64,000 nucleotides of DNA from Bacteroidales bacterium MB20-C3-3 (lineage in GTDB: Bacteria; Bacteroidota; Bacteroidia; Bacteroidales; UBA932). The stretch lies in contig CP141202.1 in assembly GCA_035609245.1 (NCBI GenBank), positions 434,001 through 498,000 on the forward strand, given 5' to 3'. Position 1 is the first letter of the stretch. The number at the start of each line of letters is the position of its first letter. Made by a program: the position numbers and the translations under genes. The notes beneath the pieces are model-generated. The model was not told the origin of the DNA, did not search any database, and saw only the letters and a list, made by a program, of their open reading frames with translations. Below, piece after piece: positions 1 to 64,000 of this stretch.

Positions 1-554
1 CCTGTCTCTATTATTTCCAACACATCTGCCTCTGCCTTTGCATCGTCTCCATAGAGAAGTGAGTATACCGAATCTATGTTTCCCTTGATGAACATACTCT
101 TGCCAATTCTTTCAAAGGCATTCTTCAGGTCAACATTGCCAACAGGTGCAGGATCGAGACACTCGAGCCCCGATGCTCCGGAATCTCTCATAAGTTCAAG
201 CCTGTCGTCAATATGTCCGCAGGTATGGATGTACACATGTTTTCCCTTCGCGCGGATTCTTGAAATGATTGCCCTTTCATAAGGAAGTACAAACTCTTCA
301 TAGTGTTCAGGAGAGATAAAACCCATTCCGGCAAACGGAGAGGATATCTTAATCGCGTCAATATCACAGCCACACATCTCCTCTGCAAGGTCACCAATGC
401 CCACGGCAAATTTCTTAAGAATTATCTTACATTTATCCGGGTTCATTATCAGAGATATAAGTCCCTGTTCATATCCCAGCAAATCGAGCAGATAATCGAA
501 AGGTGAAGTTATTTCTCTGTGAACTCTTCCATCATGCTTGTGTTTTCTACAAAA
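1..554 (-). pseudogene. 5'-truncated URO-D/MtaA-family methyltransferase-like gene, continuing past the window start
   Basis: One minus-strand frame stays open from 554 to the window edge, about 184 codons. It reads like the C-terminal half of the uroporphyrinogen decarboxylase/MtaA/CmuA superfamily: ISPEHYEEFVLPYE, then HTCGH (the His-x-Cys zinc motif of the methyltransferase branch), then a closing beta/alpha stretch ending KGNID. Family members are about 340-400 residues, so roughly the first 150 are missing. An in-frame TAA lies at 555-557, and the DNA beyond it is the stop-rich leader of the divergent crotonase gene. The first in-frame ATG is at 446, inside the fold. I read it as a 5'-truncated, probably decayed gene. 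A functional short protein from a non-ATG start cannot be excluded. The family call is good; the truncation is seen directly. Confidence 0.65.
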
Positions 555-598
555 TTAACTTAAAAGTGTTAACTTTATCCTTTAAATACTATGTTAAA

Positions 599-1378
599 AT
601 GAATCTCAAATTTGTTACACTTTCAGCAGAAAACCATGTGGGCACTATCAGAATAAATAACCCCACATCTCTCAATGCTTTAAACTCACAGATAATTTCA
701 GAACTCTCCGCTGTTGCGCATCAGGCAGAAAATGATGATAATATTTATGCAGTTATTCTGACCGGTGAAGGAAGAGCATTTGTTGCCGGTGCAGACATAT
801 CTGAGATGGTCTCTCTCAGTGGTCAGGAGGGTGAGGAATTCGGCAGGAAGGGAGCAGAGGTGTTCAGGAAAATAGAGCAGATGAAAAAGCCCGTAATTGC
901 CGCAGTAAACGGATTTGCACTGGGAGGCGGATGCGAGCTGGCAATGGCTTGTGATATACGCATAGCTGCAGATAATGCAAAATTCGGCCAGCCAGAAGTT
1001 GGGCTGGGAATCACTCCCGGTTTTTCAGGAACAGTAAGAATGACAAAACTTATTGGAGCGGCAAAGGCAAAAGAGCTGATATTTACCGGAAGGGTGATTG
1101 ATGCTGCAGAAGCCCTCTCAATTGGGCTGGTTAACAAGGTGGTACCTGCGGCTGAGCTTATGCAGAGTGCAATGGAGATGGCATCTGCAATAGCTTCCAA
1201 GGCACCAGTTGCTGTAAGGTTCTCAAAGGAGTGCATCAATTTTGCAGTTGACAACAATACAGACGATTCAAATCATAAAGAGAATGTACTCTTTGGGAAA
1301 TGCTTCGAAACCAGGGACCAGAAAGAGGGCATGGAGGCTTTCCTTGGAAAAAGAAAAGCAGTTTTTGAAAATAGATAA
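599..1378 (+). CDS. Enoyl-CoA hydratase/isomerase (crotonase family)
   Basis: A 259-residue crotonase-fold protein, the usual length. It hydrates trans-2-enoyl-CoA to 3-hydroxyacyl-CoA. The oxyanion-hole and active-site segments are present: GRAFVAGADISEM, then LGGGCELAMACD and FGQPEVGLGITPG, which carry the two catalytic glutamates of true hydratases. I chose the ATG at 599 (MNLKFVTLSAEN). The frame is open from 503, but the extra 32 residues resemble nothing in the family and would overlap the leader. A 3-hydroxyacyl-CoA dehydrogenase starts 23 bases downstream and catalyses the next step, so the two probably form an operon for butyryl/crotonyl-CoA or fatty-acyl-CoA conversion. The direction (butyrate synthesis or oxidation) cannot be read from the sequence. 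Confidence 0.93.
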   Translation: MNLKFVTLSAENHVGTIRINNPTSLNALNSQIISELSAVAHQAENDDNIYAVILTGEGRAFVAGADISEMVSLSGQEGEEFGRKGAEVFRKIEQMKKPVIAAVNGFALGGGCELAMACDIRIAADNAKFGQPEVGLGITPGFSGTVRMTKLIGAAKAKELIFTGRVIDAAEALSIGLVNKVVPAAELMQSAMEMASAIASKAPVAVRFSKECINFAVDNNTDDSNHKENVLFGKCFETRDQKEGMEAFLGKRKAVFENR

Positions 1379-1401
1379 AAAATAAATAAACATATAAAAA
1401 C

Positions 1402-2247
1402 ATGAAAATTGCAGTAGTAGGAACAGGTACAATGGGCAGCGGAATAGTACAGGCGTTTGCTCAGGCCGGTTTTCCGGTAGTTATGAAAGGATATAACGAC
1501 AGGGAACTGGAGACAGGAAACAAGATAATTGCTAAGAATCTTGCAAAACTGGTGGAGAAAGAGAAGATCTCTTCTGCCCAGAGAGATGAGATCATTGCAA
1601 GAATTGAGGGTACAACCTCTTATGAACCTTGTGCAGATGCAGATATTGTTATTGAGGCTATTCTTGAGACAATGGAGATCAAGAGAGAAGTTTTCGGAAC
1701 TCTTGACAAAATTTGCAAGCCTGAGACCATTCTTGCATCAAACACATCGTCGCTTTCAATTACTGAGATTGCCTCTTCTACAAAGAGACCGGAAAGAGTT
1801 ATAGGAATGCACTTCTTTAACCCTGCACCGGTTATGAAACTTGTTGAGGTAATCAAAGGCCAGCTCACATCTGATGATGTTCACTCATTTGTAATGGGAC
1901 TTGCTCAGAAGGCAGGCAAAACCCCTGTAACAGTTAATGAGGCTCCAGGTTTTGTAGTGAACAGAATCCTTATTCCGCTGGTTAATGAGGGAGTATCAAT
2001 CCTTGCAGACGGAGTTGCAACAAAAGAGGAGATAGACGAGGCCATGAAACTTGGAGCAAACCATCCTATGGGACCTCTTGCACTGGGAGACTTGATTGGC
2101 CTGGATGTATGTCTTGCTATCATGGAGGTGCTCTATAATGAATTTGGTGATTCAAAGTACAGACCGCATCCGCTCCTGAGAAAAATGGTCAGGGCTAACC
2201 TGCTGGGAAGAAAGACAGGTAAGGGTTTCTACGATTACTCCCGATAA
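1402..2247 (+). CDS. hbd: 3-hydroxybutyryl-CoA dehydrogenase
   Basis: A 281-residue NAD(P)-dependent 3-hydroxyacyl-CoA dehydrogenase, full length for the short bacterial Hbd/PaaH type. The N-terminal Rossmann fold opens with [19 protein letters not shown]. The catalytic His lies in [16 protein letters not shown], and its partner Glu in the preceding IVIEAILE strand. The C-terminal dimerisation domain carries [11 protein letters not shown] and [17 protein letters not shown]. It interconverts acetoacetyl-CoA and 3-hydroxybutyryl-CoA, acting next to the crotonase encoded 23 bases upstream. Twelve bases separate it from the following large gene, so it may share that transcript, but a functional link to that gene is not evident. 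Confidence 0.93.
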
Positions 2248-2259
2248 ATACTAACAGAT

Positions 2260-5226
2260 ATGCCTCATAACACCACAAATCAGAAAAGCACAAGGACCAA
2301 CTACAAAGGTCTTATGCAGAGAAGAGTCCGCAGAGTACTTATGATTTGCAGTAGTTATGATGCATATACATTGGAAGAGGACGGAAGAATTGAGGTTCAG
2401 ATTTATAAAGAGTATGTAGATTTGAACCTCAGTAATCCGCCATCATTTACCTGGGTTACATCTTCAAGTGCCGCAGCAAAAATACTCGCAGGAGAACATG
2501 ACTTTGATTTAATAATAAGTATGTTCAATGTGGGTGAGCTGGATGTTTTCAGGTTTTCAAAGCAATTAAAAGAGGGAGGAACAAATATTCCCTTTGTACT
2601 TCTCACACATTTCTCAAAAGAGCTATACCGAATAATTGACAGTCAGGATAAGTCAGGTATTGACTATATATTCAGCTGGCAGGGAAATGCAGATCTAATA
2701 CTAGCTATTATAAAACTGTTTGAGGACAGGATTAATGCCGATGATGATATTCTCGGGGCGGGGGTACAATCAATTCTCCTGGTAGAGGATTCTGTCAGGT
2801 ATTACTCTACATATCTTCCTGCCCTATACAAGCTTGTACTGCAACAAAGCGCAGAATTTCTCAAAGAGGCACTTAATGAACAGCAGCAGAAGCTGCGTAA
2901 GAGGGCCAGACCAAAAATCCTACTTGCCACCAATTATTCTGAAGCAGTTGAGTTATATGAAAGATACAAGAAGAATCTGCTTGGAATAATATCTGATGTT
3001 GCTTTTGTAATTAATAAAAACGACCCCTCTCATACTGAAAAGATGGATGCCGGAGTTGATCTCTGTAAAATGATAAAGGCGGATGACCCTCATATGCCTA
3101 TACTGATGCAGTCTTCTCAGGAGAGTATGAGGGATGTGGCAAAGGAGCTTGGTGTTGGTTTTATCCTGAAATACTCCAAAACTCTTCTGATAGAACTTAG
3201 CGATTATATTAGCGAAGAGTTCCTGTTTGGAGACTTTGTATTTAGAAATCTTGAAACCGGAGAGGTCATTGGAAGAGCGAGAGATCTGAGAGATTTACAA
3301 GATCTTGTGATGGATATCCCGGAGGAGGTTCTTCTATTTCACGGCTCAAGGAACAGACTCTCTAAATGGATGTATTCAAGAGGGCTTTTTACTCTGGCTT
3401 CAAAGATAAGGCGGGCCGATATGAGCCATTTTAAGGATACGGAACAGGTAAGGAAGTATATAGTACAATCAATTATTGACTACAGAATTCTTCTGGGACA
3501 CGGAGTAGTAGCGAGATTTGATCCGGCATCTTACAGCAAGTATATATGGTTTGCCAGGATTGGAGAGGGCTCACTGGGAGGGAAGGCCAGAGGCCTTGCG
3601 TTTATTAATAATATGCTCCAGAAGTACAATCTGTTGAACAAGTATCCGGGTGTAAAAATTCTTATACCAAGGACTGCCGTTATAGCCACTGACTATTTTG
3701 ATGAATTCATAAAGGTAAACGGACTACAGTATGTCATTAACTCAGATATTTCAGACGAAGAGATTCTTTCTGAATTTGTAAGTTCAAGACTTCCTGAGCC
3801 TCTTGTCCAGGATCTCAGGGTTTTTATTGACAACGCAACAAGCCCCATCGCAGTAAGATCAAGCTCAAAATTAGAAGATTCACACTATCAGCCCTTTGCC
3901 GGTATTTACTCAACATATATGATTCCACTTACACACAATAAGGATCAGATGTTAAGGCTCTTGGGAAAGGCTATAAAAAGCGTTTACTCTTCTGTCTATT
4001 TTTCTGCAAGTAGATCATATATTCAAGCTACCTCCAATCTGCTGAGTGAAGAGAAGATGGCCGTTGTTCTGCAGGATGTTTGCGGGACTGAGGATTCCGG
4101 ACACTTCTTCCCCACCCTATCCGGCGTTGCAAGATCTATTAACTTCTATCCAATTGGGTCTGAAAAATCTGAAGATGGGATAGTTAACCTTGCATTCGGT
4201 CTGGGAAAACTTGTTGTTGAGGGAGGAAAGACTTTGAGATTCTCCCCAAAACATCCAAAGCATATTCTGCAACTCTCTACACCAACACTTGCACTCAGTG
4301 AGACTCAGAATGAGATGTATGCCCTTGATCTGAAGCCGGAGAAATTTAAAACATCTATTGATGATGCCGTTAATCTGGATAAGTTCAAAATTAACGATGC
4401 TAAACATTTCAGAAATATGAACAGGGTTGCCTCAACCTGGGATATGAATAATCAGAGAATAGTTGACAATAACTTTGAAGATGGCAGAAAAATCATAACA
4501 TTCTCTCATATACTTAAATATGACACAATCCCTCTTGCCGGTATGCTGAGCGACCTGCTTGAAATTTGTCAAAAAGAGATGAGATCAGCAGTAGAGATTG
4601 AGTTTGCAGTTAATATGGATCTCCCTGCCGGAGAGGATGTAATTTTTAATTTTCTTCAGATAAGGCCAATCACAGAAAGTCTCGACAACAAATCACTTGA
4701 ATGGGAAAAGATTGATGTATCTGACTCGATAATATATTCTGAAAAAGCTCTCGGAGCCGGATTGATAGAAAAGGTAGCTGATATTGTATATGTCAGAGAG
4801 GAGAATTTTGACAGTGCCAAAACAAATGAGATGACGAGTGAGATTGATCTGATAAATAAAAAATACCGGGATGAGGGTAAAAGTTACATTCTGATTGGCC
4901 CTGGAAGATGGGGCTCAAGCGACCCCTGGCTTGGGATTCCTGTAAAGTGGCCGCATATCTCTGAGGCAAAAGTGATCATAGAGTGTGGAATGAAGAATTT
5001 TCAGATAGAACCTAGTCAGGGAACCCATTTCTTTCAGAATCTGACATCATTTGGTATTGGTTATCTGACAATCAACCCCTTTAAAAAGGAGGGCATTATG
5101 GACTTTGAAAGACTCAACTCCATGGAACCGATATATGAGAGCAAATACCTGAGGGCAGTCAGGTTTGAAAAGCCTCTGTATATATTTATAGACGGCAGAA
5201 AAAGCAAAGGTATAGTCAGAAACTAG
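2260..5226 (+). CDS. Double receiver-like plus PEP/pyruvate-binding (ATP-grasp) domain protein
   Basis: A 988-residue multidomain cytosolic protein. Residues ~22-168 look like a degenerate response-regulator receiver. Residues ~168-325 are a second receiver that keeps the acidic pocket (LLVEDS), a candidate phospho-Asp (IISDVAF) and the conserved Lys (ILKYSK). From ~430 there is the PPDK/PEP-synthase ATP-binding domain: GSLGGKARGLAFINNML, IPRTAVIATDYFDEF and AVRSSSKLEDS. The C-terminal ~150 residues (GPGRWGSSDPWLGIPVKWP) are a conserved tail. The phosphohistidine swivel and the PEP TIM-barrel of PpsA/PpdK are both absent, so it is not a complete PEP synthase. It may be a phosphotransfer or regulatory protein. 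It lies 12 bases after hbd and 6 before the receptor gene. The domain reading is good; the function is unknown. Confidence 0.8.
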   Translation: MPHNTTNQKSTRTNYKGLMQRRVRRVLMICSSYDAYTLEEDGRIEVQIYKEYVDLNLSNPPSFTWVTSSSAAAKILAGEHDFDLIISMFNVGELDVFRFSKQLKEGGTNIPFVLLTHFSKELYRIIDSQDKSGIDYIFSWQGNADLILAIIKLFEDRINADDDILGAGVQSILLVEDSVRYYSTYLPALYKLVLQQSAEFLKEALNEQQQKLRKRARPKILLATNYSEAVELYERYKKNLLGIISDVAFVINKNDPSHTEKMDAGVDLCKMIKADDPHMPILMQSSQESMRDVAKELGVGFILKYSKTLLIELSDYISEEFLFGDFVFRNLETGEVIGRARDLRDLQDLVMDIPEEVLLFHGSRNRLSKWMYSRGLFTLASKIRRADMSHFKDTEQVRKYIVQSIIDYRILLGHGVVARFDPASYSKYIWFARIGEGSLGGKARGLAFINNMLQKYNLLNKYPGVKILIPRTAVIATDYFDEFIKVNGLQYVINSDISDEEILSEFVSSRLPEPLVQDLRVFIDNATSPIAVRSSSKLEDSHYQPFAGIYSTYMIPLTHNKDQMLRLLGKAIKSVYSSVYFSASRSYIQATSNLLSEEKMAVVLQDVCGTEDSGHFFPTLSGVARSINFYPIGSEKSEDGIVNLAFGLGKLVVEGGKTLRFSPKHPKHILQLSTPTLALSETQNEMYALDLKPEKFKTSIDDAVNLDKFKINDAKHFRNMNRVASTWDMNNQRIVDNNFEDGRKIITFSHILKYDTIPLAGMLSDLLEICQKEMRSAVEIEFAVNMDLPAGEDVIFNFLQIRPITESLDNKSLEWEKIDVSDSIIYSEKALGAGLIEKVADIVYVREENFDSAKTNEMTSEIDLINKKYRDEGKSYILIGPGRWGSSDPWLGIPVKWPHISEAKVIIECGMKNFQIEPSQGTHFFQNLTSFGIGYLTINPFKKEGIMDFERLNSMEPIYESKYLRAVRFEKPLYIFIDGRKSKGIVRN

Positions 5227-5232
5227 TAAATT

Positions 5233-7623
5233 ATGAGATCCTGTTATAAACGGGTCATTCTCTATGCAATTCAATTGACAATATTATTGTTAATTTCATT
5301 TTCCTTTTACGGTCAGACATTCTCCTCTCTTCTTACAGGCATGGTAACTGACTCTGAGAGCAGAGTCCCTCTAAGTGGTGCTTTGATAAAACTCGCCAGC
5401 CATACTAATGGAGATAAAACAACTGTAACAGATTCACTCGGCAGGTTCAGATTAAACCTGCCTCCCGGGAGGCATACCATAAGTATTGAATATATGGGAT
5501 ATGACTCCAAATCTGTAAACGACATCTTGATTGGAACAGGAAGTGAGGTCTCTGTAGTGATTATGCTTACAGAGAGAGCCCGGCAGATTGGTGAGGCATA
5601 TATTGGAGCAGATTCAAGAAAGACTCATAACAGTATGGCATCTGTAAGTGCCAGGAGACTTAAGAGTCAGGATGCAGCAAGATTTGCTGCAGGTTATTTT
5701 GACCCTTTAAGAATGGTGACATCAGTACCAGGTGTCTCTGCCGGAAATGATGATGATAATAATCAGATAATTATCCGTGGAAATTCTCCAAAAGGGATGC
5801 TTTGGAGAATTGAGGGTATTGAAGTTCCAAACCCCAATCACCTCTCCGCCGGAGAGGGTGGAACTGGCGGAGCATATTCGGTTATTACTACAAATTCCCT
5901 TTCAGGCTTTGATTTTTACACAAGTGCCTTCCCCGCAGAATATGGAAATGCTACATCAGGAGTTATGGATCTTAACCTAAAAACCGGAAGTAGTTCTAAA
6001 CGCTCTTTTGCAGTTGGTCTAAGCGTTGTGGGTGCGGAAGCGTCTGCAGAAGGGCCTTTTGTGAAAGGGGGATCAGGCTCCTGGTTTGTGAATTTAAGGT
6101 ATGCCAATTTTGACATCCTAAAGAGGTATGGTATAATCAGCAGCGATGAAATCGGCATTATACCAAGCTCATACGACTGGGCTGCAAAGGCTTCTTTAGT
6201 ATCAAAGAGAGCTGGGACTTTTGAGTTTTTTTCTGCCGGAGGTGCCAGTCAGGTAGGAGACCTTGCATCGGAAAACAGAGACTCTCTTATTGCAGGAGCC
6301 GATAATGATGAATTTCTTGACAAACACCTTTTTGCTGTCGTGGGTGTAAAACACCTGCTCTCCTTGCCAAATGAAAAGACATATATAAAGACAACGGCCG
6401 GATTAACCTTGCAAAGATTGATATCACAGGAGAATTCCATAGACACTCTTTTAAATAAATCAGAGAATTCCTCCGAGAAGTTTTTATATCCGGCTTTAAG
6501 AGTATCGGTTCTGCTAAACCATAAATTCAACTCTTCAAACAGCTTAAGAATTGGAACTAATATAAATATTACCTCAGGAGATATGTTTGCCCGCAAAAGA
6601 GTCTCAAATGGCAAATACGACACATTGGTTAATAGTTTTGATAGTGGCTGGTATAATAGCTATTATGCACAATGGAAATATAAACCTGCGTCAAATATTG
6701 AGATTAATACCGGCCTCCATCTCTTCCATTCAGGTATTACATCTCAATTAATTCCTGAACCAAGGGTGGGTGCTGTACTCTATTTATCAGGCGATAGAAA
6801 AATAAGTTTTGGTGCAGGATTGCATTCCAGGCTCGAGCCTCTATCTATATATAATTACAGGGTCAAGATTTCAGGTAACGAGCGAGTTATTGCAAATAAA
6901 GATCTTAAAGCCACACAGGCCTTACATTTTGTTTTAGGATTAGGGAAAAAACTGACTGATGATTTAAATTTAACCATAGAGGCCTATTACCAATATCTTT
7001 TTAATGTCCCATCTGCAAAAGATAAAAAGAGCCAGTATTCAGTACTGAACGCATCCTATGGTCTGCCCGATATTCTCCTCGACAATAAAGGGAAGGGTTA
7101 TAACTACGGAGGTGAGTTTATGATTGAGAAAGATTTTACAAAAAACTGGTATACAGTTATGTCTGCCTCTCTGTTTGACTCAAAATATAAATCTCCTGAC
7201 GGAAAGGTATACCACACTTACTACAACGGAGGATACATATTCAACTTTACGGCCGGCAAAGAGTTTGCAGTTGGAAGAAAAGGGGTGAATTTCCTGGGGT
7301 TTAATGTTAAAGCTCTATTGCGAGGAGGATTCAGGTACACTCCCGTAGACTATCTTTTATCAAAATCCAGGAAAAGGATTGTTTATGATATCGGTGAGAC
7401 CTATGGCAAAAATTTACCTGAATACAGAAGAATAGATGTAGGTATGAGTTATAAACTTAACACTTCTGCCAGTTCCCTGACAATATTGCTTGAGATCCAA
7501 AATATTACAAACAGACACAATATTGTGAGAAAGAGGTTCTCATACAGCAAAGGTTCTATTATTGAAAGAGAGTCATACAGTGTAGGGATTGTGCCTGTTG
7601 CCTCTTTGAGATTTGAATTCTGA
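5233..7623 (+). CDS. TonB-dependent receptor with carboxypeptidase-regulatory-like N-terminus
   Basis: A 796-residue outer-membrane receptor. A signal peptide (VILYAIQLTILLLISFSFYGQ core) is followed at ~35-115 by a CarboxypepD_reg-like beta-sandwich (LTGMVTDSESRVPLSGALIKL, PPGRHTISIEYMGY). A plug domain follows at ~135-250 (DPLRMVTSVPGVSAGNDD, IIIRGNSPKGMLWRIEG), then a long beta-barrel ending in Phe. It takes up an unidentified ligand in a TonB-energised manner. No SusD-like lipoprotein gene lies beside it, so it is not a typical polysaccharide-utilisation pair. It follows the receiver/ATP-grasp gene by 6 bases, and its 3' end contains the promoter of the next gene. Confidence 0.88.
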   Translation: MRSCYKRVILYAIQLTILLLISFSFYGQTFSSLLTGMVTDSESRVPLSGALIKLASHTNGDKTTVTDSLGRFRLNLPPGRHTISIEYMGYDSKSVNDILIGTGSEVSVVIMLTERARQIGEAYIGADSRKTHNSMASVSARRLKSQDAARFAAGYFDPLRMVTSVPGVSAGNDDDNNQIIIRGNSPKGMLWRIEGIEVPNPNHLSAGEGGTGGAYSVITTNSLSGFDFYTSAFPAEYGNATSGVMDLNLKTGSSSKRSFAVGLSVVGAEASAEGPFVKGGSGSWFVNLRYANFDILKRYGIISSDEIGIIPSSYDWAAKASLVSKRAGTFEFFSAGGASQVGDLASENRDSLIAGADNDEFLDKHLFAVVGVKHLLSLPNEKTYIKTTAGLTLQRLISQENSIDTLLNKSENSSEKFLYPALRVSVLLNHKFNSSNSLRIGTNINITSGDMFARKRVSNGKYDTLVNSFDSGWYNSYYAQWKYKPASNIEINTGLHLFHSGITSQLIPEPRVGAVLYLSGDRKISFGAGLHSRLEPLSIYNYRVKISGNERVIANKDLKATQALHFVLGLGKKLTDDLNLTIEAYYQYLFNVPSAKDKKSQYSVLNASYGLPDILLDNKGKGYNYGGEFMIEKDFTKNWYTVMSASLFDSKYKSPDGKVYHTYYNGGYIFNFTAGKEFAVGRKGVNFLGFNVKALLRGGFRYTPVDYLLSKSRKRIVYDIGETYGKNLPEYRRIDVGMSYKLNTSASSLTILLEIQNITNRHNIVRKRFSYSKGSIIERESYSVGIVPVASLRFEF

Positions 7624-7641
7624 TCAATTTACCTATTTTTG
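7612..7641 (+). promoter_or_regulatory. Bacteroidota-type sigma-A promoter for the PurF-like gene
   Basis: A TTTG (7612-7615) and TATTTTTG (7634-7641) pair with an 18-base spacer matches the -33/-7 consensus of the phylum. The ATG of the PurF-like gene starts only 4 bases later, which implies a very short or absent leader. The promoter overlaps the last codons of the receptor gene. Confidence 0.6.
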
Positions 7642-7645
7642 CAAT

Positions 7646-9475
7646 ATGAGCGACATAATAAACCACGAATGCGGCATCGCATTAATAAGACTTAGAAAAC
7701 CTCTTGAATATTACAAAGAGAGATATGGATCAGCTCTTTACGGGTTGAAGAGGCTCTATATTTTAATGGAAAAACAGAGAAACCGGGGTCAGGAGGGTGC
7801 GGGGATTGTTGGAGTTAAGCTTGATATGAACCCTGGGCTAAAATATATGGACAGGGTGAGATCCTGTGGATTAAATCCGATTCAGGAGGTATTCAATACT
7901 ATAAACAATCAGGTTGACTCCTCTTTACTTACGGGATTGACAATATCCGAAGCCAAAGAGAGGTTCCCTTTTGTTTCTGAACTTTATCTTGGTCATTTAA
8001 GGTACTCAACATTCGGGAAAAATAATATTGATCTGGTCCATCCTTTAAAGAGATCCAGTAACTGGAGGAGTCGAAACCTTGCCCTGGCTGCTAATTTCAA
8101 CCTTACAAATGTTGATGAATTATTTCAAAGCCTTATTGAAGTTGGACAACACCCCAGGAATTATTCTGACACAGTAACCATTCTTGAGAAAGTGGGTTAC
8201 TATATGGACGATGAAATTCACGACAAATACAGATATTACAGAGATCTCGGTTTTTCCAGGGAGGAAATTTCAGTCCAAATCGAGAATAATATTGACTGGC
8301 AGAGTATCCTTTCAAAAAGCAGTTCTAACTGGGACGGAGGATACTCTGTAGCTGGAGTAGCAGGACATGGAGATGCGTTCGTAATGCGTGATCCATGGGG
8401 AATAAGACCGGCATTTTATTATCAGGACGATGAAATAGTTGTGGTTGCATCAGAAGCATCAGTAATAAGGACAGCTTTTAATGTTGATGATCTTGGCATT
8501 AAGGAGATTGAACCAGGTCACGCCCTCATAGTAAAGAAATCTGGAGAGATATCAGATTTAAAAGTCAGGGAGCCGTTTGAAAAGAGAAGCTGCTCGTTTG
8601 AGAGAATCTATTTCTCAAGAGGTAATGACCGGGAGATTTACAAAGAGAGGAAAAAACTTGGAGAGCTTCTGGCTCACCAAATTGTTGAATCGGTAAATGG
8701 TGATACAGAAAATACAGTTCTTACCTACATACCCAATACTGCTGAAACCTCATTTTTGGGAATGGTAGAGGGTATGGAATCTTTGTTGAATCAAGGGGTT
8801 ATAGATAAGAAACCCAGAGTTGAAAAAATCGTTATCAAAGATGCAAAACTAAGAACATTTATCACATCTGATTCTGACAGAGACGAGATGGCAGCCCATG
8901 TTTATGATGTAACATATGGCGTAGTCAATCCGGAAGAGAATCTTGTTGTTATTGATGATTCAATTGTAAGAGGTACTACTCTTAAAAATAGTATTCTCAG
9001 AATACTGGATGGGTTAAACCCCAAACGAATTATAATTGTATCTTCTGCTCCTCAGATAAGGTATCCGGACTGCTATGGCATAGATATGACAAGAATGGGT
9101 GAGTTCATTGCCTTTAACGCTGCAATTGAATTATTAAGGGAGTGCAATAGAGAGGAATTAATTCAGGCGGTTTATGAAAAGTGTAAAAAACAGCAGTTCA
9201 ACATAAAAGAGGATATACAAAATTTTGTAAAAGAGATTTACGAGCCCTTCAGCGATAACGACATATCCCATAAAATTGCTCAGATGATAAGAAACTCTTC
9301 TGTTAAAGCTGAGGTAAAAATTGTGTTTCAGACACTCAATAATTTGCATAAAGCGACACCTAATCATGTCGGAGACTGGTATTTTTCAGGAGACTACCCA
9401 ACTCCTGGCGGCAATAAAGTTGTAAATACTGCATTTATAAATTGGTTTGAGGGAAGAGATATAAGATCATATTAA
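7646..9475 (+). CDS. Amidophosphoribosyltransferase-like protein (PurF family, long form)
   Basis: A 609-residue glutamine-PRPP amidotransferase homologue, about 100 or more residues longer than classical PurF. The N-terminal nucleophile Cys9 follows a short propeptide (MSDIINHE then CGIAL). The glutaminase domain shows RNRGQEGAGIVG and LGHLRYSTFG. The phosphoribosyltransferase domain carries the PRPP loop VVIDDSIVRGTTLKNS. I placed the start at 7646 because the Cys must sit near the N-terminus and a promoter lies just upstream; an in-frame ATG at 7613 would add 11 residues that overlap the receptor gene. It would make phosphoribosylamine, the first committed purine step. Insertions near 130-200 and a C-terminal extension set it apart, so it may be a paralogue rather than the main PurF. 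Confidence 0.82.
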   Translation: MSDIINHECGIALIRLRKPLEYYKERYGSALYGLKRLYILMEKQRNRGQEGAGIVGVKLDMNPGLKYMDRVRSCGLNPIQEVFNTINNQVDSSLLTGLTISEAKERFPFVSELYLGHLRYSTFGKNNIDLVHPLKRSSNWRSRNLALAANFNLTNVDELFQSLIEVGQHPRNYSDTVTILEKVGYYMDDEIHDKYRYYRDLGFSREEISVQIENNIDWQSILSKSSSNWDGGYSVAGVAGHGDAFVMRDPWGIRPAFYYQDDEIVVVASEASVIRTAFNVDDLGIKEIEPGHALIVKKSGEISDLKVREPFEKRSCSFERIYFSRGNDREIYKERKKLGELLAHQIVESVNGDTENTVLTYIPNTAETSFLGMVEGMESLLNQGVIDKKPRVEKIVIKDAKLRTFITSDSDRDEMAAHVYDVTYGVVNPEENLVVIDDSIVRGTTLKNSILRILDGLNPKRIIIVSSAPQIRYPDCYGIDMTRMGEFIAFNAAIELLRECNREELIQAVYEKCKKQQFNIKEDIQNFVKEIYEPFSDNDISHKIAQMIRNSSVKAEVKIVFQTLNNLHKATPNHVGDWYFSGDYPTPGGNKVVNTAFINWFEGRDIRSY

Positions 9476-9488
9476 AAATTCAAATCCT

Positions 9489-10289
9489 ATGGAGGTGAGT
9501 TTTAAAAAGCCATTATCAAATTATTCCTGGCTTGTCAAACAATACGAGATGATTAAGTCCTCCGATAGTCCGGATATTCTTGAGAAGTTTATTCCAAGGG
9601 AGGATCTCTCAATTGTTTTTCATTTTGGAAATCCTCCGTTTATGCTTCATCCTCATTATGGGGAGCTGCCTCCCTATTTTATTGCGCCGGTGGTTTCTAA
9701 ACCTCAGCATATGAGAGTTAGTGAAACAAATATCTCCTTTATTGTAACCTGCAAACCATCCGTCTTTACCAGAATTTTTAACATCAATCTTCAAGTTTGC
9801 AAATATTCATATGTAGAACTTCCAGCGATACCTTTTGAAGCTCTTTGGAAGCAATTGTCAATATACAGCAATCTGGAAGAGTGGATAAAATGCTTTGAGG
9901 GCTTCATTAATAACTTTCAGGGTTCAGAATATGAAAAAGATCATATAGATATACTTTATGACAGAATAGTATCTCAAGACATTAATCAAGCGATTTCAAA
10001 AATTGAGATGGAGTTTCCTGTAAGTCAAAGAACTCTTCAAAGACAGTTTATCAGGAGGGTTGGGACATCTCCAAAGAGACTTGAGAGAATTAGCAGAATA
10101 AATAGAGTATGGGATTTAATAAGCTCTGATAAAATTATTGATTATCAAAATCTTGTTATTAAAGGATGTTATTATGACCAGTCTCATTTCATCAAAGAGT
10201 TTAAAGAGATAGTTGGAGAGACTCCTGATAATTTCTTTAAAAGAGACCTTGAGAATGTAAAGATAATGTCAGGAAAAACAGAGAGATAA
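9489..10289 (+). CDS. AraC-family transcriptional regulator
   Basis: A 266-residue protein with an N-terminal ligand/sensor domain (~1-150; HPHYGELPPYFIAPVV resembles the AraC-associated DUF6597 region) and a C-terminal AraC double helix-turn-helix. The second half has VSQRTLQRQFIRRVGTSPKR for the first HTH, and CYYDQSHFIKEFKEIVGETP, the family signature, for the second. It lies 13 bases after the PurF-like gene and 23 before an acetyltransferase gene, so the three are probably co-transcribed. Its target is not evident. Confidence 0.87.
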   Translation: MEVSFKKPLSNYSWLVKQYEMIKSSDSPDILEKFIPREDLSIVFHFGNPPFMLHPHYGELPPYFIAPVVSKPQHMRVSETNISFIVTCKPSVFTRIFNINLQVCKYSYVELPAIPFEALWKQLSIYSNLEEWIKCFEGFINNFQGSEYEKDHIDILYDRIVSQDINQAISKIEMEFPVSQRTLQRQFIRRVGTSPKRLERISRINRVWDLISSDKIIDYQNLVIKGCYYDQSHFIKEFKEIVGETPDNFFKRDLENVKIMSGKTER

Positions 10290-10312
10290 AACTAAGTTTA
10301 TATAGACTGAAT

Positions 10313-10789
10313 ATGGGCAGTATAGAAATACGATTAATCGGACAAAATGATATTGAAATTCTAACAAAATACAGAATTGATTACCTGACTGAAATGCAAG
10401 GTGATATATCTGATGAATACAAGTTAAGGCTTCATTCAGAATTATTACGATATTTTTCTGAAGTAATTAGAACGGATACATTTTTTGCATTTATGGCTGT
10501 TATTGATAACAGGGTGCTTGGGTTTGGCGGAATGATAATTAAAAGGATTCCGGGAGATATAAACAGGCCGTTTTATCTGGAGGGAGAGATTCTGAATATG
10601 TACACATTACCTGATGAAAGGAGAAAAGGATACTCATCTTTGATTTTAAAGGAGCTCCTTAATGAGGCTGAAAGGAGGGGAATAAGTAAGGTTTCTCTTC
10701 ATACATCTAAAGATGGTGAGGCTTTATACAGAAGTTTCGGATTCAGTGATCCTATCTACCCAGTATTAGAGTTGGGATTACCTCGCTAA
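10313..10789 (+). CDS. GNAT-family N-acetyltransferase
   Basis: A 158-residue acetyltransferase with the GNAT acetyl-CoA loop DERRKGYSSLILKELLNEAE (a variant of R/Q-x-x-G-x-G/A) and the closing motif SKDGEALYRSFGF. The substrate is unknown. The last seven codons and the TAA lie inside a sequence (10771-10793) repeated exactly at 11458-11480, and the gene is followed 4 bases later by the end of an inserted element. The natural 3' end of this gene therefore seems to have been reshaped by, or to have seeded, the repeat array downstream. Confidence 0.87.
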   Translation: MGSIEIRLIGQNDIEILTKYRIDYLTEMQGDISDEYKLRLHSELLRYFSEVIRTDTFFAFMAVIDNRVLGFGGMIIKRIPGDINRPFYLEGEILNMYTLPDERRKGYSSLILKELLNEAERRGISKVSLHTSKDGEALYRSFGFSDPIYPVLELGLPR

Positions 10790-10793
10790 AGCT

Positions 10794-11347
10794 CTAAAGT
10801 TTCCCACATGTGCATTATGATATTATTCCTATAATTTACAGGTGAATTTATCGCATGACATATCACATGTCAAGTAAAAGTGCTTTTTGCAGATCTACTG
10901 AGAGTTACAGCGGTGCGAGTATGTCGTATAACCGGCCAGGAACCGGTAGTATAAACTGCGAAGTACCTTTTAGACTTGGCAGGAGGCGGTGGTTTGACAG
11001 GGATATTTGTTTATCTAACAGTAAGTTAGGTATTTAAAAATTGGTTTTATTAAAAGTTTTTCAAAAAGCAATTTCCAGTTACTTATCTTTAAAGCACATA
11101 TACGAATATCCCTGTCAACCCGTGCCGGGCATGAGGCTTGGTGGATACCCGCCCGCCCGGCCTGAGTTGGCCATTCGGCAAATGATTTTTGCGAAACCCG
11201 TGCGGTTCTAAGTCTCAGATTATAAATGTATAGACAATCCACCTGTCAGGTCACCTGACAGGTGGATTGCTTATGTTTATGTAATCAGCATGTTACAGCA
11301 GTGCGGGTATATAGTTTACTTCTGGTCTTTGACGTGGGAAACTTTAG
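10794..11347. mobile_element. 554-bp non-autonomous inverted-repeat element (MITE-like) with target duplication
   Basis: Perfect 14-bp inverted ends, CTAAAGTTTCCCAC at 10794-10807 and GTGGGAAACTTTAG at 11334-11347, bound a segment with no recognisable gene. Directly outside them is a 7-bp direct repeat TAAAGCT (10787-10793 and 11348-11354). Removing the segment and one TAAAGCT rejoins the flanks into the same sequence found intact at 11457-11500, which makes an insertion the simplest explanation. Inside are a second 14-bp inverted pair (10994-11007 with 11105-11118), a 17-bp hairpin (11235-11269) and an imperfect ~19-bp direct repeat (10904-10922 and 11292-11310). Only short unrecognised frames of 60 and 75 codons occur, so mobilisation would need a transposase supplied in trans. 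The family was not identified. Confidence 0.75.
11235..11269. repeat. 17-bp perfect inverted repeat inside the 554-bp element
   Basis: CAATCCACCTGTCAGGT, one central base, then its exact complement. It lies near the right end of the element. It could fold as an RNA hairpin or cruciform. No T-run follows on either strand, so it is not a typical terminator. Confidence 0.85.
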
Positions 11348-11354
11348 TAAAGCT

Positions 11355-11500
11355 CGGTGATCCCTGGTGGGGCACACACCATTTCTTTTTCTACCGTTGG
11401 GATTACCTCGCTGAAGCTCGGTGATCCCTGGTGGGGGGCATACACCATTTTTTCACCGTTGGGATTACCTCGCTAAAGCTCGGTGATCCCTGGTGGGGGG
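11355..11500. repeat. Tandem repeat, three copies of a ~63-bp unit; insertion target of the 554-bp element
   Basis: CGGTGATCCCTGGTGGGG recurs at 11355, 11419 and 11481 (periods 64 and 62). Each is preceded by GTTGGGATTACCTCGCT(A/G)AAGCT: intact at 11396 and 11458, and at 10771 in the copy split by the insertion, where it forms the end of the GNAT gene. GGGATTACC and GGTGATCCC in each unit can pair (9 bp, one wobble) around a loop containing TAAAGCT, the site duplicated by the insertion. No coding function is evident. Confidence 0.85.
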
Positions 11501-11505
11501 CTCTT

Positions 11506-11633
11506 ACAAAGAAAAAACTAAATGGCTTTGCCATTTTTATTTACCGGTGAAGCCGCAGCAAATGCATTTGCATGCGGGCAGCACCGGTAAATAAAAAAAG
11601 CTGTGCAATGCACAGCTTTAGTTTTTTCTTTGT
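11506..11633. repeat. 128-bp nested palindromic element (four-way-junction fold) abutting tRNA-Arg
   Basis: A 17-bp perfect outer inverted repeat (11506-11522 with 11617-11633) encloses several parts. On the left is a hairpin AATGGC-TTT-GCCATT (11521-11535, competing for two outer-stem bases). A 14-bp perfect inner repeat follows (TTTATTTACCGGTG 11536-11549 with 11582-11595). At the centre is GCAAATGCATTTGC (11558-11571). On the right is a hairpin with 10-base arms (11597-11606 with 11610-11619). The outer stem uses the discriminator base of the adjacent tRNA. Both strands can fold the same way, so a DNA cruciform or a structured RNA is possible. Confidence 0.85.
11587..11619 (-). terminator. 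Rho-independent terminator of tRNA-Arg
   Basis: Read on the minus strand, just 3' of the tRNA, AAAGCTGTGC-ATT-GCACAGCTTT is followed by more Ts and TATTTACC. It is a textbook intrinsic terminator and forms one lobe of the nested palindrome. Confidence 0.8.
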
Positions 11634-11706
11634 GATTCGGTTGGGATTCGAACCCAAGACCCACAGCTTAGAAGGCTGTTGCTCTATCCAACTGAGCTAC
11701 CGAACC
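11633..11706 (-). tRNA. tRNA-Arg (anticodon UCU)
   Basis: 74 nt that fold as a complete cloverleaf on the minus strand: acceptor GGTTCGG with CCGAATC (one G-U pair), D-arm GCTC/GAGC, anticodon arm ACAGC-CTTCTAA-GCTGT (UCU at 34-36, reading AGA), five-base variable loop, T-arm TTGGG-TTCGAAT-CCCAA, discriminator A. CCA is not encoded. AGA is a heavily used arginine codon in the neighbouring genes. Confidence 0.97.
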
Positions 11707-11737
11707 CTATTGAGGAGTGCAAAGATAGCAAATTTTT

Positions 11738-12637
11738 TTATTTCTTCAAGGATTTAGCCATAAATTCAATTATAAACACAATGGAAAAACCAATAGCTAT
11801 AAAGAGAAAAGCAAGAGTGAGCCGGGCTGGTTCACCGGTAAGAGTTTCAAAATGACCGGGAAGAATAGGTCTGTCTATGTGAGAAGCTTCATCAATAACC
11901 CTTTTCCAAGGCCAAACTTTTACCAGGGAGCCAATCATAAACCCGGCAAGAATACATAAAGTTGGTTTATAATATTTTTTCAAAAGCCAGGTAAGGAAGT
12001 GGGAAAAGCTAATTATTCCAATTGCAGCTCCGGCGGCAAATGTTAATAATACTGGAATATTTAATTCTGTAACAGCTTTCATGATAAATGCGTATTTGCC
12101 CATTAGAAGCAGAATAAAGCTTCCGGAAATTCCGGGAAGTATCATAGCACATATAGCTATTGCACCTGACAGGAAAATAAACCAGTACGCCTCTGTTGTT
12201 TGGCTTGGAGAGACAAGGCAAATCCAGGCCGCAACAGCAATCCCTGCAATAAGAGACAAATAATGGGATAACTTCCATTTTCCTATCTCTCTTAGTACAT
12301 ATATTGCAGATGCTGCTATCAATCCCATAAAAAAGGACCAGAGAGGTATAGGTTGATGAACAAGCAAATATTGCATCAGTCTTGCTAATGAGAATATGCT
12401 TAATAGTATCCCCCCTCCCACGGCAAGCAGAAACTTTAAGTTTATTGATTCTGAAAACTCTTTAAACCTTCCGTTTAGAAGAAGCTTCAAATTTGTCCAG
12501 CTTATTGATTTAATTGAGTTTAACAATTCAGAGTAAATACCTGTAAGAAAAGCAATTGTTCCACCGGACACGCCCGGTATTACATCTGCTGCACCCATTC
12601 CTACTCCTTTAAGAAAGGTCAAAAAATATTTTCTCAT
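11738..12637 (-). CDS. DUF368 membrane protein (PopT-type undecaprenyl-phosphate translocase)
   Basis: A 299-residue polytopic inner-membrane protein with about eight hydrophobic segments. It shows the two inverted-repeat signatures of DUF368: MGAADVIPGVSGGTIAFLTG near the N-terminus and CAMILPGISGSFILLLMGKY in the middle. The family (PopT) has been shown in other bacteria to return undecaprenyl phosphate across the cytoplasmic membrane; that role is assigned here by homology only. The gene starts 19 bases after the stop of the TPR protein gene on the same strand, so it probably ends that transcript. Confidence 0.88.
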   Translation of the reverse strand: MRKYFLTFLKGVGMGAADVIPGVSGGTIAFLTGIYSELLNSIKSISWTNLKLLLNGRFKEFSESINLKFLLAVGGGILLSIFSLARLMQYLLVHQPIPLWSFFMGLIAASAIYVLREIGKWKLSHYLSLIAGIAVAAWICLVSPSQTTEAYWFIFLSGAIAICAMILPGISGSFILLLMGKYAFIMKAVTELNIPVLLTFAAGAAIGIISFSHFLTWLLKKYYKPTLCILAGFMIGSLVKVWPWKRVIDEASHIDRPILPGHFETLTGEPARLTLAFLFIAIGFSIVFIIEFMAKSLKK

Positions 12638-12656
12638 TTATAGTTTTTGATAGAGG

Positions 12657-13931
12657 TTATTTTATTAGATACTTCCGCATTATTGCGGAGTAGTGTTTGT
12701 CACTTTTAAGCTTTGGAACTAGTTCTGTAATTTTTCTTACCCACAATTGATCAATTGAGGCAAGTCTTTCAACACTGATATTAAATTGCTCTCTGTTTCT
12801 GAGATAGTATTGTGAGATTGCATAAAAAAGAAGAAATTCCGGCAGGGAAGTTCTCTTGAATGTAATATTTAGCTGATGTGCAAGAAAGTTATAATCAGTC
12901 TCCTCTCTTCCAATGACTCTCCTCAGGAAGACAAGAGAGCTGAATTGATCGTGTCTCAGCATACTTATAAATGCAAGGCCGGTGTTTGCCTCATTATTGT
13001 CTTTATCGATTACCAGTGCCTCTCTGAAAAATTTATCGGCATCAACAAGATTATCCATAGCAAGAAAGGCATCTGCTATTCCGATAAGAGCGAATAAATT
13101 TCCAGGTTCCTGCGAAAGGAATTCTGTAAAAGTTTCAATCCCTTTCTGAAAGTTATCAGTATTGACATAAACGATTGCTTTGTTGTAAAGCACAGAAGAG
13201 TTGGATGGATTCAATGCTATTGCATAATCAAATGCCTCAATTGCCTTCTCAAACCTGAGATCTCTGGCATGAATCGTTCCAACATTGAACCAGACATTGT
13301 CATTAAAGGGATCTTCATCCAGATATCTCTCATAGTATCTGAGGCTTTTTGAAAAATCGCCCATTCGTTCATAACAAAATGCAATATCATTCAATAGTTC
13401 AGGAGTCTCTCCATCTATCTCTGCTGTTGATTTCAGATAATTGAGTGCACTTTGAAAATCATTCATATCGATACAGTCTTGTGCTGCTGTATGATACATA
13501 TCTGAGGCATCCTCAGGTGATAAATCAGCTGCTTTCTTTAAAGAGATTGCTGCAAGGTCTGAGTTGCTCTCTCTAATAAATGCTCTTGCAAATAAGAAAT
13601 AGATATCACCATTATGAGGTACTTTGTCAATTAAAACAGAGAGAATCTCTTTTGCCCTCTCTGTCTCCCTGTTAACAATAAGGACATCGGCATATTTCAT
13701 TCCTATGTCTGCTGAGTAAGGATGTTGCTCATAAGCCATCCTTGAAAGTTCATAGAGAATCTGATCCTCAGCTTCATTAAGGAAGTGATTTATTAACAAA
13801 TCAAACTCCTCTTCTGTAAATTTAAGAGAGTTAAGAGACCCTGAATTAAATGCCTCCACACAAAGATCCACTAACCGGGTTATATCCTCCAGCTCATCGT
13901 CTCCCCCAGTATTAAAAAAATCGTCAATCAT
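12657..13931 (-). CDS. Tetratricopeptide-repeat protein
   Basis: A 424-residue soluble protein built almost wholly of TPR units. Repeats with the W/Y-x-x-x-G/A-x-x-x-A-x-x-P pattern run from about 65 to 330, for example NVWFNVGTIHARDLRFEKAI and YERMGDFSKSLRYYERYLDE. An acidic N-terminus precedes them. There is no signal peptide, so it is cytoplasmic. It is probably a scaffold for an unidentified complex. It starts 6 bases after the DUF6913 gene ends, and the DUF368 gene follows 19 bases later. Conserved company of this kind is common in Bacteroidota, but the role is not established. Confidence 0.85.
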   Translation of the reverse strand: MIDDFFNTGGDDELEDITRLVDLCVEAFNSGSLNSLKFTEEEFDLLINHFLNEAEDQILYELSRMAYEQHPYSADIGMKYADVLIVNRETERAKEILSVLIDKVPHNGDIYFLFARAFIRESNSDLAAISLKKAADLSPEDASDMYHTAAQDCIDMNDFQSALNYLKSTAEIDGETPELLNDIAFCYERMGDFSKSLRYYERYLDEDPFNDNVWFNVGTIHARDLRFEKAIEAFDYAIALNPSNSSVLYNKAIVYVNTDNFQKGIETFTEFLSQEPGNLFALIGIADAFLAMDNLVDADKFFREALVIDKDNNEANTGLAFISMLRHDQFSSLVFLRRVIGREETDYNFLAHQLNITFKRTSLPEFLLFYAISQYYLRNREQFNISVERLASIDQLWVRKITELVPKLKSDKHYSAIMRKYLIK

Positions 13932-13937
13932 ACTTGA

Positions 13938-14465
13938 TTATGCCGGTTTAATAGATTCTAGATAATGTATTGTTTGTTTAAGAAAACTTAATGGCGTTTG
14001 ATCTGATGTTTTTGTAATCAAATCAAAAGGTGAGTCATCCCCGGAACAATATCTTCCAATCTTGAATTTAGCTGACACAAAGCGGGAAATATAACTTGAA
14101 GTAAACTCATTTTCAGTTGAGAAATCCAGCAAAATATCATACTCTGTATCTGCCGGAAATAGTTTTTCAATGTTTCGGGGAACACCGTTAAACCCAATCT
14201 CTTTCTTTGACACAAGAATAAAATCAGCTCTTGGAGAAAAATCAGCTCCCCTTTTATTACTTTTATCCAGTATTATACCTTTCCAGTTAATCCCCCTGCC
14301 TTTTAAAATCTCTTCAAGATAGTTAATGGCATCCTCAATACCCGTCTCATCAGGATCAAATATAAAAACTACTGATTTAGCTTTATTAAAAGGGGTAAAG
14401 CAAGAGACGCCTCTTTTTGGAAGCCTCCCGATTGCCTTCATTTGTAATTTCTTTTTAAAAAACAT
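13938..14465 (-). CDS. DUF6913-like hypothetical protein
   Basis: A 175-residue soluble protein with a basic N-terminus (MFFKKKLQMKAIGR) and alternating hydrophobic strands such as VVFIFDPDE and YDILLDFST. It resembles the small Bacteroidota-restricted family DUF6913; I give that name from memory of the family, with moderate certainty. No catalytic motif is evident. It is the first gene of a minus-strand run with the TPR and DUF368 genes, with its start 110 bases from the divergent acyl-CoA ligase. Confidence 0.7.
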   Translation of the reverse strand: MFFKKKLQMKAIGRLPKRGVSCFTPFNKAKSVVFIFDPDETGIEDAINYLEEILKGRGINWKGIILDKSNKRGADFSPRADFILVSKKEIGFNGVPRNIEKLFPADTEYDILLDFSTENEFTSSYISRFVSAKFKIGRYCSGDDSPFDLITKTSDQTPLSFLKQTIHYLESIKPA

Positions 14466-14575
14466 CCCCTCTTATAAATTATAATCCGAACAAATTTAAC
14501 AAAAATCGGACCATTGGCAACCATTCTATTATATTGCTTTTTTCTATCTTTGTATAGATTCTAAAAGATGATGTT

Positions 14576-16195
14576 ATGATAAGTGAGGTATTAGGAATGA
14601 GCCTGGCAGACATCTACACAAAAAGTTTAATAGACTTTAAAGAGAGAGATGCTTTTTCAACAATTAGAAAAGAGAGACTTACATATGGTCAGTTTGGTGA
14701 GAGAGTAGAGAGACTGACAGAACTTCTAAATAAACACGGGATAAATAAAGGTGAGAAAGTTGTAATTCTGGGAAATAATATGCCCAATTGGGCCGTCTCA
14801 TATTTCGCAATTACTACCTCTGCAAGGGTTGCCGTTCCCATTTTACCCGACTTTACAGCTTTTGAAATCGCAAATGTTATTGAACACTCTGAGGCAACAG
14901 TTATAATAGTATCAGAAAAGCTCCATTATAAATTATCCAAAAACATTCTGGAGAGTTTTACACTAGTGGTTAATATGGATTCCCTTGAAGTGGTTTCGGC
15001 AAAAGATGACTTAAAATATGTTGTTAACGAGCTTCCTGATCCATCAGATGTAGCAACTATTATTTATACATCGGGGACTTCCGGTACATCAAAAGGTGTA
15101 ACTCTATCGCACAGAAACCTGGTATCCCAAAATTATATGGCAAACAGATTACTGCCTATGTTTAAAGAGGATGTTTTCCTTTCAATTCTGCCTCTTTCTC
15201 ATGCATACGAATGCAGTCTGGGATTAATTCTACCCTTCAGCAGAGGCGCTCAGGTTGTCTACCTCGACGGTGCCCCTACTCCATCTTTATTATTGCCGGC
15301 CCTCGCTGAGGTTAAGCCGACAATAATGCTCAGTGTACCGCTTATTGTTGAAAAACTGTATAAGAATAAGATCAGGCCAATGTTTACAAAGAACTGGATT
15401 ATGCAGGTTCTCTATTCTATCCACTTTATCAGAAGAGCATTTCATAAAATTGCAGGGAAAAAACTTTGCCAGACTTTTGGGGGCAGACTAAGATTTTTTG
15501 GTATAGGCGGATCAAAGCTTGACGGTGTTGTTGAGCGATTTCTGGCTGACGCAGGATTCCCTTACGGTATAGGATATGGCCTCACCGAAACATCTCCACT
15601 TCTTGCAGGGGCAATACCGGGTAAGGTTACCTGGCAATCAACCGGACCTCAGCTTCCGGATATTGAGATGAAAATTCTTAATCCCAACAAAAAGGGTATT
15701 GGCGAAATAGTAGTTAAAGGGCCCAATGTTATGATTGGTTATTACAAAGATCCTGATACTACTGCAACTTGCTTTACAGAAGATGGATGGTTCCGCACAA
15801 AGGATTTGGGCTATATAGATAAAAAAGGGAACCTATACATAAAGGGGAGGAAGGACAACATGATTGTTGGGCCTAATGGAGAGAACATATACCCTGAGGA
15901 GATAGAGGCTGTTATAAACGAGCACGATCTGGTACTTGAATCTCTCGTTATAAATACAAAAGGGAAACTGACAGCTATGGTCCACTACAATTATGAGCAA
16001 ATTGAAAAACTACATACCTTTAATGATGAGGCAATCATCAATATGGAACAAAGAGTAAGTGAAGTAAAAAAAGAGCTCTTAGAGTACGTAAATTCAAGAG
16101 TAAATAAATCATCAAGAATACTTGATATAATTGAACAAGCCGTCCCTTTTGAAAAGACGGCTACTCAAAAAATCAAACGATATTTATACTCTTAG
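14576..16195 (+). CDS. Long-chain fatty-acid--CoA ligase / AMP-dependent synthetase
   Basis: A 539-residue ANL-superfamily adenylating enzyme, probably an acyl-CoA synthetase. The P-loop is [18 protein letters not shown]. The adenine/acyl pocket motif is [11 protein letters not shown]. The hinge and A8 region is [20 protein letters not shown] followed by [19 protein letters not shown]. It activates a fatty acid with ATP and CoA. The start is either the ATG at 14576 or the one at 14597 ([10 protein letters not shown]), which gives a more family-like N-terminus. A TATCTTTG -7 element lies at 14545-14552. The 3' end overlaps the convergent clpB-like gene by 4 bases. Confidence 0.9.
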
Positions 16196-18330
16196 TTTCT
16201 GAAAACCAAAAGATCGTCAAAATAGTCAACTATAACTGGTTTATCTTTATTTAGATCACCTTTAAGAATCTCTTTTGCCAGTTCATTAACAAGCTCTTTT
16301 TGAAGTACTCTTTTAACTGGTCTGGCTCCATATGCAGGGTCATAACCTTTACTGCAGAGGTACTCCATTGCATACTCGGAAAACTCTAGTCTTAACCCTT
16401 TTTCCAACATCATTGCACTTATACCCTTCAACTGCATCTTCACTATCTCTCTTATATCTGATTTGGTGAGAGGGTGGAACATGATGATTTCATCTATCCT
16501 GTTAAGAAACTCTGGCCTGACATTACTTTTTAATAACTCCATAACCTCAGCTCTGGTCTTATCTAAAAGCTCCTCCCTGTTTAAATCATTTAATCTGGAG
16601 AGGTTGTCCTGAATAATTACAGAACCTGCATTTGAAGTCATTATAAGTACAGTATTTCTGAAATCTGCCGTCCTGCCTTTATTATCGGTTAGCCTGCCCT
16701 CATCGAGTACCTGAAGAAGGATATTGAATACATCCGGGTGAGCCTTCTCTATTTCGTCAAGAAGAACAACAGAATATGGTTTTCTTCTCACAGCCTCAGT
16801 CAGCTGTCCGCCCTCATCATATCCAATATACCCAGGAGGAGCTCCCACAAGTCTTGAAACAGAATGTCTCTCCTGATATTCACTCATATCAATTCTTGTA
16901 ATCAGATTTTCATCATTAAACATAAATTCAGCCAAAGCCTTGGCAAGTTCGGTCTTACCAACCCCTGTGGTCCCCAGAAAGAGGAATGATCCAATGGGCC
17001 TTTTAACATCCTGGAGGCCCGCCCTGCTCCTTCTTATTGCATCTGAAACAGCTTCTATGGCTTCGTCCTGTCCAACTATCCTCCTGTGCAGTGCATCCTC
17101 CATTCTAAGAAGTTTCTCCTTTTCACTTTCAAGCATTCTTCTGACGGGGATACCAGTCCATTTGGAGACAACCTCGGCAATATCCTCTGCCTCCACATAT
17201 TCATTAATCATAGATAATTCAGATGCCGATTTTTCCTTCATCAAAGTCTCTATCTCTTTTTCTGCAGCCACTATTTTACCATACCTTAATTCTGCAACTT
17301 TTCCGTAGTCCCCTGATCTTTCTGCCTCCTGTGCCTTAAATCTCAGCTCCTCAATCTCAACTTTCTTCTTCTGTACCTGCTCTATCAACCCCCTCTCCTT
17401 TTCCCAAATTGCATTTTTAGAGCCCCTTTCTGCAGATAATCCATCTATCTCTTTGGTAAGCTCAGCAACTTTCTCTTTATCTCCCTCTCTTTTAATAGCC
17501 TCCCTCTCAATCTCCAGCTGCATTATCCTTCTGTTAAGTTCATCAATCTCTTCTGGGACCGAATTCATTGCCATCCTCAGTTTTGAAGCAGCTTCGTCAA
17601 TCAAGTCAATAGCTTTATCCGGCAAATATCTGTTTGTAATATACCTGTGCGACAAATCCACTGCGGCAATTATCGCATCGTCTTTAATTTGTACTTTATG
17701 GTGGTTTTCGTATCTCTCTTTAAGTCCTCTAAGAATCGAGACAGCCTCTGAAGGAGATGGTTCATCAACCATTACTGTCTGAAAGCGTCTCTCCAAAGCC
17801 TTATCTTGCTCAAAATACTTTTGATACTCATTGAGTGTTGTTGAACCTACAGCCCTAAGTTCACCCCTGGCTAATGCAGGTTTCAGGATATTGGCCGCAT
17901 CCATTGCTCCGTCGCTTCTACCGGCACCTACAAGTGTGTGAATCTCATCAATGAACATAATTACCTCGCCGGCACTTTCAATAACCTCTTTTACAACAGA
18001 TTTAAGCCTCTCTTCAAACTCTCCTTTATATTTTGCGCCCGCTATCAAGGCACCCATATCCAGTGAGTAAATCATTCTTGACTTAAGGTTTTCAGGGACA
18101 TCTCCCCTTACAATTCGTTGTGCAATTCCCTCGGCAATAGCTGTCTTTCCCACTCCCGGCTCACCTACCAGTATGGGATTATTCTTAGTTCTTCTGCTTA
18201 AGATCTGGAGTACCCTTCTGATCTCTTCATCCCTCCCTATTACAGGGTCAAGTTTGCCTGATGCAGCCTGTTTATTTAAATTTACAGCATATGTATCAAG
18301 CGCATTATAATTTTGCTTGTTCATTTTCAA
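16192..18330 (-). CDS. clpB: ClpB-type AAA+ disaggregase lacking the N-terminal domain
   Basis: A 712-residue Hsp100 against about 860 for full-length ClpB. It begins at the linker before NBD1 ([15 protein letters not shown] at ~25-40). NBD1 has Walker A GEPGVGKT (56-63) and Walker B VIMFIDE. A full coiled-coil M-domain follows (~256-375, with LRYGKI), the feature that separates ClpB from ClpA/C. NBD2 has Walker A GTTGVGKT (453-460, Thr in place of the usual Pro) and [13 protein letters not shown]. The whole Clp_N repeat domain is missing. The start is well fixed: AGAGGAG lies 8 bases upstream and an in-frame TAA just before it. It resolves protein aggregates together with DnaK. The ~105-bp gap to queE leaves no room for the missing domain. 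Confidence 0.92.
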
Positions 18331-18435
18331 TTCTCCTCTGTTTTATTATCATTTATTACAACAAATCTGCCACCTGACTGTTTCTGACAAAACGGCACAT
18401 ATAATTATTCCATAAATATTAACTTTGCAAAAAAA

Positions 18436-19065
18436 ATGACAATGAAGTTCCCGATACTTGAGGATGGAGCCCTTTTGCCACTTGTAGAAAGCTTTTACAC
18501 TATTCAGGGAGAAGGCTTTAATACTGGCAGAGCAGCCTTTTTTATAAGACTTGGAGGATGCGATGTAGGGTGTAGCTGGTGCGACGCAAAAGAGACATGG
18601 AACCCGGCTCTTCATCCCCCGGTGGATATAAGAGATATCGTAACCCAGGCCTCCTCTTTCTCGGCTAAATCAATTGTATTAACAGGCGGAGAGCCTCTTA
18701 ATTACCCTTTGGACAAACTATGTGACTTACTAAAGAAAGAGGGAATGGAGATTTTTCTGGAAACATCCGGTTCTTCACCTCTAAGCGGAACTTTTGACTG
18801 GATCTGTCTCTCTCCAAAAAAGAAGAAACCTCCTGTTGGAAATATTCATCAAGTGGCATCTGAGCTAAAGGTTATAATTGAATCAGAAGAGGATTTTGAG
18901 TGGGCAGAATTTAACAGGAAACGGGTAACTCCGGAGTGTCATCTCTATCTTCAGCCTGAATGGAGCAAAAGCCACAGCATGCTCCCGGTTATTGTGGAAT
19001 TTATTAAATCTAATCCGGTTTGGAGAATATCACTCCAGACTCATAAATTCATGAACATTCCTTAA
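18436..19065 (+). CDS. queE: 7-carboxy-7-deazaguanine synthase
   Basis: A 209-residue radical-SAM enzyme of queuosine/preQ0 synthesis, converting 6-carboxytetrahydropterin to 7-carboxy-7-deazaguanine. The cluster motif has the QueE spacing Cys42-x3-Cys46-x2-Cys49 (GGCDVGCSWCDAKETW). The substrate-side motif FYTIQGEGFNTGRAAFFIRL precedes it, and VLTGGEPLNYPL is the SAM-binding GGE. An ATG at 18442 is an alternative start. TAACTTTG at 18420-18427, 8 bases before the ATG, looks like a -7 element. No queD or queC lies in the window. Confidence 0.92.
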   Translation: MTMKFPILEDGALLPLVESFYTIQGEGFNTGRAAFFIRLGGCDVGCSWCDAKETWNPALHPPVDIRDIVTQASSFSAKSIVLTGGEPLNYPLDKLCDLLKKEGMEIFLETSGSSPLSGTFDWICLSPKKKKPPVGNIHQVASELKVIIESEEDFEWAEFNRKRVTPECHLYLQPEWSKSHSMLPVIVEFIKSNPVWRISLQTHKFMNIP

Positions 19066-19118
19066 TTCTTTTGTTGTTTTTTCATAACTTTGAGAGTTAA
19101 ACAAAAAACTTACAAATT

Positions 19119-20312
19119 GTGAAAAAATCATCATTTTTACTCATCTTTTCATCTGTATTTATAATATTCTCAAACAATATTTACTCACAGATAAAAGGTT
19201 CCACAGCCTATGAGTTCTCCGTAATTAAAGAGCTCCCTGTAACATCCGTAAAAAATCAAAACCGCACCAGTACTTGCTGGAGTTTCTCAACAATCTCTTT
19301 TATTGAGTCAGAAATAATCCGTTTGGGGAGAGGGACTCATGACCTCTCTGAGATGTTTGTAGTATCAAACTCGTACTTTGATAAAACAGAAAAATATATC
19401 AGAACAGGAGGAAATATCAATATGGCTCCCGGAAGCTCTTTTGGTGATGCACTTTATGTTTGGAAAAATTATGGTATCGTTCCGGAGGAGGTTATGAATG
19501 GTCTTCAGTACGGAGAGGAGTCACATGTACATAACGAACTGGATGCAGCCTTATCCGGTTATGTTAAGTCAATAGTTAGAAACCCAAATGGAAAACTGTC
19601 AACAGCCTGGAAAAAAGGGGCAAAAGGGATAATTGATGCCTATTTGGGCGAGGTTCCAAAAGAATTCACTTACCAGGGGAAAAAGCATACACCTTCAAGC
19701 TTTGCCCAATCTCTGGGGATTAATGCCGATGATTATATTTCTCTGACCTCTTATACTCATCATCCTTTTTATTCATCATTTGCCCTGGAAATTCCGGATA
19801 ACTGGAGATGGGACAAATCTTTTAACCTCCCTTTAGACGAGCTTATGTCCATTATAAACAACTCATTGGAAAACGGGTACACTGTTTTATGGGCATCCGA
19901 TGTAAGTGAAAAAGGGTTCACAAGGAAGGGTATTGCTGTTATTCCCGAGACTGACACAAAAAATATGTCTGGATCAGATCAGGAGAGGTGGCTTGGGATG
20001 AGTAAAAATGAGATTGATTCAAAAATCTACTCTCTTGAGAATGTAGTTAAGGAAAAAATTATTTCTCAAGATTTAAGGCAAATTGGATTTGATAATTTGC
20101 AGACAACTGATGATCACGGAATGCATATCTATGGAGTTGCTAAAGAGAAGAGTGGCGATAAATTTTACATGGTCAAAAACAGCTGGGGCGAGGCAGGTGA
20201 CTACAAAGGGTTATGGTTTGTATCAGAGACTTTCCTTCGCTATAAAACAATGAATATTGTTGTTCACAGAAATGCCATACCTAAAGATATACTTAAAAAA
20301 CTTAATCTCTAA
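19119..20312 (+). CDS. Secreted C1-family (papain/bleomycin-hydrolase-like) cysteine peptidase, copy 1
   Basis: A 397-residue C1 peptidase with a GTG start and a clear signal peptide (FLLIFSSVFIIFSNNIYSQ). The catalytic Cys53 lies in VKNQNRTSTCWSFSTISF, His in TTDDHGMHIYGVA and Asn in MVKNSWGE, the order and spacing of the PepC/bleomycin hydrolase (C1B) branch. Family members of this type are usually cytosolic aminopeptidases, but the signal peptide sends this one to the periplasm or beyond. A close paralogue starts 4 bases downstream with the same domain plan and the same C-terminal IPK-x-I-xKKLN ending, so this is a tandem duplication in one operon. Confidence 0.9.
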   Translation: MKKSSFLLIFSSVFIIFSNNIYSQIKGSTAYEFSVIKELPVTSVKNQNRTSTCWSFSTISFIESEIIRLGRGTHDLSEMFVVSNSYFDKTEKYIRTGGNINMAPGSSFGDALYVWKNYGIVPEEVMNGLQYGEESHVHNELDAALSGYVKSIVRNPNGKLSTAWKKGAKGIIDAYLGEVPKEFTYQGKKHTPSSFAQSLGINADDYISLTSYTHHPFYSSFALEIPDNWRWDKSFNLPLDELMSIINNSLENGYTVLWASDVSEKGFTRKGIAVIPETDTKNMSGSDQERWLGMSKNEIDSKIYSLENVVKEKIISQDLRQIGFDNLQTTDDHGMHIYGVAKEKSGDKFYMVKNSWGEAGDYKGLWFVSETFLRYKTMNIVVHRNAIPKDILKKLNL

Positions 20313-20316
20313 TCAA

Positions 20317-21432
20317 ATGAAAAAACTTCTTATTGCTGTTAGTATATTATTACTATCATCAGCTTTTACATCTTTTGCACAAGGTTATATTTTCACAGAT
20401 GTAGTGAAAGTACCTGCTACGCCGGTTAAAAATCAAGCCTCAAGCGGGACTTGCTGGAGTTATGCAACCGCAGCCTTTATTGAATCTGAGCTCCTGAGAA
20501 ATGGTAAAGGAGAGCACGATATCTCAGAAATGTTTGCTGTGCGAATTAACTACTTAAATAAAATGAACGATAATTACCTTAGAAGAGGGAATGGTAATCT
20601 TGGTCAGGGAAGCCTTGCCCATATGTTTACAAATATCGTAAAGAGACATGGTATGATTCCTCAGGAGGCATACAATGGGATTAATTATCAATCAGAATTA
20701 AATAATCACAGAGAACTTAATAAATATATCACTGCCTTTTCAGCAGCAGCTGTTGAGCTGAAACAGAAAAGCCCTCAATATGACATTCTTGCTGAGTCAA
20801 TACTTGACACATATTTGGGTAAGGTTCCTGAAAAATTCAACTATAGAGGTAAAGAATACACTCCACTCTCATTCGCTTCAGAAATGGGATTAAATATGGA
20901 TGACTATGTTGAAATTACATCTCTTTCTCATATTCCTTTCTATGAAAAATCCGTAATAGAAGTTCCTGATAACTGGGATTTTGGAAGATTTTGGAATGTA
21001 CCTCTTGAAGATTTTATGGCAATAATTGACAACTCTCTGTCAAATGGTTATGCTGTTTGCTGGGATGGTGATGTAAGTGAGAAAGGATTTTCTCATAAGA
21101 ACGGAGTTGCAATTAATCCAGTTCAGGAAAATATTGAAGAGGCTCTGAAGTTTGAAAAAATATGTAAAGAGATCTCTGTTGATCAAAAAATCAGGCAAAC
21201 CGGTTATGAGAATTTCACAACAACAGATGATCACCTGATGCTTCTTACAGGTATAAGTAAAGACCAGAATGGGAATAAATACTATATCACTAAAAACTCA
21301 TGGGGAACAGAAAGAAACTCAATGGGTGGCTATCTTAATATGTCAGAAAGTTTTGTCAGAGCAAAAAGTATTTCCATTATGGTTCACAAGAACTCAATTC
21401 CAAAAGAGATCAGAAAAAAACTCAATTTCTAA
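20317..21432 (+). CDS. Secreted C1-family cysteine peptidase, copy 2
   Basis: A 371-residue paralogue of the preceding gene. The signal peptide is LLIAVSILLLSSAFTSFAQG. The catalytic Cys46 is in VKNQASSGTCWSYATAAF, His in TTDDHLMLLTGIS and Asn in ITKNSWGT. I chose the ATG at 20317 because the signal peptide begins there; the frame is open from 20257 inside the first copy. All catalytic residues are kept in both copies, so neither is a decayed duplicate. Differences cluster around the catalytic His (GMHIYG against LMLLTG), which may alter specificity. It ends 19 bases before pssA. Confidence 0.9.
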   Translation: MKKLLIAVSILLLSSAFTSFAQGYIFTDVVKVPATPVKNQASSGTCWSYATAAFIESELLRNGKGEHDISEMFAVRINYLNKMNDNYLRRGNGNLGQGSLAHMFTNIVKRHGMIPQEAYNGINYQSELNNHRELNKYITAFSAAAVELKQKSPQYDILAESILDTYLGKVPEKFNYRGKEYTPLSFASEMGLNMDDYVEITSLSHIPFYEKSVIEVPDNWDFGRFWNVPLEDFMAIIDNSLSNGYAVCWDGDVSEKGFSHKNGVAINPVQENIEEALKFEKICKEISVDQKIRQTGYENFTTTDDHLMLLTGISKDQNGNKYYITKNSWGTERNSMGGYLNMSESFVRAKSISIMVHKNSIPKEIRKKLNF

Positions 21433-21451
21433 TTAAAAATATTTCAACATA

Positions 21452-22198
21452 ATGAAAATAAGGGGTTCTATACCAAACTTTATCACATCTCTTAATCTTT
21501 TATGCGGAGTATTAGCCGTCACTTTTTCTTTCAGGGGGGAAGAGATTTGGGCTGTATATTGTGTTTTAGTTGCCGCACTATTTGATTTCCTTGATGGGTT
21601 TTCGGCAAGATTATTAAAAGCATACTCCCCAATGGGAAAAGAGCTTGATTCTTTAGCCGATTTAATAAGTTTTGGTATGGTTCCGGCCGTTTTGATTATG
21701 AATCGCTATGAAAGAATTTTGGGAGTCGTAACTGATGGCTCTGCTTATCAAACGGCTCTCTCTTTTCTTTCTTATATTCCTGTGATAATTGTACTTTTTT
21801 CAGCTTTAAGACTTGCAAAATTTAATATAGACACCAGGCAGAGTTCGGGATTTATCGGATTACCTACTCCGGCAAATGCACTGCTTATTATTGGACTTAT
21901 TCATTTTACAAATGTTAATAATGTTTTTGAAAATATTGAATACGACCTCTGGTTTTGGCCTCTTCTTTCATTAATACTATCCACATTGCTAGTTGCTGAA
22001 ATTCCAATGTTCTCTCTAAAATTCAGGTCCTTGAAGTGGAGCGAAAATAAAACCGTTTACAGCTTTATCATCTTTGGTTTTATCTCTGCTGTAATATTTG
22101 CTTTTTTGTCTGTTATCTGGTCCGGATGGGTAGTTCTTATCTTCATCTCATACATTATATTTAATCTTCTTAACTATCTTATATCCAGAAACATCTGA
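21452..22198 (+). CDS. pssA: CDP-diacylglycerol--serine O-phosphatidyltransferase
   Basis: A 248-residue polytopic membrane enzyme of the CDP-alcohol phosphatidyltransferase family. The signature D-G-x2-A-R-x8-G-x3-D-x3-D is complete in FLDGFSARLLKAYSPMGKEL plus DSLAD. The N-terminus SIPNFITSLNLLCGVLAV is typical of the membrane-bound PssA type. It makes phosphatidylserine, the precursor of phosphatidylethanolamine. A psd gene is not in the window. It follows the C1 peptidases by 19 bases and precedes a histidine kinase gene by 6; the spacing suggests one transcript, although the jobs are unrelated. Confidence 0.92.
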   Translation: MKIRGSIPNFITSLNLLCGVLAVTFSFRGEEIWAVYCVLVAALFDFLDGFSARLLKAYSPMGKELDSLADLISFGMVPAVLIMNRYERILGVVTDGSAYQTALSFLSYIPVIIVLFSALRLAKFNIDTRQSSGFIGLPTPANALLIIGLIHFTNVNNVFENIEYDLWFWPLLSLILSTLLVAEIPMFSLKFRSLKWSENKTVYSFIIFGFISAVIFAFLSVIWSGWVVLIFISYIIFNLLNYLISRNI

Positions 22199-22204
22199 TT
22201 TATT

Positions 22205-24190
22205 GTGAAAGAACTAAACGCTGAATTGGAAAACATTAAACTTCTTATGAAGAAGAGGGAGTTAATGTCCATCCTGGACAATAGCTTCAACATGATTGCA
22301 AATATTGATCTTGACGGCAAGATAATCTTTTGCAATGAGGCATACCATGAAATCCTTGGTTTTCAGAAAGATGAACTAATTGACACTTCATTTTATAACC
22401 TTCTCCACCCATCTGAAAGAAGCAAGATTAAAGAGCAAATATTCACTCAGCTTATAAACGACAGCAAAGGCAGGGCAGAATCTTTACTCCTTACAAAAGA
22501 GGGTTACTATAAATTCGCTGAACATAAATACAGGCTCTTACCGGGAGGTACTAACGGAAAGGATACAATTGTAGTATCATCTCAGGATAATACTGAGAAA
22601 AGGCGTTCTGATATGGTTCTGAAGGTACAGAGAAATCTAGCAAACTCTGTGGTCTCGTCAAACTCATTCACTGACTACTACAACACAATTGTAAGAGAAC
22701 TTAATACTGTAATGGAGGTAAATAATCTCTTTATTGCATTTTACGATGAGGAGAGAAAATTACTTAAGGTTGCAGGAATGACTGATGAAAATGAGAGAAT
22801 TGAGTCTTTTCCCGAGAATATGTCTCTAACCGGATACATGTTAAGAGGTAAGAAAGCAGCAATATATTATTATGACGATATTATTGAACTTAGTAACGAG
22901 GGTAAAGTAGCTCTTATGGGAACCGTATCTCAGGTATGGCTTGGCTCACCAATTAAATGCGGAGATACCATAACTGGGGCTATTGTCATACAGAATTACA
23001 ATTCAAAAGATGCATTTTCCAAACTTGACATTGAGATTATTGAAATTGTAGCAAATGAAATTGCAAATTTCATGGAAATTAAATCTGCAGAGGAGGCATC
23101 ACACAAACTTAACATTGCTGTTATTCAATCTCCCGCATCAGTTTTAATAACTGACGCCTCAGGAAAAATTGAATTTGTTAACCCAAAATTCTCCGAACTA
23201 ACAGGATATGAAATAAACGAAGTTATTGGATCAAACCCAAGGATTCTTAATTCAGGAACGCACTCAAAAGAGATGTATCATAATTTGTGGAGCACTATTT
23301 CTTCCGGGGGCGAATGGAGAGGAGAGATTAAAAACAAGAAAAAAAATGGAGAGTTCTATTGGGAAGATGTATCCATCTCTCCAATTTTTAACGATGAAGG
23401 TAAAATTATAAACTATGTAGGAGTTAAAGAGGATATTACTGACCGGAAAAAACTAATTGGAGACCTGATTGAGGCTAAGGAGAGAGCAGAGGAGAGTGAT
23501 CGTCTGAAAACAGCTTTTCTTCAGAATATAAGTCACGAAATAAGAACTCCAATGAATAGTATTATGGGATTTATTGAACTACTTCAGGATCCGGATACCA
23601 CTGGCGATGAGAGGAGGGAATATATTGAGATTATTGAAAAAAGCGGAAACCGAATGCTTGGAACAATAAATGATATTATTAACATTTCAAAAATTGAGGC
23701 AGGAATAGTATCCTTAAGTATCGGAGAGGTAGATATGAAAGGACTGTTATACGAAATAGCAGGAGTGTTTAAGCCCGAAGTTGAAAAAAAGGGGATGCAT
23801 ATTTTCACAGATATGCCAGATCTTTCACAAAAACATATTATCAGTGGAGATCAGGAGAAGATATATGCAATATATAGTAACCTTGTAAAAAATGCAATTA
23901 AATACTCTTGTGAAGGCACAATAACTGTTGGCTACAGGATTAAGAGAGATTATGCTGAATGTTTTGTCAGAGATACAGGGATTGGAATATCCAAAGACAA
24001 ACAGGAGAAGATATTTGAGAGGTTCACAAGAGTTGATGAATCAAAAAGCGTTGAAGGTGCAGGTATTGGATTATCAATAGTAAAGGGATACCTTGATCTT
24101 ATGAAGGGCAAGATATCCCTTAATTCAGTTCCCGGAACAGGTTCAGAGTTTATTTTTACAATCCCGTTCAGAGCTTCTCAATTTGACTAA
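22205..24190 (+). CDS. PAS-GAF-PAS sensor histidine kinase
   Basis: A 661-residue kinase with a GTG start and no membrane segment, hence cytosolic. PAS 1 is at ~25-140 (LDNSFNMIANIDLDGKIIFC). A GAF-like domain is at ~150-295. PAS 2 with PAC is at ~303-420 (ITDASGKIEFVNPKFSELTG). HisKA has phospho-acceptor His444 (NISHEIRTPMNSIMGF). The HATPase_c domain has N-box LVKNAIKYS and G-boxes DTGIGISKD and GAGIGLSIVK. No receiver domain or response-regulator gene is adjacent, so it is an orphan by position. Its end overlaps the convergent phosphosugar mutase by 23 bases. Confidence 0.92.
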   Translation: MKELNAELENIKLLMKKRELMSILDNSFNMIANIDLDGKIIFCNEAYHEILGFQKDELIDTSFYNLLHPSERSKIKEQIFTQLINDSKGRAESLLLTKEGYYKFAEHKYRLLPGGTNGKDTIVVSSQDNTEKRRSDMVLKVQRNLANSVVSSNSFTDYYNTIVRELNTVMEVNNLFIAFYDEERKLLKVAGMTDENERIESFPENMSLTGYMLRGKKAAIYYYDDIIELSNEGKVALMGTVSQVWLGSPIKCGDTITGAIVIQNYNSKDAFSKLDIEIIEIVANEIANFMEIKSAEEASHKLNIAVIQSPASVLITDASGKIEFVNPKFSELTGYEINEVIGSNPRILNSGTHSKEMYHNLWSTISSGGEWRGEIKNKKKNGEFYWEDVSISPIFNDEGKIINYVGVKEDITDRKKLIGDLIEAKERAEESDRLKTAFLQNISHEIRTPMNSIMGFIELLQDPDTTGDERREYIEIIEKSGNRMLGTINDIINISKIEAGIVSLSIGEVDMKGLLYEIAGVFKPEVEKKGMHIFTDMPDLSQKHIISGDQEKIYAIYSNLVKNAIKYSCEGTITVGYRIKRDYAECFVRDTGIGISKDKQEKIFERFTRVDESKSVEGAGIGLSIVKGYLDLMKGKISLNSVPGTGSEFIFTIPFRASQFD

Positions 24191-25919
24191 CCATTTTATT
24201 AAGTCTATCTTCTAAATTTTTACTTACTAAATCGTAGTCTTCAATTTTACTGAGGCTCTCTTTTACGCCAAAGTAATATTTTATCTTGGGCTCCGTACCT
24301 GAAGGTCTTACTGAGACAATGCTGTTATCTGAGCTAACATACTGCAGAACATTGGATTTTGGCAGATTTATCTTGAATCTTAAATCACTGATCATATCAA
24401 CACTCTCTGATTTTAAATAATCATGAATCAAAACTATATCAGAATCCACAAGTTTTTGAAGAGGGCTCTCTCTCAGGCTTTTCATAATTTCAGAAATCTG
24501 CTCTGATCCATTTATACCCTTCTTGGTAACTGAAAGCAATCTCTCCTTATAGAGTCCAAACTTCGTGTAAATTTCCAATAATATATCATACAGATTTAAA
24601 TCTCTCTCTGCTGCCCAGGCAGCAGCTTCAGCAATAAGAACGGCAGAGATGACAGCATCTTTGTCTCTTACGAATTCTCCAATATTGAAGCCATAACTCT
24701 CCTCTCCTCCACATATAAATGTCCTCTTTCCTTCGTGCTTTCTTACCACTTCAGCAATGTATTTGAAACCGGTGAGAACATTGAAAATTTCCACACCATA
24801 GTGGTCTGCCATACTCTTTAAAAGATCAGTAGTTACGATGGTCTTGACCATGTAAAAATCAGGATTATCTCCCTCTTTCAGTTTACCTGTATCACGCCAC
24901 CTCTCCAAAATATAGTATGACAAAATTGAAGCCATCTGGTTTCCGTTAAGGAGAATCATCTCCCCTCTTTTGTCTCGCACTGCTATTCCAATTCTATCGG
25001 CATCAGGATCGGTTGCCATAACTAAATCAGCTCTCGTTTTCTCTGCCATTTCCAGAGCCATTTTAAGTGCTGAACTCTCTTCGGGATTTGGTGATTTAAC
25101 TGTAGGGAAATTTCCATCACTAACATCCTGCTCCGGAATTGTTACGATATTTCTAAAACCTGCCTCTCTCAATGCCCTTGGAACAATCTTTACACCAGTT
25201 CCGTGCAAAGGAGTAAAAACAATTTTAATATCGCTATGCCTCTTAACCATCTCCTTCGATAAAGTGAGTGACAGAATTGATTTAAGGTAAGCCTCATCAA
25301 GTTCTCTGCCCACCAGGTGAATTTCAGAAAGAGGACCGGAAAATTTCACTTGTGAAATATCTGTAATCTTCTCAACTTCTTTAATAATATTTGTGTCATG
25401 AGGTGATGTGATTTGAGCACCATCCTCCCAGTAAGCCTTGTATCCGTTATATTCAGACGGATTGTGAGATGCTGTTATCATTACTCCTGCAACGCACGAG
25501 TAGTGTCTTATTGCAAAACTTAATACAGGCGTAGGTCTTATATCATCACAGAGAAAGACTTTGAACCCATTTGCAGCAAATACAGAAGCGGTTATCCCGG
25601 CAAACTCTCTGCTGTTATTCCTGGTATCATATGAGATAGCCACACTCAGATTTTCTCTTCCTTTTACAACACTCTTTATGTAATTGGCAATACCTTGTGT
25701 AGCCATACCTACAGTGTACCTGTTCAATCTGTTGGTCCCCACTCCCATTATACCTCTCATTCCTCCTGTCCCAAACTCAAGAGACTTGTAGAAGGACTCT
25801 TTAAGTTCCTCCGGGTTATCTTTCATCAATCTCTTGATCTCGCCCTTTGTCTCTTCGTCAAACGAGCCATCCAGCCACTGTTTGACTTTATCCATATAAT
25901 TTGTCTCCATACTATTCAT
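24168..25919 (-). CDS. Phosphoglucomutase/phosphomannomutase (alpha-D-phosphohexomutase)
   Basis: A 583-residue mutase of the longer bacterial type. The catalytic phosphoserine loop is VMITASHNPSEYNGYKAY, the metal loop ATDPDADRIGIAV, the sugar-binding loop CGGEESYGF and the phosphate-binding loop VRPSGTEPKIKYYF, all in canonical order. It interconverts hexose 1- and 6-phosphates for glycogen, cell-wall or nucleotide-sugar synthesis. In-frame ATGs at 25910 and 25895 are alternative starts; MDKVKQWLDG at 25895 looks most family-like. The 3' end runs 23 bases into the convergent kinase gene, leaving no terminator space. Confidence 0.92.
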   Translation of the reverse strand: MNSMETNYMDKVKQWLDGSFDEETKGEIKRLMKDNPEELKESFYKSLEFGTGGMRGIMGVGTNRLNRYTVGMATQGIANYIKSVVKGRENLSVAISYDTRNNSREFAGITASVFAANGFKVFLCDDIRPTPVLSFAIRHYSCVAGVMITASHNPSEYNGYKAYWEDGAQITSPHDTNIIKEVEKITDISQVKFSGPLSEIHLVGRELDEAYLKSILSLTLSKEMVKRHSDIKIVFTPLHGTGVKIVPRALREAGFRNIVTIPEQDVSDGNFPTVKSPNPEESSALKMALEMAEKTRADLVMATDPDADRIGIAVRDKRGEMILLNGNQMASILSYYILERWRDTGKLKEGDNPDFYMVKTIVTTDLLKSMADHYGVEIFNVLTGFKYIAEVVRKHEGKRTFICGGEESYGFNIGEFVRDKDAVISAVLIAEAAAWAAERDLNLYDILLEIYTKFGLYKERLLSVTKKGINGSEQISEIMKSLRESPLQKLVDSDIVLIHDYLKSESVDMISDLRFKINLPKSNVLQYVSSDNSIVSVRPSGTEPKIKYYFGVKESLSKIEDYDLVSKNLEDRLNKMVSQIEKL

Positions 25920-25985
25920 TTTCTAACAAATTTAATGATTACCATCCGATAATAAAAATAAGATAAAGAAGAGTATCTTTGCTGT

Positions 25986-27335
25986 ATGTTTTTCAAAGAG
26001 TATATTCCCTATTATAAACGCAATCTTAGAGTTGCAATTCCTGTTATGCTTACTCAGGCAGGCCAAATCACAGTCAATCTCGCGGATAATATAATGGTTG
26101 GACATCTTGGTACTGCAGAATTGGCCGGTGTATCATTTGCGAACTCAATTTTTATACTGGGAATGGTATTTGGTATCGGATTTACCCAAGGTCTTACACC
26201 ACATGTTGGACAATCATACGGGAGAGGTGATCACTCAAGGGTTGGCTTGTTACTTGAAAACTCACTTACACTTAATTTCATTGCCGGATTGCTCCTCACT
26301 TCAGCAATGTTTGGGATGGGGTTTCTGATGAACAATATGGGGCAAACAGAAGATGTAGTCATACAGGGGAAGCTCTACTATAATACACTTCTCTTTTCAC
26401 TTTTACCCTTTATCGTTTTTTTTGGTCTCAGGCAATTTTCAGAAGGGATAGGCATTACAAAATATGCAATGTATATTACTCTTTTTGCAAATGCAGTGAA
26501 TATTATCCTAAACTGGGCACTTATATACGGGCATCTGGGATTCAGTCCAATGGGCGTAAAGGGGGCAGCATTAGCTACCCTTATTAGCAGAGTAATAATG
26601 CTTATAGCATTTTTAGCTCTTTTTGTCAAGCTTGAGCCATATAACAGATATCTAAAGCATTTTTCGAGGAAGTTCATTAACAAAGAGATTCTCTCAGATG
26701 TTCTTAAAACCTCAGTACCCCTCTCCTTCCAGAATCTTGTTGAGATTACTGCATTCAGTCTTAGTGCAATTATGGTTGGCTGGAGCGGAAAGGTTTCACT
26801 TGCCGCTCATCAGGTGGCAATGAGCATGAGCAGTTTCTCATTCATGCTTGCTTTAGGAGTTGGAGCAGCATCAACAATCAGAGTATCTCACCAGTATGGT
26901 TTTGGAGATTATGTTGCAATGAGAAAGGCTGGCTTTGCTGCTGTACATTTAAGTGTCGCTTTAATGTCTGTAAGCGGGATTGCATATATTCTACTGAGAA
27001 ATTACATTCCAATAATATATACAGAAGACATATTAGTAAGAGAGCTGGCGGCAAAACTACTTATAATAGCAGCACTCTTTCAAATTTTTGATGCAATGCA
27101 ACTCTCAGGTCTTGCAGCATTAAGAGCCTTGGCAGATGTTAAAATTCCTCTAATTCTTTCAATTATATCTTACTATTTTGTATGTCTTCCTCTTGGATAT
27201 TTTTGTGGGATTGTGCTGGGATTAGGAGCCATAGGAGTTTGGATTGGACTTTTACTCGGGCTTGTTTTTACAGCTGTACTATTTCTCTGGAGATTTAACA
27301 AGATTAGCAATAAAATAATTTCTGCAAACTCATAA
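25986..27335 (+). CDS. MATE-family multidrug/Na+ efflux transporter
   Basis: A 449-residue protein with about twelve membrane segments in two homologous halves. The MATE start pattern IPVMLTQAGQITVNLADNIM and GHLGTAELAGVSFANSI is clear, and the second half repeats it as VPLSFQNLVEITAFSLSAIM. It exports cationic drugs or metabolites in exchange for Na+ or H+. A TATCTTTG -7 element at 25974-25981 ends 4 bases before the ATG. The stop overlaps the ATG of the following glycosyltransferase by one base, so they are translationally coupled. Confidence 0.92.
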   Translation: MFFKEYIPYYKRNLRVAIPVMLTQAGQITVNLADNIMVGHLGTAELAGVSFANSIFILGMVFGIGFTQGLTPHVGQSYGRGDHSRVGLLLENSLTLNFIAGLLLTSAMFGMGFLMNNMGQTEDVVIQGKLYYNTLLFSLLPFIVFFGLRQFSEGIGITKYAMYITLFANAVNIILNWALIYGHLGFSPMGVKGAALATLISRVIMLIAFLALFVKLEPYNRYLKHFSRKFINKEILSDVLKTSVPLSFQNLVEITAFSLSAIMVGWSGKVSLAAHQVAMSMSSFSFMLALGVGAASTIRVSHQYGFGDYVAMRKAGFAAVHLSVALMSVSGIAYILLRNYIPIIYTEDILVRELAAKLLIIAALFQIFDAMQLSGLAALRALADVKIPLILSIISYYFVCLPLGYFCGIVLGLGAIGVWIGLLLGLVFTAVLFLWRFNKISNKIISANS

Positions 27336-28951
27336 TGAAATCATTTTTACTGGAGAGCAATTCTATTAAGAAAAATTTATTCTGGTTAATGGCATTGTCA
27401 TTTTTAATAAGAACAATGCTTGCCTGGATTTTGGATTTAGGTTCTAACGAAGCCTATTACTGGACTTACGGCAAATTCCCTGAATTAAGTCATATCGATC
27501 ACCCTCCAATGATAGGATGGATAATACAGCTCTTTACTGTAAATCTTGCATACGAAAGTGAGTTAACCCTTAGGCTGGCATCAATTATTATTGGCACAAT
27601 AAATACATGGATTGTATTTATAATTGGGAGGAGAATTAAGAATGACCGTACAGGATTATACGCAGCAATTTTATATACAGCCTCATTCTATTGCTCCATT
27701 TTTGCCGGAACATTTATTAATCCGGACACACCTCAGACACTATTTATACTCCTGTCAATATACTTTTTACACGAGGGGATAATTATTAAATATGAAACGT
27801 GTGAAGAGACCAGGACTCTTTGCAGACAGGCATTACTCTTAGCCGGAATTTTTCTTGGACTCGCAATGCTGTCTAAATACTCCTCATTTTTAATCTGGGC
27901 CGGGGCCTTTGTCTATATACTCTCGTCCAACAGGAAACTTCTAAAAGAGCCATTTCTCTATTTAGCTGTATTTATCACATCCCTTTTTCTGTTTCCGGTG
28001 TTGATATGGAATATTGAGACCAATTTTATTAGTTTCGAATTCCAGAGCTCTCGTTTGCCAATGAATATCAACAATTTCAATCTTTTACAATTTTTGAAAA
28101 GTATTGGTCTTGTGATGATTTACAATAATCCCGTAAGCATAATAATATTCGCATTTGCTATTGCAAGATTCAGAAAAGATAAGTTTATGACTGAATCTCA
28201 ATATAAATTACTTTTATCTCTTTCACTCCCTTTTATCCTGTTTTTTACAGCTGTATCCCTCTTTTCTGAGGTTAAATCCAATTGGTCAGCACCCGGCTTC
28301 TTCCCACTAATGTTTATTGCAGCTGCATATTTAGAGAAAAACAGGAAACAGGATTTTGTTAATCCTAAAACTATCCCGTCACCTCTATCAAACTCATTGT
28401 TGTTTCTTCTTTTAACAATGTTTCTTTCATTTACACACTATTTTAGTGGTCTTCTTGTTCCAGATTTTAAAGTTGATAAAACAGAGAGAATTGGAAATCA
28501 TGACTTTACATTGGAGTTTTTCGGATGGCGAACTCTATCAAATGAGTTCAGGGAAATAAGAGAGAGAGATCTTAAAGATAATATCATGTCTGAAAATTCA
28601 TTTATACTATCCTCTGACTGGGCTAATGCTGCTCACTCTGACTTCTACCTTGCCTCCCCAAATAAAATGATTGTTAAGACAATAGGAGAAATTGAGGATA
28701 CACGAAAGTATGCTTGGATTACAGGCGAGCATGGGACATTCAAATACGGCGAAAGCGCATATTATATTGAATCATCAAGAGATTTTCCCAATGCCGAGAA
28801 TCTCGCCGGTCAGTATTTTTCTGAATATCAAAAGATAAAATCCATTTACATAAAAAAACTCGGTAAGCCTGTATTGCGATTTAATATTTATCGTTTAAAA
28901 AATCTAAACAGAATTCCTGACAGAAAGCTATCGTCATTCACAAAATATTAG
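27335..28951 (+). CDS. GT39/ArnT-like membrane glycosyltransferase
   Basis: A 538-residue protein with 10-12 membrane segments and the GT-C glycosyltransferase signature. The first extracytoplasmic loop carries SNEAYYWTYGKF followed by HIDHPPMIGWII, the acidic residue and H-P-P motif of the PMT/ArnT (GT39/GT83) clan. A soluble domain occupies the last ~130 residues. It would transfer a sugar from a polyprenyl-phosphate donor to a lipid or protein at the periplasmic face. It is coupled to the MATE gene upstream (1-base overlap) and lies 1 base before the methyltransferase gene. Confidence 0.85.
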   Translation: MKSFLLESNSIKKNLFWLMALSFLIRTMLAWILDLGSNEAYYWTYGKFPELSHIDHPPMIGWIIQLFTVNLAYESELTLRLASIIIGTINTWIVFIIGRRIKNDRTGLYAAILYTASFYCSIFAGTFINPDTPQTLFILLSIYFLHEGIIIKYETCEETRTLCRQALLLAGIFLGLAMLSKYSSFLIWAGAFVYILSSNRKLLKEPFLYLAVFITSLFLFPVLIWNIETNFISFEFQSSRLPMNINNFNLLQFLKSIGLVMIYNNPVSIIIFAFAIARFRKDKFMTESQYKLLLSLSLPFILFFTAVSLFSEVKSNWSAPGFFPLMFIAAAYLEKNRKQDFVNPKTIPSPLSNSLLFLLLTMFLSFTHYFSGLLVPDFKVDKTERIGNHDFTLEFFGWRTLSNEFREIRERDLKDNIMSENSFILSSDWANAAHSDFYLASPNKMIVKTIGEIEDTRKYAWITGEHGTFKYGESAYYIESSRDFPNAENLAGQYFSEYQKIKSIYIKKLGKPVLRFNIYRLKNLNRIPDRKLSSFTKY

Positions 28952-28952
28952 T

Positions 28953-30230
28953 ATGAGCCGATATAGCGAACGATTACTTGACTTTATAAATGAAAATCAG
29001 GATTGCGAACCTGACAAGCTCTTACTTACGCATTCCGGTAAACATGAGTTTGATGTAAAGCTTGCAGTTAACACAATTGAGGGGAGAAAAAGGATGTTAA
29101 AGAAAATGCCTGAATGGGCAAACAGAGAGATGATTTATCCCACTTCAATCTGCACCGAACAAAGCAGTTCATACCATACAGGTTTATTTAAACAAAAAAT
29201 ATTTCAAAATGCTTCTGTAATTGCTGATTTAACAGGGGGAATAGGCGTAGACTCATATTATGCATCTCAGGTGGCTGAGAGGGTTGTTATATTTGAAAAG
29301 AACAAGATTCTGGCAGAAGCAGCCGGTCACAATTTTAAAATATTAAAGAGAAATAATATTAGTGTACATAATACTGAAATTTCACAGTCAAATATTAGTG
29401 ATCTCCTGAGCAAGGCCTTTGAAGGAGATACACAAAAAGAGAATAGGCTTGTCTTTGTTGATCCTTCAAGAAGAGGTGCTGAAGGCCAGAGGAGCTATTC
29501 AATAACCGACTATGAACCTAATATACTGGATATTAAGGATACTATTTTAAAATATTCTTCTCGACTTTTAATAAAAGTCTCCCCAATGGCTGATATTACA
29601 AAAACTTTAAATCAACTTGGAGAATGCAGTAAAGTTTTAGTTGTTTCTGTTTATAACGAATGCAAGGAACTGCTTTTTTATATAGATATAAATGATTATT
29701 CATTAAATACGGAAAATGTTCCCATAGAGGCGTGGAATTTAACTAAGTCAGGCAACTGGCAAACCCTCAGTTTTAGCATTAACGAAGAGAAGAACACCGG
29801 CATTGAATTTCAAAATCCATCCTCAGGTCAGTTTCTTTACGAACCTAATACTTCAATAATTAAAGCCGGAGGGTTTAAGATTACAGCAAAGAGGTTCTCT
29901 CTTTCCAAGATATCAGTTAATTCTCATCTCTATCTTTCTGATGAATATACAGCAGATTTTCAGGGAAGAGTATTTAATATTCTCGAAATATTCAATTTTG
30001 ACAAAAGAGATATTAAAAAGATAACCAATTCATATCCTAAAGCCTCTGTAGCTGTAAGGAACTTTCCTCTGAGTGCTCAGGAACTCAGGGAGCGTCTTAA
30101 AATTGAAGAGGGAGATGAGTTCTTCCTTTTTGGTACTCATCTCCCTAACAATCAACGCAAAATTATTATTTGCAAAAAGCTTGATCAGCCCTCTATTTTC
30201 TCTCCGTTTGAGTCAAACCAGATTACTTGA
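28953..30230 (+). CDS. Class I SAM-dependent methyltransferase with THUMP-like C-terminus
   Basis: A 425-residue cytosolic protein. The central Rossmann methyltransferase shows the SAM loop IADLTGGIGVDSYYASQVA and the catalytic-site variant FVDPSRRG in place of DPPY. The C-terminal ~90 residues (SYPKASVAVRNFPLSAQELR) match the THUMP-like domain found behind this enzyme type in Bacteroidota. It probably methylates RNA; the substrate is unknown. Its end overlaps the convergent RNase G gene by 46 bases, a long overlap in which both C-termini share DNA. Confidence 0.82.
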   Translation: MSRYSERLLDFINENQDCEPDKLLLTHSGKHEFDVKLAVNTIEGRKRMLKKMPEWANREMIYPTSICTEQSSSYHTGLFKQKIFQNASVIADLTGGIGVDSYYASQVAERVVIFEKNKILAEAAGHNFKILKRNNISVHNTEISQSNISDLLSKAFEGDTQKENRLVFVDPSRRGAEGQRSYSITDYEPNILDIKDTILKYSSRLLIKVSPMADITKTLNQLGECSKVLVVSVYNECKELLFYIDINDYSLNTENVPIEAWNLTKSGNWQTLSFSINEEKNTGIEFQNPSSGQFLYEPNTSIIKAGGFKITAKRFSLSKISVNSHLYLSDEYTADFQGRVFNILEIFNFDKRDIKKITNSYPKASVAVRNFPLSAQELRERLKIEEGDEFFLFGTHLPNNQRKIIICKKLDQPSIFSPFESNQIT

Positions 30231-31738
30231 AGTATCTGATTATCTGAAGACTCCTTCAGTTTTAATGTACATTTATACTTCATTGCTAGTTTAAATCTTA
30301 AACTGGCGAAACCCTTGGTCAGATAAGCTCCAAGTATTGGATTAACTTTTATCATAAGGGATTTGTGTCCTTTTTCTTTTACAAAATAGGCTAACTGCCT
30401 TTCAATAGTCTCATCTATCAGGAGTGATGATGAAATTTTTCCGGTCCCATTGCAAGATGGACAACTTTCTGAGGTATTAATCTCCATCGCCGGTCTAACC
30501 CTCTGGCGGGTAATCTGCATAAGACCAAATTTTGTAATAGGGAGAATATTGTGTTTAGCCCTGTCATTCTGCATTAGAGACTGCATATGCTTAAACAACT
30601 TAATTTTATTCTCATTACTATCCATATCGATAAAATCGATAATGATAATTCCTCCCATATCCCTTAGCCTTAGCTGGCGTGCAATCTCTTCTGCCGCATT
30701 CATATTGACATCAAATGCGTTTTGTTCCTGATCTGCACCTGACTTAGCGCGAATTCCGCTATTTACATCTATTACATGCAGGGCTTCAGTGTGCTCAATG
30801 ATTAAATATGCACCTTGCCTGATTGTAATTACTTTTCCAAAAGAGCCTCTGATTTGTTTTGTAACATCAAAATTATCAAATATCGGAAGAGAGCCTTTGT
30901 ATAATTTTACAATCTTCTCGTGCTCTGGAGCAATTATTGAAATGTAACCTTTTACCTCTTCGTAAATAGACTCATCATTTACATATACATTACTAAACGA
31001 ATCACTCAGAAGATCCCTCAAAATTGTTGTTGTTCTGCTGTTTTCGGTGAAAAGGAGCTGAGGAGCACTCCCTCTGGCCAGTTTGACCCATGAATCTTCC
31101 CATTTTTTTATGAGAGATTTTAATTCACCATCAAGTACCGCAGCCTTTTTACCCTCTGCGGCTGTTCTGATAATCACACCAAAATTTGGTGGTAAAATAC
31201 TATAAACTAAACGCTCTAACCTCTTTTTCTCCTCTTTGGAAGTGATTTTTTGGGATATGCTTACTTTATCGGAAAATGGCATTAATACCATATTCCGTCC
31301 AGCAATCGATATCTCAGAGGTTAATCTTGAGCCTTTGGTAGAGATAGGTTCCTTTACAATTTGTGCAACTATAAGCTGCCCGGGCTTAAGAATATCTGCA
31401 ATTTTACCCTCTTTTTCGAGTATATCTCCAAGCTTAACACTTGAAAATAACTCACTGTGAGATAGCTTACTCTGGCCAATATGCCGTGTAAACCAATCCA
31501 AAGCCTTAAAGGCCATACCTAAATCAAGGTAATGGATAAACGCATCTTTGTTGTCTCCAATATCAACAAATGCCGCGTTTAACGCAGGCATTATTCTCTT
31601 AACCCTTCCCAGGTAAACATCTCCTACCGAGTAGTGACCATTGTTCTGCTCCTTATTAAGCTCCATGAGCCTATGATTTTCAAGAAGAGCAATCGAAACT
31701 TCGGTGGTGTTTACATCAATAATAAGATCTTTCTCCAT
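30185..31738 (-). CDS. rng: Ribonuclease G (Rne/Rng family)
   Basis: A 517-residue endoribonuclease of RNase G length, without the RNase E scaffold tail. The S1-like domain is at ~35-130 (YLGRVKRIMPALNAAFVDIG). The catalytic DNase I-like domain has the Mg2+ aspartate segments LHVIDVNSG and GGIIIIDFIDMD. The zinc-link is CPSCNGTGK. It processes rRNA and decays mRNA. It is the last gene of HU / mS38-like / rng; a 34-bp perfect palindrome stands between the small gene and this one. It overlaps the convergent methyltransferase gene by 46 bases. Confidence 0.94.
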   Translation of the reverse strand: MEKDLIIDVNTTEVSIALLENHRLMELNKEQNNGHYSVGDVYLGRVKRIMPALNAAFVDIGDNKDAFIHYLDLGMAFKALDWFTRHIGQSKLSHSELFSSVKLGDILEKEGKIADILKPGQLIVAQIVKEPISTKGSRLTSEISIAGRNMVLMPFSDKVSISQKITSKEEKKRLERLVYSILPPNFGVIIRTAAEGKKAAVLDGELKSLIKKWEDSWVKLARGSAPQLLFTENSRTTTILRDLLSDSFSNVYVNDESIYEEVKGYISIIAPEHEKIVKLYKGSLPIFDNFDVTKQIRGSFGKVITIRQGAYLIIEHTEALHVIDVNSGIRAKSGADQEQNAFDVNMNAAEEIARQLRLRDMGGIIIIDFIDMDSNENKIKLFKHMQSLMQNDRAKHNILPITKFGLMQITRQRVRPAMEINTSESCPSCNGTGKISSSLLIDETIERQLAYFVKEKGHKSLMIKVNPILGAYLTKGFASLRFKLAMKYKCTLKLKESSDNQILQVIWFDSNGEKIEG

Positions 31739-31758
31739 CGACCATTCTTAAATAAATA

Positions 31759-31792
31759 AATCTAAAGCAAATCAATTGATTTGCTTTAGATT
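31759..31792. terminator. Perfect 34-bp palindrome before rng, candidate terminator/attenuator or RNA-processing site
   Basis: Two 17-base arms with no loop, the left half being AATCTAAAGCAAATCAA. On the minus strand it is followed by TTATTTATTTAAG. It lies in the 83-base gap between the mS38-like gene and rng. It could limit read-through, or form the kind of leader stem through which RNase E/G genes autoregulate in other bacteria; the second idea is inference. Confidence 0.6.
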
Positions 31793-31821
31793 ATCACGCA
31801 CTCTAGACTAAAAAAGCAACT

Positions 31822-31914
31822 CTATTTTTTCTTTTTGTGCCTGTTTTTACGCAGACGCTTTTTGCGCTTGTGAGTAGCCATTTTGTGTCTTTTCCTTTTC
31901 TTTCCGCTTGGCAT
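31822..31914 (-). CDS. 30-residue AURKAIP1/COX24 (mS38-like) domain protein
   Basis: A very short, extremely basic protein: MPSGKKRKRHKMATHKRKKR followed by LRKNRHKKKK, 20 Lys/Arg in 30 residues. The KRKRHKMATHKRKKR core matches the COX24/AURKAIP1 C-terminal domain, which in mitochondria is small-subunit protein mS38 near the decoding region. Bacteroidota keep such a mini-protein between HU and rng genes. It is probably a ribosomal or rRNA-binding protein. The gene starts 31 bases after the HU stop and is easily missed because of its size. Confidence 0.82.
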   Translation of the reverse strand: MPSGKKRKRHKMATHKRKKRLRKNRHKKKK

Positions 31915-31945
31915 AATTGTTTATTTTTTACTTACTAAAGTAATA

Positions 31946-32230
31946 TTACTTTACATTGTTCTTAACCTTGTTCATAAACACCTTTGCAGGTTTGAACGAA
32001 GGAATGAAGTGCTCAGGAATAACAAGAGTTGTGTTTTTTGAAATGTTTCTAGCAGTTTTCTTTGCACGTTTCTTAACAATGAAACTTCCAAATCCACGTA
32101 GATAAACATTTTTCTCTTTTGAAAGAGAATCTTTTACACTGTCCATGAAGCTTTCAATAACATTCTGTACAGCGATTTTTTCCATTCCGGTTGCTTTTGC
32201 AACTTCGTTAACGATATCCGCTTTTGTCAT
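31946..32230 (-). CDS. HU/IHF-family DNA-binding protein
   Basis: A 94-residue nucleoid protein of standard length. It shows MTKADIVNEVAKATGM at the N-terminus, the HU core VYLRGFGSFIVKKRAKKTAR and the DNA-inserting arm ARNISKNTTLVIPEHFIPSF with its Pro. I started it at 32230; an in-frame ATG at 32275 would add 15 residues absent from the family and lie in the promoter. It bends and compacts DNA. It leads the operon with the mS38-like gene and rng. Confidence 0.93.
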   Translation of the reverse strand: MTKADIVNEVAKATGMEKIAVQNVIESFMDSVKDSLSKEKNVYLRGFGSFIVKKRAKKTARNISKNTTLVIPEHFIPSFKPAKVFMNKVKNNVK

Positions 32231-32272
32231 AATAATTAAATAAATTAAAGGGTTAGTCAATTTTTTGACGAA

Positions 32273-32305
32273 CAAAATTACTATTATTTTATTGATTTAC
32301 GCAAA
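32273..32305 (-). promoter_or_regulatory. Promoter of the HU / mS38-like / rng operon; rest of the gap to lon
   Basis: On the minus strand TTTG (32302-32305), 21 bases, then TAATTTTG (32273-32280) fits the phylum's -33/-7 pattern. Transcription would begin about 35 bases before the HU ATG. The remainder of this divergent 284-bp gap up to lon is AT-rich; I see no second consensus promoter or other structure in it. Confidence 0.6.
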
Positions 32306-32514
32306 CTTTGGGGATTTTTTTTGCTTTTTGCACCAAAACATCAATATTGCTTGTCATTTTTTTATTATATTATGGTGTAATCAATTACATCTTCAGCAAA
32401 AATAATACCATTAAAGGAACTTGGCATAGAGATTGACACATTATATTAATGCGGAATTGTACCTTTACTAAGGATAATTCTCGTGACAAATTGACATAAA
32501 CCAGCAACCATTAT

Positions 32515-34923
32515 ATGAAATTTAAAGATTTGATATTTCAGCAATCCATGGGAGATGATGTAAATATAATACCGGTAATGAGTTTTGAAGGCAATCAGGA
32601 GATTCGTGATATTAATATGCCTGACACTCTTCCAATACTGGCATTAAGAAATGCTGTTCTCTTTCCGGATACTATTATACCAATTACAGTGGGACGGGAA
32701 AAATCGGTTAAACTAGTAAGAGATGTATATAGTAAAGATAAAATTCTTGGAGCGGTAGCCCAGAAAGACGCAAGAGTAGAGGACCCCTCTCCGGAAGACC
32801 TTTTTGAGACAGGAACACTTGCACGAATTATTAAGATAATTGAGATGCCTGATGGAGGGACTACAATTATTCTGCAGGGGATAAAGAGATTTAAAATTCT
32901 TGATATACTTTTTACTAAACCCTATTTTACTGCAAGCGTTAAATATCTGGAAGAGGAGATTAGTAAGCGTGCCTCAAAAGAGCTTGATGCTATTGCCAGT
33001 TCAATCAAGGACAATGCCCTTCAGATTATCAAACTCTCACCCAATCTTCCTCAGGAGGCTGCATTTGCAATAAAGAATATTGAGGGACATAGTTTTCTTG
33101 TCAATTTTATTGCATCAAGTATGGAGATTGAAAATCCGCTTGACAAAATGTCGCTTCTCAGGGAAAATAAGCTCAAACAGAGGGCACTTAAACTTCTTGA
33201 ACTTTTAAATAAACATATTGATCTGCTGAAAATTAAAGACGATATTCAACAAAAAGTAAGGACCGAGATTGATCAGCAACAAAGAGAGTACTATCTTAAC
33301 AATCAGCTCAAAACAATTCAGGAGGAGCTGGGTATAAACAATAATATTCAGGAGTTCAATGATCTCAGACAGATGGCAAAAGATAAACTCTGGCCTAAAT
33401 ATGTTGCTGAGACTTTTGATAAAGAGTTGCAAAAACTTGAACGAACAAATCCCAACTCTCCAGATTACAACATTCAGCTCTCTTATGTAAAGTTCCTGAT
33501 TGAACTTCCCTGGAATGAGACAAGCCAGGATAATCTGGACCTGCCACATGCAAAAAAGATACTGGATCAGGATCACTTTGGCCTGGAACAGGTAAAAGAG
33601 AGAATTATTGAGCACCTTGCTGTGCTCAAGCTTAAAGGTGATATGAAGTCACCAATCCTTTGCCTTTATGGCCCTCCGGGAGTAGGCAAAACCTCTCTCG
33701 GTAAATCTATAGCAAAGGCACTCGGAAGAAAATACGGGAGAATCTCTCTTGGAGGTCTACACGATGAATCTGAAATAAGAGGACACAGAAGAACCTATAT
33801 AGGAGCTATGCCGGGCAGAATTATTAATGCAATTAAAAAATCCGGCACATCAAATCCCCTTATTGTATTAGACGAAATTGACAAAGTAAGCAGTGACTTC
33901 AGAGGAGATCCTGCATCTGCTTTACTTGAGGTATTGGACCCGGAGCAAAATACTACATTCCATGATAACTATCTGGATTTGGATTATGACTTGTCAAAAG
34001 TACTATTCCTTACAACAGCCAACAATATCCAGTCAATTCATCCAGCCTTAAGGGACAGAATGGAGATGATAAATGTAAGTGGCTATCTTGCTGAAGAGAA
34101 GAGATATATTGCTAAGGATCACCTATTGCCAAAACAGCGGGAGTCACATGGTCTCACTAAAGATCAGTTAAAAATTAGCAGTAAAGGACTTGATACCATA
34201 ATTGATGAATATACAAGAGAATCCGGGGTTAGAGGTCTTGATAAACAGATTGCAAAGATTGCACGGGTTACAGCAAAGAAGATTGCGTTTAACGAGGAGC
34301 TCTCTCCAATTTTAGGATCTGCTGAGGTAAGGGAGATTCTGGGTATCCCAACAAATCAACATGATATGCAAAAAGGGAACGAAGCGCCTGGTGTTGTAAC
34401 TGGATTAGCCTGGACACAAAACGGCGGAGAGATTCTCTTTATTGAATGCAGCACAAGTAAAGGCAAAGGAAATCTTTCCTCTACAGGTAATCTTGGTGAT
34501 GTAATGAAGGAGTCTTCGGTAATTGCCTATCAGTATCTGAAGTCACATCCGGATCTGCTTGGAATGACTCACAAAGAGTTTATAGAGAGAGATCTTCACA
34601 TCCATGTACCTGAAGGTGCCATCCCTAAAGATGGACCTTCTGCAGGCATAACAATGGTCAGTGCAATGGCCTCTGCCCTTATGAAGAAAAAGACCCGGAG
34701 CGGGATTGCAATGACTGGTGAAATAACATTAAGAGGCAGACTCCTTCCGGTAGGTGGAATAAAAGAGAAGATACTTGCGGCAAAAAGGGCCGGGATAAAA
34801 ACTATTCTGCTTTCTGAGGAGAACGAAAAAGATATCAAGGAGATAAAAGAGATCTATATAAAAGGTTTAGAATTTAAATTTTTCAAGACTATACAAGAGG
34901 TTCTTGATTTCATATTCGTTTAA
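32515..34923 (+). CDS. lon: ATP-dependent protease Lon
   Basis: An 802-residue LonA protease, full length. The N-terminal substrate-binding domain (~36-240) starts with LPILALRNAVLFPDTIIPI. The AAA+ module has Walker A GPPGVGKT (386-393) and Walker B LIVLDEIDK. The protease domain has the Ser-Lys dyad, Ser709 in PKDGPSAGITM and Lys752 in GGIKEKILAAKRAG. It degrades misfolded and regulatory proteins. The N-terminal ~35 residues are not conserved in the family, so an internal start (for example the ATG of MSFEGNQE) is possible. It is followed after 1 base by ung. Confidence 0.95.
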   Translation: MKFKDLIFQQSMGDDVNIIPVMSFEGNQEIRDINMPDTLPILALRNAVLFPDTIIPITVGREKSVKLVRDVYSKDKILGAVAQKDARVEDPSPEDLFETGTLARIIKIIEMPDGGTTIILQGIKRFKILDILFTKPYFTASVKYLEEEISKRASKELDAIASSIKDNALQIIKLSPNLPQEAAFAIKNIEGHSFLVNFIASSMEIENPLDKMSLLRENKLKQRALKLLELLNKHIDLLKIKDDIQQKVRTEIDQQQREYYLNNQLKTIQEELGINNNIQEFNDLRQMAKDKLWPKYVAETFDKELQKLERTNPNSPDYNIQLSYVKFLIELPWNETSQDNLDLPHAKKILDQDHFGLEQVKERIIEHLAVLKLKGDMKSPILCLYGPPGVGKTSLGKSIAKALGRKYGRISLGGLHDESEIRGHRRTYIGAMPGRIINAIKKSGTSNPLIVLDEIDKVSSDFRGDPASALLEVLDPEQNTTFHDNYLDLDYDLSKVLFLTTANNIQSIHPALRDRMEMINVSGYLAEEKRYIAKDHLLPKQRESHGLTKDQLKISSKGLDTIIDEYTRESGVRGLDKQIAKIARVTAKKIAFNEELSPILGSAEVREILGIPTNQHDMQKGNEAPGVVTGLAWTQNGGEILFIECSTSKGKGNLSSTGNLGDVMKESSVIAYQYLKSHPDLLGMTHKEFIERDLHIHVPEGAIPKDGPSAGITMVSAMASALMKKKTRSGIAMTGEITLRGRLLPVGGIKEKILAAKRAGIKTILLSEENEKDIKEIKEIYIKGLEFKFFKTIQEVLDFIFV

Positions 34924-34924
34924 A

Positions 34925-35593
34925 ATGTTTGTAAAGATTGAAAAATCCTGGGCTGACGCTCTTAAAGATGAATTTGAAAAGGAGTACTTCCAGAAAATAA
35001 CTTCATACCTGAAGCATGAAATTGCCTCAGGTATTGTTGTTTATCCTAAAGGAGGAAATATATTTAAGGCTTTTGATTCCACCCCGCTTAACAGGGTTAA
35101 GGTGGTAATATTGGGGCAGGATCCATATCACGGAGAGGGACAGGCTCATGGTTTATCATTTTCAGTACAGGAGGGAGTTCATCAACCACCTTCACTACAG
35201 AATATTTTTAAAGAGCTTAGGGATGATTTAGGGATACCTTTACCAAATACCGGTAATCTGGAATTATGGGCCCAAAGAGGCGTATTTCTGCTTAATTCTG
35301 TATTAACAGTAAGAGCAGGATTACCTGCATCCCACTCAAAAATTGGATGGTCTCTTTTCACAGACAGGGTCATCAGTATTTTGTCTGAGAAAAGAGAGGG
35401 AGTGGTTTTTATGCTTTGGGGCAATTATGCAAGAAGTAAAAGAGAGCTAATTGATCATAATAAACATCTGGTACTTGAAGCTGCTCACCCTTCACCACTG
35501 GCCAGAGGAGCATTTTTCGGATGCAGACATTTTTCTAAAGCAAATGAGTACCTTATTGCTAAAGGTAAAGATCCTGTGAACTGGAGTCTCTAG
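34925..35593 (+). CDS. ung: Uracil-DNA glycosylase, family 1
   Basis: A 222-residue UNG of normal size. The water-activating Asp66 is in VILGQDPYHGEGQAHGLSFS. The PPSLQNIFKE loop follows, then WAQRGVFLLNSVLTV, and the leucine-loop and catalytic His in EAAHPSPLARGAFFG. It excises uracil from DNA to start base-excision repair. I chose the ATG at 34925, directly after the lon stop; the upstream in-frame ATG (34904) lies within lon and adds 7 unrelated residues. It is probably co-transcribed with lon. It converges on yggS with a 7-base gap. Confidence 0.95.
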   Translation: MFVKIEKSWADALKDEFEKEYFQKITSYLKHEIASGIVVYPKGGNIFKAFDSTPLNRVKVVILGQDPYHGEGQAHGLSFSVQEGVHQPPSLQNIFKELRDDLGIPLPNTGNLELWAQRGVFLLNSVLTVRAGLPASHSKIGWSLFTDRVISILSEKREGVVFMLWGNYARSKRELIDHNKHLVLEAAHPSPLARGAFFGCRHFSKANEYLIAKGKDPVNWSL

Positions 35594-35600
35594 CAAAAAA

Positions 35601-36260
35601 TCACTCTCTCTCTCCAAAAATACTGGTACCTATTCTTACAATGGTACTCCCCTCCTCTGCAGCAATTTTGTAATCCCCTGACATCCCCATGGATATTTCA
35701 CAAAACTCGGCATCATCTAAAAAGTACTTACTTTTTAACCTTTCAAATGTAGATTTTAATCGGCTGAACTCATCTCTGACTTTGTCAGAATTCTCTGTCA
35801 ATGAGGCCATTCCCATAATACCCCTGAGCTTGATATTACCAAATCCCAGAGTTAATTCTACAGCTTCTTCCATCTCTGAATCAGAGAAACCCTGTTTGGA
35901 ATCCTCGTCAGATATGTGCTGCTGAATAAGAATAGAGGGTTCTAATCCTCTTTTTGTTGCCTCTTTAGAAATTTCAGAAATTAGTTTAAAGCTATCGACA
36001 GAGTGTATCAAATATACTTTATCAATAATCATCTTAATCTTATTTGACTGGAGACGCCCAATAAAATGCCATCTGATATCTGAGGGTAATCGCTCCATTT
36101 TTGCCGAAAGTTCCTGTGGCCTGTTCTCACCAAAATCTCGTTGACCTGCATTGTAAGCCTCTAATATAAGGTTGTCAGGTTTAAATTTGGAAACTGCCAC
36201 CAACTTAATTGTTGACGGCAGCTCCTCTCTAAAATATTTTAAATTATTCTCTACGCTCAC
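35601..36260 (-). CDS. YggS-family PLP-binding protein (pyridoxal phosphate homeostasis)
   Basis: A 219-residue single-domain alanine-racemase-like TIM barrel. The PLP lysine is in LVAVSKFKP, followed by FGENRPQEL, WHFIGRLQSNKI and the phosphate-binding ISMGMSGDYKIAAEEGST. It carries PLP and controls vitamin B6 and amino-acid balance, without known enzyme activity. Its start overlaps the yidC stop by 4 bases, so translation is probably coupled in the DUF349-yidC-yggS run. Confidence 0.92.
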   Translation of the reverse strand: MSVENNLKYFREELPSTIKLVAVSKFKPDNLILEAYNAGQRDFGENRPQELSAKMERLPSDIRWHFIGRLQSNKIKMIIDKVYLIHSVDSFKLISEISKEATKRGLEPSILIQQHISDEDSKQGFSDSEMEEAVELTLGFGNIKLRGIMGMASLTENSDKVRDEFSRLKSTFERLKSKYFLDDAEFCEISMGMSGDYKIAAEEGSTIVRIGTSIFGERE

Positions 36261-38092
36261 TTCTTCCCTTTTATTTGTTGTTGCTGAGCTTTGTATGCTG
36301 CATCAAGTCTCTCCTGAAATTTTGACTTTTTCTTTGGTTGGGCAGCCTTTTCCTTAAGCTTTGCATATATTTTCTCCTCATCCACAAAGAACTTTCTTAT
36401 TGCCCAGGTTTGAATCATTGTAATAAGATTTGAAAGCAAGTAGTAATAACTTAGTCCGCTTGAGAAGTTATTTCCCAGGAAAAGTAAAAACAGAGGCATA
36501 AAATAAAGTGTCATATACTTCATCCCTGCCATTTGAGGGCCAGAATTCATCTGGTCTATGTTCATCCTGGAGTAGAAGAAGGTTGAAACAGCCATCAATA
36601 AAGCGAAAAGACTAAGGTGATCCCCAAAAAGAGGTATCGTAAAACCAAAATCTAGTATTGAATCGTATGTACTTAAATCCTTTGCCCATAAAAAGCCCTC
36701 CTGCCTTAACTCAAATGAAGCAGGGAAGAACCGGAACATCGCAAACAGTATTGGAAACTGAAGTAGCATTGGAAGACATCCCCCAAACATACTCACACCT
36801 GTCTTGCTGTAGAGAGCCATAGTCTCCTGCTGCTTCTTCATTGCATCCTCGCTCTTAGGATACTTAGCACTGATTTTATCTATCTCAGGCTTGAGGACTC
36901 TCATTTTCGCAGATGAGATATATGACTTGAATGTCAGCGGAGATATTACCAGCTTAATGAGTAATGTTAGTATAAAAATAATCAGACCGTAATTACCAAT
37001 GAATCTGCCAAGAAAATCGAATACTGTAATGATTATATATCGGTTTATCCATCCAATAAGCCATCCACCCAGTGGAACAATCTTCTCAAATCCCTTATCA
37101 TATGATTTTAAAGTTTTGAAGTGGTTAGGACCAAAATAGAGACTTAAAGGTACTGAGACTTCATCTCCTTCAGAGTATGGAATTTGCATATGAGATTCAC
37201 ATCTCATCAAGGTATTGTCAGGATCTCCCTCCGGAACAAACAGGTAGTTCATTCTTGCATTACTAAAGCTATTTTCTGCAACAAGAATAGCTGAGAAAAA
37301 CTGCTGCTGGAAAGCAACCCATTCAACCTTTGTTCTTATATCCTCTTCCGATTCATCCTTTCTAAGGCCAAGATCCTCTACTCCATTAACATTTGGAAAT
37401 TTGTACACAATCGTAGAGTAGTTCTTTTCATTGTCATACCCCTTCTCAAGTCTTGGAATGTCCATTCTCCAAAACAGGTCCAGAGATGTTACATTTCTTG
37501 CAATCAAGCTCTTCATCCCAACGAATTTGACATCAAGAGATATCATATAACTATCCTCAGGGAGAGTATATTTGTATTGGATGAATGCAGAAGAATCCAG
37601 ATGGAGTCTGTATGTAAGAGATGTATCGTCTCTCTCAGTCAAATCAAACGAGAATTTGTCGGTATGAATCTCTTGTCCTGCAAAAACGCTGATGGACAAG
37701 TTTCCAGACCTCTCTCTCAGGAGTACCAAATCTTGTTTATCATGAGTTGTAAAACCCTTTATAGTTGCTTTGTATGGCTGAGCTCCCAAGCTGGAAAAGT
37801 CAACATTGATCTTATCGTTCTGAAGGGTGGCAAATGTCTCCTCATTTGTACTGGCTTTGATAAGCATTGAGTCTTTGTATGGAGATGCATTTACAGGAGA
37901 TATGCCTGTAGCAGTATCGCTTAAGACAATTGTGTCAGAAAGCGCATCTGTTTGAGTCTGTGAACTTACATTTGCAGAATCAGCTATGTTTTGCAGCTGA
38001 GTCTGATCGCCCATTATTTTTGAGTTATACCAGCTGAAAGCAATAAGTATGACTCCTATTATTACGAAGCCAAGAATGGAATTTTTGTTCAT
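36257..38092 (-). CDS. yidC: Membrane protein insertase YidC
   Basis: A 611-residue YidC of the Gram-negative type. There is an N-terminal anchor (ILGFVIIGVILIAFSWY), then a large periplasmic beta-domain at ~60-340. The conserved five-helix core begins at ~365 (FLGRFIGNYGLIIFILTLLI). The groove Arg is in SAKMRVLKPEI, the C1 hairpin has KYPKSEDAMKKQQETM, and GGCLPMLLQFPILFAMFRFF follows. The tail is basic. It inserts and folds inner-membrane proteins with SecYEG or alone. It lies 9 bases after the DUF349 gene and overlaps yggS by 4. Confidence 0.95.
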   Translation of the reverse strand: MNKNSILGFVIIGVILIAFSWYNSKIMGDQTQLQNIADSANVSSQTQTDALSDTIVLSDTATGISPVNASPYKDSMLIKASTNEETFATLQNDKINVDFSSLGAQPYKATIKGFTTHDKQDLVLLRERSGNLSISVFAGQEIHTDKFSFDLTERDDTSLTYRLHLDSSAFIQYKYTLPEDSYMISLDVKFVGMKSLIARNVTSLDLFWRMDIPRLEKGYDNEKNYSTIVYKFPNVNGVEDLGLRKDESEEDIRTKVEWVAFQQQFFSAILVAENSFSNARMNYLFVPEGDPDNTLMRCESHMQIPYSEGDEVSVPLSLYFGPNHFKTLKSYDKGFEKIVPLGGWLIGWINRYIIITVFDFLGRFIGNYGLIIFILTLLIKLVISPLTFKSYISSAKMRVLKPEIDKISAKYPKSEDAMKKQQETMALYSKTGVSMFGGCLPMLLQFPILFAMFRFFPASFELRQEGFLWAKDLSTYDSILDFGFTIPLFGDHLSLFALLMAVSTFFYSRMNIDQMNSGPQMAGMKYMTLYFMPLFLLFLGNNFSSGLSYYYLLSNLITMIQTWAIRKFFVDEEKIYAKLKEKAAQPKKKSKFQERLDAAYKAQQQQIKGKK

Positions 38093-38101
38093 CGTGAAAT
38101 T

Positions 38102-39937
38102 TTACTCCTGTTGGTTGTCAATTACTTTAATCTTCTCCTCTATCTGTGCAAGCTCCTCTTTTGCCCGGGCTATTTTCTTGTCAAGCTCAAGCAGCAAAGC
38201 ATCTGCATTTTTAGATTTTGCAAAGAATCCCATATTATTCTCCCAAACTGCAATATCATTTTCCATCAGACGGAATTTCTGAACCAGCTTGTCTCTTTCG
38301 CTTCTTATACCTCTGTCACCTCTTCCGGAATTTTGAAGCTCCTTAATATGTTTCTTATACCTGTCTATCTTATGTTCATTTTCAGAAGATCTTATATCAG
38401 CAAATTTTGTGTCAATTGCATGTCTGTAAGCCGCCTGAACCCTCTCCTTCTCTTTGATGGGCACAAATCCCATTTCAGACCATCTTGTCTGAAAATCCTT
38501 AAGAGCATCAATATTTTCAGATGTCTTAGTGTCAAATTTATAGTCATTTATCTCCTGAATAAGGTCAAGTTTCTTCTTTAGATTTTCATCATATGATTCA
38601 TCTACAGAGCTGAAATGTTTTGATTTATTTGCAAAAAACTCATCGCAGGCAGCACGGAATCTTTTCCATACTACATCAGATTGTTTTCTGGCAACAGGTC
38701 CAATCTCCTTCCACCTCTTCTGAAGATTAATTAACTGATCTGTAGTCTTCTTCCAGTCGCTACTATCTTTAAGAGCTTCAGCCTGCTCACAAAGAGCAAT
38801 TTTCTTATCCAGATTATCCTGCATCTGAACCTTAAAGCTGGAGTAGAACTCTCTTTTTGCATCGTAAAACTTATCGCAGGCAGCACGGAACCTGTCATAT
38901 ATCTTTTGGTTCTCTTTTCTTGAAGCAAAACCAATATTTTTCCACTCTGTCTGAAGGGTCTCTATCTGTTTTGAGAGGCTGTTCCAGTCTTTTCCATCAA
39001 CATTTTCCATAACAGCAATAGCCTCTGCCTTTTCGCAAATTTCTGCCTTCAATTCAAGGTTGTGCTTCTGGTCCTCTTTAAGCCTTTCGAAAAATTCCTG
39101 TTGTCTTTTATTAATGGCCGATGTAGCCTTTTTAAATCTCTCCCATATCTCCTCTCTCAACTCCTTTGGAACCGGACCTAACTCTCTCCACTCTTCGTGA
39201 AGCTTCTGTAGCTTTCTGAACGCCTCAACTACATTATTGTCATTAATTAGCTCTTCGGCTTTTGAGCATAACTCAATTTTTATTTCAAGATTCTTTTTTA
39301 AATCAAGATCTCTCAATTCATTATTGATTTTTACGAAATCGTAAAATTTCTCAATACTAAACTGATAACTTTCCCATACATCTTTGTTTGCAGACTGAGG
39401 AACCGGACCGGTTGCCTTCCACCTGTTTTGAAGCTCCCTAAAAGCAGGGAATGTATGATTAAGATCCTCTTGTTTTTCTAACAAGGATTTAAGTTCATCA
39501 ATTATCTCAAGCTTAATCTTAAGATTCTCCTCTTTCTGCTTTTCAATGTTAAGGATAAAAGAGGATCTCATAGTCTTGTAATTCTGATACAACTCCTTAA
39601 AGCCTCTCTCGAGTTCAGCAAAAGGATTGTTGGAAACCAGATTCTCCTCACCCTCCTCTTCTGAGACTTCAGGAGAGTCAGACGGAGGTAAAAAGCCGGC
39701 TGCAATCTTTTCTCTTTTAAGGACTTTATAAAAAGCTGCCTTAATTATGTCTGCATTTTTGTAGAGCTCCTGCTGGTCTCCTCTTTCAAGCATCTGTTGA
39801 AAAATCTCAACGATCTCCATCAGACTCTTTGCAGAATAATCATGATAATCAGATACAGATTCCTCCTGTGTGATTTCAGTAAGGTTCTCTTCGCCTATTT
39901 GCTCGTTAAGAGCAGATGTGTTCAATTCCTGGTTCAT
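38102..39937 (-). CDS. DUF349-repeat protein
   Basis: A 611-residue, highly charged, helical protein. After an acidic N-terminal ~110 residues it carries at least five DUF349 repeats of ~70-75 residues, each with a W-K/R-x-I/L-G-P/F motif (RWKATGPVPQ, EWRELGPVPK, EWKNIGFASR, RWKEIGPVAR, RWSEMGFVPI) followed by a helical-bundle signature such as RFRAACDKFYDAKREFY. Function is unknown; DUF349 proteins have been tied to stress or RNA-related roles only loosely. I placed the start at 39937 (MNQELNTSAL); the 18 residues upstream in frame are hydrophobic and would run through the candidate -7 element at 39968-39975. It heads the operon with yidC. Confidence 0.85.
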   Translation of the reverse strand: MNQELNTSALNEQIGEENLTEITQEESVSDYHDYSAKSLMEIVEIFQQMLERGDQQELYKNADIIKAAFYKVLKREKIAAGFLPPSDSPEVSEEEGEENLVSNNPFAELERGFKELYQNYKTMRSSFILNIEKQKEENLKIKLEIIDELKSLLEKQEDLNHTFPAFRELQNRWKATGPVPQSANKDVWESYQFSIEKFYDFVKINNELRDLDLKKNLEIKIELCSKAEELINDNNVVEAFRKLQKLHEEWRELGPVPKELREEIWERFKKATSAINKRQQEFFERLKEDQKHNLELKAEICEKAEAIAVMENVDGKDWNSLSKQIETLQTEWKNIGFASRKENQKIYDRFRAACDKFYDAKREFYSSFKVQMQDNLDKKIALCEQAEALKDSSDWKKTTDQLINLQKRWKEIGPVARKQSDVVWKRFRAACDEFFANKSKHFSSVDESYDENLKKKLDLIQEINDYKFDTKTSENIDALKDFQTRWSEMGFVPIKEKERVQAAYRHAIDTKFADIRSSENEHKIDRYKKHIKELQNSGRGDRGIRSERDKLVQKFRLMENDIAVWENNMGFFAKSKNADALLLELDKKIARAKEELAQIEEKIKVIDNQQE

Positions 39938-39983
39938 TATTACAAGACTATTATGTTTAATAACCCGCAAATATAAAAAAAAA

Positions 39984-40013
39984 TTTGCCAACGCGGTGAT
40001 TTATGTAAATTTG
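39984..40013 (+). promoter_or_regulatory. Promoter of trmD
   Basis: TTTG (39984-39987), an 18-base spacer and TAAATTTG (40006-40013) match the Bacteroidota consensus. The trmD ATG begins 4 bases later, implying a nearly leaderless mRNA. Confidence 0.6.
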
Positions 40014-40017
40014 CGAC

Positions 40018-40707
40018 ATGATACGAATTGATATATTATCTGTAGTACCGGAACTGCTTATAAGTCCGCTGGGTCACTCTATAGTTAAAAGAGCAGCAGA
40101 CAAAGGTTTAGCACAAATAGTTGTTCACGATATCAGAAATTACGGGAAAGGAAATTACAGACAAGTTGATGACTACCCTTTTGGAGGAGAGGCAGGAATG
40201 GTTCTTATGATAGAACCTATTTTCAGATTAATATCAGATCTTAAATCTCAGCGGGAATACGACGAAATCATTTTTATGACACCGGACGGAGATTTGTTAG
40301 ATCAGCCAATTGCCAATAAATTATCATGCAAGTCAAATTTAATTATCATTTGCGGCCATTATAAGGGAATTGATCACAGAATAAGAGAACATTTGGTTAC
40401 AATGGAGATTTCAATTGGAAACTATGTTCTCAGCGGAGGAGAGATCCCCGCTGCTGTACTGGTTGACTCAATAGTAAGGCTAATTCCGGGTGCAATAGGT
40501 GATGAAATGTCTGCTCTAAGTGATTCATTTCAGGATGAGTTACTTGCACCTCCCGTTTATACAAGGCCAGCTCTTTTTAATGGTTGGAGCGTCCCTGAAA
40601 TACTACTCTCCGGAAATCCTAAACTAATTGAAGCCTGGAAAGAGGAACAATCTGTCGAAAGGACAAAAAAACTTCGCCCCTCATTACTGAAGGGCGAAAA
40701 AGATTAA
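40018..40707 (+). CDS. trmD: tRNA (guanine-N1)-methyltransferase
   Basis: A 229-residue SPOUT methyltransferase of normal length, methylating G37 of tRNAs to prevent +1 frameshifting. Family motifs are clear: [28 protein letters not shown] and the deep-knot region [20 protein letters not shown], then PPVYTRP. It is monocistronic here, without rpsP, rimM or rplS around it, unlike the classical operon. The last ~14 codons also form a terminator hairpin for the convergent iron-sulfur operon. Confidence 0.95.
40665..40698 (-). terminator. Rho-independent terminator of the DUF362/polyferredoxin operon, inside trmD
   Basis: On the minus strand, TTCGCCC (40692-40698) and GGGCGAA (40673-40679) pair across a 12-base loop, followed by one G and seven Ts (40665-40671). 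It stands 27 bases after the polyferredoxin stop and lies wholly in trmD coding sequence. Confidence 0.65.
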
Positions 40708-40725
40708 TCAGAATAGGTTTGTGAA

Positions 40726-42243
40726 TTAAAATCCAAATTCATCCACCACTACTTTCTCCTGTTTTTCTACTTTTGGCTTATCAGCCAATTTATGAACTGC
40801 TCTTGGTTCAACTATCATGGCCTTCTCAGCTGCAGGGCAAACATACTCACAACCTCCGCAACCAATACAGATATCTCTGTCAACAACCGGAATGGTAAGA
40901 CCCTCATCATTGTATGTAACCATTGTGATTGCTTTTGTTGGACAGTGTTCATCACACGCTCCGCAAGCAGTGTTATCGGTTACTACAATACACTTCTCCT
41001 TATAGAATCTAACCTGCCCTATCTGAGTCAGCTTTTTCTCCTCAAGAGAGTGAGGGATAAGTGCCCCGTTTGGACAAACCTGAGCACACACATTACAATC
41101 ATAACCACAGAAATGCTTTTCAAAACTCAAGACAGGCATCAATAAACCGTCAAAACCGTATTCTCCGGTTGCGGGCTTGATAATTCCGTTTGGACAGGCC
41201 GACACACAAGCCTGACAGGCAGTACAGTTACTTTTTAAATTCTTCACACTTATTGCACCTGGAGGAGCAATGCCATTTTCGCTTTCGTGAGGAATAGAAG
41301 AGCTCTTCCTTCCAATGGCCCTTGCAGCAACAAAAGAGCCGAGAAGCCCCATTGTCAGCAGGGCCTCTCTCCTTCCGTCTACGACTCTCTTTTCATTCTC
41401 GGATTTTATACCCCAAACTAATTTATATGAAATAGCATTTCTCTTACAAACAGTCATACAGTTAAAGCAGGTCACACATCTTGAAATATCAATATTTCCA
41501 TTTTCTATATCAATGCACTCAGATTTGCAATTTGACACACAAAGTTTGCATTTGTTACAATTATCAATATTAATTACAGGTCTGAAAGCAGAAAATTTAG
41601 ATATAAAACCAAGTGTTGTTCCAACCGGACATACTGAATTACAGTATAACCTACCTCTGAATGCACTCATAAAAATTACAATAAGAAGAAAGAAGAGTGC
41701 GAAAAAGAATGAAATTGCTATAAACTGGGAATAACTTCTGAAGAAAATAGTGTCAGGAAAAACAGAAGAGAGAATATTATGAATGAATTGCTCGCTCCTG
41801 CTTATAATTTCTGAAGAGATTTTTCCATAATTTGAGTATGGATCAAGTAGCGAAATTACAAATGATGATCCAAACAGAAGAGGAATTGCAGCAACAGATA
41901 GAAAGGAGTATCTGAGAATGTTATTAGCCTTGGAGAAGCTGAATCTTCTGTTTTTTTTGCTTCTGAACAGAGAGGAGATTCGCCATACAGAATCCTGCAA
42001 TGTCCCTAATGGACAAATTGTTGAGCAGTACAATCTGCCAAACAAAAGCGACATCAGAACTAATAAAGCCAGGATTATTGCTGATCCTGTAAATACTCCA
42101 AGCAAAGCAGGAATAAATTGATATTTAAGCAGAGACGAGAAGAAAAAATTATCTCTGTTTGAAAAGAAAAGGAAAGCAAGGGTGATTAATACTGTTATTG
42201 TCAGTGACACAATCACCCTTCCCCGTTTTAACCACTTATACAT
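40726..42243 (-). CDS. Membrane-anchored polyferredoxin (NapH-like 4Fe-4S protein)
   Basis: A 505-residue protein. An N-terminal membrane domain has about four to five helices and two CxxxCP motifs of the NapH/YccM type (CSTICPLG, CNSVCPVG). Six cysteine clusters for Fe-S binding follow: CNKCKLCVSNCKSEC, CVTCFNCMTVC, CTACQACVSACP, CGYDCNVCAQVCP, CGACDEHCP and CIGCGGCEYVCP. A hydrophobic stretch (ALLTMGLLGSFVAARAIG) separates the second and third clusters. It probably moves electrons between the quinone pool or membrane and a soluble partner. It follows the DUF362 gene by 5 bases, so the two proteins likely work together; the electron donor and acceptor are unknown. Confidence 0.85.
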   Translation of the reverse strand: MYKWLKRGRVIVSLTITVLITLAFLFFSNRDNFFFSSLLKYQFIPALLGVFTGSAIILALLVLMSLLFGRLYCSTICPLGTLQDSVWRISSLFRSKKNRRFSFSKANNILRYSFLSVAAIPLLFGSSFVISLLDPYSNYGKISSEIISRSEQFIHNILSSVFPDTIFFRSYSQFIAISFFFALFFLLIVIFMSAFRGRLYCNSVCPVGTTLGFISKFSAFRPVINIDNCNKCKLCVSNCKSECIDIENGNIDISRCVTCFNCMTVCKRNAISYKLVWGIKSENEKRVVDGRREALLTMGLLGSFVAARAIGRKSSSIPHESENGIAPPGAISVKNLKSNCTACQACVSACPNGIIKPATGEYGFDGLLMPVLSFEKHFCGYDCNVCAQVCPNGALIPHSLEEKKLTQIGQVRFYKEKCIVVTDNTACGACDEHCPTKAITMVTYNDEGLTIPVVDRDICIGCGGCEYVCPAAEKAMIVEPRAVHKLADKPKVEKQEKVVVDEFGF

Positions 42244-42248
42244 TATTG

Positions 42249-43178
42249 TCAGATTTTAATTCTCTCAACTTTAATAGCATCCAGATTTGTAGTACCTATC
42301 TTAGCTTTTTCTGCTTTCTGAATATGGGAAACATCTTCAATTCTCATCTCTTTAAACTGATTGAAAAACCTAAGAGCAGCAGTATCTACAGCAACTATAT
42401 CTGTTGAAAGGAAAAGTGCTTTAGCCAAAACCACATCCTCTGTTGTTTTCCCTTTAGGACCATTCTGTGTCATAATTCTGTATGCATCAACAATATTCAG
42501 AGATGGCATTTTTGAATAGGTAGAACAGTCTGCAATACATTGCTGAAGGTCATTTGCATGCCAGAATCGTCTGTCCCATACAATACCCATGAAATTCTTC
42601 ATAGACATTGTCATCTTGGCTCCTCCGTGATTTTTCAAAACCGGAACATTTATCCACAAATCGCAATCTATAATAGACTCATGTATTTTAGCGCTTTTTA
42701 GTCTGACACCTCTTGGAAGAGATACCTCCCTGTAATATTTCTCGTCATGGGCAAATGCTATTTTAGCACCAGCAGCTTTAGCAGCAGCTTCTATACCACT
42801 ATTCTTATAGCAAGCCTGCCACTCATCACATGTATGGTCAAAGACAACCACCTCTGAAGCTCCGGCAGATAGACAATCTTTTACAATTGCTGCAACCAGA
42901 TCCGGATTAGTATTGGCAGCATACTCAGGTCTCTTGTCCCAGCCGATATTTGGCTTTACAACAACTTTATTACCTTTCTTGACAAATTTTGACATACCAC
43001 CCATAGCAGAGATCCCCCTTTTGTACATCGCCACAGGTTCACCCCCCATAACTGCTACAAGGTCGTTTGATTGCTGAGCCTCTTTGCTTTCAGCTGCAAA
43101 AAGATTACCTGGCTTAAGTTGAACAGCCCCTGCTATACCTCCCAGAAGAGCCGATTTTAGAAAATTTCTCCTTTCCAT
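42249..43178 (-). CDS. Tat-exported DUF362 protein
   Basis: A 309-residue protein with a twin-arginine signal (ERRNFLKSALLGGIAGAVQL) and the DUF362 core: KGNKVVVKPNIGWDKRP, VVVFDHTCDEW, WINVPVLKNHGGAKMTMSMK and NFMGIVWDR. Unlike many DUF362 proteins it has no C-terminal ferredoxin clusters of its own; the next gene (5 bases on) supplies six. Tat export suggests a folded, possibly cofactor-bound protein acting outside the cytoplasm. The family's biochemical role is not settled. It is divergent from the DUF4492-cydAB operon with an 81-base gap. Confidence 0.85.
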   Translation of the reverse strand: MERRNFLKSALLGGIAGAVQLKPGNLFAAESKEAQQSNDLVAVMGGEPVAMYKRGISAMGGMSKFVKKGNKVVVKPNIGWDKRPEYAANTNPDLVAAIVKDCLSAGASEVVVFDHTCDEWQACYKNSGIEAAAKAAGAKIAFAHDEKYYREVSLPRGVRLKSAKIHESIIDCDLWINVPVLKNHGGAKMTMSMKNFMGIVWDRRFWHANDLQQCIADCSTYSKMPSLNIVDAYRIMTQNGPKGKTTEDVVLAKALFLSTDIVAVDTAALRFFNQFKEMRIEDVSHIQKAEKAKIGTTNLDAIKVERIKI

Positions 43179-43213
43179 ATGTTCTGATTATTTAGACAAA
43201 TATACCTTTTCAC

Positions 43214-43229
43214 TTTTGCTCAAGCAAAA
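43214..43229. promoter_or_regulatory. Short inverted repeat between divergent operons, candidate operator
   Basis: TTTTGCT-CA-AGCAAAA (7-2-7, perfect) sits in the 81-base gap between the DUF362 and DUF4492-cydAB starts. A shared redox or respiratory regulator could bind it. It does not match the Fnr (TTGAT-N4-ATCAA) consensus. Confidence 0.4.
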
Positions 43230-43259
43230 AATAAACTATATTAGAGCAAATTTTCATCT

Positions 43260-43478
43260 ATGAGGGACAATATTTTCAAGAGAATTTGGAATTTTTACTA
43301 CGAAGGGTTTAAAAATATGACCACACTTGGAAAAACTCTATGGATAATTATTGCAATCAAACTCTTCATAATGTTTTTTGTGCTGAAATTGTTTTTCTTC
43401 AAGTCAGATCTCAGGGAATATGACACAATAGAGGAGAAGAGCAATAAAGTAATAGAGAATTTGACTAATCCTAAATAA
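43260..43478 (+). CDS. DUF4492 small membrane protein
   Basis: A 72-residue protein with one membrane helix (LWIIIAIKLFIMFFVLKLFF) after an amphipathic N-terminus (FKRIWNFYYEGFKNMT). It matches DUF4492, found in Bacteroidota directly upstream of cytochrome bd genes. It starts 21 bases before cydA on the same strand. By position it could be an assembly or accessory subunit like CydX/CydH, but it has no sequence similarity to them that I can see; that role is inference. Confidence 0.85.
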   Translation: MRDNIFKRIWNFYYEGFKNMTTLGKTLWIIIAIKLFIMFFVLKLFFFKSDLREYDTIEEKSNKVIENLTNPK

Positions 43479-43499
43479 TCTAAACTAATACCTTAAACC

Positions 43500-45074
43500 A
43501 TGATTTTAGCTTCACTTGTTGATTTGTCAAGACTCCAGTTTGCCTTAACGGCAATGTACCACTGGATTTTTGTACCTCTCACCCTAGGGCTCGGGTTCAT
43601 CATAGCAATTATGGAAACATACTATGTCAGAACCGGCAACGAATTTTGGAAAAGAACAGCAAAGTTCTGGATGAATATTTTTGCCGTAAATTTTGCCATA
43701 GGAGTAGCTACCGGCATCATCCTTGAGTTTCAATTCGGAACAAACTGGTCTAATTACTCCTGGTTTGTCGGTGATATTTTTGGAGCCCCACTTGCGATAG
43801 AGGGAATACTAGCCTTCTTTCTGGAGAGTACATTCTTTGCTGTAATGTTCTTTGGATGGAACAAAGTGAGTAAAAAAGCCCACTTAATTTCCACATATTT
43901 AGTAGCCATCGGCACAAACCTTTCTGCCCTGTGGATTCTGGTTGCAAATGCATGGATGCAATTTCCAACAGGAATGCAGTTTAACCCGGATACTGCCAGA
44001 AACGAAATGGTTGACTTCTGGTCAGTAGCCTTGTCTCCTGTTGCTATCAATAAATTTATTCATACCACAACAAACGGATATGTTCTTGCAGCTGTCTTTG
44101 TAATTGGAATTTCTGCCTGGTTTCTGATGAAAAAAAGGGAGGAGGAGTTTGCCAGGAAAAGCATTAAGATTTCTGCAATATTTGGTTTAATCTCCCTGAT
44201 AATCCTGATTTGGTCCGGTGACGGATCGGCTACACATGTAGCTAAAAAACAGCCTATGAAACTGGCTGCTATGGAGGGACTGTATAAAAGTCACAATGGA
44301 ACAGCAATTGTTGCATTTGGGGTACTAAATCCGGGAAAGAAAATTGAGGATTATTACGATAATCCATTAAAATACCAAAACGAGAAACCTTTCTGGATAA
44401 ATATCTCCATACCTCAGGGGTTGTCACTGCTTGTAAACAGAAAAATGGACACATATGTTCCAGGAGTTGAGGACATTCTTGAGGGAGGATACATATATAC
44501 AGATAGAAACGGCAATGAAAAGATTGCTCCTCCTGTTCAGGAGAGAATGGCTATGGGAAAACTGGCTATTGAAGGGCTTGCAGAGTACAGGAAGGCCAGT
44601 AAAGCCGGTGATGAAGAGGGAAAGGAGATCGCATACAAAAAGTTAATGGATAACTTTGACCACTTTGGTTATGGTTATATTGAAAAACCTGCTGATATAG
44701 TTCCCAATATTCCACTTACATTTTATGCTTTTCATATAATGGTTATCCTGGGTGGCTTCTTCCTCCTGTTCTTTGCGATAACAATTTACATGGAACAAAA
44801 GGGAATAATTGGCAAACACAAATGGTACCACTGGCTCGCACTGGCAAGCATACCACTCGTATATATTTGTTCTCAGGCCGGATGGGTAGTTGCCGAGGTT
44901 GGAAGACAGCCATGGACAATTCAGGATCTGCTCCCGGTTAATGCGGCGGTCTCAGGGGTTAGTACCGGTTCTGTACAAACTACATTGATAATGTTTTTTG
45001 TTCTCTTTACAGTTTTGCTCATAGCTGAGATTGGTATTATGATAAAAGTAATTAAAAAAGGGCCAGGAGCCTGA
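43500..45074 (+). CDS. cydA: Cytochrome bd quinol oxidase subunit I
   Basis: A 524-residue CydA with about nine membrane helices. The heme-ligand His of the N-terminal helix lies in LTAMYHWIFVPLTLGLGF. The core shows FWMNIFAVNFAIGVATGI, GDIFGAPLAIEGILAFFLES and NAWMQFPTGM. The start of the quinol loop is QPMKLAAMEGLYKS. GRQPWTIQDLLP is the conserved C-terminal motif. It oxidises quinol and reduces O2 to water at high affinity. The Q-loop is larger than in short-loop types, with a hydrophilic insertion at ~270-395. It is preceded by DUF4492 and followed by cydB after 27 bases. Confidence 0.95.
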   Translation: MILASLVDLSRLQFALTAMYHWIFVPLTLGLGFIIAIMETYYVRTGNEFWKRTAKFWMNIFAVNFAIGVATGIILEFQFGTNWSNYSWFVGDIFGAPLAIEGILAFFLESTFFAVMFFGWNKVSKKAHLISTYLVAIGTNLSALWILVANAWMQFPTGMQFNPDTARNEMVDFWSVALSPVAINKFIHTTTNGYVLAAVFVIGISAWFLMKKREEEFARKSIKISAIFGLISLIILIWSGDGSATHVAKKQPMKLAAMEGLYKSHNGTAIVAFGVLNPGKKIEDYYDNPLKYQNEKPFWINISIPQGLSLLVNRKMDTYVPGVEDILEGGYIYTDRNGNEKIAPPVQERMAMGKLAIEGLAEYRKASKAGDEEGKEIAYKKLMDNFDHFGYGYIEKPADIVPNIPLTFYAFHIMVILGGFFLLFFAITIYMEQKGIIGKHKWYHWLALASIPLVYICSQAGWVVAEVGRQPWTIQDLLPVNAAVSGVSTGSVQTTLIMFFVLFTVLLIAEIGIMIKVIKKGPGA

Positions 45075-45101
45075 AATCACAAAATCTAAAACGAAAAAAC
45101 C

Positions 45102-46250
45102 ATGATATACATACTACAACAATACTGGTGGATTATTGTGTCCCTTTTAGGTTCTCTGCTTGTATTTCTTATGTTTGTTCAGGGAGGGCAATCTCTCCTC
45201 TTTGGAACTGCAAAAGAGAAAGATGAAAAGACCCTTCTTGTTAATGCACTAGGTCATAAATGGGAACTTACTTTTACCACACTGGTAACTTTTGGAGGTG
45301 CAATTTTTGCATCATTTCCCCTTTATTATTCAACTAGTTTTGGAGGAGCGTACTGGCTATGGATGGCTATCCTCTTCCTCTTTGTAATTCAGGCGGTCTC
45401 TTTTGAATTCAGAAGTAAAGCAGGAAATCTGCTTGGTGCCCGCACATATGAAACTTTCCTTTTTCTGAATGGTACATTTGGAACAATATTACTTGGAGTT
45501 GCAGTTGGAATGTTCTTTTCAGGTGGTGCGTTTGTTATGAACAAGAGCAGTATTGCAGACACTTTCCAGCCAACAATATCCTACTGGGCAAACGGGTGGC
45601 ATGGATTGGAGGCAATAACCAACCCTTTTAACCTCCTTCTGGGAATAGTTGTTTATCTTGCAGCAAGGACACTTGGACTAATGTATGTTATGATGCAGAT
45701 CGATTCTGAATCTCTGAACAAAAAATGCAAAAGTCAGATTAAGATTACCGGTCCTGCATTTGTTCTGGGGTTTGTTGCCTTTTTGATTGCTCTCTTTACA
45801 ATGACAGGGTATCATGTAACACCTGAAAATGGCTTAATTACTCCTGTAAGGTATAAATACTTCTTTAATATGATTGAACTTATCTGGCCGCTTGTAATGC
45901 TTCTTGCCGGTGTATTACTGGTTCTGTCCGGACTGGGATTGAATATATTTGGGAAAAAAGGCAGAAAGAGCAGTTTCTTTCTTACAGGCGGAGGAGTTGT
46001 ACTTGCAGTCTGGAGCATTCTTATATGCGCTGCCTTTAATAATACAGCATTCTTCGTATCTACCGTTGATCCGCAGTATTCACTGACGCTTGCAAATAGT
46101 TCTTCCAGCGAATTTACTCTTAAAACAATGGCATATGCATCTCTGATGGTACCATTTGTATTTGGTTACATCTACTATGTATGGAGAGCAATGACCAAAG
46201 TAAAAATGAGTACGGAAGATCTTTCAAAACCAGACACTCACAAATATTAA
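45102..46250 (+). CDS. cydB: Cytochrome bd quinol oxidase subunit II
   Basis: A 382-residue CydB with about eight to nine helices. The N-terminal WWIIVSLLGSLLVFLMFVQGG is the family start, and KWELTFTTLVTFGGAIFASF and FEFRSK are conserved core segments. It pairs with CydA in the bd oxidase. No cydX-like gene follows and no cydDC exporter is in the window. Its end overlaps the convergent unknown membrane-protein gene by 4 bases. Confidence 0.95.
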   Translation: MIYILQQYWWIIVSLLGSLLVFLMFVQGGQSLLFGTAKEKDEKTLLVNALGHKWELTFTTLVTFGGAIFASFPLYYSTSFGGAYWLWMAILFLFVIQAVSFEFRSKAGNLLGARTYETFLFLNGTFGTILLGVAVGMFFSGGAFVMNKSSIADTFQPTISYWANGWHGLEAITNPFNLLLGIVVYLAARTLGLMYVMMQIDSESLNKKCKSQIKITGPAFVLGFVAFLIALFTMTGYHVTPENGLITPVRYKYFFNMIELIWPLVMLLAGVLLVLSGLGLNIFGKKGRKSSFFLTGGGVVLAVWSILICAAFNNTAFFVSTVDPQYSLTLANSSSSEFTLKTMAYASLMVPFVFGYIYYVWRAMTKVKMSTEDLSKPDTHKY

Positions 46251-47104
46251 CGACCTGTAACAACCTCCCCTTTTGTATGATCATATTCAGATCCTGCAGT
46301 ACTGTGAGGAATAGAGTAAACCAGTAACATAACAAGGGCAGCGATTATATACATATATTTTCTGCTGCCCTTTTTCCTGTTTAACAGCCAGGCAACAACC
46401 CATACTATAAAAGCAACTAATGTTTTATTATCTGTCAGATCCTCCCCAAATGGCCAGCCTGTCCAGTATGCATCAAAAGCATATTTTTGAACCATAGGGC
46501 CCAAAATCAACCCTCCTACACCCAATAATATTATAACTGCCAAAGCATATCTCTCTATCCTGATTTTCTTAAAATATGCTGCTATCCCTGTAAAGTTTGA
46601 GAAGAGCATAGCAATAAACATGAACAAAATATGAGGGATCAAAACAGCTGCCGGAACAGGAGCCTTAAATCTCAGTATAACATCACCCTCTCCTATTAAA
46701 GTTTTGGTCTCTGAATCTGCTATTAATACAGAATACTTGATTTTTGAAGCGGCAGGCAGAGCCGGAACCTCAAAAGTAAACATATCATCCAATCTTGCAG
46801 CGACCAAAGTATCTGATTGCCAATCTCCAGGATAGAGAGAATATACCATCTCAAGAGATACATCCTGAGGGATATTTGAAATTTTTACGCTTAACGGAGA
46901 AGTTTTGTCTGTTTTTTTGTAATCACCGGAAGCCTCTTTATGTGTAAGAGTTGTCTCTGTACTTCTGAGGAGGAGTGCTGAACACTCAGCACCATTGTAA
47001 TTAAAAGTAACATTTACAGGTTTTGTTGGGCCGGTTACTCTTTGAAAATAAACAGCAGATAATGTCACACAAATTGCTGCAATCCACAATAAAACTTTTT
47101 TCAT
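46247..47104 (-). CDS. Unrecognised membrane protein with extracytoplasmic beta domain
   Basis: A 285-residue protein I do not recognise. The N-terminus is a signal or anchor (VLLWIAAICVTLSAVYF). Residues ~28-150 are rich in beta-strands and Ser/Thr and look like an Ig-type extracytoplasmic domain. About four membrane helices follow from ~150, including PAAVLIPHILFMFIAMLFS and YALAVIILLGVGGLILG, with a conspicuous loop FDAYWTGWPFGEDLTDNKT. It overlaps the M28 peptidase gene by 4 bases (coupled translation) and converges on cydB with a 4-base overlap. It may be linked to the peptidase by expression; a respiratory role is only positional speculation. Confidence 0.6.
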   Translation of the reverse strand: MKKVLLWIAAICVTLSAVYFQRVTGPTKPVNVTFNYNGAECSALLLRSTETTLTHKEASGDYKKTDKTSPLSVKISNIPQDVSLEMVYSLYPGDWQSDTLVAARLDDMFTFEVPALPAASKIKYSVLIADSETKTLIGEGDVILRFKAPVPAAVLIPHILFMFIAMLFSNFTGIAAYFKKIRIERYALAVIILLGVGGLILGPMVQKYAFDAYWTGWPFGEDLTDNKTLVAFIVWVVAWLLNRKKGSRKYMYIIAALVMLLVYSIPHSTAGSEYDHTKGEVVTGR

Positions 47105-48699
47105 AACTGTATCTCAAGTTTAATCAAATCCCCATCTCTTTCAATTTCAACAATAAGCTTTTCACCTTTTTTAAGTTCACCCAGCATTGCCATATATTCA
47201 TAAATATTTAAGACTGGCTTATTATTCATCTTCTTTATAATATCTCCTGCTTTCATTCCAGCTTTATCAGCCGGTTTAGCATCGCTTACAGAACCGACTC
47301 TGAAGCCATCCCCCTTTTCATATGTAAAATCCGGGATTACCCCAAGGGTCACCTTGAAAGCAGCTCTGGACATAGTTGGAGGAGACTCAGTCTTTATATA
47401 TTTTGGTGCTTCAGATGATGAAATAATAGTTATAACAGAGGCTACATACTCAGAAATTGAACCAATTCCATCAAAATTAATTAATTCTATATCATCATCA
47501 GGAGTATGATACTGTTTATGTACTCCAGTCGTAAGGTATAACACAGGAACCCCAACTGTATAAAAAGAAGAATGATCAGAGGGGCCAAATCCATCATTTG
47601 TCAGTGTCAGCACAAAGTCTCTCCCTTCATTTGCCTTTTTAACAATATCTGCGGCGTGAGCAAAAGTACCCACTCCACCAATCTGCAGTTTATTTTCCGA
47701 TAGTCGTCCAACCATATCAAGGTTAATCATAAGATCTGGCAGAGTGCCCAATTTATTTAGCGTATCTGCAGCTGCTCTGGATCCGATAAGTCCCCTCTCT
47801 TCGGCTCCAAAAGCACCCACAATAATCCTCAGACCCAACGAGTCGGCATATGCCGATAGCAGCCTTCCTATTTCCATTGCTCCCGCAACTCCACTTGCAT
47901 TATCGTCGGCACCATTATGAACGGCCATCTCTTTTGGTTTCATGCTTCCGGAACCGGCTCCCCCCATTCCCAGGTGGTCAAAATGGGCACCTACTATAAC
48001 AGTCAAAGGGGCATCCTCTTTTCCGTAACTCATTAAAACATTATATGAATCTCCCTGAACTGCATTCGTAACTGTCTTAATATCCACATATTTACCAGAT
48101 TTAGTTATGAGATCCGAATATACTTCATCAGATATCTGAAGCACCGGAATTGAGAGAGCTGTTGTTCCTCCAATTCTTGAATCAGAGATAGGCTCACCTG
48201 TGTTAACAAGCAATGCAGAAATCCCCCGGGATTTAAACATTGCAGCCAGTAATGGTATGCTATCCTGAGAGGTCTTGATGATAAGAACAGGATTGGGATG
48301 TTTTTCAGGATTACCGGATGGGTAAGTACATACACCATTTAGACTAAAAGATGGAGATTGTGGAAGAACTTTATAGTCCTTCCACTCTATGTACTTAATA
48401 TTATCAGCAATAAGGTGAGAACCATATCCAACCTCTCTGTAAAAAGTAAGATTAAAGGGGACCAAAGGATTTTCACCCACTAAAGGCTTAAAGCCATAAT
48501 CAGACAAGGTTTCAGCAATAAACTCTGCCGATTTCCTATCCTCGGCAGAGCCAGTCTCTCGTCCCTTCATTCTGTCATCAGCCAGATGGATTAAATTCTT
48601 TCTTACCTCATCAATATTATTAACAAATTTTTGAGAATATAAATTTTCAGCAAAAAAAAGTGAGAGAATAACACTCAGATATACAGGTAGTTTTTTCAT
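47101..48699 (-). CDS. Secreted M28-family metallopeptidase with C-terminal PDZ domain
   Basis: A 532-residue aminopeptidase. A signal peptide (LPVYLSVILSLFFAENLYSQ) is followed by a protease-associated-like insert at ~120-210. The M28 di-zinc catalytic domain has ligands and catalytic residues in GAHFDHLGMG, HNGADDNASG, GAEERGLIGSR, INLDMVGRL and YHTPDDD. A PDZ domain closes the protein at ~450-532 (GFRVGSVSDAKPADKAGMKA). It would trim peptides in the periplasm or outside the cell. It is coupled to the downstream membrane-protein gene by a 4-base overlap, and divergent from the ABC operon. Confidence 0.9.
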   Translation of the reverse strand: MKKLPVYLSVILSLFFAENLYSQKFVNNIDEVRKNLIHLADDRMKGRETGSAEDRKSAEFIAETLSDYGFKPLVGENPLVPFNLTFYREVGYGSHLIADNIKYIEWKDYKVLPQSPSFSLNGVCTYPSGNPEKHPNPVLIIKTSQDSIPLLAAMFKSRGISALLVNTGEPISDSRIGGTTALSIPVLQISDEVYSDLITKSGKYVDIKTVTNAVQGDSYNVLMSYGKEDAPLTVIVGAHFDHLGMGGAGSGSMKPKEMAVHNGADDNASGVAGAMEIGRLLSAYADSLGLRIIVGAFGAEERGLIGSRAAADTLNKLGTLPDLMINLDMVGRLSENKLQIGGVGTFAHAADIVKKANEGRDFVLTLTNDGFGPSDHSSFYTVGVPVLYLTTGVHKQYHTPDDDIELINFDGIGSISEYVASVITIISSSEAPKYIKTESPPTMSRAAFKVTLGVIPDFTYEKGDGFRVGSVSDAKPADKAGMKAGDIIKKMNNKPVLNIYEYMAMLGELKKGEKLIVEIERDGDLIKLEIQL

Positions 48700-48735
48700 T
48701 AAGTTTAAAATAATCTATTACAAAACTAACTTTTT

Positions 48736-48766
48736 TTTGGTAGAAAGAAAAAACCAATTACATTTG
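48736..48766 (+). promoter_or_regulatory. Promoter of the ABC transporter/GntR operon
   Basis: TTTG (48736-48739), a 19-base spacer and TACATTTG (48759-48766) match the -33/-7 consensus. The candidate operator begins 2 bases downstream and covers the likely start of transcription. Confidence 0.6.
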
Positions 48767-48768
48767 CA

Positions 48769-48790
48769 GTGCACTACTTCACTAATACAC
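48769..48790. promoter_or_regulatory. Candidate GntR (YtrA-type) operator
   Basis: GTGCACTA-N6-TAATACAC is an imperfect 8-6-8 inverted repeat (6 of 8 positions symmetric; both mismatches C/T). It lies just after the -7 element of an operon that encodes a GntR regulator, a classic autorepressor position. Binding by that regulator is inferred. Confidence 0.5.
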
Positions 48791-48812
48791 CAAGACGAAA
48801 CAAAACCAAATA

Positions 48813-49643
48813 ATGATGGTAACAATTGATAATCTTCAGTTTAATTATTCAAAACACATTGTGTTCAATGATGTTTCAATGAAACTAGAGGCAGGAAAGA
48901 TATACGGCCTGCTAGGTCAGAACGGAGTTGGGAAAACTACTTTGCTCAAAATAATGAGCGGTTTACTAAAACTTAAAAGCGGAAGCTGCAGAGTTAACGG
49001 TTATAATCCCTATCTCAGAGAACCGGGTTTTTTAGGAGAGCTCTTTTACATTCCGGAAGATTTTATGGGTCCGGATCTGGTTGTTAATAAATTTGCCAGG
49101 CTAAGAGGAGAGTTTTATCCTAACTACGATCATAATAAATTCAGCAGACTAATGACTGAATTTGAAGTTAACGGAAACAGCAAGTTTACAAAACTCTCGT
49201 TTGGTCAGCAGAAAAAAGCAATCATTGCGTTTGCTCTCTCTACCAACACCAAACTTATTCTTATGGATGAACCGAGCAACGGACTGGACATCCCTTCCAA
49301 GGCCCAGCTAAGAAGAGTTATCTCACAAGCATCTACAGATGAGACCTGTATCGTTATCTCTACACATCAGGTAAGAGATCTTGAAAATCTTATTGATCCG
49401 ATAATTATTCTGGACAGAAATGGAGTACTACTAAATGCATCAATAGATGAAATAAGTCAGAAATTGTGTTTTGAATTCAGTCCAACTGCCTCAGAAAATG
49501 CAATCTACAGTGAGCAAACATTAGGCGGATTTATCAATGTTAACAGAAATATCACTGGACGAGAATGCAAGGTTAATATTGAGGCTTTATTCAATTCTGT
49601 GTTGCAAAACAGAGAACTAATCAAGGATATTTTTAAAAAATAA
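48813..49643 (+). CDS. ABC transporter ATP-binding protein
   Basis: A 276-residue ABC ATPase with Walker A GLLGQNGVGKTTLLK, Q-loop region, ABC signature LSFGQQKK, Walker B LILMDEPSNGLD and H-loop VISTHQ. The start may be either of two adjacent ATGs (48813 or 48816). The ~60-residue C-terminal extension is typical of YtrB-like exporters. With the permease gene 6 bases downstream and the GntR regulator after that, it forms a three-gene cassette of the YtrA/B type, usually tied to envelope stress or drug response. The substrate is not evident. Confidence 0.9.
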   Translation: MMVTIDNLQFNYSKHIVFNDVSMKLEAGKIYGLLGQNGVGKTTLLKIMSGLLKLKSGSCRVNGYNPYLREPGFLGELFYIPEDFMGPDLVVNKFARLRGEFYPNYDHNKFSRLMTEFEVNGNSKFTKLSFGQQKKAIIAFALSTNTKLILMDEPSNGLDIPSKAQLRRVISQASTDETCIVISTHQVRDLENLIDPIIILDRNGVLLNASIDEISQKLCFEFSPTASENAIYSEQTLGGFINVNRNITGRECKVNIEALFNSVLQNRELIKDIFKK

Positions 49644-49649
49644 AAAGAG

Positions 49650-50456
49650 ATGAAAGAGTTTTTTAATATAAACAGATTTTTTAAACTGGTTCAGAAGGAG
49701 TCCTCTGAGAGATTTCATATGATGCTAAAGATTGCTGCAATTTTCGGAGCACTTCTGGCAGGATACTGGCTCAGTATTATTGTGTTCAGCTATGGGGAAT
49801 CAACATCAATTGCGAGTAGCAGAGCAAGTTTCATATTTTTTGCTGCAATGTTGTCAATGCTTATTGCCCCTTTTAATTTGTATAAAAGTTACAATCACAA
49901 GAAAGGTGGTATAGACTATGTACTACTTCCGGCCTCTGTAATGGAGAAATACCTCAGTATGCTAATTAACTGTGTAATACTTCTTCCTGTTTTCACTTTT
50001 TGTACTGTTTTATTAACAGATACAATTATTACAACTGTAACACCTCAGATATTCAATGGTTATGCAATTTCCAGCTTAAATCTTGGAGAAAAATTTGCCA
50101 AGGGATATGCAGAGGCGCTTATAATGCAGCTAGGATTCATTTACTGTAATCTTCTTTTCAGAAAATATAAAGTAACCAAAACCCTGCTCTCGACAATAGG
50201 GCTATACATAGTATTTGCCATGACACTGGTATTTCTGGTCACAGTGGTTTTTAAAGAGGATTTCCTGATTATGGAGAAGATGAATATCAATATCAGCATA
50301 GATAAAATCAGTGATATATCTAAACTGGAAGAATTTGGTAACTTCTCCGCTCTCTTTAAAACTTTGTACTATACAAGTCAGATATTCTTTTACGGTGTAC
50401 TCCCTGCCTGGTTCTTATTTGGATCATACCACAGGATGAAAACTCTCCAATACTAA
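49650..50456 (+). CDS. ABC transporter permease
   Basis: A 268-residue membrane protein with about six helices, including IAAIFGALLAGYWLSIIVFS and LTVVFLVT-type segments, and a soluble stretch near 210-235. The sequence shows no motif that fixes the family, but its position directly between an ABC ATPase and a YtrA-type regulator (6 and 5 bases) makes it the cassette's permease. It acts in the inner membrane; the substrate is unknown. Confidence 0.8.
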   Translation: MKEFFNINRFFKLVQKESSERFHMMLKIAAIFGALLAGYWLSIIVFSYGESTSIASSRASFIFFAAMLSMLIAPFNLYKSYNHKKGGIDYVLLPASVMEKYLSMLINCVILLPVFTFCTVLLTDTIITTVTPQIFNGYAISSLNLGEKFAKGYAEALIMQLGFIYCNLLFRKYKVTKTLLSTIGLYIVFAMTLVFLVTVVFKEDFLIMEKMNINISIDKISDISKLEEFGNFSALFKTLYYTSQIFFYGVLPAWFLFGSYHRMKTLQY

Positions 50457-50461
50457 CTATT

Positions 50462-50797
50462 ATGGAATTTAACGAACACAAACCGATATATCTTCAGATT
50501 TCCGATACCATTTGTGATCTAATTCTCACAAATGAGTGGAATGAGGAGGAGAGAATACCATCCGTAAGGGAATATGGAGGGATTCTGGGGGTCAATCCCA
50601 ATACAATTATGAGAACATACGACCATCTGCAGGAGGCAGAGATTATTTACAATAAAAGAGGAGTTGGATATTTTGTTAAAACTGGTGCAAAAGAACAGAT
50701 TATCACAATTCAAAGAGAGCAATTTATTCAGGAGGAGTTACCAAAAATTAAGCGCAGACTTGAACTTCTTGGATTAAATCCAACTGAAATATTCTGA
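50462..50797 (+). CDS. GntR-family regulator, YtrA type
   Basis: A 111-residue protein that is almost only a winged helix. PIYLQISDTICDLI, then RIPSVREYGGILGVNPNTIM and the wing KRGVGYFVK are the GntR HTH. It lacks the effector domain of FadR/HutC types and ends in a short helical dimerisation tail, as in YtrA. It is the last gene of the ABC cassette and probably represses it through the inverted repeat at 48769-48790. No terminator is visible before the next promoter. Confidence 0.88.
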   Translation: MEFNEHKPIYLQISDTICDLILTNEWNEEERIPSVREYGGILGVNPNTIMRTYDHLQEAEIIYNKRGVGYFVKTGAKEQIITIQREQFIQEELPKIKRRLELLGLNPTEIF

Positions 50798-50833
50798 TTA
50801 TTATAAAGATTTCTTGATTTTTTTCGTGAAGAG

Positions 50834-50863
50834 TGCAACTAATCAAGCTTAGTCTTCGTCTAA
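50834..50863 (+). promoter_or_regulatory. ECF-type promoter of the outer-membrane barrel gene
   Basis: TGCAACT (50834-50840), a 16-base spacer and CGTCTAA (50857-50863) resemble an ECF promoter (-35 with AAC, -10 CGTC). CTTAGTCT-n-CGTCTAA (50848-50863) recurs at 59286-59301 before the ECF sigma gene, differing only at one base. It is probably read by that sigma factor. Confidence 0.55.
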
Positions 50864-50915
50864 AGGTGTGAATAATATATTATGCTTTACAATGTATTCA
50901 ATTTTCACAACAACT

Positions 50916-53348
50916 ATGTATAACAAATTTCTTTCGGTTTTATTGATCTTAATGATCTCAATCAGCGCAACAGCTGCAAAAAACAACGGTATTATCACAG
51001 GTAAAGTCTCTGAAAAGGGGAATGGCTCTCCTTTATCATTTGCGACAATAAGCATTCAGGACAAAGAGAACAAAATCCTGGGGGGTGCTACATCTGGTGA
51101 TGATGGTAAATTTCTTATAGACAAAGTGATCTATGGTGAATGTAAAATAAAGGTATCTTTCATAGGTTTCAGAGATACAACATTTACAGTTAATATCAAT
51201 CAAAGCTCAAATACTGTAGATCTTGGTGAGATAAAGTTAGCAAGCAACTCAGTAACACTATCTTCAGCTATTGTTACTGCAAAAGTTCCGGTTATTGAGC
51301 AAAAACTTGATAAAATAATTTTCAATGTTTCAGAAGCAGTCTCTACACAGGGGAGCAATGCCCTTGATATTTTGAGAAAGGCTCCGGGTGTAAGTATTGA
51401 CCCGGATGGCAATATCCTTCTCAACGGATCTGCGGTTCAGATTTGGATAGATGGAAGGCCCTCAAATATGACTGGTCAGCAGCTGGATATGCTTTTAAGC
51501 GGAACAGATGCTGCAACTATTGATAAAATTGAGATCCTTGCTCACCCATCTGCAAAATATGATGCTTCAGGTTCAGGTGGTATCATTAATATCAGGACAA
51601 AAAAGAATTTCGTTAAAGGGATTAACGGATTTGTAAAGGCCGGATACTCAGCCTCTCCATATTACAGTAAAAACTATGATGGAGTTGATGGAACTCTTAA
51701 TCTCAACTACAGAGGTGAAAAGACAAATACATCTTTGTCGTACAGCCCAAGATTCGGAGAGAGGTTCAATGACTTTTATTCAACAACAGATATGGGAGGA
51801 GGCCTTATTTTGGATGGTTCAACAAAATCAGATGTTGCACAGAGATATCATAATCTGAGGCTTAGCAGCGATTTCTTTATCAACAAAAAGAATGTTGTAG
51901 GAGTAATTATATCAGGTCTTGACAGATCCGGTGAAGATATTACTGATGACAACATAACCGGAAACACTTTATTCAGGAACGGACAGATTATTGAGAAGAC
52001 AGCAACTTCAATAGATAATTCAGATATGTTCAGAACATGGTCAGGTAACATTAACTACACCCATACAATTAAAGATGGTCAGGAGTTTACTCTTAACGCA
52101 GACTACGGCAGATATAAAACAGGTCAGTACAGCTTCCAGGAGAATCTTTTTACAGATATCAGCGGCCTTCCAACAAGAGAAGCAAATATATTCAGAAGCA
52201 ACTCAGACCAGGTTATTGAGATTATCTCAGCAAAAGCAGATTATGAGCAAATAATGTTCAAAAATTACAAACTGGAGGCAGGGGCAAAATTTGCCAGAAG
52301 TCTTACTGACAACAACCTGCTCAGAGAGGATAAAATTGATGGTATATGGAGTCCTAATCAAAACCTGAGCAGTATATTCGGGTACACAGAAAACATCTCT
52401 GCTGCTTATGTTTCAGTTGCACGGCAATTTGGCCCTAAATGGAGCCTTAAAGCGGGTCTGAGAGGAGAGATGACAGATGCAACAGGTAACTGGACAAGTG
52501 CAGATACAACCACTCATAAAACTTACACAGACCTCTTCCCTACCCTTTTTGTAGGATACACTCCAAACAAAGATTTCAGATTTGGACTCTCTTACACAAA
52601 AAGGGTTAACAGACCAAGGTTCTTTCAACTTAATCCATTCAGAATTTATGTTGATGCAAACAGTGCTGTTGAGGGAAATCCGGAACTTATGCCTCAGTAC
52701 AGCCATATGATGGGTCTTACGCTAGGTTATAAACAACACTATTCAATAAATCTTGTCGGACAGATAAACGAAGGTGTAATTATTCAGAATCCATACTTTA
52801 ATCCGGAGACTGGTGAGAAATTATTAATATGGCAAAACTTTGGCACACAAGCATTTTTTGGAGGCTCATTTTCAATCTCTGAACTCCCTTTAACAAAATG
52901 GTTTGTACTGAATGCTAATGCAAATTTGTTAACAGTTACAAATACGACAGAGAATTTTAACAGCGGCTCTCTCTATGCAAACGGATATCTTAACGCAACA
53001 TTCCTTTTACCAAAGGATTACAAAGTTGAACTAACAGGATCAATCCAATCTGGAATCCCATATGGATATTTTAAGATAAAACCTTCCGGAGATGTAAATA
53101 TTGGTGTAAAAAAGAGCCTTTTTGCGAACAAAGGTACAGTTGCCCTTAATATTTCAGACATCTTCAATACCAGATCAAACAGGGCTGAATTGAATACTGA
53201 TGTTGTTAACGGCTATAATTTCCATTCAAACTACAACAGTCGCCAGATTACAATTAGTTTTCAGTACAGATTCGGACAGAGTAAAGCAGTAAAAACAAGA
53301 AAAGTGGGCAATAACGAAGAGGCTTCCAGAACAGGAGCCGGAAATTAG
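50916..53348 (+). CDS. Outer-membrane beta-barrel (OMP_b-brl_3-type TonB-receptor-like) protein
   Basis: An 810-residue outer-membrane protein. A signal peptide (FLSVLLILMISISATAA) is followed at ~25-110 by a CarboxypepD_reg-like domain (ITGKVSEKGNGSPLSFATIS). A plug-like domain follows (SNALDILRKAPGVSIDPDGN, ILAHPSAKYDASGSGGIINI), then a long barrel. The pattern fits outer membrane beta-barrel family proteins rather than SusC. I start it at 50916, where the signal peptide begins; upstream in-frame ATGs at 50868 and 50892 are less likely. An ECF-type promoter motif shared with the sigma gene at 59309 lies 53-82 bases upstream, so it may be a target of that sigma factor. A terminator follows. 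Confidence 0.87.
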   Translation: MYNKFLSVLLILMISISATAAKNNGIITGKVSEKGNGSPLSFATISIQDKENKILGGATSGDDGKFLIDKVIYGECKIKVSFIGFRDTTFTVNINQSSNTVDLGEIKLASNSVTLSSAIVTAKVPVIEQKLDKIIFNVSEAVSTQGSNALDILRKAPGVSIDPDGNILLNGSAVQIWIDGRPSNMTGQQLDMLLSGTDAATIDKIEILAHPSAKYDASGSGGIINIRTKKNFVKGINGFVKAGYSASPYYSKNYDGVDGTLNLNYRGEKTNTSLSYSPRFGERFNDFYSTTDMGGGLILDGSTKSDVAQRYHNLRLSSDFFINKKNVVGVIISGLDRSGEDITDDNITGNTLFRNGQIIEKTATSIDNSDMFRTWSGNINYTHTIKDGQEFTLNADYGRYKTGQYSFQENLFTDISGLPTREANIFRSNSDQVIEIISAKADYEQIMFKNYKLEAGAKFARSLTDNNLLREDKIDGIWSPNQNLSSIFGYTENISAAYVSVARQFGPKWSLKAGLRGEMTDATGNWTSADTTTHKTYTDLFPTLFVGYTPNKDFRFGLSYTKRVNRPRFFQLNPFRIYVDANSAVEGNPELMPQYSHMMGLTLGYKQHYSINLVGQINEGVIIQNPYFNPETGEKLLIWQNFGTQAFFGGSFSISELPLTKWFVLNANANLLTVTNTTENFNSGSLYANGYLNATFLLPKDYKVELTGSIQSGIPYGYFKIKPSGDVNIGVKKSLFANKGTVALNISDIFNTRSNRAELNTDVVNGYNFHSNYNSRQITISFQYRFGQSKAVKTRKVGNNEEASRTGAGN

Positions 53349-53375
53349 TTTGAAATTTAGGTAGCCTCACTTTAG

Positions 53376-53408
53376 GCCGGTCTTTTAAGACCGGCTTTTT
53401 TATTTTTT
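53376..53408 (+). terminator. Rho-independent terminator
   Basis: GCCGGTCTT-TT-AAGACCGGC (9-bp perfect stem) followed by TTTTTTATTTTTTT. It ends the barrel gene transcript. The T-run overlaps the stop region of the convergent folD. Confidence 0.9.
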
Positions 53409-54269
53409 TGACGCAGCTTTGAGAGTATTTTTCATAAGGGCTATTATTGTCATCGGCCCTACCCCACCCGGTACAGGAGTTATATAAGAGCACTTTGGAG
53501 CTACTTCGTCAAATTTAACATCCCCTAAAAGCCTGAAACCGATTTTATTCTCTGCCGGAACTCTTGTAATTCCAACATCTATAACAACAGCTCCCTCTTT
53601 TACCATATCTCCCCTGAGGAATTCGGCAACACCCAAAGCGGCAATAATTATATCAGCCTTTAAAGTGTGTTCCTTCAAATCTCTTGTCCTGCTATGACAC
53701 ATAGTAACAGTACAATCCCCGGGCTTTGCCTTTTGAGAAAGAAGGTTTGCCATGGGTCTTCCTACGATATTGCTCCGTCCTATTATTACACAGTTTTTCC
53801 CTGATGTTTCAATATTGTATCTGTTAAGCAGCTCAATTATTCCCCATGGAGTTGCAGATATAAAAGATGGAAGTCCAAGAACCATTTTACCAACATTCAC
53901 TGGATGAAATCCATCAACATCCTTTTCAGGGTCAATTGCTTCAGTTACTAATTGTTCATTTATATGACCAGGGAGAGGCAGTTGAACTATAAGACCATCA
54001 ATGTCATTGTTTTTATTAATACTATCAATTTCTGAGAGCAGTCTCTCCTCTGAGATATCAGCAGGAAATCTAAGCAGAGTCGATTTAAATCCCACCTGAG
54101 CACATGCCTTCTCTTTGTGTCCTACATATGTTTGGGAGGCACCGTCATCTCCCACAAGAATTGCTGCAAGGTGCGGAATTTTCCCTCCTTCAGAGGCGAT
54201 TTTTTGAACTTCAATCGCTATTTCATTTTTAATTTTGTCAGCTGTTGCCTTACCATCCAGTAATTCCAT
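53400..54269 (-). CDS. folD: Methylenetetrahydrofolate dehydrogenase / methenyltetrahydrofolate cyclohydrolase
   Basis: A 289-residue bifunctional FolD of normal length. The catalytic Lys lies in [17 protein letters not shown]. The substrate motif is [15 protein letters not shown] and the NADP domain has [17 protein letters not shown]. The C-terminal signature is [20 protein letters not shown]. It interconverts 5,10-methylene-, methenyl- and 10-formyl-THF for purine and one-carbon metabolism. It is last in the minus-strand run lysA / tetR / ffh / folD, 20 bases after ffh. Confidence 0.95.
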
Positions 54270-54289
54270 CTCAGATTTAAATTATAGGT

Positions 54290-55624
54290 TTATCTTCTTC
54301 TTAAAGCAGCCATATTTCTCATCGCATTCTTACCACCTCCGCCGGCTACTGTCTTCATAACTTTTCTCATGTCCTCAAACTGTTTAACCAGTCTGTTAAC
54401 TTCAGCAATTGAAGTGCCGCTACCCATTGCTATTCTCTTTCTCCTGTTTCCATTTAGTATAGCAGGATCGTTTTTCTCCTCTTTTGTCATAGATTGAATA
54501 ATTGCCTCTATACTTTTAAATGAGTTATTATCCATATCCACATCTTTGATTGCTTTGCCTACACCAGGTATCATTGCAGCAAGATCCTTAATGTTTCCCA
54601 TCTTCTTGATTTGCTGAATCTGAGAATAGAAATCTTCAAGTGTAAACTGATCCTTTGCTAGTTTCTTCTGTAATCTTCTTGCCTCCTCTTCATCATACTG
54701 CTCCTGAGCCTTTTCAACAAGTGAGACAACATCCCCCATTCCTAAGATTCTATCGGCAATTCTCCTTGGATGAAATACATCAAGGGCATCCATTTTTTCC
54801 CCCGAAGAGACAAATTTAATTGGTTTGTTAACAACAGCTCTGATAGAGAGAGCAGCACCACCCCTTGTGTCTCCATCCAGCTTTGTAAGAACAACTCCGT
54901 CAAAATTTAGTCTTTCATTGAATGTTCTTGCTGTTTCTACTGCGTCCTGTCCAGTCATCGAATCTACTACAAATAGAGTCTCGGTAGGGTTAACCGATTT
55001 TTTAACCGATTCTATCTCCCTCATCATCTCTTCGTCAATAGCAAGTCGGCCTGCAGTATCAATTATTACAAGCGAGAAGCCCTCTCTTTTTGCTTTTGAA
55101 ATAGCATTCTTAGCTATTGATACAGGATCTTTCACCCCCTCCTCTGAGTAAACTTCAACTCCAACTTGCTCTCCAAGTACCTTTAACTGATCTATCGCGG
55201 CTGGTCTGTAAACATCACCTGCAACAAGCAGCGTTTTAAGCCCTCTTTTATTTTTACTGTTAAGAGCCAGTTTTCCGCAGAATGTTGTCTTACCTGAACC
55301 TTGAAGACCAGCTACCAGAACTACCCCCGGATTACCTTTAAGATTTATATCTGTCGCTTCATTACCCATAAGGGCCGTAAGCTCATCGTGAACAATTTTA
55401 GTCAGCATTTGTCCGGGACGAACAGCTTTAAGTACATCCTGACCCAGAGCTTTCTGCTTGACATCATCGCAAAAAGATTTTGCAATTTTGTAGCTCACAT
55501 CTGCATCAAGTAAAGCTTTTCTGATATCCTTCAATGTCTCTGCAACATTTACCTCTGTTATCTTACCCTCTCCTTTTAAAAGTTTAAAAGAACTCTCCAG
55601 ACGATCAATTAAATTCTCAAACAT
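54290..55624 (-). CDS. ffh: Signal recognition particle protein Ffh
   Basis: A 444-residue SRP54 GTPase. The N-domain is at ~1-90, and the G-domain has P-loop LVAGLQGSGKTTFCGKLAL, DTAGRLAIDEEMMRE and TKLDGDTRGGAALS. The methionine-rich M-domain (~320-430) includes GNRRKRIAMGSGTSIAEVNR, the SRP-RNA-binding helix-turn-helix. It delivers nascent membrane proteins to FtsY and SecYEG. The 4.5S RNA gene is not in the window. It is flanked by tetR (21 bases) and folD (20 bases) on the same strand. Confidence 0.95.
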   Translation of the reverse strand: MFENLIDRLESSFKLLKGEGKITEVNVAETLKDIRKALLDADVSYKIAKSFCDDVKQKALGQDVLKAVRPGQMLTKIVHDELTALMGNEATDINLKGNPGVVLVAGLQGSGKTTFCGKLALNSKNKRGLKTLLVAGDVYRPAAIDQLKVLGEQVGVEVYSEEGVKDPVSIAKNAISKAKREGFSLVIIDTAGRLAIDEEMMREIESVKKSVNPTETLFVVDSMTGQDAVETARTFNERLNFDGVVLTKLDGDTRGGAALSIRAVVNKPIKFVSSGEKMDALDVFHPRRIADRILGMGDVVSLVEKAQEQYDEEEARRLQKKLAKDQFTLEDFYSQIQQIKKMGNIKDLAAMIPGVGKAIKDVDMDNNSFKSIEAIIQSMTKEEKNDPAILNGNRRKRIAMGSGTSIAEVNRLVKQFEDMRKVMKTVAGGGGKNAMRNMAALRRR

Positions 55625-55645
55625 CTTTTATAATAATTTATAATA

Positions 55646-56263
55646 TTACTTCCCTCTTTTATGAATAATCTCTCTCAGCACCTCTCTCCCCTGATCATTG
55701 ACTATTGACTCCAAATGATATCTGACTAACTCTGAATGAAATACATAAGGATCTTTTAAAAATTTATAGGCTCCATTCCATGAGTAAATTCGGGACATAG
55801 CAGATGTAAAAAAGAGAGTTACAAGCTCTTTATTAAAATCTGTTCTGTAGAAACCTTCAGAGATACCCCTTTCGATATTTTCTGCAATGATCCTTGAGTA
55901 AAATGACATTCTGTTTGTATGATCCAGCAACTTAAGATCCGGGAGATAAACAGAGGAGTCACTTAAGAGCAATGGCCCAATTTCGGAGAGAGATTTGTTC
56001 ATCATATCACTAGTATGGTAAAGGGCCTCTATGGCATCTCTTCCCTGTGACAGAGCCATGTTTATTTTGAATTCTATCTCTCCGAGAACATGCTGCATAA
56101 CAGTCCTCATCAACTCGTCCTTACTGTTAAAGTTATTGTAAAGAGTCTTTTTGGTCAATTTGAGATGATCGGCAATTTCATCCATAGTCATTCTCAGCCC
56201 CTTCTTTCTGAAGAGCTCGTAAACCTCAATAACATACCTCTCTTTAGAACTTACTCTGCTCAT
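55646..56263 (-). CDS. TetR-family transcriptional regulator
   Basis: A 205-residue TetR-type repressor. The N-terminal HTH is MTMDEIADHLKLTKKTLYNN followed by FNSKDELMRTVMQHV, the canonical pattern. The remaining ~150 residues are an all-helical ligand/dimer domain with no recognisable subgroup. It sits between lysA (25 bases upstream) and ffh (21 bases downstream). No efflux gene is adjacent to suggest a target. Confidence 0.9.
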   Translation of the reverse strand: MSRVSSKERYVIEVYELFRKKGLRMTMDEIADHLKLTKKTLYNNFNSKDELMRTVMQHVLGEIEFKINMALSQGRDAIEALYHTSDMMNKSLSEIGPLLLSDSSVYLPDLKLLDHTNRMSFYSRIIAENIERGISEGFYRTDFNKELVTLFFTSAMSRIYSWNGAYKFLKDPYVFHSELVRYHLESIVNDQGREVLREIIHKRGK

Positions 56264-56288
56264 AAAAATTAAGTTTCTTGATTAATAA

Positions 56289-57440
56289 CTATCCGGAATA
56301 GTATTCAGGTGCCAAATCTCTCTGGTTATATTTCATAGCCATAACTTGTCCGTATGCTCCTGCTGATCGTATTGCAATTATATCTCCCCTGGATGTTTCA
56401 GGTAACAATATTGAACTGCCAAATCTGTCACTTGATTCGCATACTGGTCCAACAACATCGTATCTCATTTTTCTGCCTTGTGAGGTCAGATTGTCTATCT
56501 TATGTTTTGCCTGATAAAGAGCTGGTCTGATCAGATCATTCATTCCTGCATCAAGTATCGCAAATTTCTTCCCTTTACCAATCTTTACATAAAGTACTCT
56601 GGTAATCAAAGATCCACACTGGGCAACTATTGTTCTTCCCGGCTCAAAGTGGACATCCTGATTTTCACGGACTTCAAGCCCTTTATTTATTATTTGGAAA
56701 TATGTGTCAAAGTCAGAGATTGGATTTGCATCAGGGTTTTCGTAATCAATTCCTAATCCTCCTCCAAGATTAATATTTCTTACCGGCAGACCATTGTCAA
56801 AAAACCATCGCTGAATATCATTAACCCTTCCGGTTAGCATCTCAAAAACATTTAGGTCTGTAATCTGAGATCCAACATGAAAATGGAGTCCGGCAAATTT
56901 AAGATTATCAGATTTCCTTAAAGTCTCTCTCACCTCCTGAAACATCCAGGTACTTATTCCAAATTTATCCTGTGATCTGCCTGTACTGATATATTTATGT
57001 GTATGCGCATCAATATCCGGATTAATCCTTAATGATACGGAGGCGATTTTACCCATTGAGGCGGCAAGAGAGTTAATAATCTCCAGCTCGGGCACAGATT
57101 CACAATTAAAACTAAAAATTCCTCCTTCAAGCGCGGTTTTGATCTCTTTATCTGACTTTCCCACACCTGCGTAGACTACCTTAGATGGATCAAAGCCAGA
57201 CTTCAGTGCAAGGGCAACTTCATTACCGCTTACACAATCTGCTCCAAGTCCAAAGCTCCTGATTATTTCAAGAATTCTGTCATTAGCATTAGCCTTTAGC
57301 GCATAATGAGCGTGGTAGTTGTACCTCTTCAGGTTTGCAGTGTAATTTAAAAGGGTCTTTTTTAACAATTCAAGATTGTAATAGTAAAAGGGTGTATCCA
57401 GTTGCTGGAATTCGCGAATCTCTTTAGTATTGAACATCAC
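56289..57440 (-). CDS. lysA: Diaminopimelate decarboxylase
   Basis: A 383-residue PLP fold-type III decarboxylase. The PLP Lys49 is in HAHYALKAND-type context (HAHYALKANAND). HKYISTGRSQDKFGIS is the DAP-decarboxylase-specific segment, GLHFHVGSQI follows, and the active-site Cys is in VGPVCESSDRFG. These features favour meso-diaminopimelate over ornithine or arginine as substrate, making L-lysine. The start is either of two adjacent ATGs (57440 or 57437). It leads the minus-strand run to folD and is divergent from the deoxyhypusine-synthase-like gene. Confidence 0.93.
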   Translation of the reverse strand: MMFNTKEIREFQQLDTPFYYYNLELLKKTLLNYTANLKRYNYHAHYALKANANDRILEIIRSFGLGADCVSGNEVALALKSGFDPSKVVYAGVGKSDKEIKTALEGGIFSFNCESVPELEIINSLAASMGKIASVSLRINPDIDAHTHKYISTGRSQDKFGISTWMFQEVRETLRKSDNLKFAGLHFHVGSQITDLNVFEMLTGRVNDIQRWFFDNGLPVRNINLGGGLGIDYENPDANPISDFDTYFQIINKGLEVRENQDVHFEPGRTIVAQCGSLITRVLYVKIGKGKKFAILDAGMNDLIRPALYQAKHKIDNLTSQGRKMRYDVVGPVCESSDRFGSSILLPETSRGDIIAIRSAGAYGQVMAMKYNQRDLAPEYYSG

Positions 57441-57482
57441 AAATATCTATTGGGGTTTGAACCTGCAAAATTAGTAAAAAAC

Positions 57483-57511
57483 TTGTACTTAATTTAAATT
57501 ATCTATCTTTG
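57483..57511 (+). promoter_or_regulatory. Promoter of the deoxyhypusine-synthase-like gene
   Basis: TTG (57483-57485), 18 bases, then TATCTTTG (57504-57511), 20 bases before the ATG: a good Bacteroidota -33/-7 pair. Confidence 0.6.
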
Positions 57512-57531
57512 CAAAAATTAAATATAAAAGG

Positions 57532-58605
57532 ATGAAACCAACTAAAAAGGATCTCCTTCAGGAGACAATAAAGCACATTGACATTACAAAACTGGACTCT
57601 ACCTATCTGATAGATTCCATGAGAGAGATGTCTTTTTCTTCCAGAGACACAGCTTCTGCAGCAGACATCCTTCAGCTGATGATTAACGATAAAGAGTCCA
57701 CCAACTGGTTGATTCTTGCCGGAAGTACATCTGCAGGCGGATGCATGCAGGTTTATGTAGATATGGTCCGATTCAATATGATTGATGCGATTGTTGCAAC
57801 AGGAGCCTCAATCATTGACATGGACTTTTTTGAAGCTCTTGGTTACAAACATTATAAGGGGACACAATTTATAGATGACACCCATCTCAGGGGCAACTAT
57901 ATTGACAGAATTTACGATACATTTATAGATGAAGAGGAGTTGCAAGCATGCGATTCAACAATCAAAACAATTGCAGACTCTCTGGAGGCAAGACCTTATT
58001 CATCAAGAGAATTTATACACGAAATCGGAAAGTGGCTCACTAAAAATTCAAAAAAGAAAAATTCTCTTATTCAGACTGCATATGAAAACAATGTTCCTAT
58101 TTTCTGTCCTGCTTTTACAGACAGCAGCGCAGGCTTTGGACTTGTAATGCATCAGGTTGAAAGAATGAAACAAGGCAAACCATATCTTACAATTGACTCC
58201 ATAGCAGATTTCAGAGAACTCACAGAGGTAAAGATGTCTGCAAAAACAAGCGGTCTCTTTATGGTAGGCGGCGGAGTGCCTAAAAACTTTGCACAGGATA
58301 CAGTTGTTTGCGCAGAGTGCCTGGGATTTGATGTTCCAATGCACCAGTATGCTATTCAGATTACTGTTGCCGATGTCAGGGATGGTGCCTGTTCATCATC
58401 CACGCTTAAAGAGGCTAACTCATGGGGTAAGGTTAATACCGCACATGAGCAGATGGTTTACGCAGAGGCTACAACTGTTGTTCCGGTTATTGTCAGCTAT
58501 GCATTCCACAAAGGAGACTGGAAAGCCAGAGAGGCTAAAAATCACTCACTTCTTTTTAAAGATGGCACACAAGGCACAGGCCTTCTTCTTCAAGATCCTG
58601 AGTAA
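57532..58605 (+). CDS. Deoxyhypusine-synthase-like protein
   Basis: A 357-residue member of the deoxyhypusine synthase family. NAD-site segments LAGSTSAGGCMQVYVDM and IVATGASIIDMDFFEAL are present, as are LFMVGGGVPKNFAQDT and EANSWGKV, whose Lys300 aligns with the enzyme-intermediate lysine of eukaryotic DHS. Bacteria generally lack the eIF5A substrate; related bacterial proteins make homospermidine from putrescine and spermidine, so a polyamine role is the best guess. It has its own promoter and terminator and stands alone, divergent from lysA. Confidence 0.85.
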   Translation: MKPTKKDLLQETIKHIDITKLDSTYLIDSMREMSFSSRDTASAADILQLMINDKESTNWLILAGSTSAGGCMQVYVDMVRFNMIDAIVATGASIIDMDFFEALGYKHYKGTQFIDDTHLRGNYIDRIYDTFIDEEELQACDSTIKTIADSLEARPYSSREFIHEIGKWLTKNSKKKNSLIQTAYENNVPIFCPAFTDSSAGFGLVMHQVERMKQGKPYLTIDSIADFRELTEVKMSAKTSGLFMVGGGVPKNFAQDTVVCAECLGFDVPMHQYAIQITVADVRDGACSSSTLKEANSWGKVNTAHEQMVYAEATTVVPVIVSYAFHKGDWKAREAKNHSLLFKDGTQGTGLLLQDPE

Positions 58606-58629
58606 TAATTTATTGCATCATTATAATAA

Positions 58630-58670
58630 GAGGCCGACTAAAAAGCAATTTTTAGTCGGTCTCAATTTTT
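58630..58670 (+). terminator. Rho-independent terminator
   Basis: A 15-bp stem (GAGGCCGACTAAAAA with its complement, one G-U pair) around a GCAA loop, followed by AATTTTTCTT. It ends the deoxyhypusine-synthase-like transcript 24 bases after its stop. Confidence 0.88.
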
Positions 58671-58679
58671 CTTGTAATT

Positions 58680-58780
58680 ATCAGCTATCTGTATCAGCTA
58701 AGGAAAACATTGGCTCCCGAAGAGGGAGGGGACCCACCACATGGTGGGGAGGATTTTCCGTGCTGATACAGATAACTGAT
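58680..58780. repeat. 101-bp nested palindromic element
   Basis: Outer 19-base arms (58680-58698 and 58762-58780) pair with one mismatch, continued by GGAAAA (58702-58707) with TTTTCC (58754-58759). Inside are two hairpins: CTCCC-GAAGA-GGGAG (58714-58728) and CCCACC-ACAT-GGTGGG (58733-58748). It lies between the terminator above and the end of the convergent DUF6249 gene, so it belongs to neither promoter. The plan resembles the tRNA-side element at 11506-11633, but the sequences differ. Confidence 0.85.
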
Positions 58781-58804
58781 ATAATAAAAAAGAGTAGTTT
58801 GATG

Positions 58805-59212
58805 CTACTTTTTCTTTAGTCTAATCTCCGCAATAAAACCGGCAATAAGACCCATACCACCAAACAACAGAGTTGAGGCACCATAAATAACACTTTGTGT
58901 TTCCCTTATCATCCAGGTGGCATCAGATACATTTCCCATTGTTGTGTTAACAATTATATAACCTATTAAAAGCCCCAAACCCAAGCCCACCAGTAGAGAT
59001 CCAATTCTAAGGGTTAAATACTGGTTCTTAAACAACTTACCCTCTCCAAAAATTTCAGAGAGATTAATATTAGTGGTATTTACATTTTCCAGAGAGTTAA
59101 GTTTGTCAATAAGCAATAAGCGCTCTCTCTTTCTTACAAATAGCTCTATTACCTTATAAAAAGCGTATGCACCAACTCCAAAAGTAACAGGTATAGAAAT
59201 AAAATCCATCAT
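58805..59212 (-). CDS. DUF6249-like membrane protein
   Basis: A 135-residue protein with three hydrophobic segments: ISIPVTFGVGAYAFYKVIE at the N-terminus, IGSLLVGLGLGLLIGYIIV, and ASTLLFGGMGLIAGFIAEI before a basic tail. It resembles the DUF6249 proteins that sit beside ECF sigma genes in Bacteroidota. It is divergent from the sigma factor gene at 59309. A role in the signalling of that sigma factor is suggested by position only. Confidence 0.72.
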   Translation of the reverse strand: MMDFISIPVTFGVGAYAFYKVIELFVRKRERLLLIDKLNSLENVNTTNINLSEIFGEGKLFKNQYLTLRIGSLLVGLGLGLLIGYIIVNTTMGNVSDATWMIRETQSVIYGASTLLFGGMGLIAGFIAEIRLKKK

Positions 59213-59272
59213 GGTTATAAATTTTTATTGTGTTTGCTCTTTTGACGAGTCTTTGAAATAAAGGTTACACAA

Positions 59273-59301
59273 TGTAACTTTGAAACTTAGTCTGCGTCTA
59301 A
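59273..59301 (+). promoter_or_regulatory. ECF-type promoter of the sigma factor gene, overlapping a sigma-A -7 element
   Basis: TGTAACT (59273-59279), a 15-base spacer and CGTCTAA (59295-59301). CTTAGTCT-n-CGTCTAA is shared with 50848-50863. TAACTTTG (59275-59282) overlaps the -35 part and could serve as a -7 element with a TTG 19 bases upstream, giving dual housekeeping and autoregulated control. Confidence 0.55.
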
Positions 59302-59308
59302 CAAAGTG

Positions 59309-59869
59309 ATGAAAAGAGAGGAGGAATTAAGAATAATTGAGCGAATTAAATGTGGTGAAACGAGCTTGTTCAATCAGCTGGTTTTAGTGCATTCCCCTAA
59401 AATTCTTTCAATTGTAAGAGGAGTGGTCAGTAACAGAGAAGACGCAGAGGAGGTTGCTCAGGATGTGTTTGTAAAAGCATACTTCTCCCTATCAGGATTC
59501 AGGGGAGAGTGCTCATTTTCAACCTGGCTGTTCAGGATAGCATATAATATGTCAATCTCAAAAACAAGAAAACAAAAAAGAATAAATATTCCATTTGAAA
59601 ATGCCGGGCAGATACCGGACACATCAAATGATGAGAGAGAGCTGATTTCAGAAAGAGAGAGAGTTACAAAATTATTGTATAATGCTATAGGAGAGCTTGA
59701 CACAGGAGACAAATTCATTATTCTCTCGTTTTACAATCACGAAAAAAGCATTAGGGAGATTTCAGAAATCAGTGGTTTATCTGAATCAAACATAAAGGTA
59801 AAATTACACCGGATTAAAAAGAGGCTGAGTATATTAATTGGAGATAAAATTGATTTGTGCTATGGATGA
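59309..59869 (+). CDS. ECF-family RNA polymerase sigma factor
   Basis: A 186-residue sigma-70 family protein with regions 2 and 4 only. Region 2 runs SLFNQLVLVHSPKILSIVRG through NREDAEEVAQDVFVKAYFSL and CSFSTWLFRIAYNMSIS. Region 4 has YNHEKSIREISEISGLSESN and IKVKLHRIKKRL. A GTG at 59306 immediately precedes the ATG; I took the ATG. The next gene starts 8 bases before its stop and probably encodes its regulator. Its promoter region shares a 16-mer with the barrel gene at 50916, pointing to autoregulation and at least one outer-membrane target. Confidence 0.92.
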   Translation: MKREEELRIIERIKCGETSLFNQLVLVHSPKILSIVRGVVSNREDAEEVAQDVFVKAYFSLSGFRGECSFSTWLFRIAYNMSISKTRKQKRINIPFENAGQIPDTSNDERELISERERVTKLLYNAIGELDTGDKFIILSFYNHEKSIREISEISGLSESNIKVKLHRIKKRLSILIGDKIDLCYG

Positions 59870-60260
59870 ACAGGATATAAATATTAAGAACTTACTCTCA
59901 CAGATTGATGACCAATCTGTCCCATTCGGATTTGAAACTAAAGTTTTTGACAAGATAGAGAAGAGATCTATACAGCTTGAATCCACGAGAGAGACAATAA
60001 AAAACATAGTGATTGCTATGGTAACAGCTGCTGCTCTCTTCGCTTCCCTCTTCTGTATAAACCACTATTTTTTTAAAATAGATTTCTCATCTAACATAAA
60101 TTTTTCATTTTTCACGAAAGCCCTCAACAGCATCTCGTCTGTATTTAAAACCGAAGGCTCATTTACATGGATGATCCTTGGAGCAAATATTGCTATACTC
60201 CTTATATGTGAAAGAGTTATCTCAGAAAAAATTAGTAAAAAGAGGAGTGACAAAAATTAA
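59862..60260 (+). CDS. Two-helix membrane protein, candidate anti-sigma or sigma-partner
   Basis: A 132-residue protein overlapping the sigma gene by 8 bases. The N-terminal ~55 residues are soluble and charged (DEQDINIKNLLSQIDDQSVP). Two membrane helices follow (NIVIAMVTAAALFASLFCIN and FTWMILGANIAILLICE), with a basic end. The ATG at 59862 is preferred to an in-frame ATG at 59838 inside the sigma gene. The position and topology fit a small anti-sigma factor, but I see no zinc anti-sigma (HxxxCxxC) motif. It ends 4 bases into the convergent DUF4301 gene. Confidence 0.72.
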   Translation: MDEQDINIKNLLSQIDDQSVPFGFETKVFDKIEKRSIQLESTRETIKNIVIAMVTAAALFASLFCINHYFFKIDFSSNINFSFFTKALNSISSVFKTEGSFTWMILGANIAILLICERVISEKISKKRSDKN

Positions 60261-61753
60261 ACTCTCTCCCCTGTATGCTGAGGTCTCAGTAGATCGTTTA
60301 CTGTTTTTACCGGATTAAATGTAGATACGGGAACCTCAACGAAGATTGAATTCCAGTTGCTCATAGCACCATTCCACAAACCTGGGAGCTCAAGTGCTTT
60401 TAACGACTTACCCTTCAGACTCTTAACTGAAACGAATCCGGTCTCAACATCAATAAATTTATTAAGATTAAATTTATTGCCCTGATAATCAATTATAGAA
60501 CACACGATATCCACCGGATTAAAATGAGTAGATTCCATACTCCATCTTCTGAAATCCGGATGTGATTTATCTAGCTGAGCAGATTCCAAAATCTGAAGAG
60601 ATGTAGAACCATCGGCATCTCTTACTATAAAAGGTCCGCCACCTGGCTCTCCCTCATTTTTAACCATCCCGCATACCCTTATAGGTCTGTTAAGTTTAGC
60701 ATACAAAAAGTCTCTTGTCAGCTCTTCTGGCAAATCAGGTATCTCAATACAAAACTCCTCCTTTAGATATTTTATAATTTCAAGATGAAGAGCTGAATCA
60801 AATTCTCCATCTAGTTTATTCAAATAGCCGAAACATTTCTCACGGGCTTGAATTAGCATTCCTGCCAGAGTTTGCTTCCAGGTAGTTGTATCATCCAACA
60901 ACTCCTCTCTGGTAACATTGTCTATATTTTTAATAAAAATAATATCACTGTTAATCTCCTGCAGATTCCCTATCAGAGCTCCATGTCCTCCCGGTCTGAA
61001 GAGAATTGAGCCATCTTCGTTTCTGAATGGATTTCCCTCTAAATCAACGGCAATAGTATCTGTAGATTTTTTTTGAAGAGTAAAATCAACAGTCAAATTA
61101 ATGCCTCTCTCCTTCAATATCTTCTCTTTAAGCTTTAAATAAAGATTGTTAAATGATTCAAGATGCTCCGCTGAAACTGTAAGCATCAACTTTGCTTCAC
61201 CATCATTATTAAAAGCATATTTTACACTCTCAACAATTTGTTCTTCAAAAGCAGTCCTTGATTCTCCTGAGTAACGGTGAAATTTAAGCAACCCTTTAGG
61301 CTTGGAACCATAACCCAACCCATGATCCAATAATAGGAGCCTTATTACTGACAAGTAATCACCGGAATTAAATGATGGTAATCGTTTGAGGTCATCAATA
61401 AAAGGGAACCTGTCAAGGGAGGAGAGAAAAAGTGAGACAGGTGAATTGGGCTCCGGTTTCTCTCCTCTCTCCAGTAATTCGGCAGCCTCATATAGATCTT
61501 TAAACATTCTGGTAGCAGCGCCTGAGGCAGGGACAAACCTGGAGACAGAAAGGCGGGACGATTGGTATTTAGAAATATATCGGCTTTGCATCTCTTTGCT
61601 AACCATCCTTATCCCTTTTCCCGGAACAGACGGAGCTACAATATTTAAAAATGGGAATCCTCTGTTAATTGACTCTATTTGAGATTCAACCTCGGATACA
61701 GATATCTCCTGTCTATTAAATTGATCCAAATCGCTTTTACTAAATCTGCTCAT
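60257..61753 (-). CDS. DUF4301 family protein
   Basis: A 498-residue soluble protein matching the Bacteroidota family DUF4301 (SDLDQFNRQEISVSEVESQI, then GFPFLNIVAPSVPGKGI near the N-terminus). SRFVPASGAATRMFKDL resembles the nucleotide-binding loop of sugar nucleotidyltransferases, and RNEDGSILFRPGGHGALIGN could belong to a sugar site, so a nucleotidyltransferase-like fold is plausible. No pathway is established. It overlaps the 3' end of pdxB by 14 bases, indicating coupled expression. Confidence 0.82.
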   Translation of the reverse strand: MSRFSKSDLDQFNRQEISVSEVESQIESINRGFPFLNIVAPSVPGKGIRMVSKEMQSRYISKYQSSRLSVSRFVPASGAATRMFKDLYEAAELLERGEKPEPNSPVSLFLSSLDRFPFIDDLKRLPSFNSGDYLSVIRLLLLDHGLGYGSKPKGLLKFHRYSGESRTAFEEQIVESVKYAFNNDGEAKLMLTVSAEHLESFNNLYLKLKEKILKERGINLTVDFTLQKKSTDTIAVDLEGNPFRNEDGSILFRPGGHGALIGNLQEINSDIIFIKNIDNVTREELLDDTTTWKQTLAGMLIQAREKCFGYLNKLDGEFDSALHLEIIKYLKEEFCIEIPDLPEELTRDFLYAKLNRPIRVCGMVKNEGEPGGGPFIVRDADGSTSLQILESAQLDKSHPDFRRWSMESTHFNPVDIVCSIIDYQGNKFNLNKFIDVETGFVSVKSLKGKSLKALELPGLWNGAMSNWNSIFVEVPVSTFNPVKTVNDLLRPQHTGERV

Positions 61754-62846
61754 CTCTGATTATTTTATCAAACATATATTTGACCTCCTCTGAATACTCC
61801 TCTCTGTATGCATAACCATTTCTTAAACTTTCAAACAATAGCGGAGACTCTTTCAGAGCTTTGGAATCTTCTCCGATATCATAAAGTGTAAAAATCAGAT
61901 TACTCAAATTTATATAAGGATCACAATCCTCCATTGGCATAAAAGTTAACCTTGGAGGCTCTGTATGCTTATAAGTATACCCCGAGAGCGGATCAATATT
62001 AAAGAAACGCCCCAGATTATTAATTGAAATTACAGATGCATTAATCTTTCCCTGAATAGAATAACCGGCTATATGAGGTGTAGAGATATCGGCTTTATAG
62101 AGTATATCTCTGTTAATGTTTGGTTCATCCCTCCAAACATCAACAACTAATCCAGACAGATTATCTATTGCCTTTATTAAAGCTTTTTCGACAACCACCT
62201 CTCCTCTTGAAGTATTGATTAAAACCGCTCCATCCTTTAAACTACTGAAAAACGAATCGTTTGCCATATCTCTGGTAGATGAATCAAGAGGCACATGAAG
62301 TGATACCACATCAGAGTTTCTTAAAACATAATCCAAATCATAGTACTCAATTTTTGACAGAGAAGAGTCATGAGCCATCTTTAACGCTAACGGGGGGTCA
62401 CATCTTAATACATTAAAACCCAGCTTTGTTGCAAGAGTTGCTAACCTCTCCCCTACATTTCCTGCTCCTATAACACCTAATGTTATCCCTTTGGGACTCT
62501 CCCCCTTTTTATCAAAAAGATAGAAAATTGATGTAATAACATATTGAACCACACCCCATGCGTTGCAACCGGCAGCATTTGTAAAATGAATTCCGTTTTC
62601 TCTGCACCAGTCAAGATCAACATGATCACTTCCTATAGTCGCTGAAGCAATAAACTTAACATTGGTATGTTCCAGCAGCTCTCTGTTGCATTTAGTTCTT
62701 GTTCTGATAATCAGAGCATCGCTATTTGCGATTTTCTCATTTGAAAATTCACCTCCCTTAAGATACTCAACTGAGGCATAAGGTTCAACAATACCTCTTA
62801 TGAATGGGATGTCAGAATCAATAATCACTTTTATTGCCTTTTCCAT
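61740..62846 (-). CDS. pdxB: Erythronate-4-phosphate dehydrogenase
   Basis: A 368-residue D-2-hydroxyacid dehydrogenase of the PdxB subfamily. It starts VIIDSDIPFIRGIVEP, then KFIASATIGSDHVDLDWC and the PdxB-type FTNAAGCNAWGVVQYVI. The NAD loop is LGVIGAGNVGERLA and SRGEVV follows. The catalytic His is in ISTPHIAGYSIQGK. It has the C-terminal PdxB dimerisation region. It oxidises 4-phosphoerythronate in DXP-independent vitamin B6 synthesis. Its 3' end overlaps the DUF4301 gene, and it starts 13 bases after the DUF721 gene. Confidence 0.93.
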   Translation of the reverse strand: MEKAIKVIIDSDIPFIRGIVEPYASVEYLKGGEFSNEKIANSDALIIRTRTKCNRELLEHTNVKFIASATIGSDHVDLDWCRENGIHFTNAAGCNAWGVVQYVITSIFYLFDKKGESPKGITLGVIGAGNVGERLATLATKLGFNVLRCDPPLALKMAHDSSLSKIEYYDLDYVLRNSDVVSLHVPLDSSTRDMANDSFFSSLKDGAVLINTSRGEVVVEKALIKAIDNLSGLVVDVWRDEPNINRDILYKADISTPHIAGYSIQGKINASVISINNLGRFFNIDPLSGYTYKHTEPPRLTFMPMEDCDPYINLSNLIFTLYDIGEDSKALKESPLLFESLRNGYAYREEYSEEVKYMFDKIIRDEQI

Positions 62847-62859
62847 GCAACTTATGTTA

Positions 62860-63150
62860 TTACCTGAATACTATTTCTTTAACAATCTCCTCTCCAACAA
62901 TTGAATTAATCCTCTCTTTTAGAGCGGTTTTGTACAAGGACAAAGAATCTCTTGCAACAGAAGAACTTAGCGTACAAAAAAGCTTGCCATTACTAAATTC
63001 TCTGCTAATTATATATTTGGTAAATCTGTTGTCTAATGCCTGATCAAAAGCAGTACAAACTGAATTTCCAACCAATCCCCTGGCAATACCCATTGATTGA
63101 ATGTACTCAGGTATCAGATCTCCAATTTTCATATAATCCTTTCTTTTCAT
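62860..63150 (-). CDS. DUF721 (DciA-like) protein
   Basis: A 96-residue protein of the DUF721 family: MKIGDLIPEYIQSMG at the N-terminus, a GNSVCTAFDQ segment in the W-x-x-x-VG position, LFCTLSSSVARDSLSLYKTA in the K-homology-like core and INSIVGEEIVKEIVFR at the end. DUF721 includes DciA, the loader of the replicative helicase in many bacteria. The start overlaps the recF stop by 4 bases, the usual recF-DUF721 pairing, consistent with a DNA replication role. Confidence 0.88.
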   Translation of the reverse strand: MKRKDYMKIGDLIPEYIQSMGIARGLVGNSVCTAFDQALDNRFTKYIISREFSNGKLFCTLSSSVARDSLSLYKTALKERINSIVGEEIVKEIVFR

Positions 63151-64000
63151 AGAATAACCCCTCCCTCTATTTCAACTGTTTTACTTTCGTTGCCTATCTC
63201 TGACAATATATTCTCTATTCTTACTTTGTTACTGTCAGTTATGAATATCTGACCAAAAGTACTGGAAGAGACAAGATTTAAAAGGAACTCAACCCTTTTT
63301 ATATCCAGTTTATCAAAAACATCATCAAGTAACAAAAGTGGATTATGTTTAGTATTCTCCTTAAAAAGTGAATATTGTGCAAGTTTCAGAGATATTAAAA
63401 AAGATTTCTGCTGACCCTGAGATCCAACTTTTCTAATCTGTTCGCCATCCATTCCAAAAAGCAGTTCATCTCTGTGCACTCCCACAGTTGTATAGCCGAG
63501 ACGGGATTCTCTTTCGAACGACTCATTTAAGAGTTCAATTAAGCTCCCTCTCTCCAGATCTGATTTATAATCAACTGATACCTTCTCTCTTCCACCTGAA
63601 ATATCTTTGTAAAATTTGGTTACAAAAGGGACAAAATCTTTAACAAACTCACATCTGCAATTATAAATATAGACCGCATTCTCCTGCATTTTCTCAGAAA
63701 TTGTATCCAATAGAAGTCTGTTCCTGAAATCTGTCTTTAAAAGTTTATTTCTCTGAGCAAGGAGGTTATTATAATTCTGAACCCTTCTTAGATACTCTCT
63801 GTCCAGCTGAGAAATGACTGCATTCAGAAACTTTCTTCTCTCATCTCCTGATTCATTAATTAAACAAGTATCGTATGGAGAGACCATAACGATAGGTATG
63901 ATTCCGATATGATCTGACAATCGCTTGTAAAGTTTTCCGTTCCTCTTCATCTGCTTATCTCCGGATCTGTTAAGAGAGAGGGATATCTGGTCTGTAGAGC
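63147..64000 (-). CDS. recF: DNA replication and repair protein RecF (partial, 5' end outside the window)
   Basis: The C-terminal ~284 residues of RecF run off the right edge; the frame stays open to 64000. KRNGKLYKRLSDHIG and the VSPYDTCLINESGDERRKFL segment are family-typical, SQGQQKSFLISLKLAQ is the ABC signature motif and LLLLDDVFDKLD the Walker B. The Walker A lies beyond the window. It loads RecA at gaps with RecO and RecR. It is coupled to the DUF721 gene by a 4-base overlap. Confidence 0.93.
   Translation of the reverse strand, partial: STDQISLSLNRSGDKQMKRNGKLYKRLSDHIGIIPIVMVSPYDTCLINESGDERRKFLNAVISQLDREYLRRVQNYNNLLAQRNKLLKTDFRNRLLLDTISEKMQENAVYIYNCRCEFVKDFVPFVTKFYKDISGGREKVSVDYKSDLERGSLIELLNESFERESRLGYTTVGVHRDELLFGMDGEQIRKVGSQGQQKSFLISLKLAQYSLFKENTKHNPLLLLDDVFDKLDIKRVEFLLNLVSSSTFGQIFITDSNKVRIENILSEIGNESKTVEIEGGVIL

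Follow-up and report, generated by a model that had tools for sequence, protein, structure and literature searches.

What kind of element lies between an acetyltransferase gene and a palindromic repeat array beside a tRNA-Arg gene in Bacteroidales bacterium MB20-C3-3, and by what mechanism was it inserted? The window, a stretch of 64,000 nucleotides of contig CP141202.1, is part of a closed 2.38-Mb contig (genome G000) and contains a 554-bp segment with inverted ends, flanked by two copies of a short direct repeat (Table 1). The segment is very probably a non-autonomous DNA transposon (MITE) whose ends are served in trans by a DDE-type transposase. This reading is based on the 14-bp ends, the 7-bp duplication, the absence of coding capacity, the presence of several copies, a nearby intact target, and the occurrence of the same ends around unrelated interiors.

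Table 1. Features in and around the 554-bp segment (window coordinates, Bacteroidales bacterium MB20-C3-3, CP141202.1).
Feature	Position	Strand	Length	Remarks
GNAT acetyltransferase gene	10313-10789	+		directly upstream of element; intact after insertion
TAAAGCT, left copy of target duplication	10787-10793		7 bp	
Probable MITE segment	10794-11347		554 bp	
Left terminal inverted repeat CTAAAGTTTCCCAC	10794-10807	+	14 bp	
Left module, truncated	10808-10926	+		3' strand GTTACAGCGGTGCGAGTAT at its end
Palindromic unit B, GGTTTGACAGGGATATT...AATATCCCTGTCAACC	10991-11121		131 bp	dispersed alone in genome too, in both orientations
GC-rich linker CCCGCCCGCCCGGCCTGAGTTGGCCATTCGGCA...	11122-11193	+		occurs too in repeat clusters around RAYT-like genes
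Right module including right end	11194-11347	+		outer stem CCCGTGCGG...GCAGTGCGGG around central hairpin
Central hairpin CAATCCACCTGTCAGGT / ACCTGACAGGTGGATTG	11235-11269			17-bp arms
Right terminal inverted repeat GTGGGAAACTTTAG	11334-11347	-	14 bp	
TAAAGCT, right copy of target duplication	11348-11354		7 bp	
Target-array units without interruption	11396-11501	+		
tRNA-Arg(TCT) gene	11632-11706	-		adjoins array; same neighbour in sister species

The two ends are complementary at 14 of 14 positions. An earlier note, made from the letters of the window, had described the inverted ends, the 7-bp duplication and the length of 554 bp, and all three are correct to the base. It had also seen no recognisable gene, and none of the ORFs within the element has a Pfam match. 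The segment thus has the size (<1 kb) and the coding content, without a transposase gene, of a MITE. The left duplication starts at the acetyltransferase stop codon, whose TAA is the TAA of TAAAGCT, so no gene was broken; the insertion is intergenic, and its consequence for the window is small.

The target itself can be read from the array downstream of the element, which consists of ~62-bp units with a palindromic core, GGGATTACC-TCGCTAAAGCTC-GGTGATCCC, and TAAAGCT in the loop. The unit GTTGGGATTACCTCGCTAAAGCTC (11458-11481) is unbroken and retains the intact empty site at 11474-11480, as the earlier note had stated, and the middle unit reads TGAAGCT in place of TAAAGCT. Sister genomes have the same type of array beside the same tRNA-Arg, for example G007 (L156), where TAAAGCT is unbroken.

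Arrays of this kind adjoin tRNA genes in many genomes of the genus (window 11386-11501; L151-L153, L156, L162); the neighbour is tRNA-Arg, and in G019 a different tRNA, apparently tRNA-Ser. Between array and tRNA-Arg the window also contains a large palindrome (11506-11633) with 17-bp outer arms (11506-11522/11617-11633) and a 21-bp inverted repeat inside (11534-11597). Sister species have comparable structures after this tRNA (L151, L153, L156).

The location of the element within a palindromic repeat array, in a palindrome-rich genome, favours an origin of ends and direct repeats by chance or by rearrangement within the array rather than by transposition. This origin has virtually no probability and is refuted by recurrence, since the same 14-mer delimits other segments, at unrelated sites of several species, and exact 7-bp duplications occur there. 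The exact 14-mer occurs 14 times in the genome, and its reversed control 0 times. It is present in 9 of 25 genomes of the genus, with several copies in five of them (G000, 14; the same-species G149, 13; G019, 30; G007, 8; G020, 8). In a sample of 374 genomes from the family's other genera, three have it, in one copy each, about the chance expectation. A scan of a genome collection with the right-end pattern returned 10 places in the same-species MAG JAGPLK and single matches in Edwardsiella and a proteobacterial MAG, which are probably chance. The same pattern was not found in the viral contigs scanned, and searches of plasmid and phage DNA with the 554 bp gave no match. The MITE family is real and restricted to the genus, a genus-wide family defined by 14 bp of end sequence alone; it is apparently undescribed in the literature searched, coverage of which was partial.

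In another genus of the family (G084), locus L103 (2150-2350 and 2908) contains repeats with CTAAAGTTTCCTAACGG beside TTCGACGAAG, and one CTAAAGTTTCCCACC. These are possibly a relative of the 14-bp ends, possibly chance.

Target duplication was assessed across all inward-facing ends with at most two mismatches that lie 60-2500 bp apart in the fetched loci, which gave 23 pairs. Five of them have an exact 7-bp duplication: TAAAGCT in the window, TGTTGGG (L025), TCACATG (L092), AACTTTG (L101) and TTAACCT (L125). Two more match at 6 of 7 positions. No duplication match exceeds 7 bp, and 15 shifted offsets (1-15 bases) gave 0 matches. The target duplication of these five cases is therefore of fixed length, as in MITEs, and the pairs with matching flanks come from four species. 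The main reading of the earlier note, precise insertion of a transposase-less and undescribed Bacteroidota MITE, is borne out by these copies. The search that it had proposed, for the ends in the genome and its relatives, turned up additional copies that share the ends and carry exact 7-bp duplications, both in this genome and in three other species.

The remaining 16 of the 23 pairs, most of them in G019, have no matching duplication, and later recombination or decay is needed to explain them. End types in G019 are combined in different ways, and its pairs without duplication suggest recombination between copies. Unmatched flanks in many pairs are also what coupling sequences would give if a site-specific tyrosine recombinase integrated the element, with the ends as core-type arms and the 7 bp as the crossover overlap; 7 bp is a typical overlap length for these enzymes. 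Such integration is nonetheless extremely improbable here: five different exact duplications at unrelated sequences would mean many targets, each with exact duplication required, and on plain inspection no integrase gene was evident between the ends.

The 554 bp as query align to the genome in 95 pieces at ~36 places; most of these are partial and lack the ends. Only two copies of G000 retain both ends together with the duplication, and the left end has been lost from most copies. Four complete copies in G020 (297-304 bp) are alike over their whole length, and the likeness starts and stops exactly with the ends. A DNA search for the interior in 60 relatives gave nothing beyond trivial matches. 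On sequence comparison, the ends are common to species of the genus, and the interiors differ between species and are not recognisably related. The family thus offers a clean natural example of ends that are kept while everything between them is turned over.

A duplication of fixed length, together with short conserved ends around freely varying interiors, is the pattern that a DDE transposase leaves when it acts in trans on MITEs. Such an enzyme would recognise only the 14-bp ends, would move or copy anything between them, and would insert it with a 7-bp staggered cut. The ends would be conserved by selection for mobility, leaving interiors free to change; the palindromic modules found in this species probably came to lie between the ends by capture and were reshuffled by recombination. 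The window element sits in the loop of one of the palindromic repeats, just after a stop codon.

A transposase-bearing element between the same ends, another check proposed in the earlier note, was not found in the four transposase families searched. Profile searches with PF01609 and PF12762 detected elements in G000 or G007, none with these ends; the DDE_Tnp_1 elements of these two genomes, considered as the parent, were rejected for their different ends (TGTCCACTAAAAATT). PF13612 and NF033593 gave nothing in six genomes, and no ORF recurs beside the 14-bp ends at 40 loci. Families such as IS66, IS256, IS1182, ISL3, IS1380 and IS21 lie outside these four. The parent enzyme, still missing, is a well-defined object for such searches.

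A 2-kb copy at G000:C1:1447799-1449801 (L025), with both ends and the TGTTGGG duplication, was considered as a full-length parent and rejected. Its two ORFs (145 and 233 aa, with an rve domain) belong to a separate, nested IS3-family element (L025 2376-3766) with ends TGTGCCGTCCTGAAATAGG and a 3-bp TAG duplication. This element occupies the same position in MITE copies L025 and L031, and the shared position indicates that the IS-bearing copy was probably multiplied or converted. The IS3-family element also occurs in L013, within a hairpin module that adjoins a RAYT-like gene.

The earlier note had called the window insertion recent, which is doubtful. The insertion is also present in the same-species MAG JAGPLK010000057.1 (L070), at 99.8% identity over 3.4 kb, and the best long matches of the element elsewhere in the genome are mostly 77-88% identical. 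Perfect ends are a sign of conservation, not of youth. Several other loci were examined as empty sites and set aside. Strain differences at L060/L018 and L061/L026 have boundaries other than the 14-bp ends, and the orthologous pairs L090/L094 and L091/L096 are old, partly deleted copies rather than clean empty sites.

The interior of the window copy is a mosaic of modules. Over its first 60 bases, the element matches the complete copy L025 at 100% identity, after which ~61 bp of L025 are absent. The 17-bp hairpin, the 14-bp internal inverted repeat and the ~19-bp direct repeat listed in the earlier note are all present. The internal inverted repeat consists of the two ends of unit B (10991-11121), and the direct repeat (GTTACAGCGGTGCGAGTAT near 10909 and GTTACAGCAGTGCGGGTAT near 11293) corresponds to the 3' strand that two related modules have in common. 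The right module is exactly 154 nt long in 8 of 11 copies of the genome.

The earlier note had also suggested that the element may host a structured RNA. On this account, the element would be an RNA gene, or carry one, with inverted repeats on its flanks by coincidence. The plus strand has a very stable RNA fold (z -10.1). The central hairpin of the right modules exists in two unlike sequence types (for example L036 versus L017, L020, L027 and L029) within the identical length of 154 nt; nearly all stem pairs hold in both, and 12 predicted pairs are changed on both sides. The minus strand folds as well (z -9.1), however, and so does the DNA (z -9.3), which is the behaviour to be expected of palindromic DNA. 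The double changes come from just two sequence types and hence represent few independent events; they also fit upkeep of the palindrome at the DNA level; templated copying during replication can keep palindromes perfect. Rfam at gathering level recognises no family except the tRNA, and the modules occur outside the element as well. The RNA account is thus not supported by these data and is very improbable.

Some of the modules found outside the 14-bp ends lie near RAYT-like (Y1) transposase genes. About 16 of 36 module places fall within 774-916 kb (G000:C1:774000-916100, L010-L019), 142 kb or 6% of the genome. Three of the five Y1_Tnp genes of the genome (789821, 800459 and 843164) are inside this repeat cluster with modules close by, as would be expected if the modules and the whole element were moved by RAYT-like Y1 (HUH) transposases, in a REPIN-like system, and not by a DDE enzyme. 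HUH transposition is not known to leave a target duplication, and the exact 7-bp duplications run contrary to it. The other two Y1 genes have no modules, no Y1 gene was seen between the ends, and the 14-mer lies within ~1.5 kb at only 1 of 15 Y1 loci (L146). HUH movement of the whole element is therefore very improbable; for the interior modules, movement by HUH enzymes may still be right.

Several ends in the genome were seen to lie directly against GGTTGAC/GTCAACC, the sequence with which unit B terminates, and palindrome ends may accordingly be favoured targets. A broader proposal joins these elements with the MITE reading into a two-layer mobile system in one genus. A transposase of an unrecognised family, acting on the 14-bp ends, would package hairpin modules that RAYT-like HUH transposases make and disperse, and insertion would prefer palindromic sites (unit-B ends, tRNA-adjacent repeat loops). 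This proposal is tentative and on balance rather unlikely. If it is true, two unrelated transposition mechanisms share one cargo. The interior connects MITEs with the hairpins that accompany RAYTs in Bacteroidota, which are poorly understood.

Among known systems, the hairpin-forming MITEs NEMIS/Correia and RUP resemble the present element in being non-coding, having inverted ends and being able to fold robustly. Their target duplications and parents differ from those of the present element. These repeats of Neisseria and of Streptococcus pneumoniae, respectively, are non-coding sequences with inverted ends and robust secondary structures, and their mobility is attributed to transposases by which these ends are recognised (PMC3733652).

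REP, BIME and REPIN sequences bear on the interior modules only, which are likewise large dispersed hairpins in mosaic clusters, some near RAYT-like Y1 genes (PMC6006769, PMC3733652). That RAYTs of Bacteroidetes are flanked by atypical secondary structures with copies elsewhere is on record (PMC6006769). The whole element differs from these systems in its DDE-type ends and 7-bp target duplication, and no GTAG/CGTC foot came to notice in the modules.

In kind, the present element comes closest to MITEs known from Porphyromonas gingivalis; it differs from them in ends, duplication, interior and parent. BrickBuilt has 12-bp ends (GAGACCTTTGCA) that match IS5-family ISPg elements, 4-bp duplications and a 23-nt minisatellite as its interior (PMC4596501); the present element has unrelated 14-bp ends, a 7-bp duplication and an interior of palindromic modules, with no parent IS found. 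BrickBuilt and MITE239/MITE464/MITEPgRS are likewise intergenic, non-coding elements of Bacteroidales with inverted ends and ~10-20 copies, and the P. gingivalis elements also include MITEs nested in MITEs and many copies without one end (PMC4596501).
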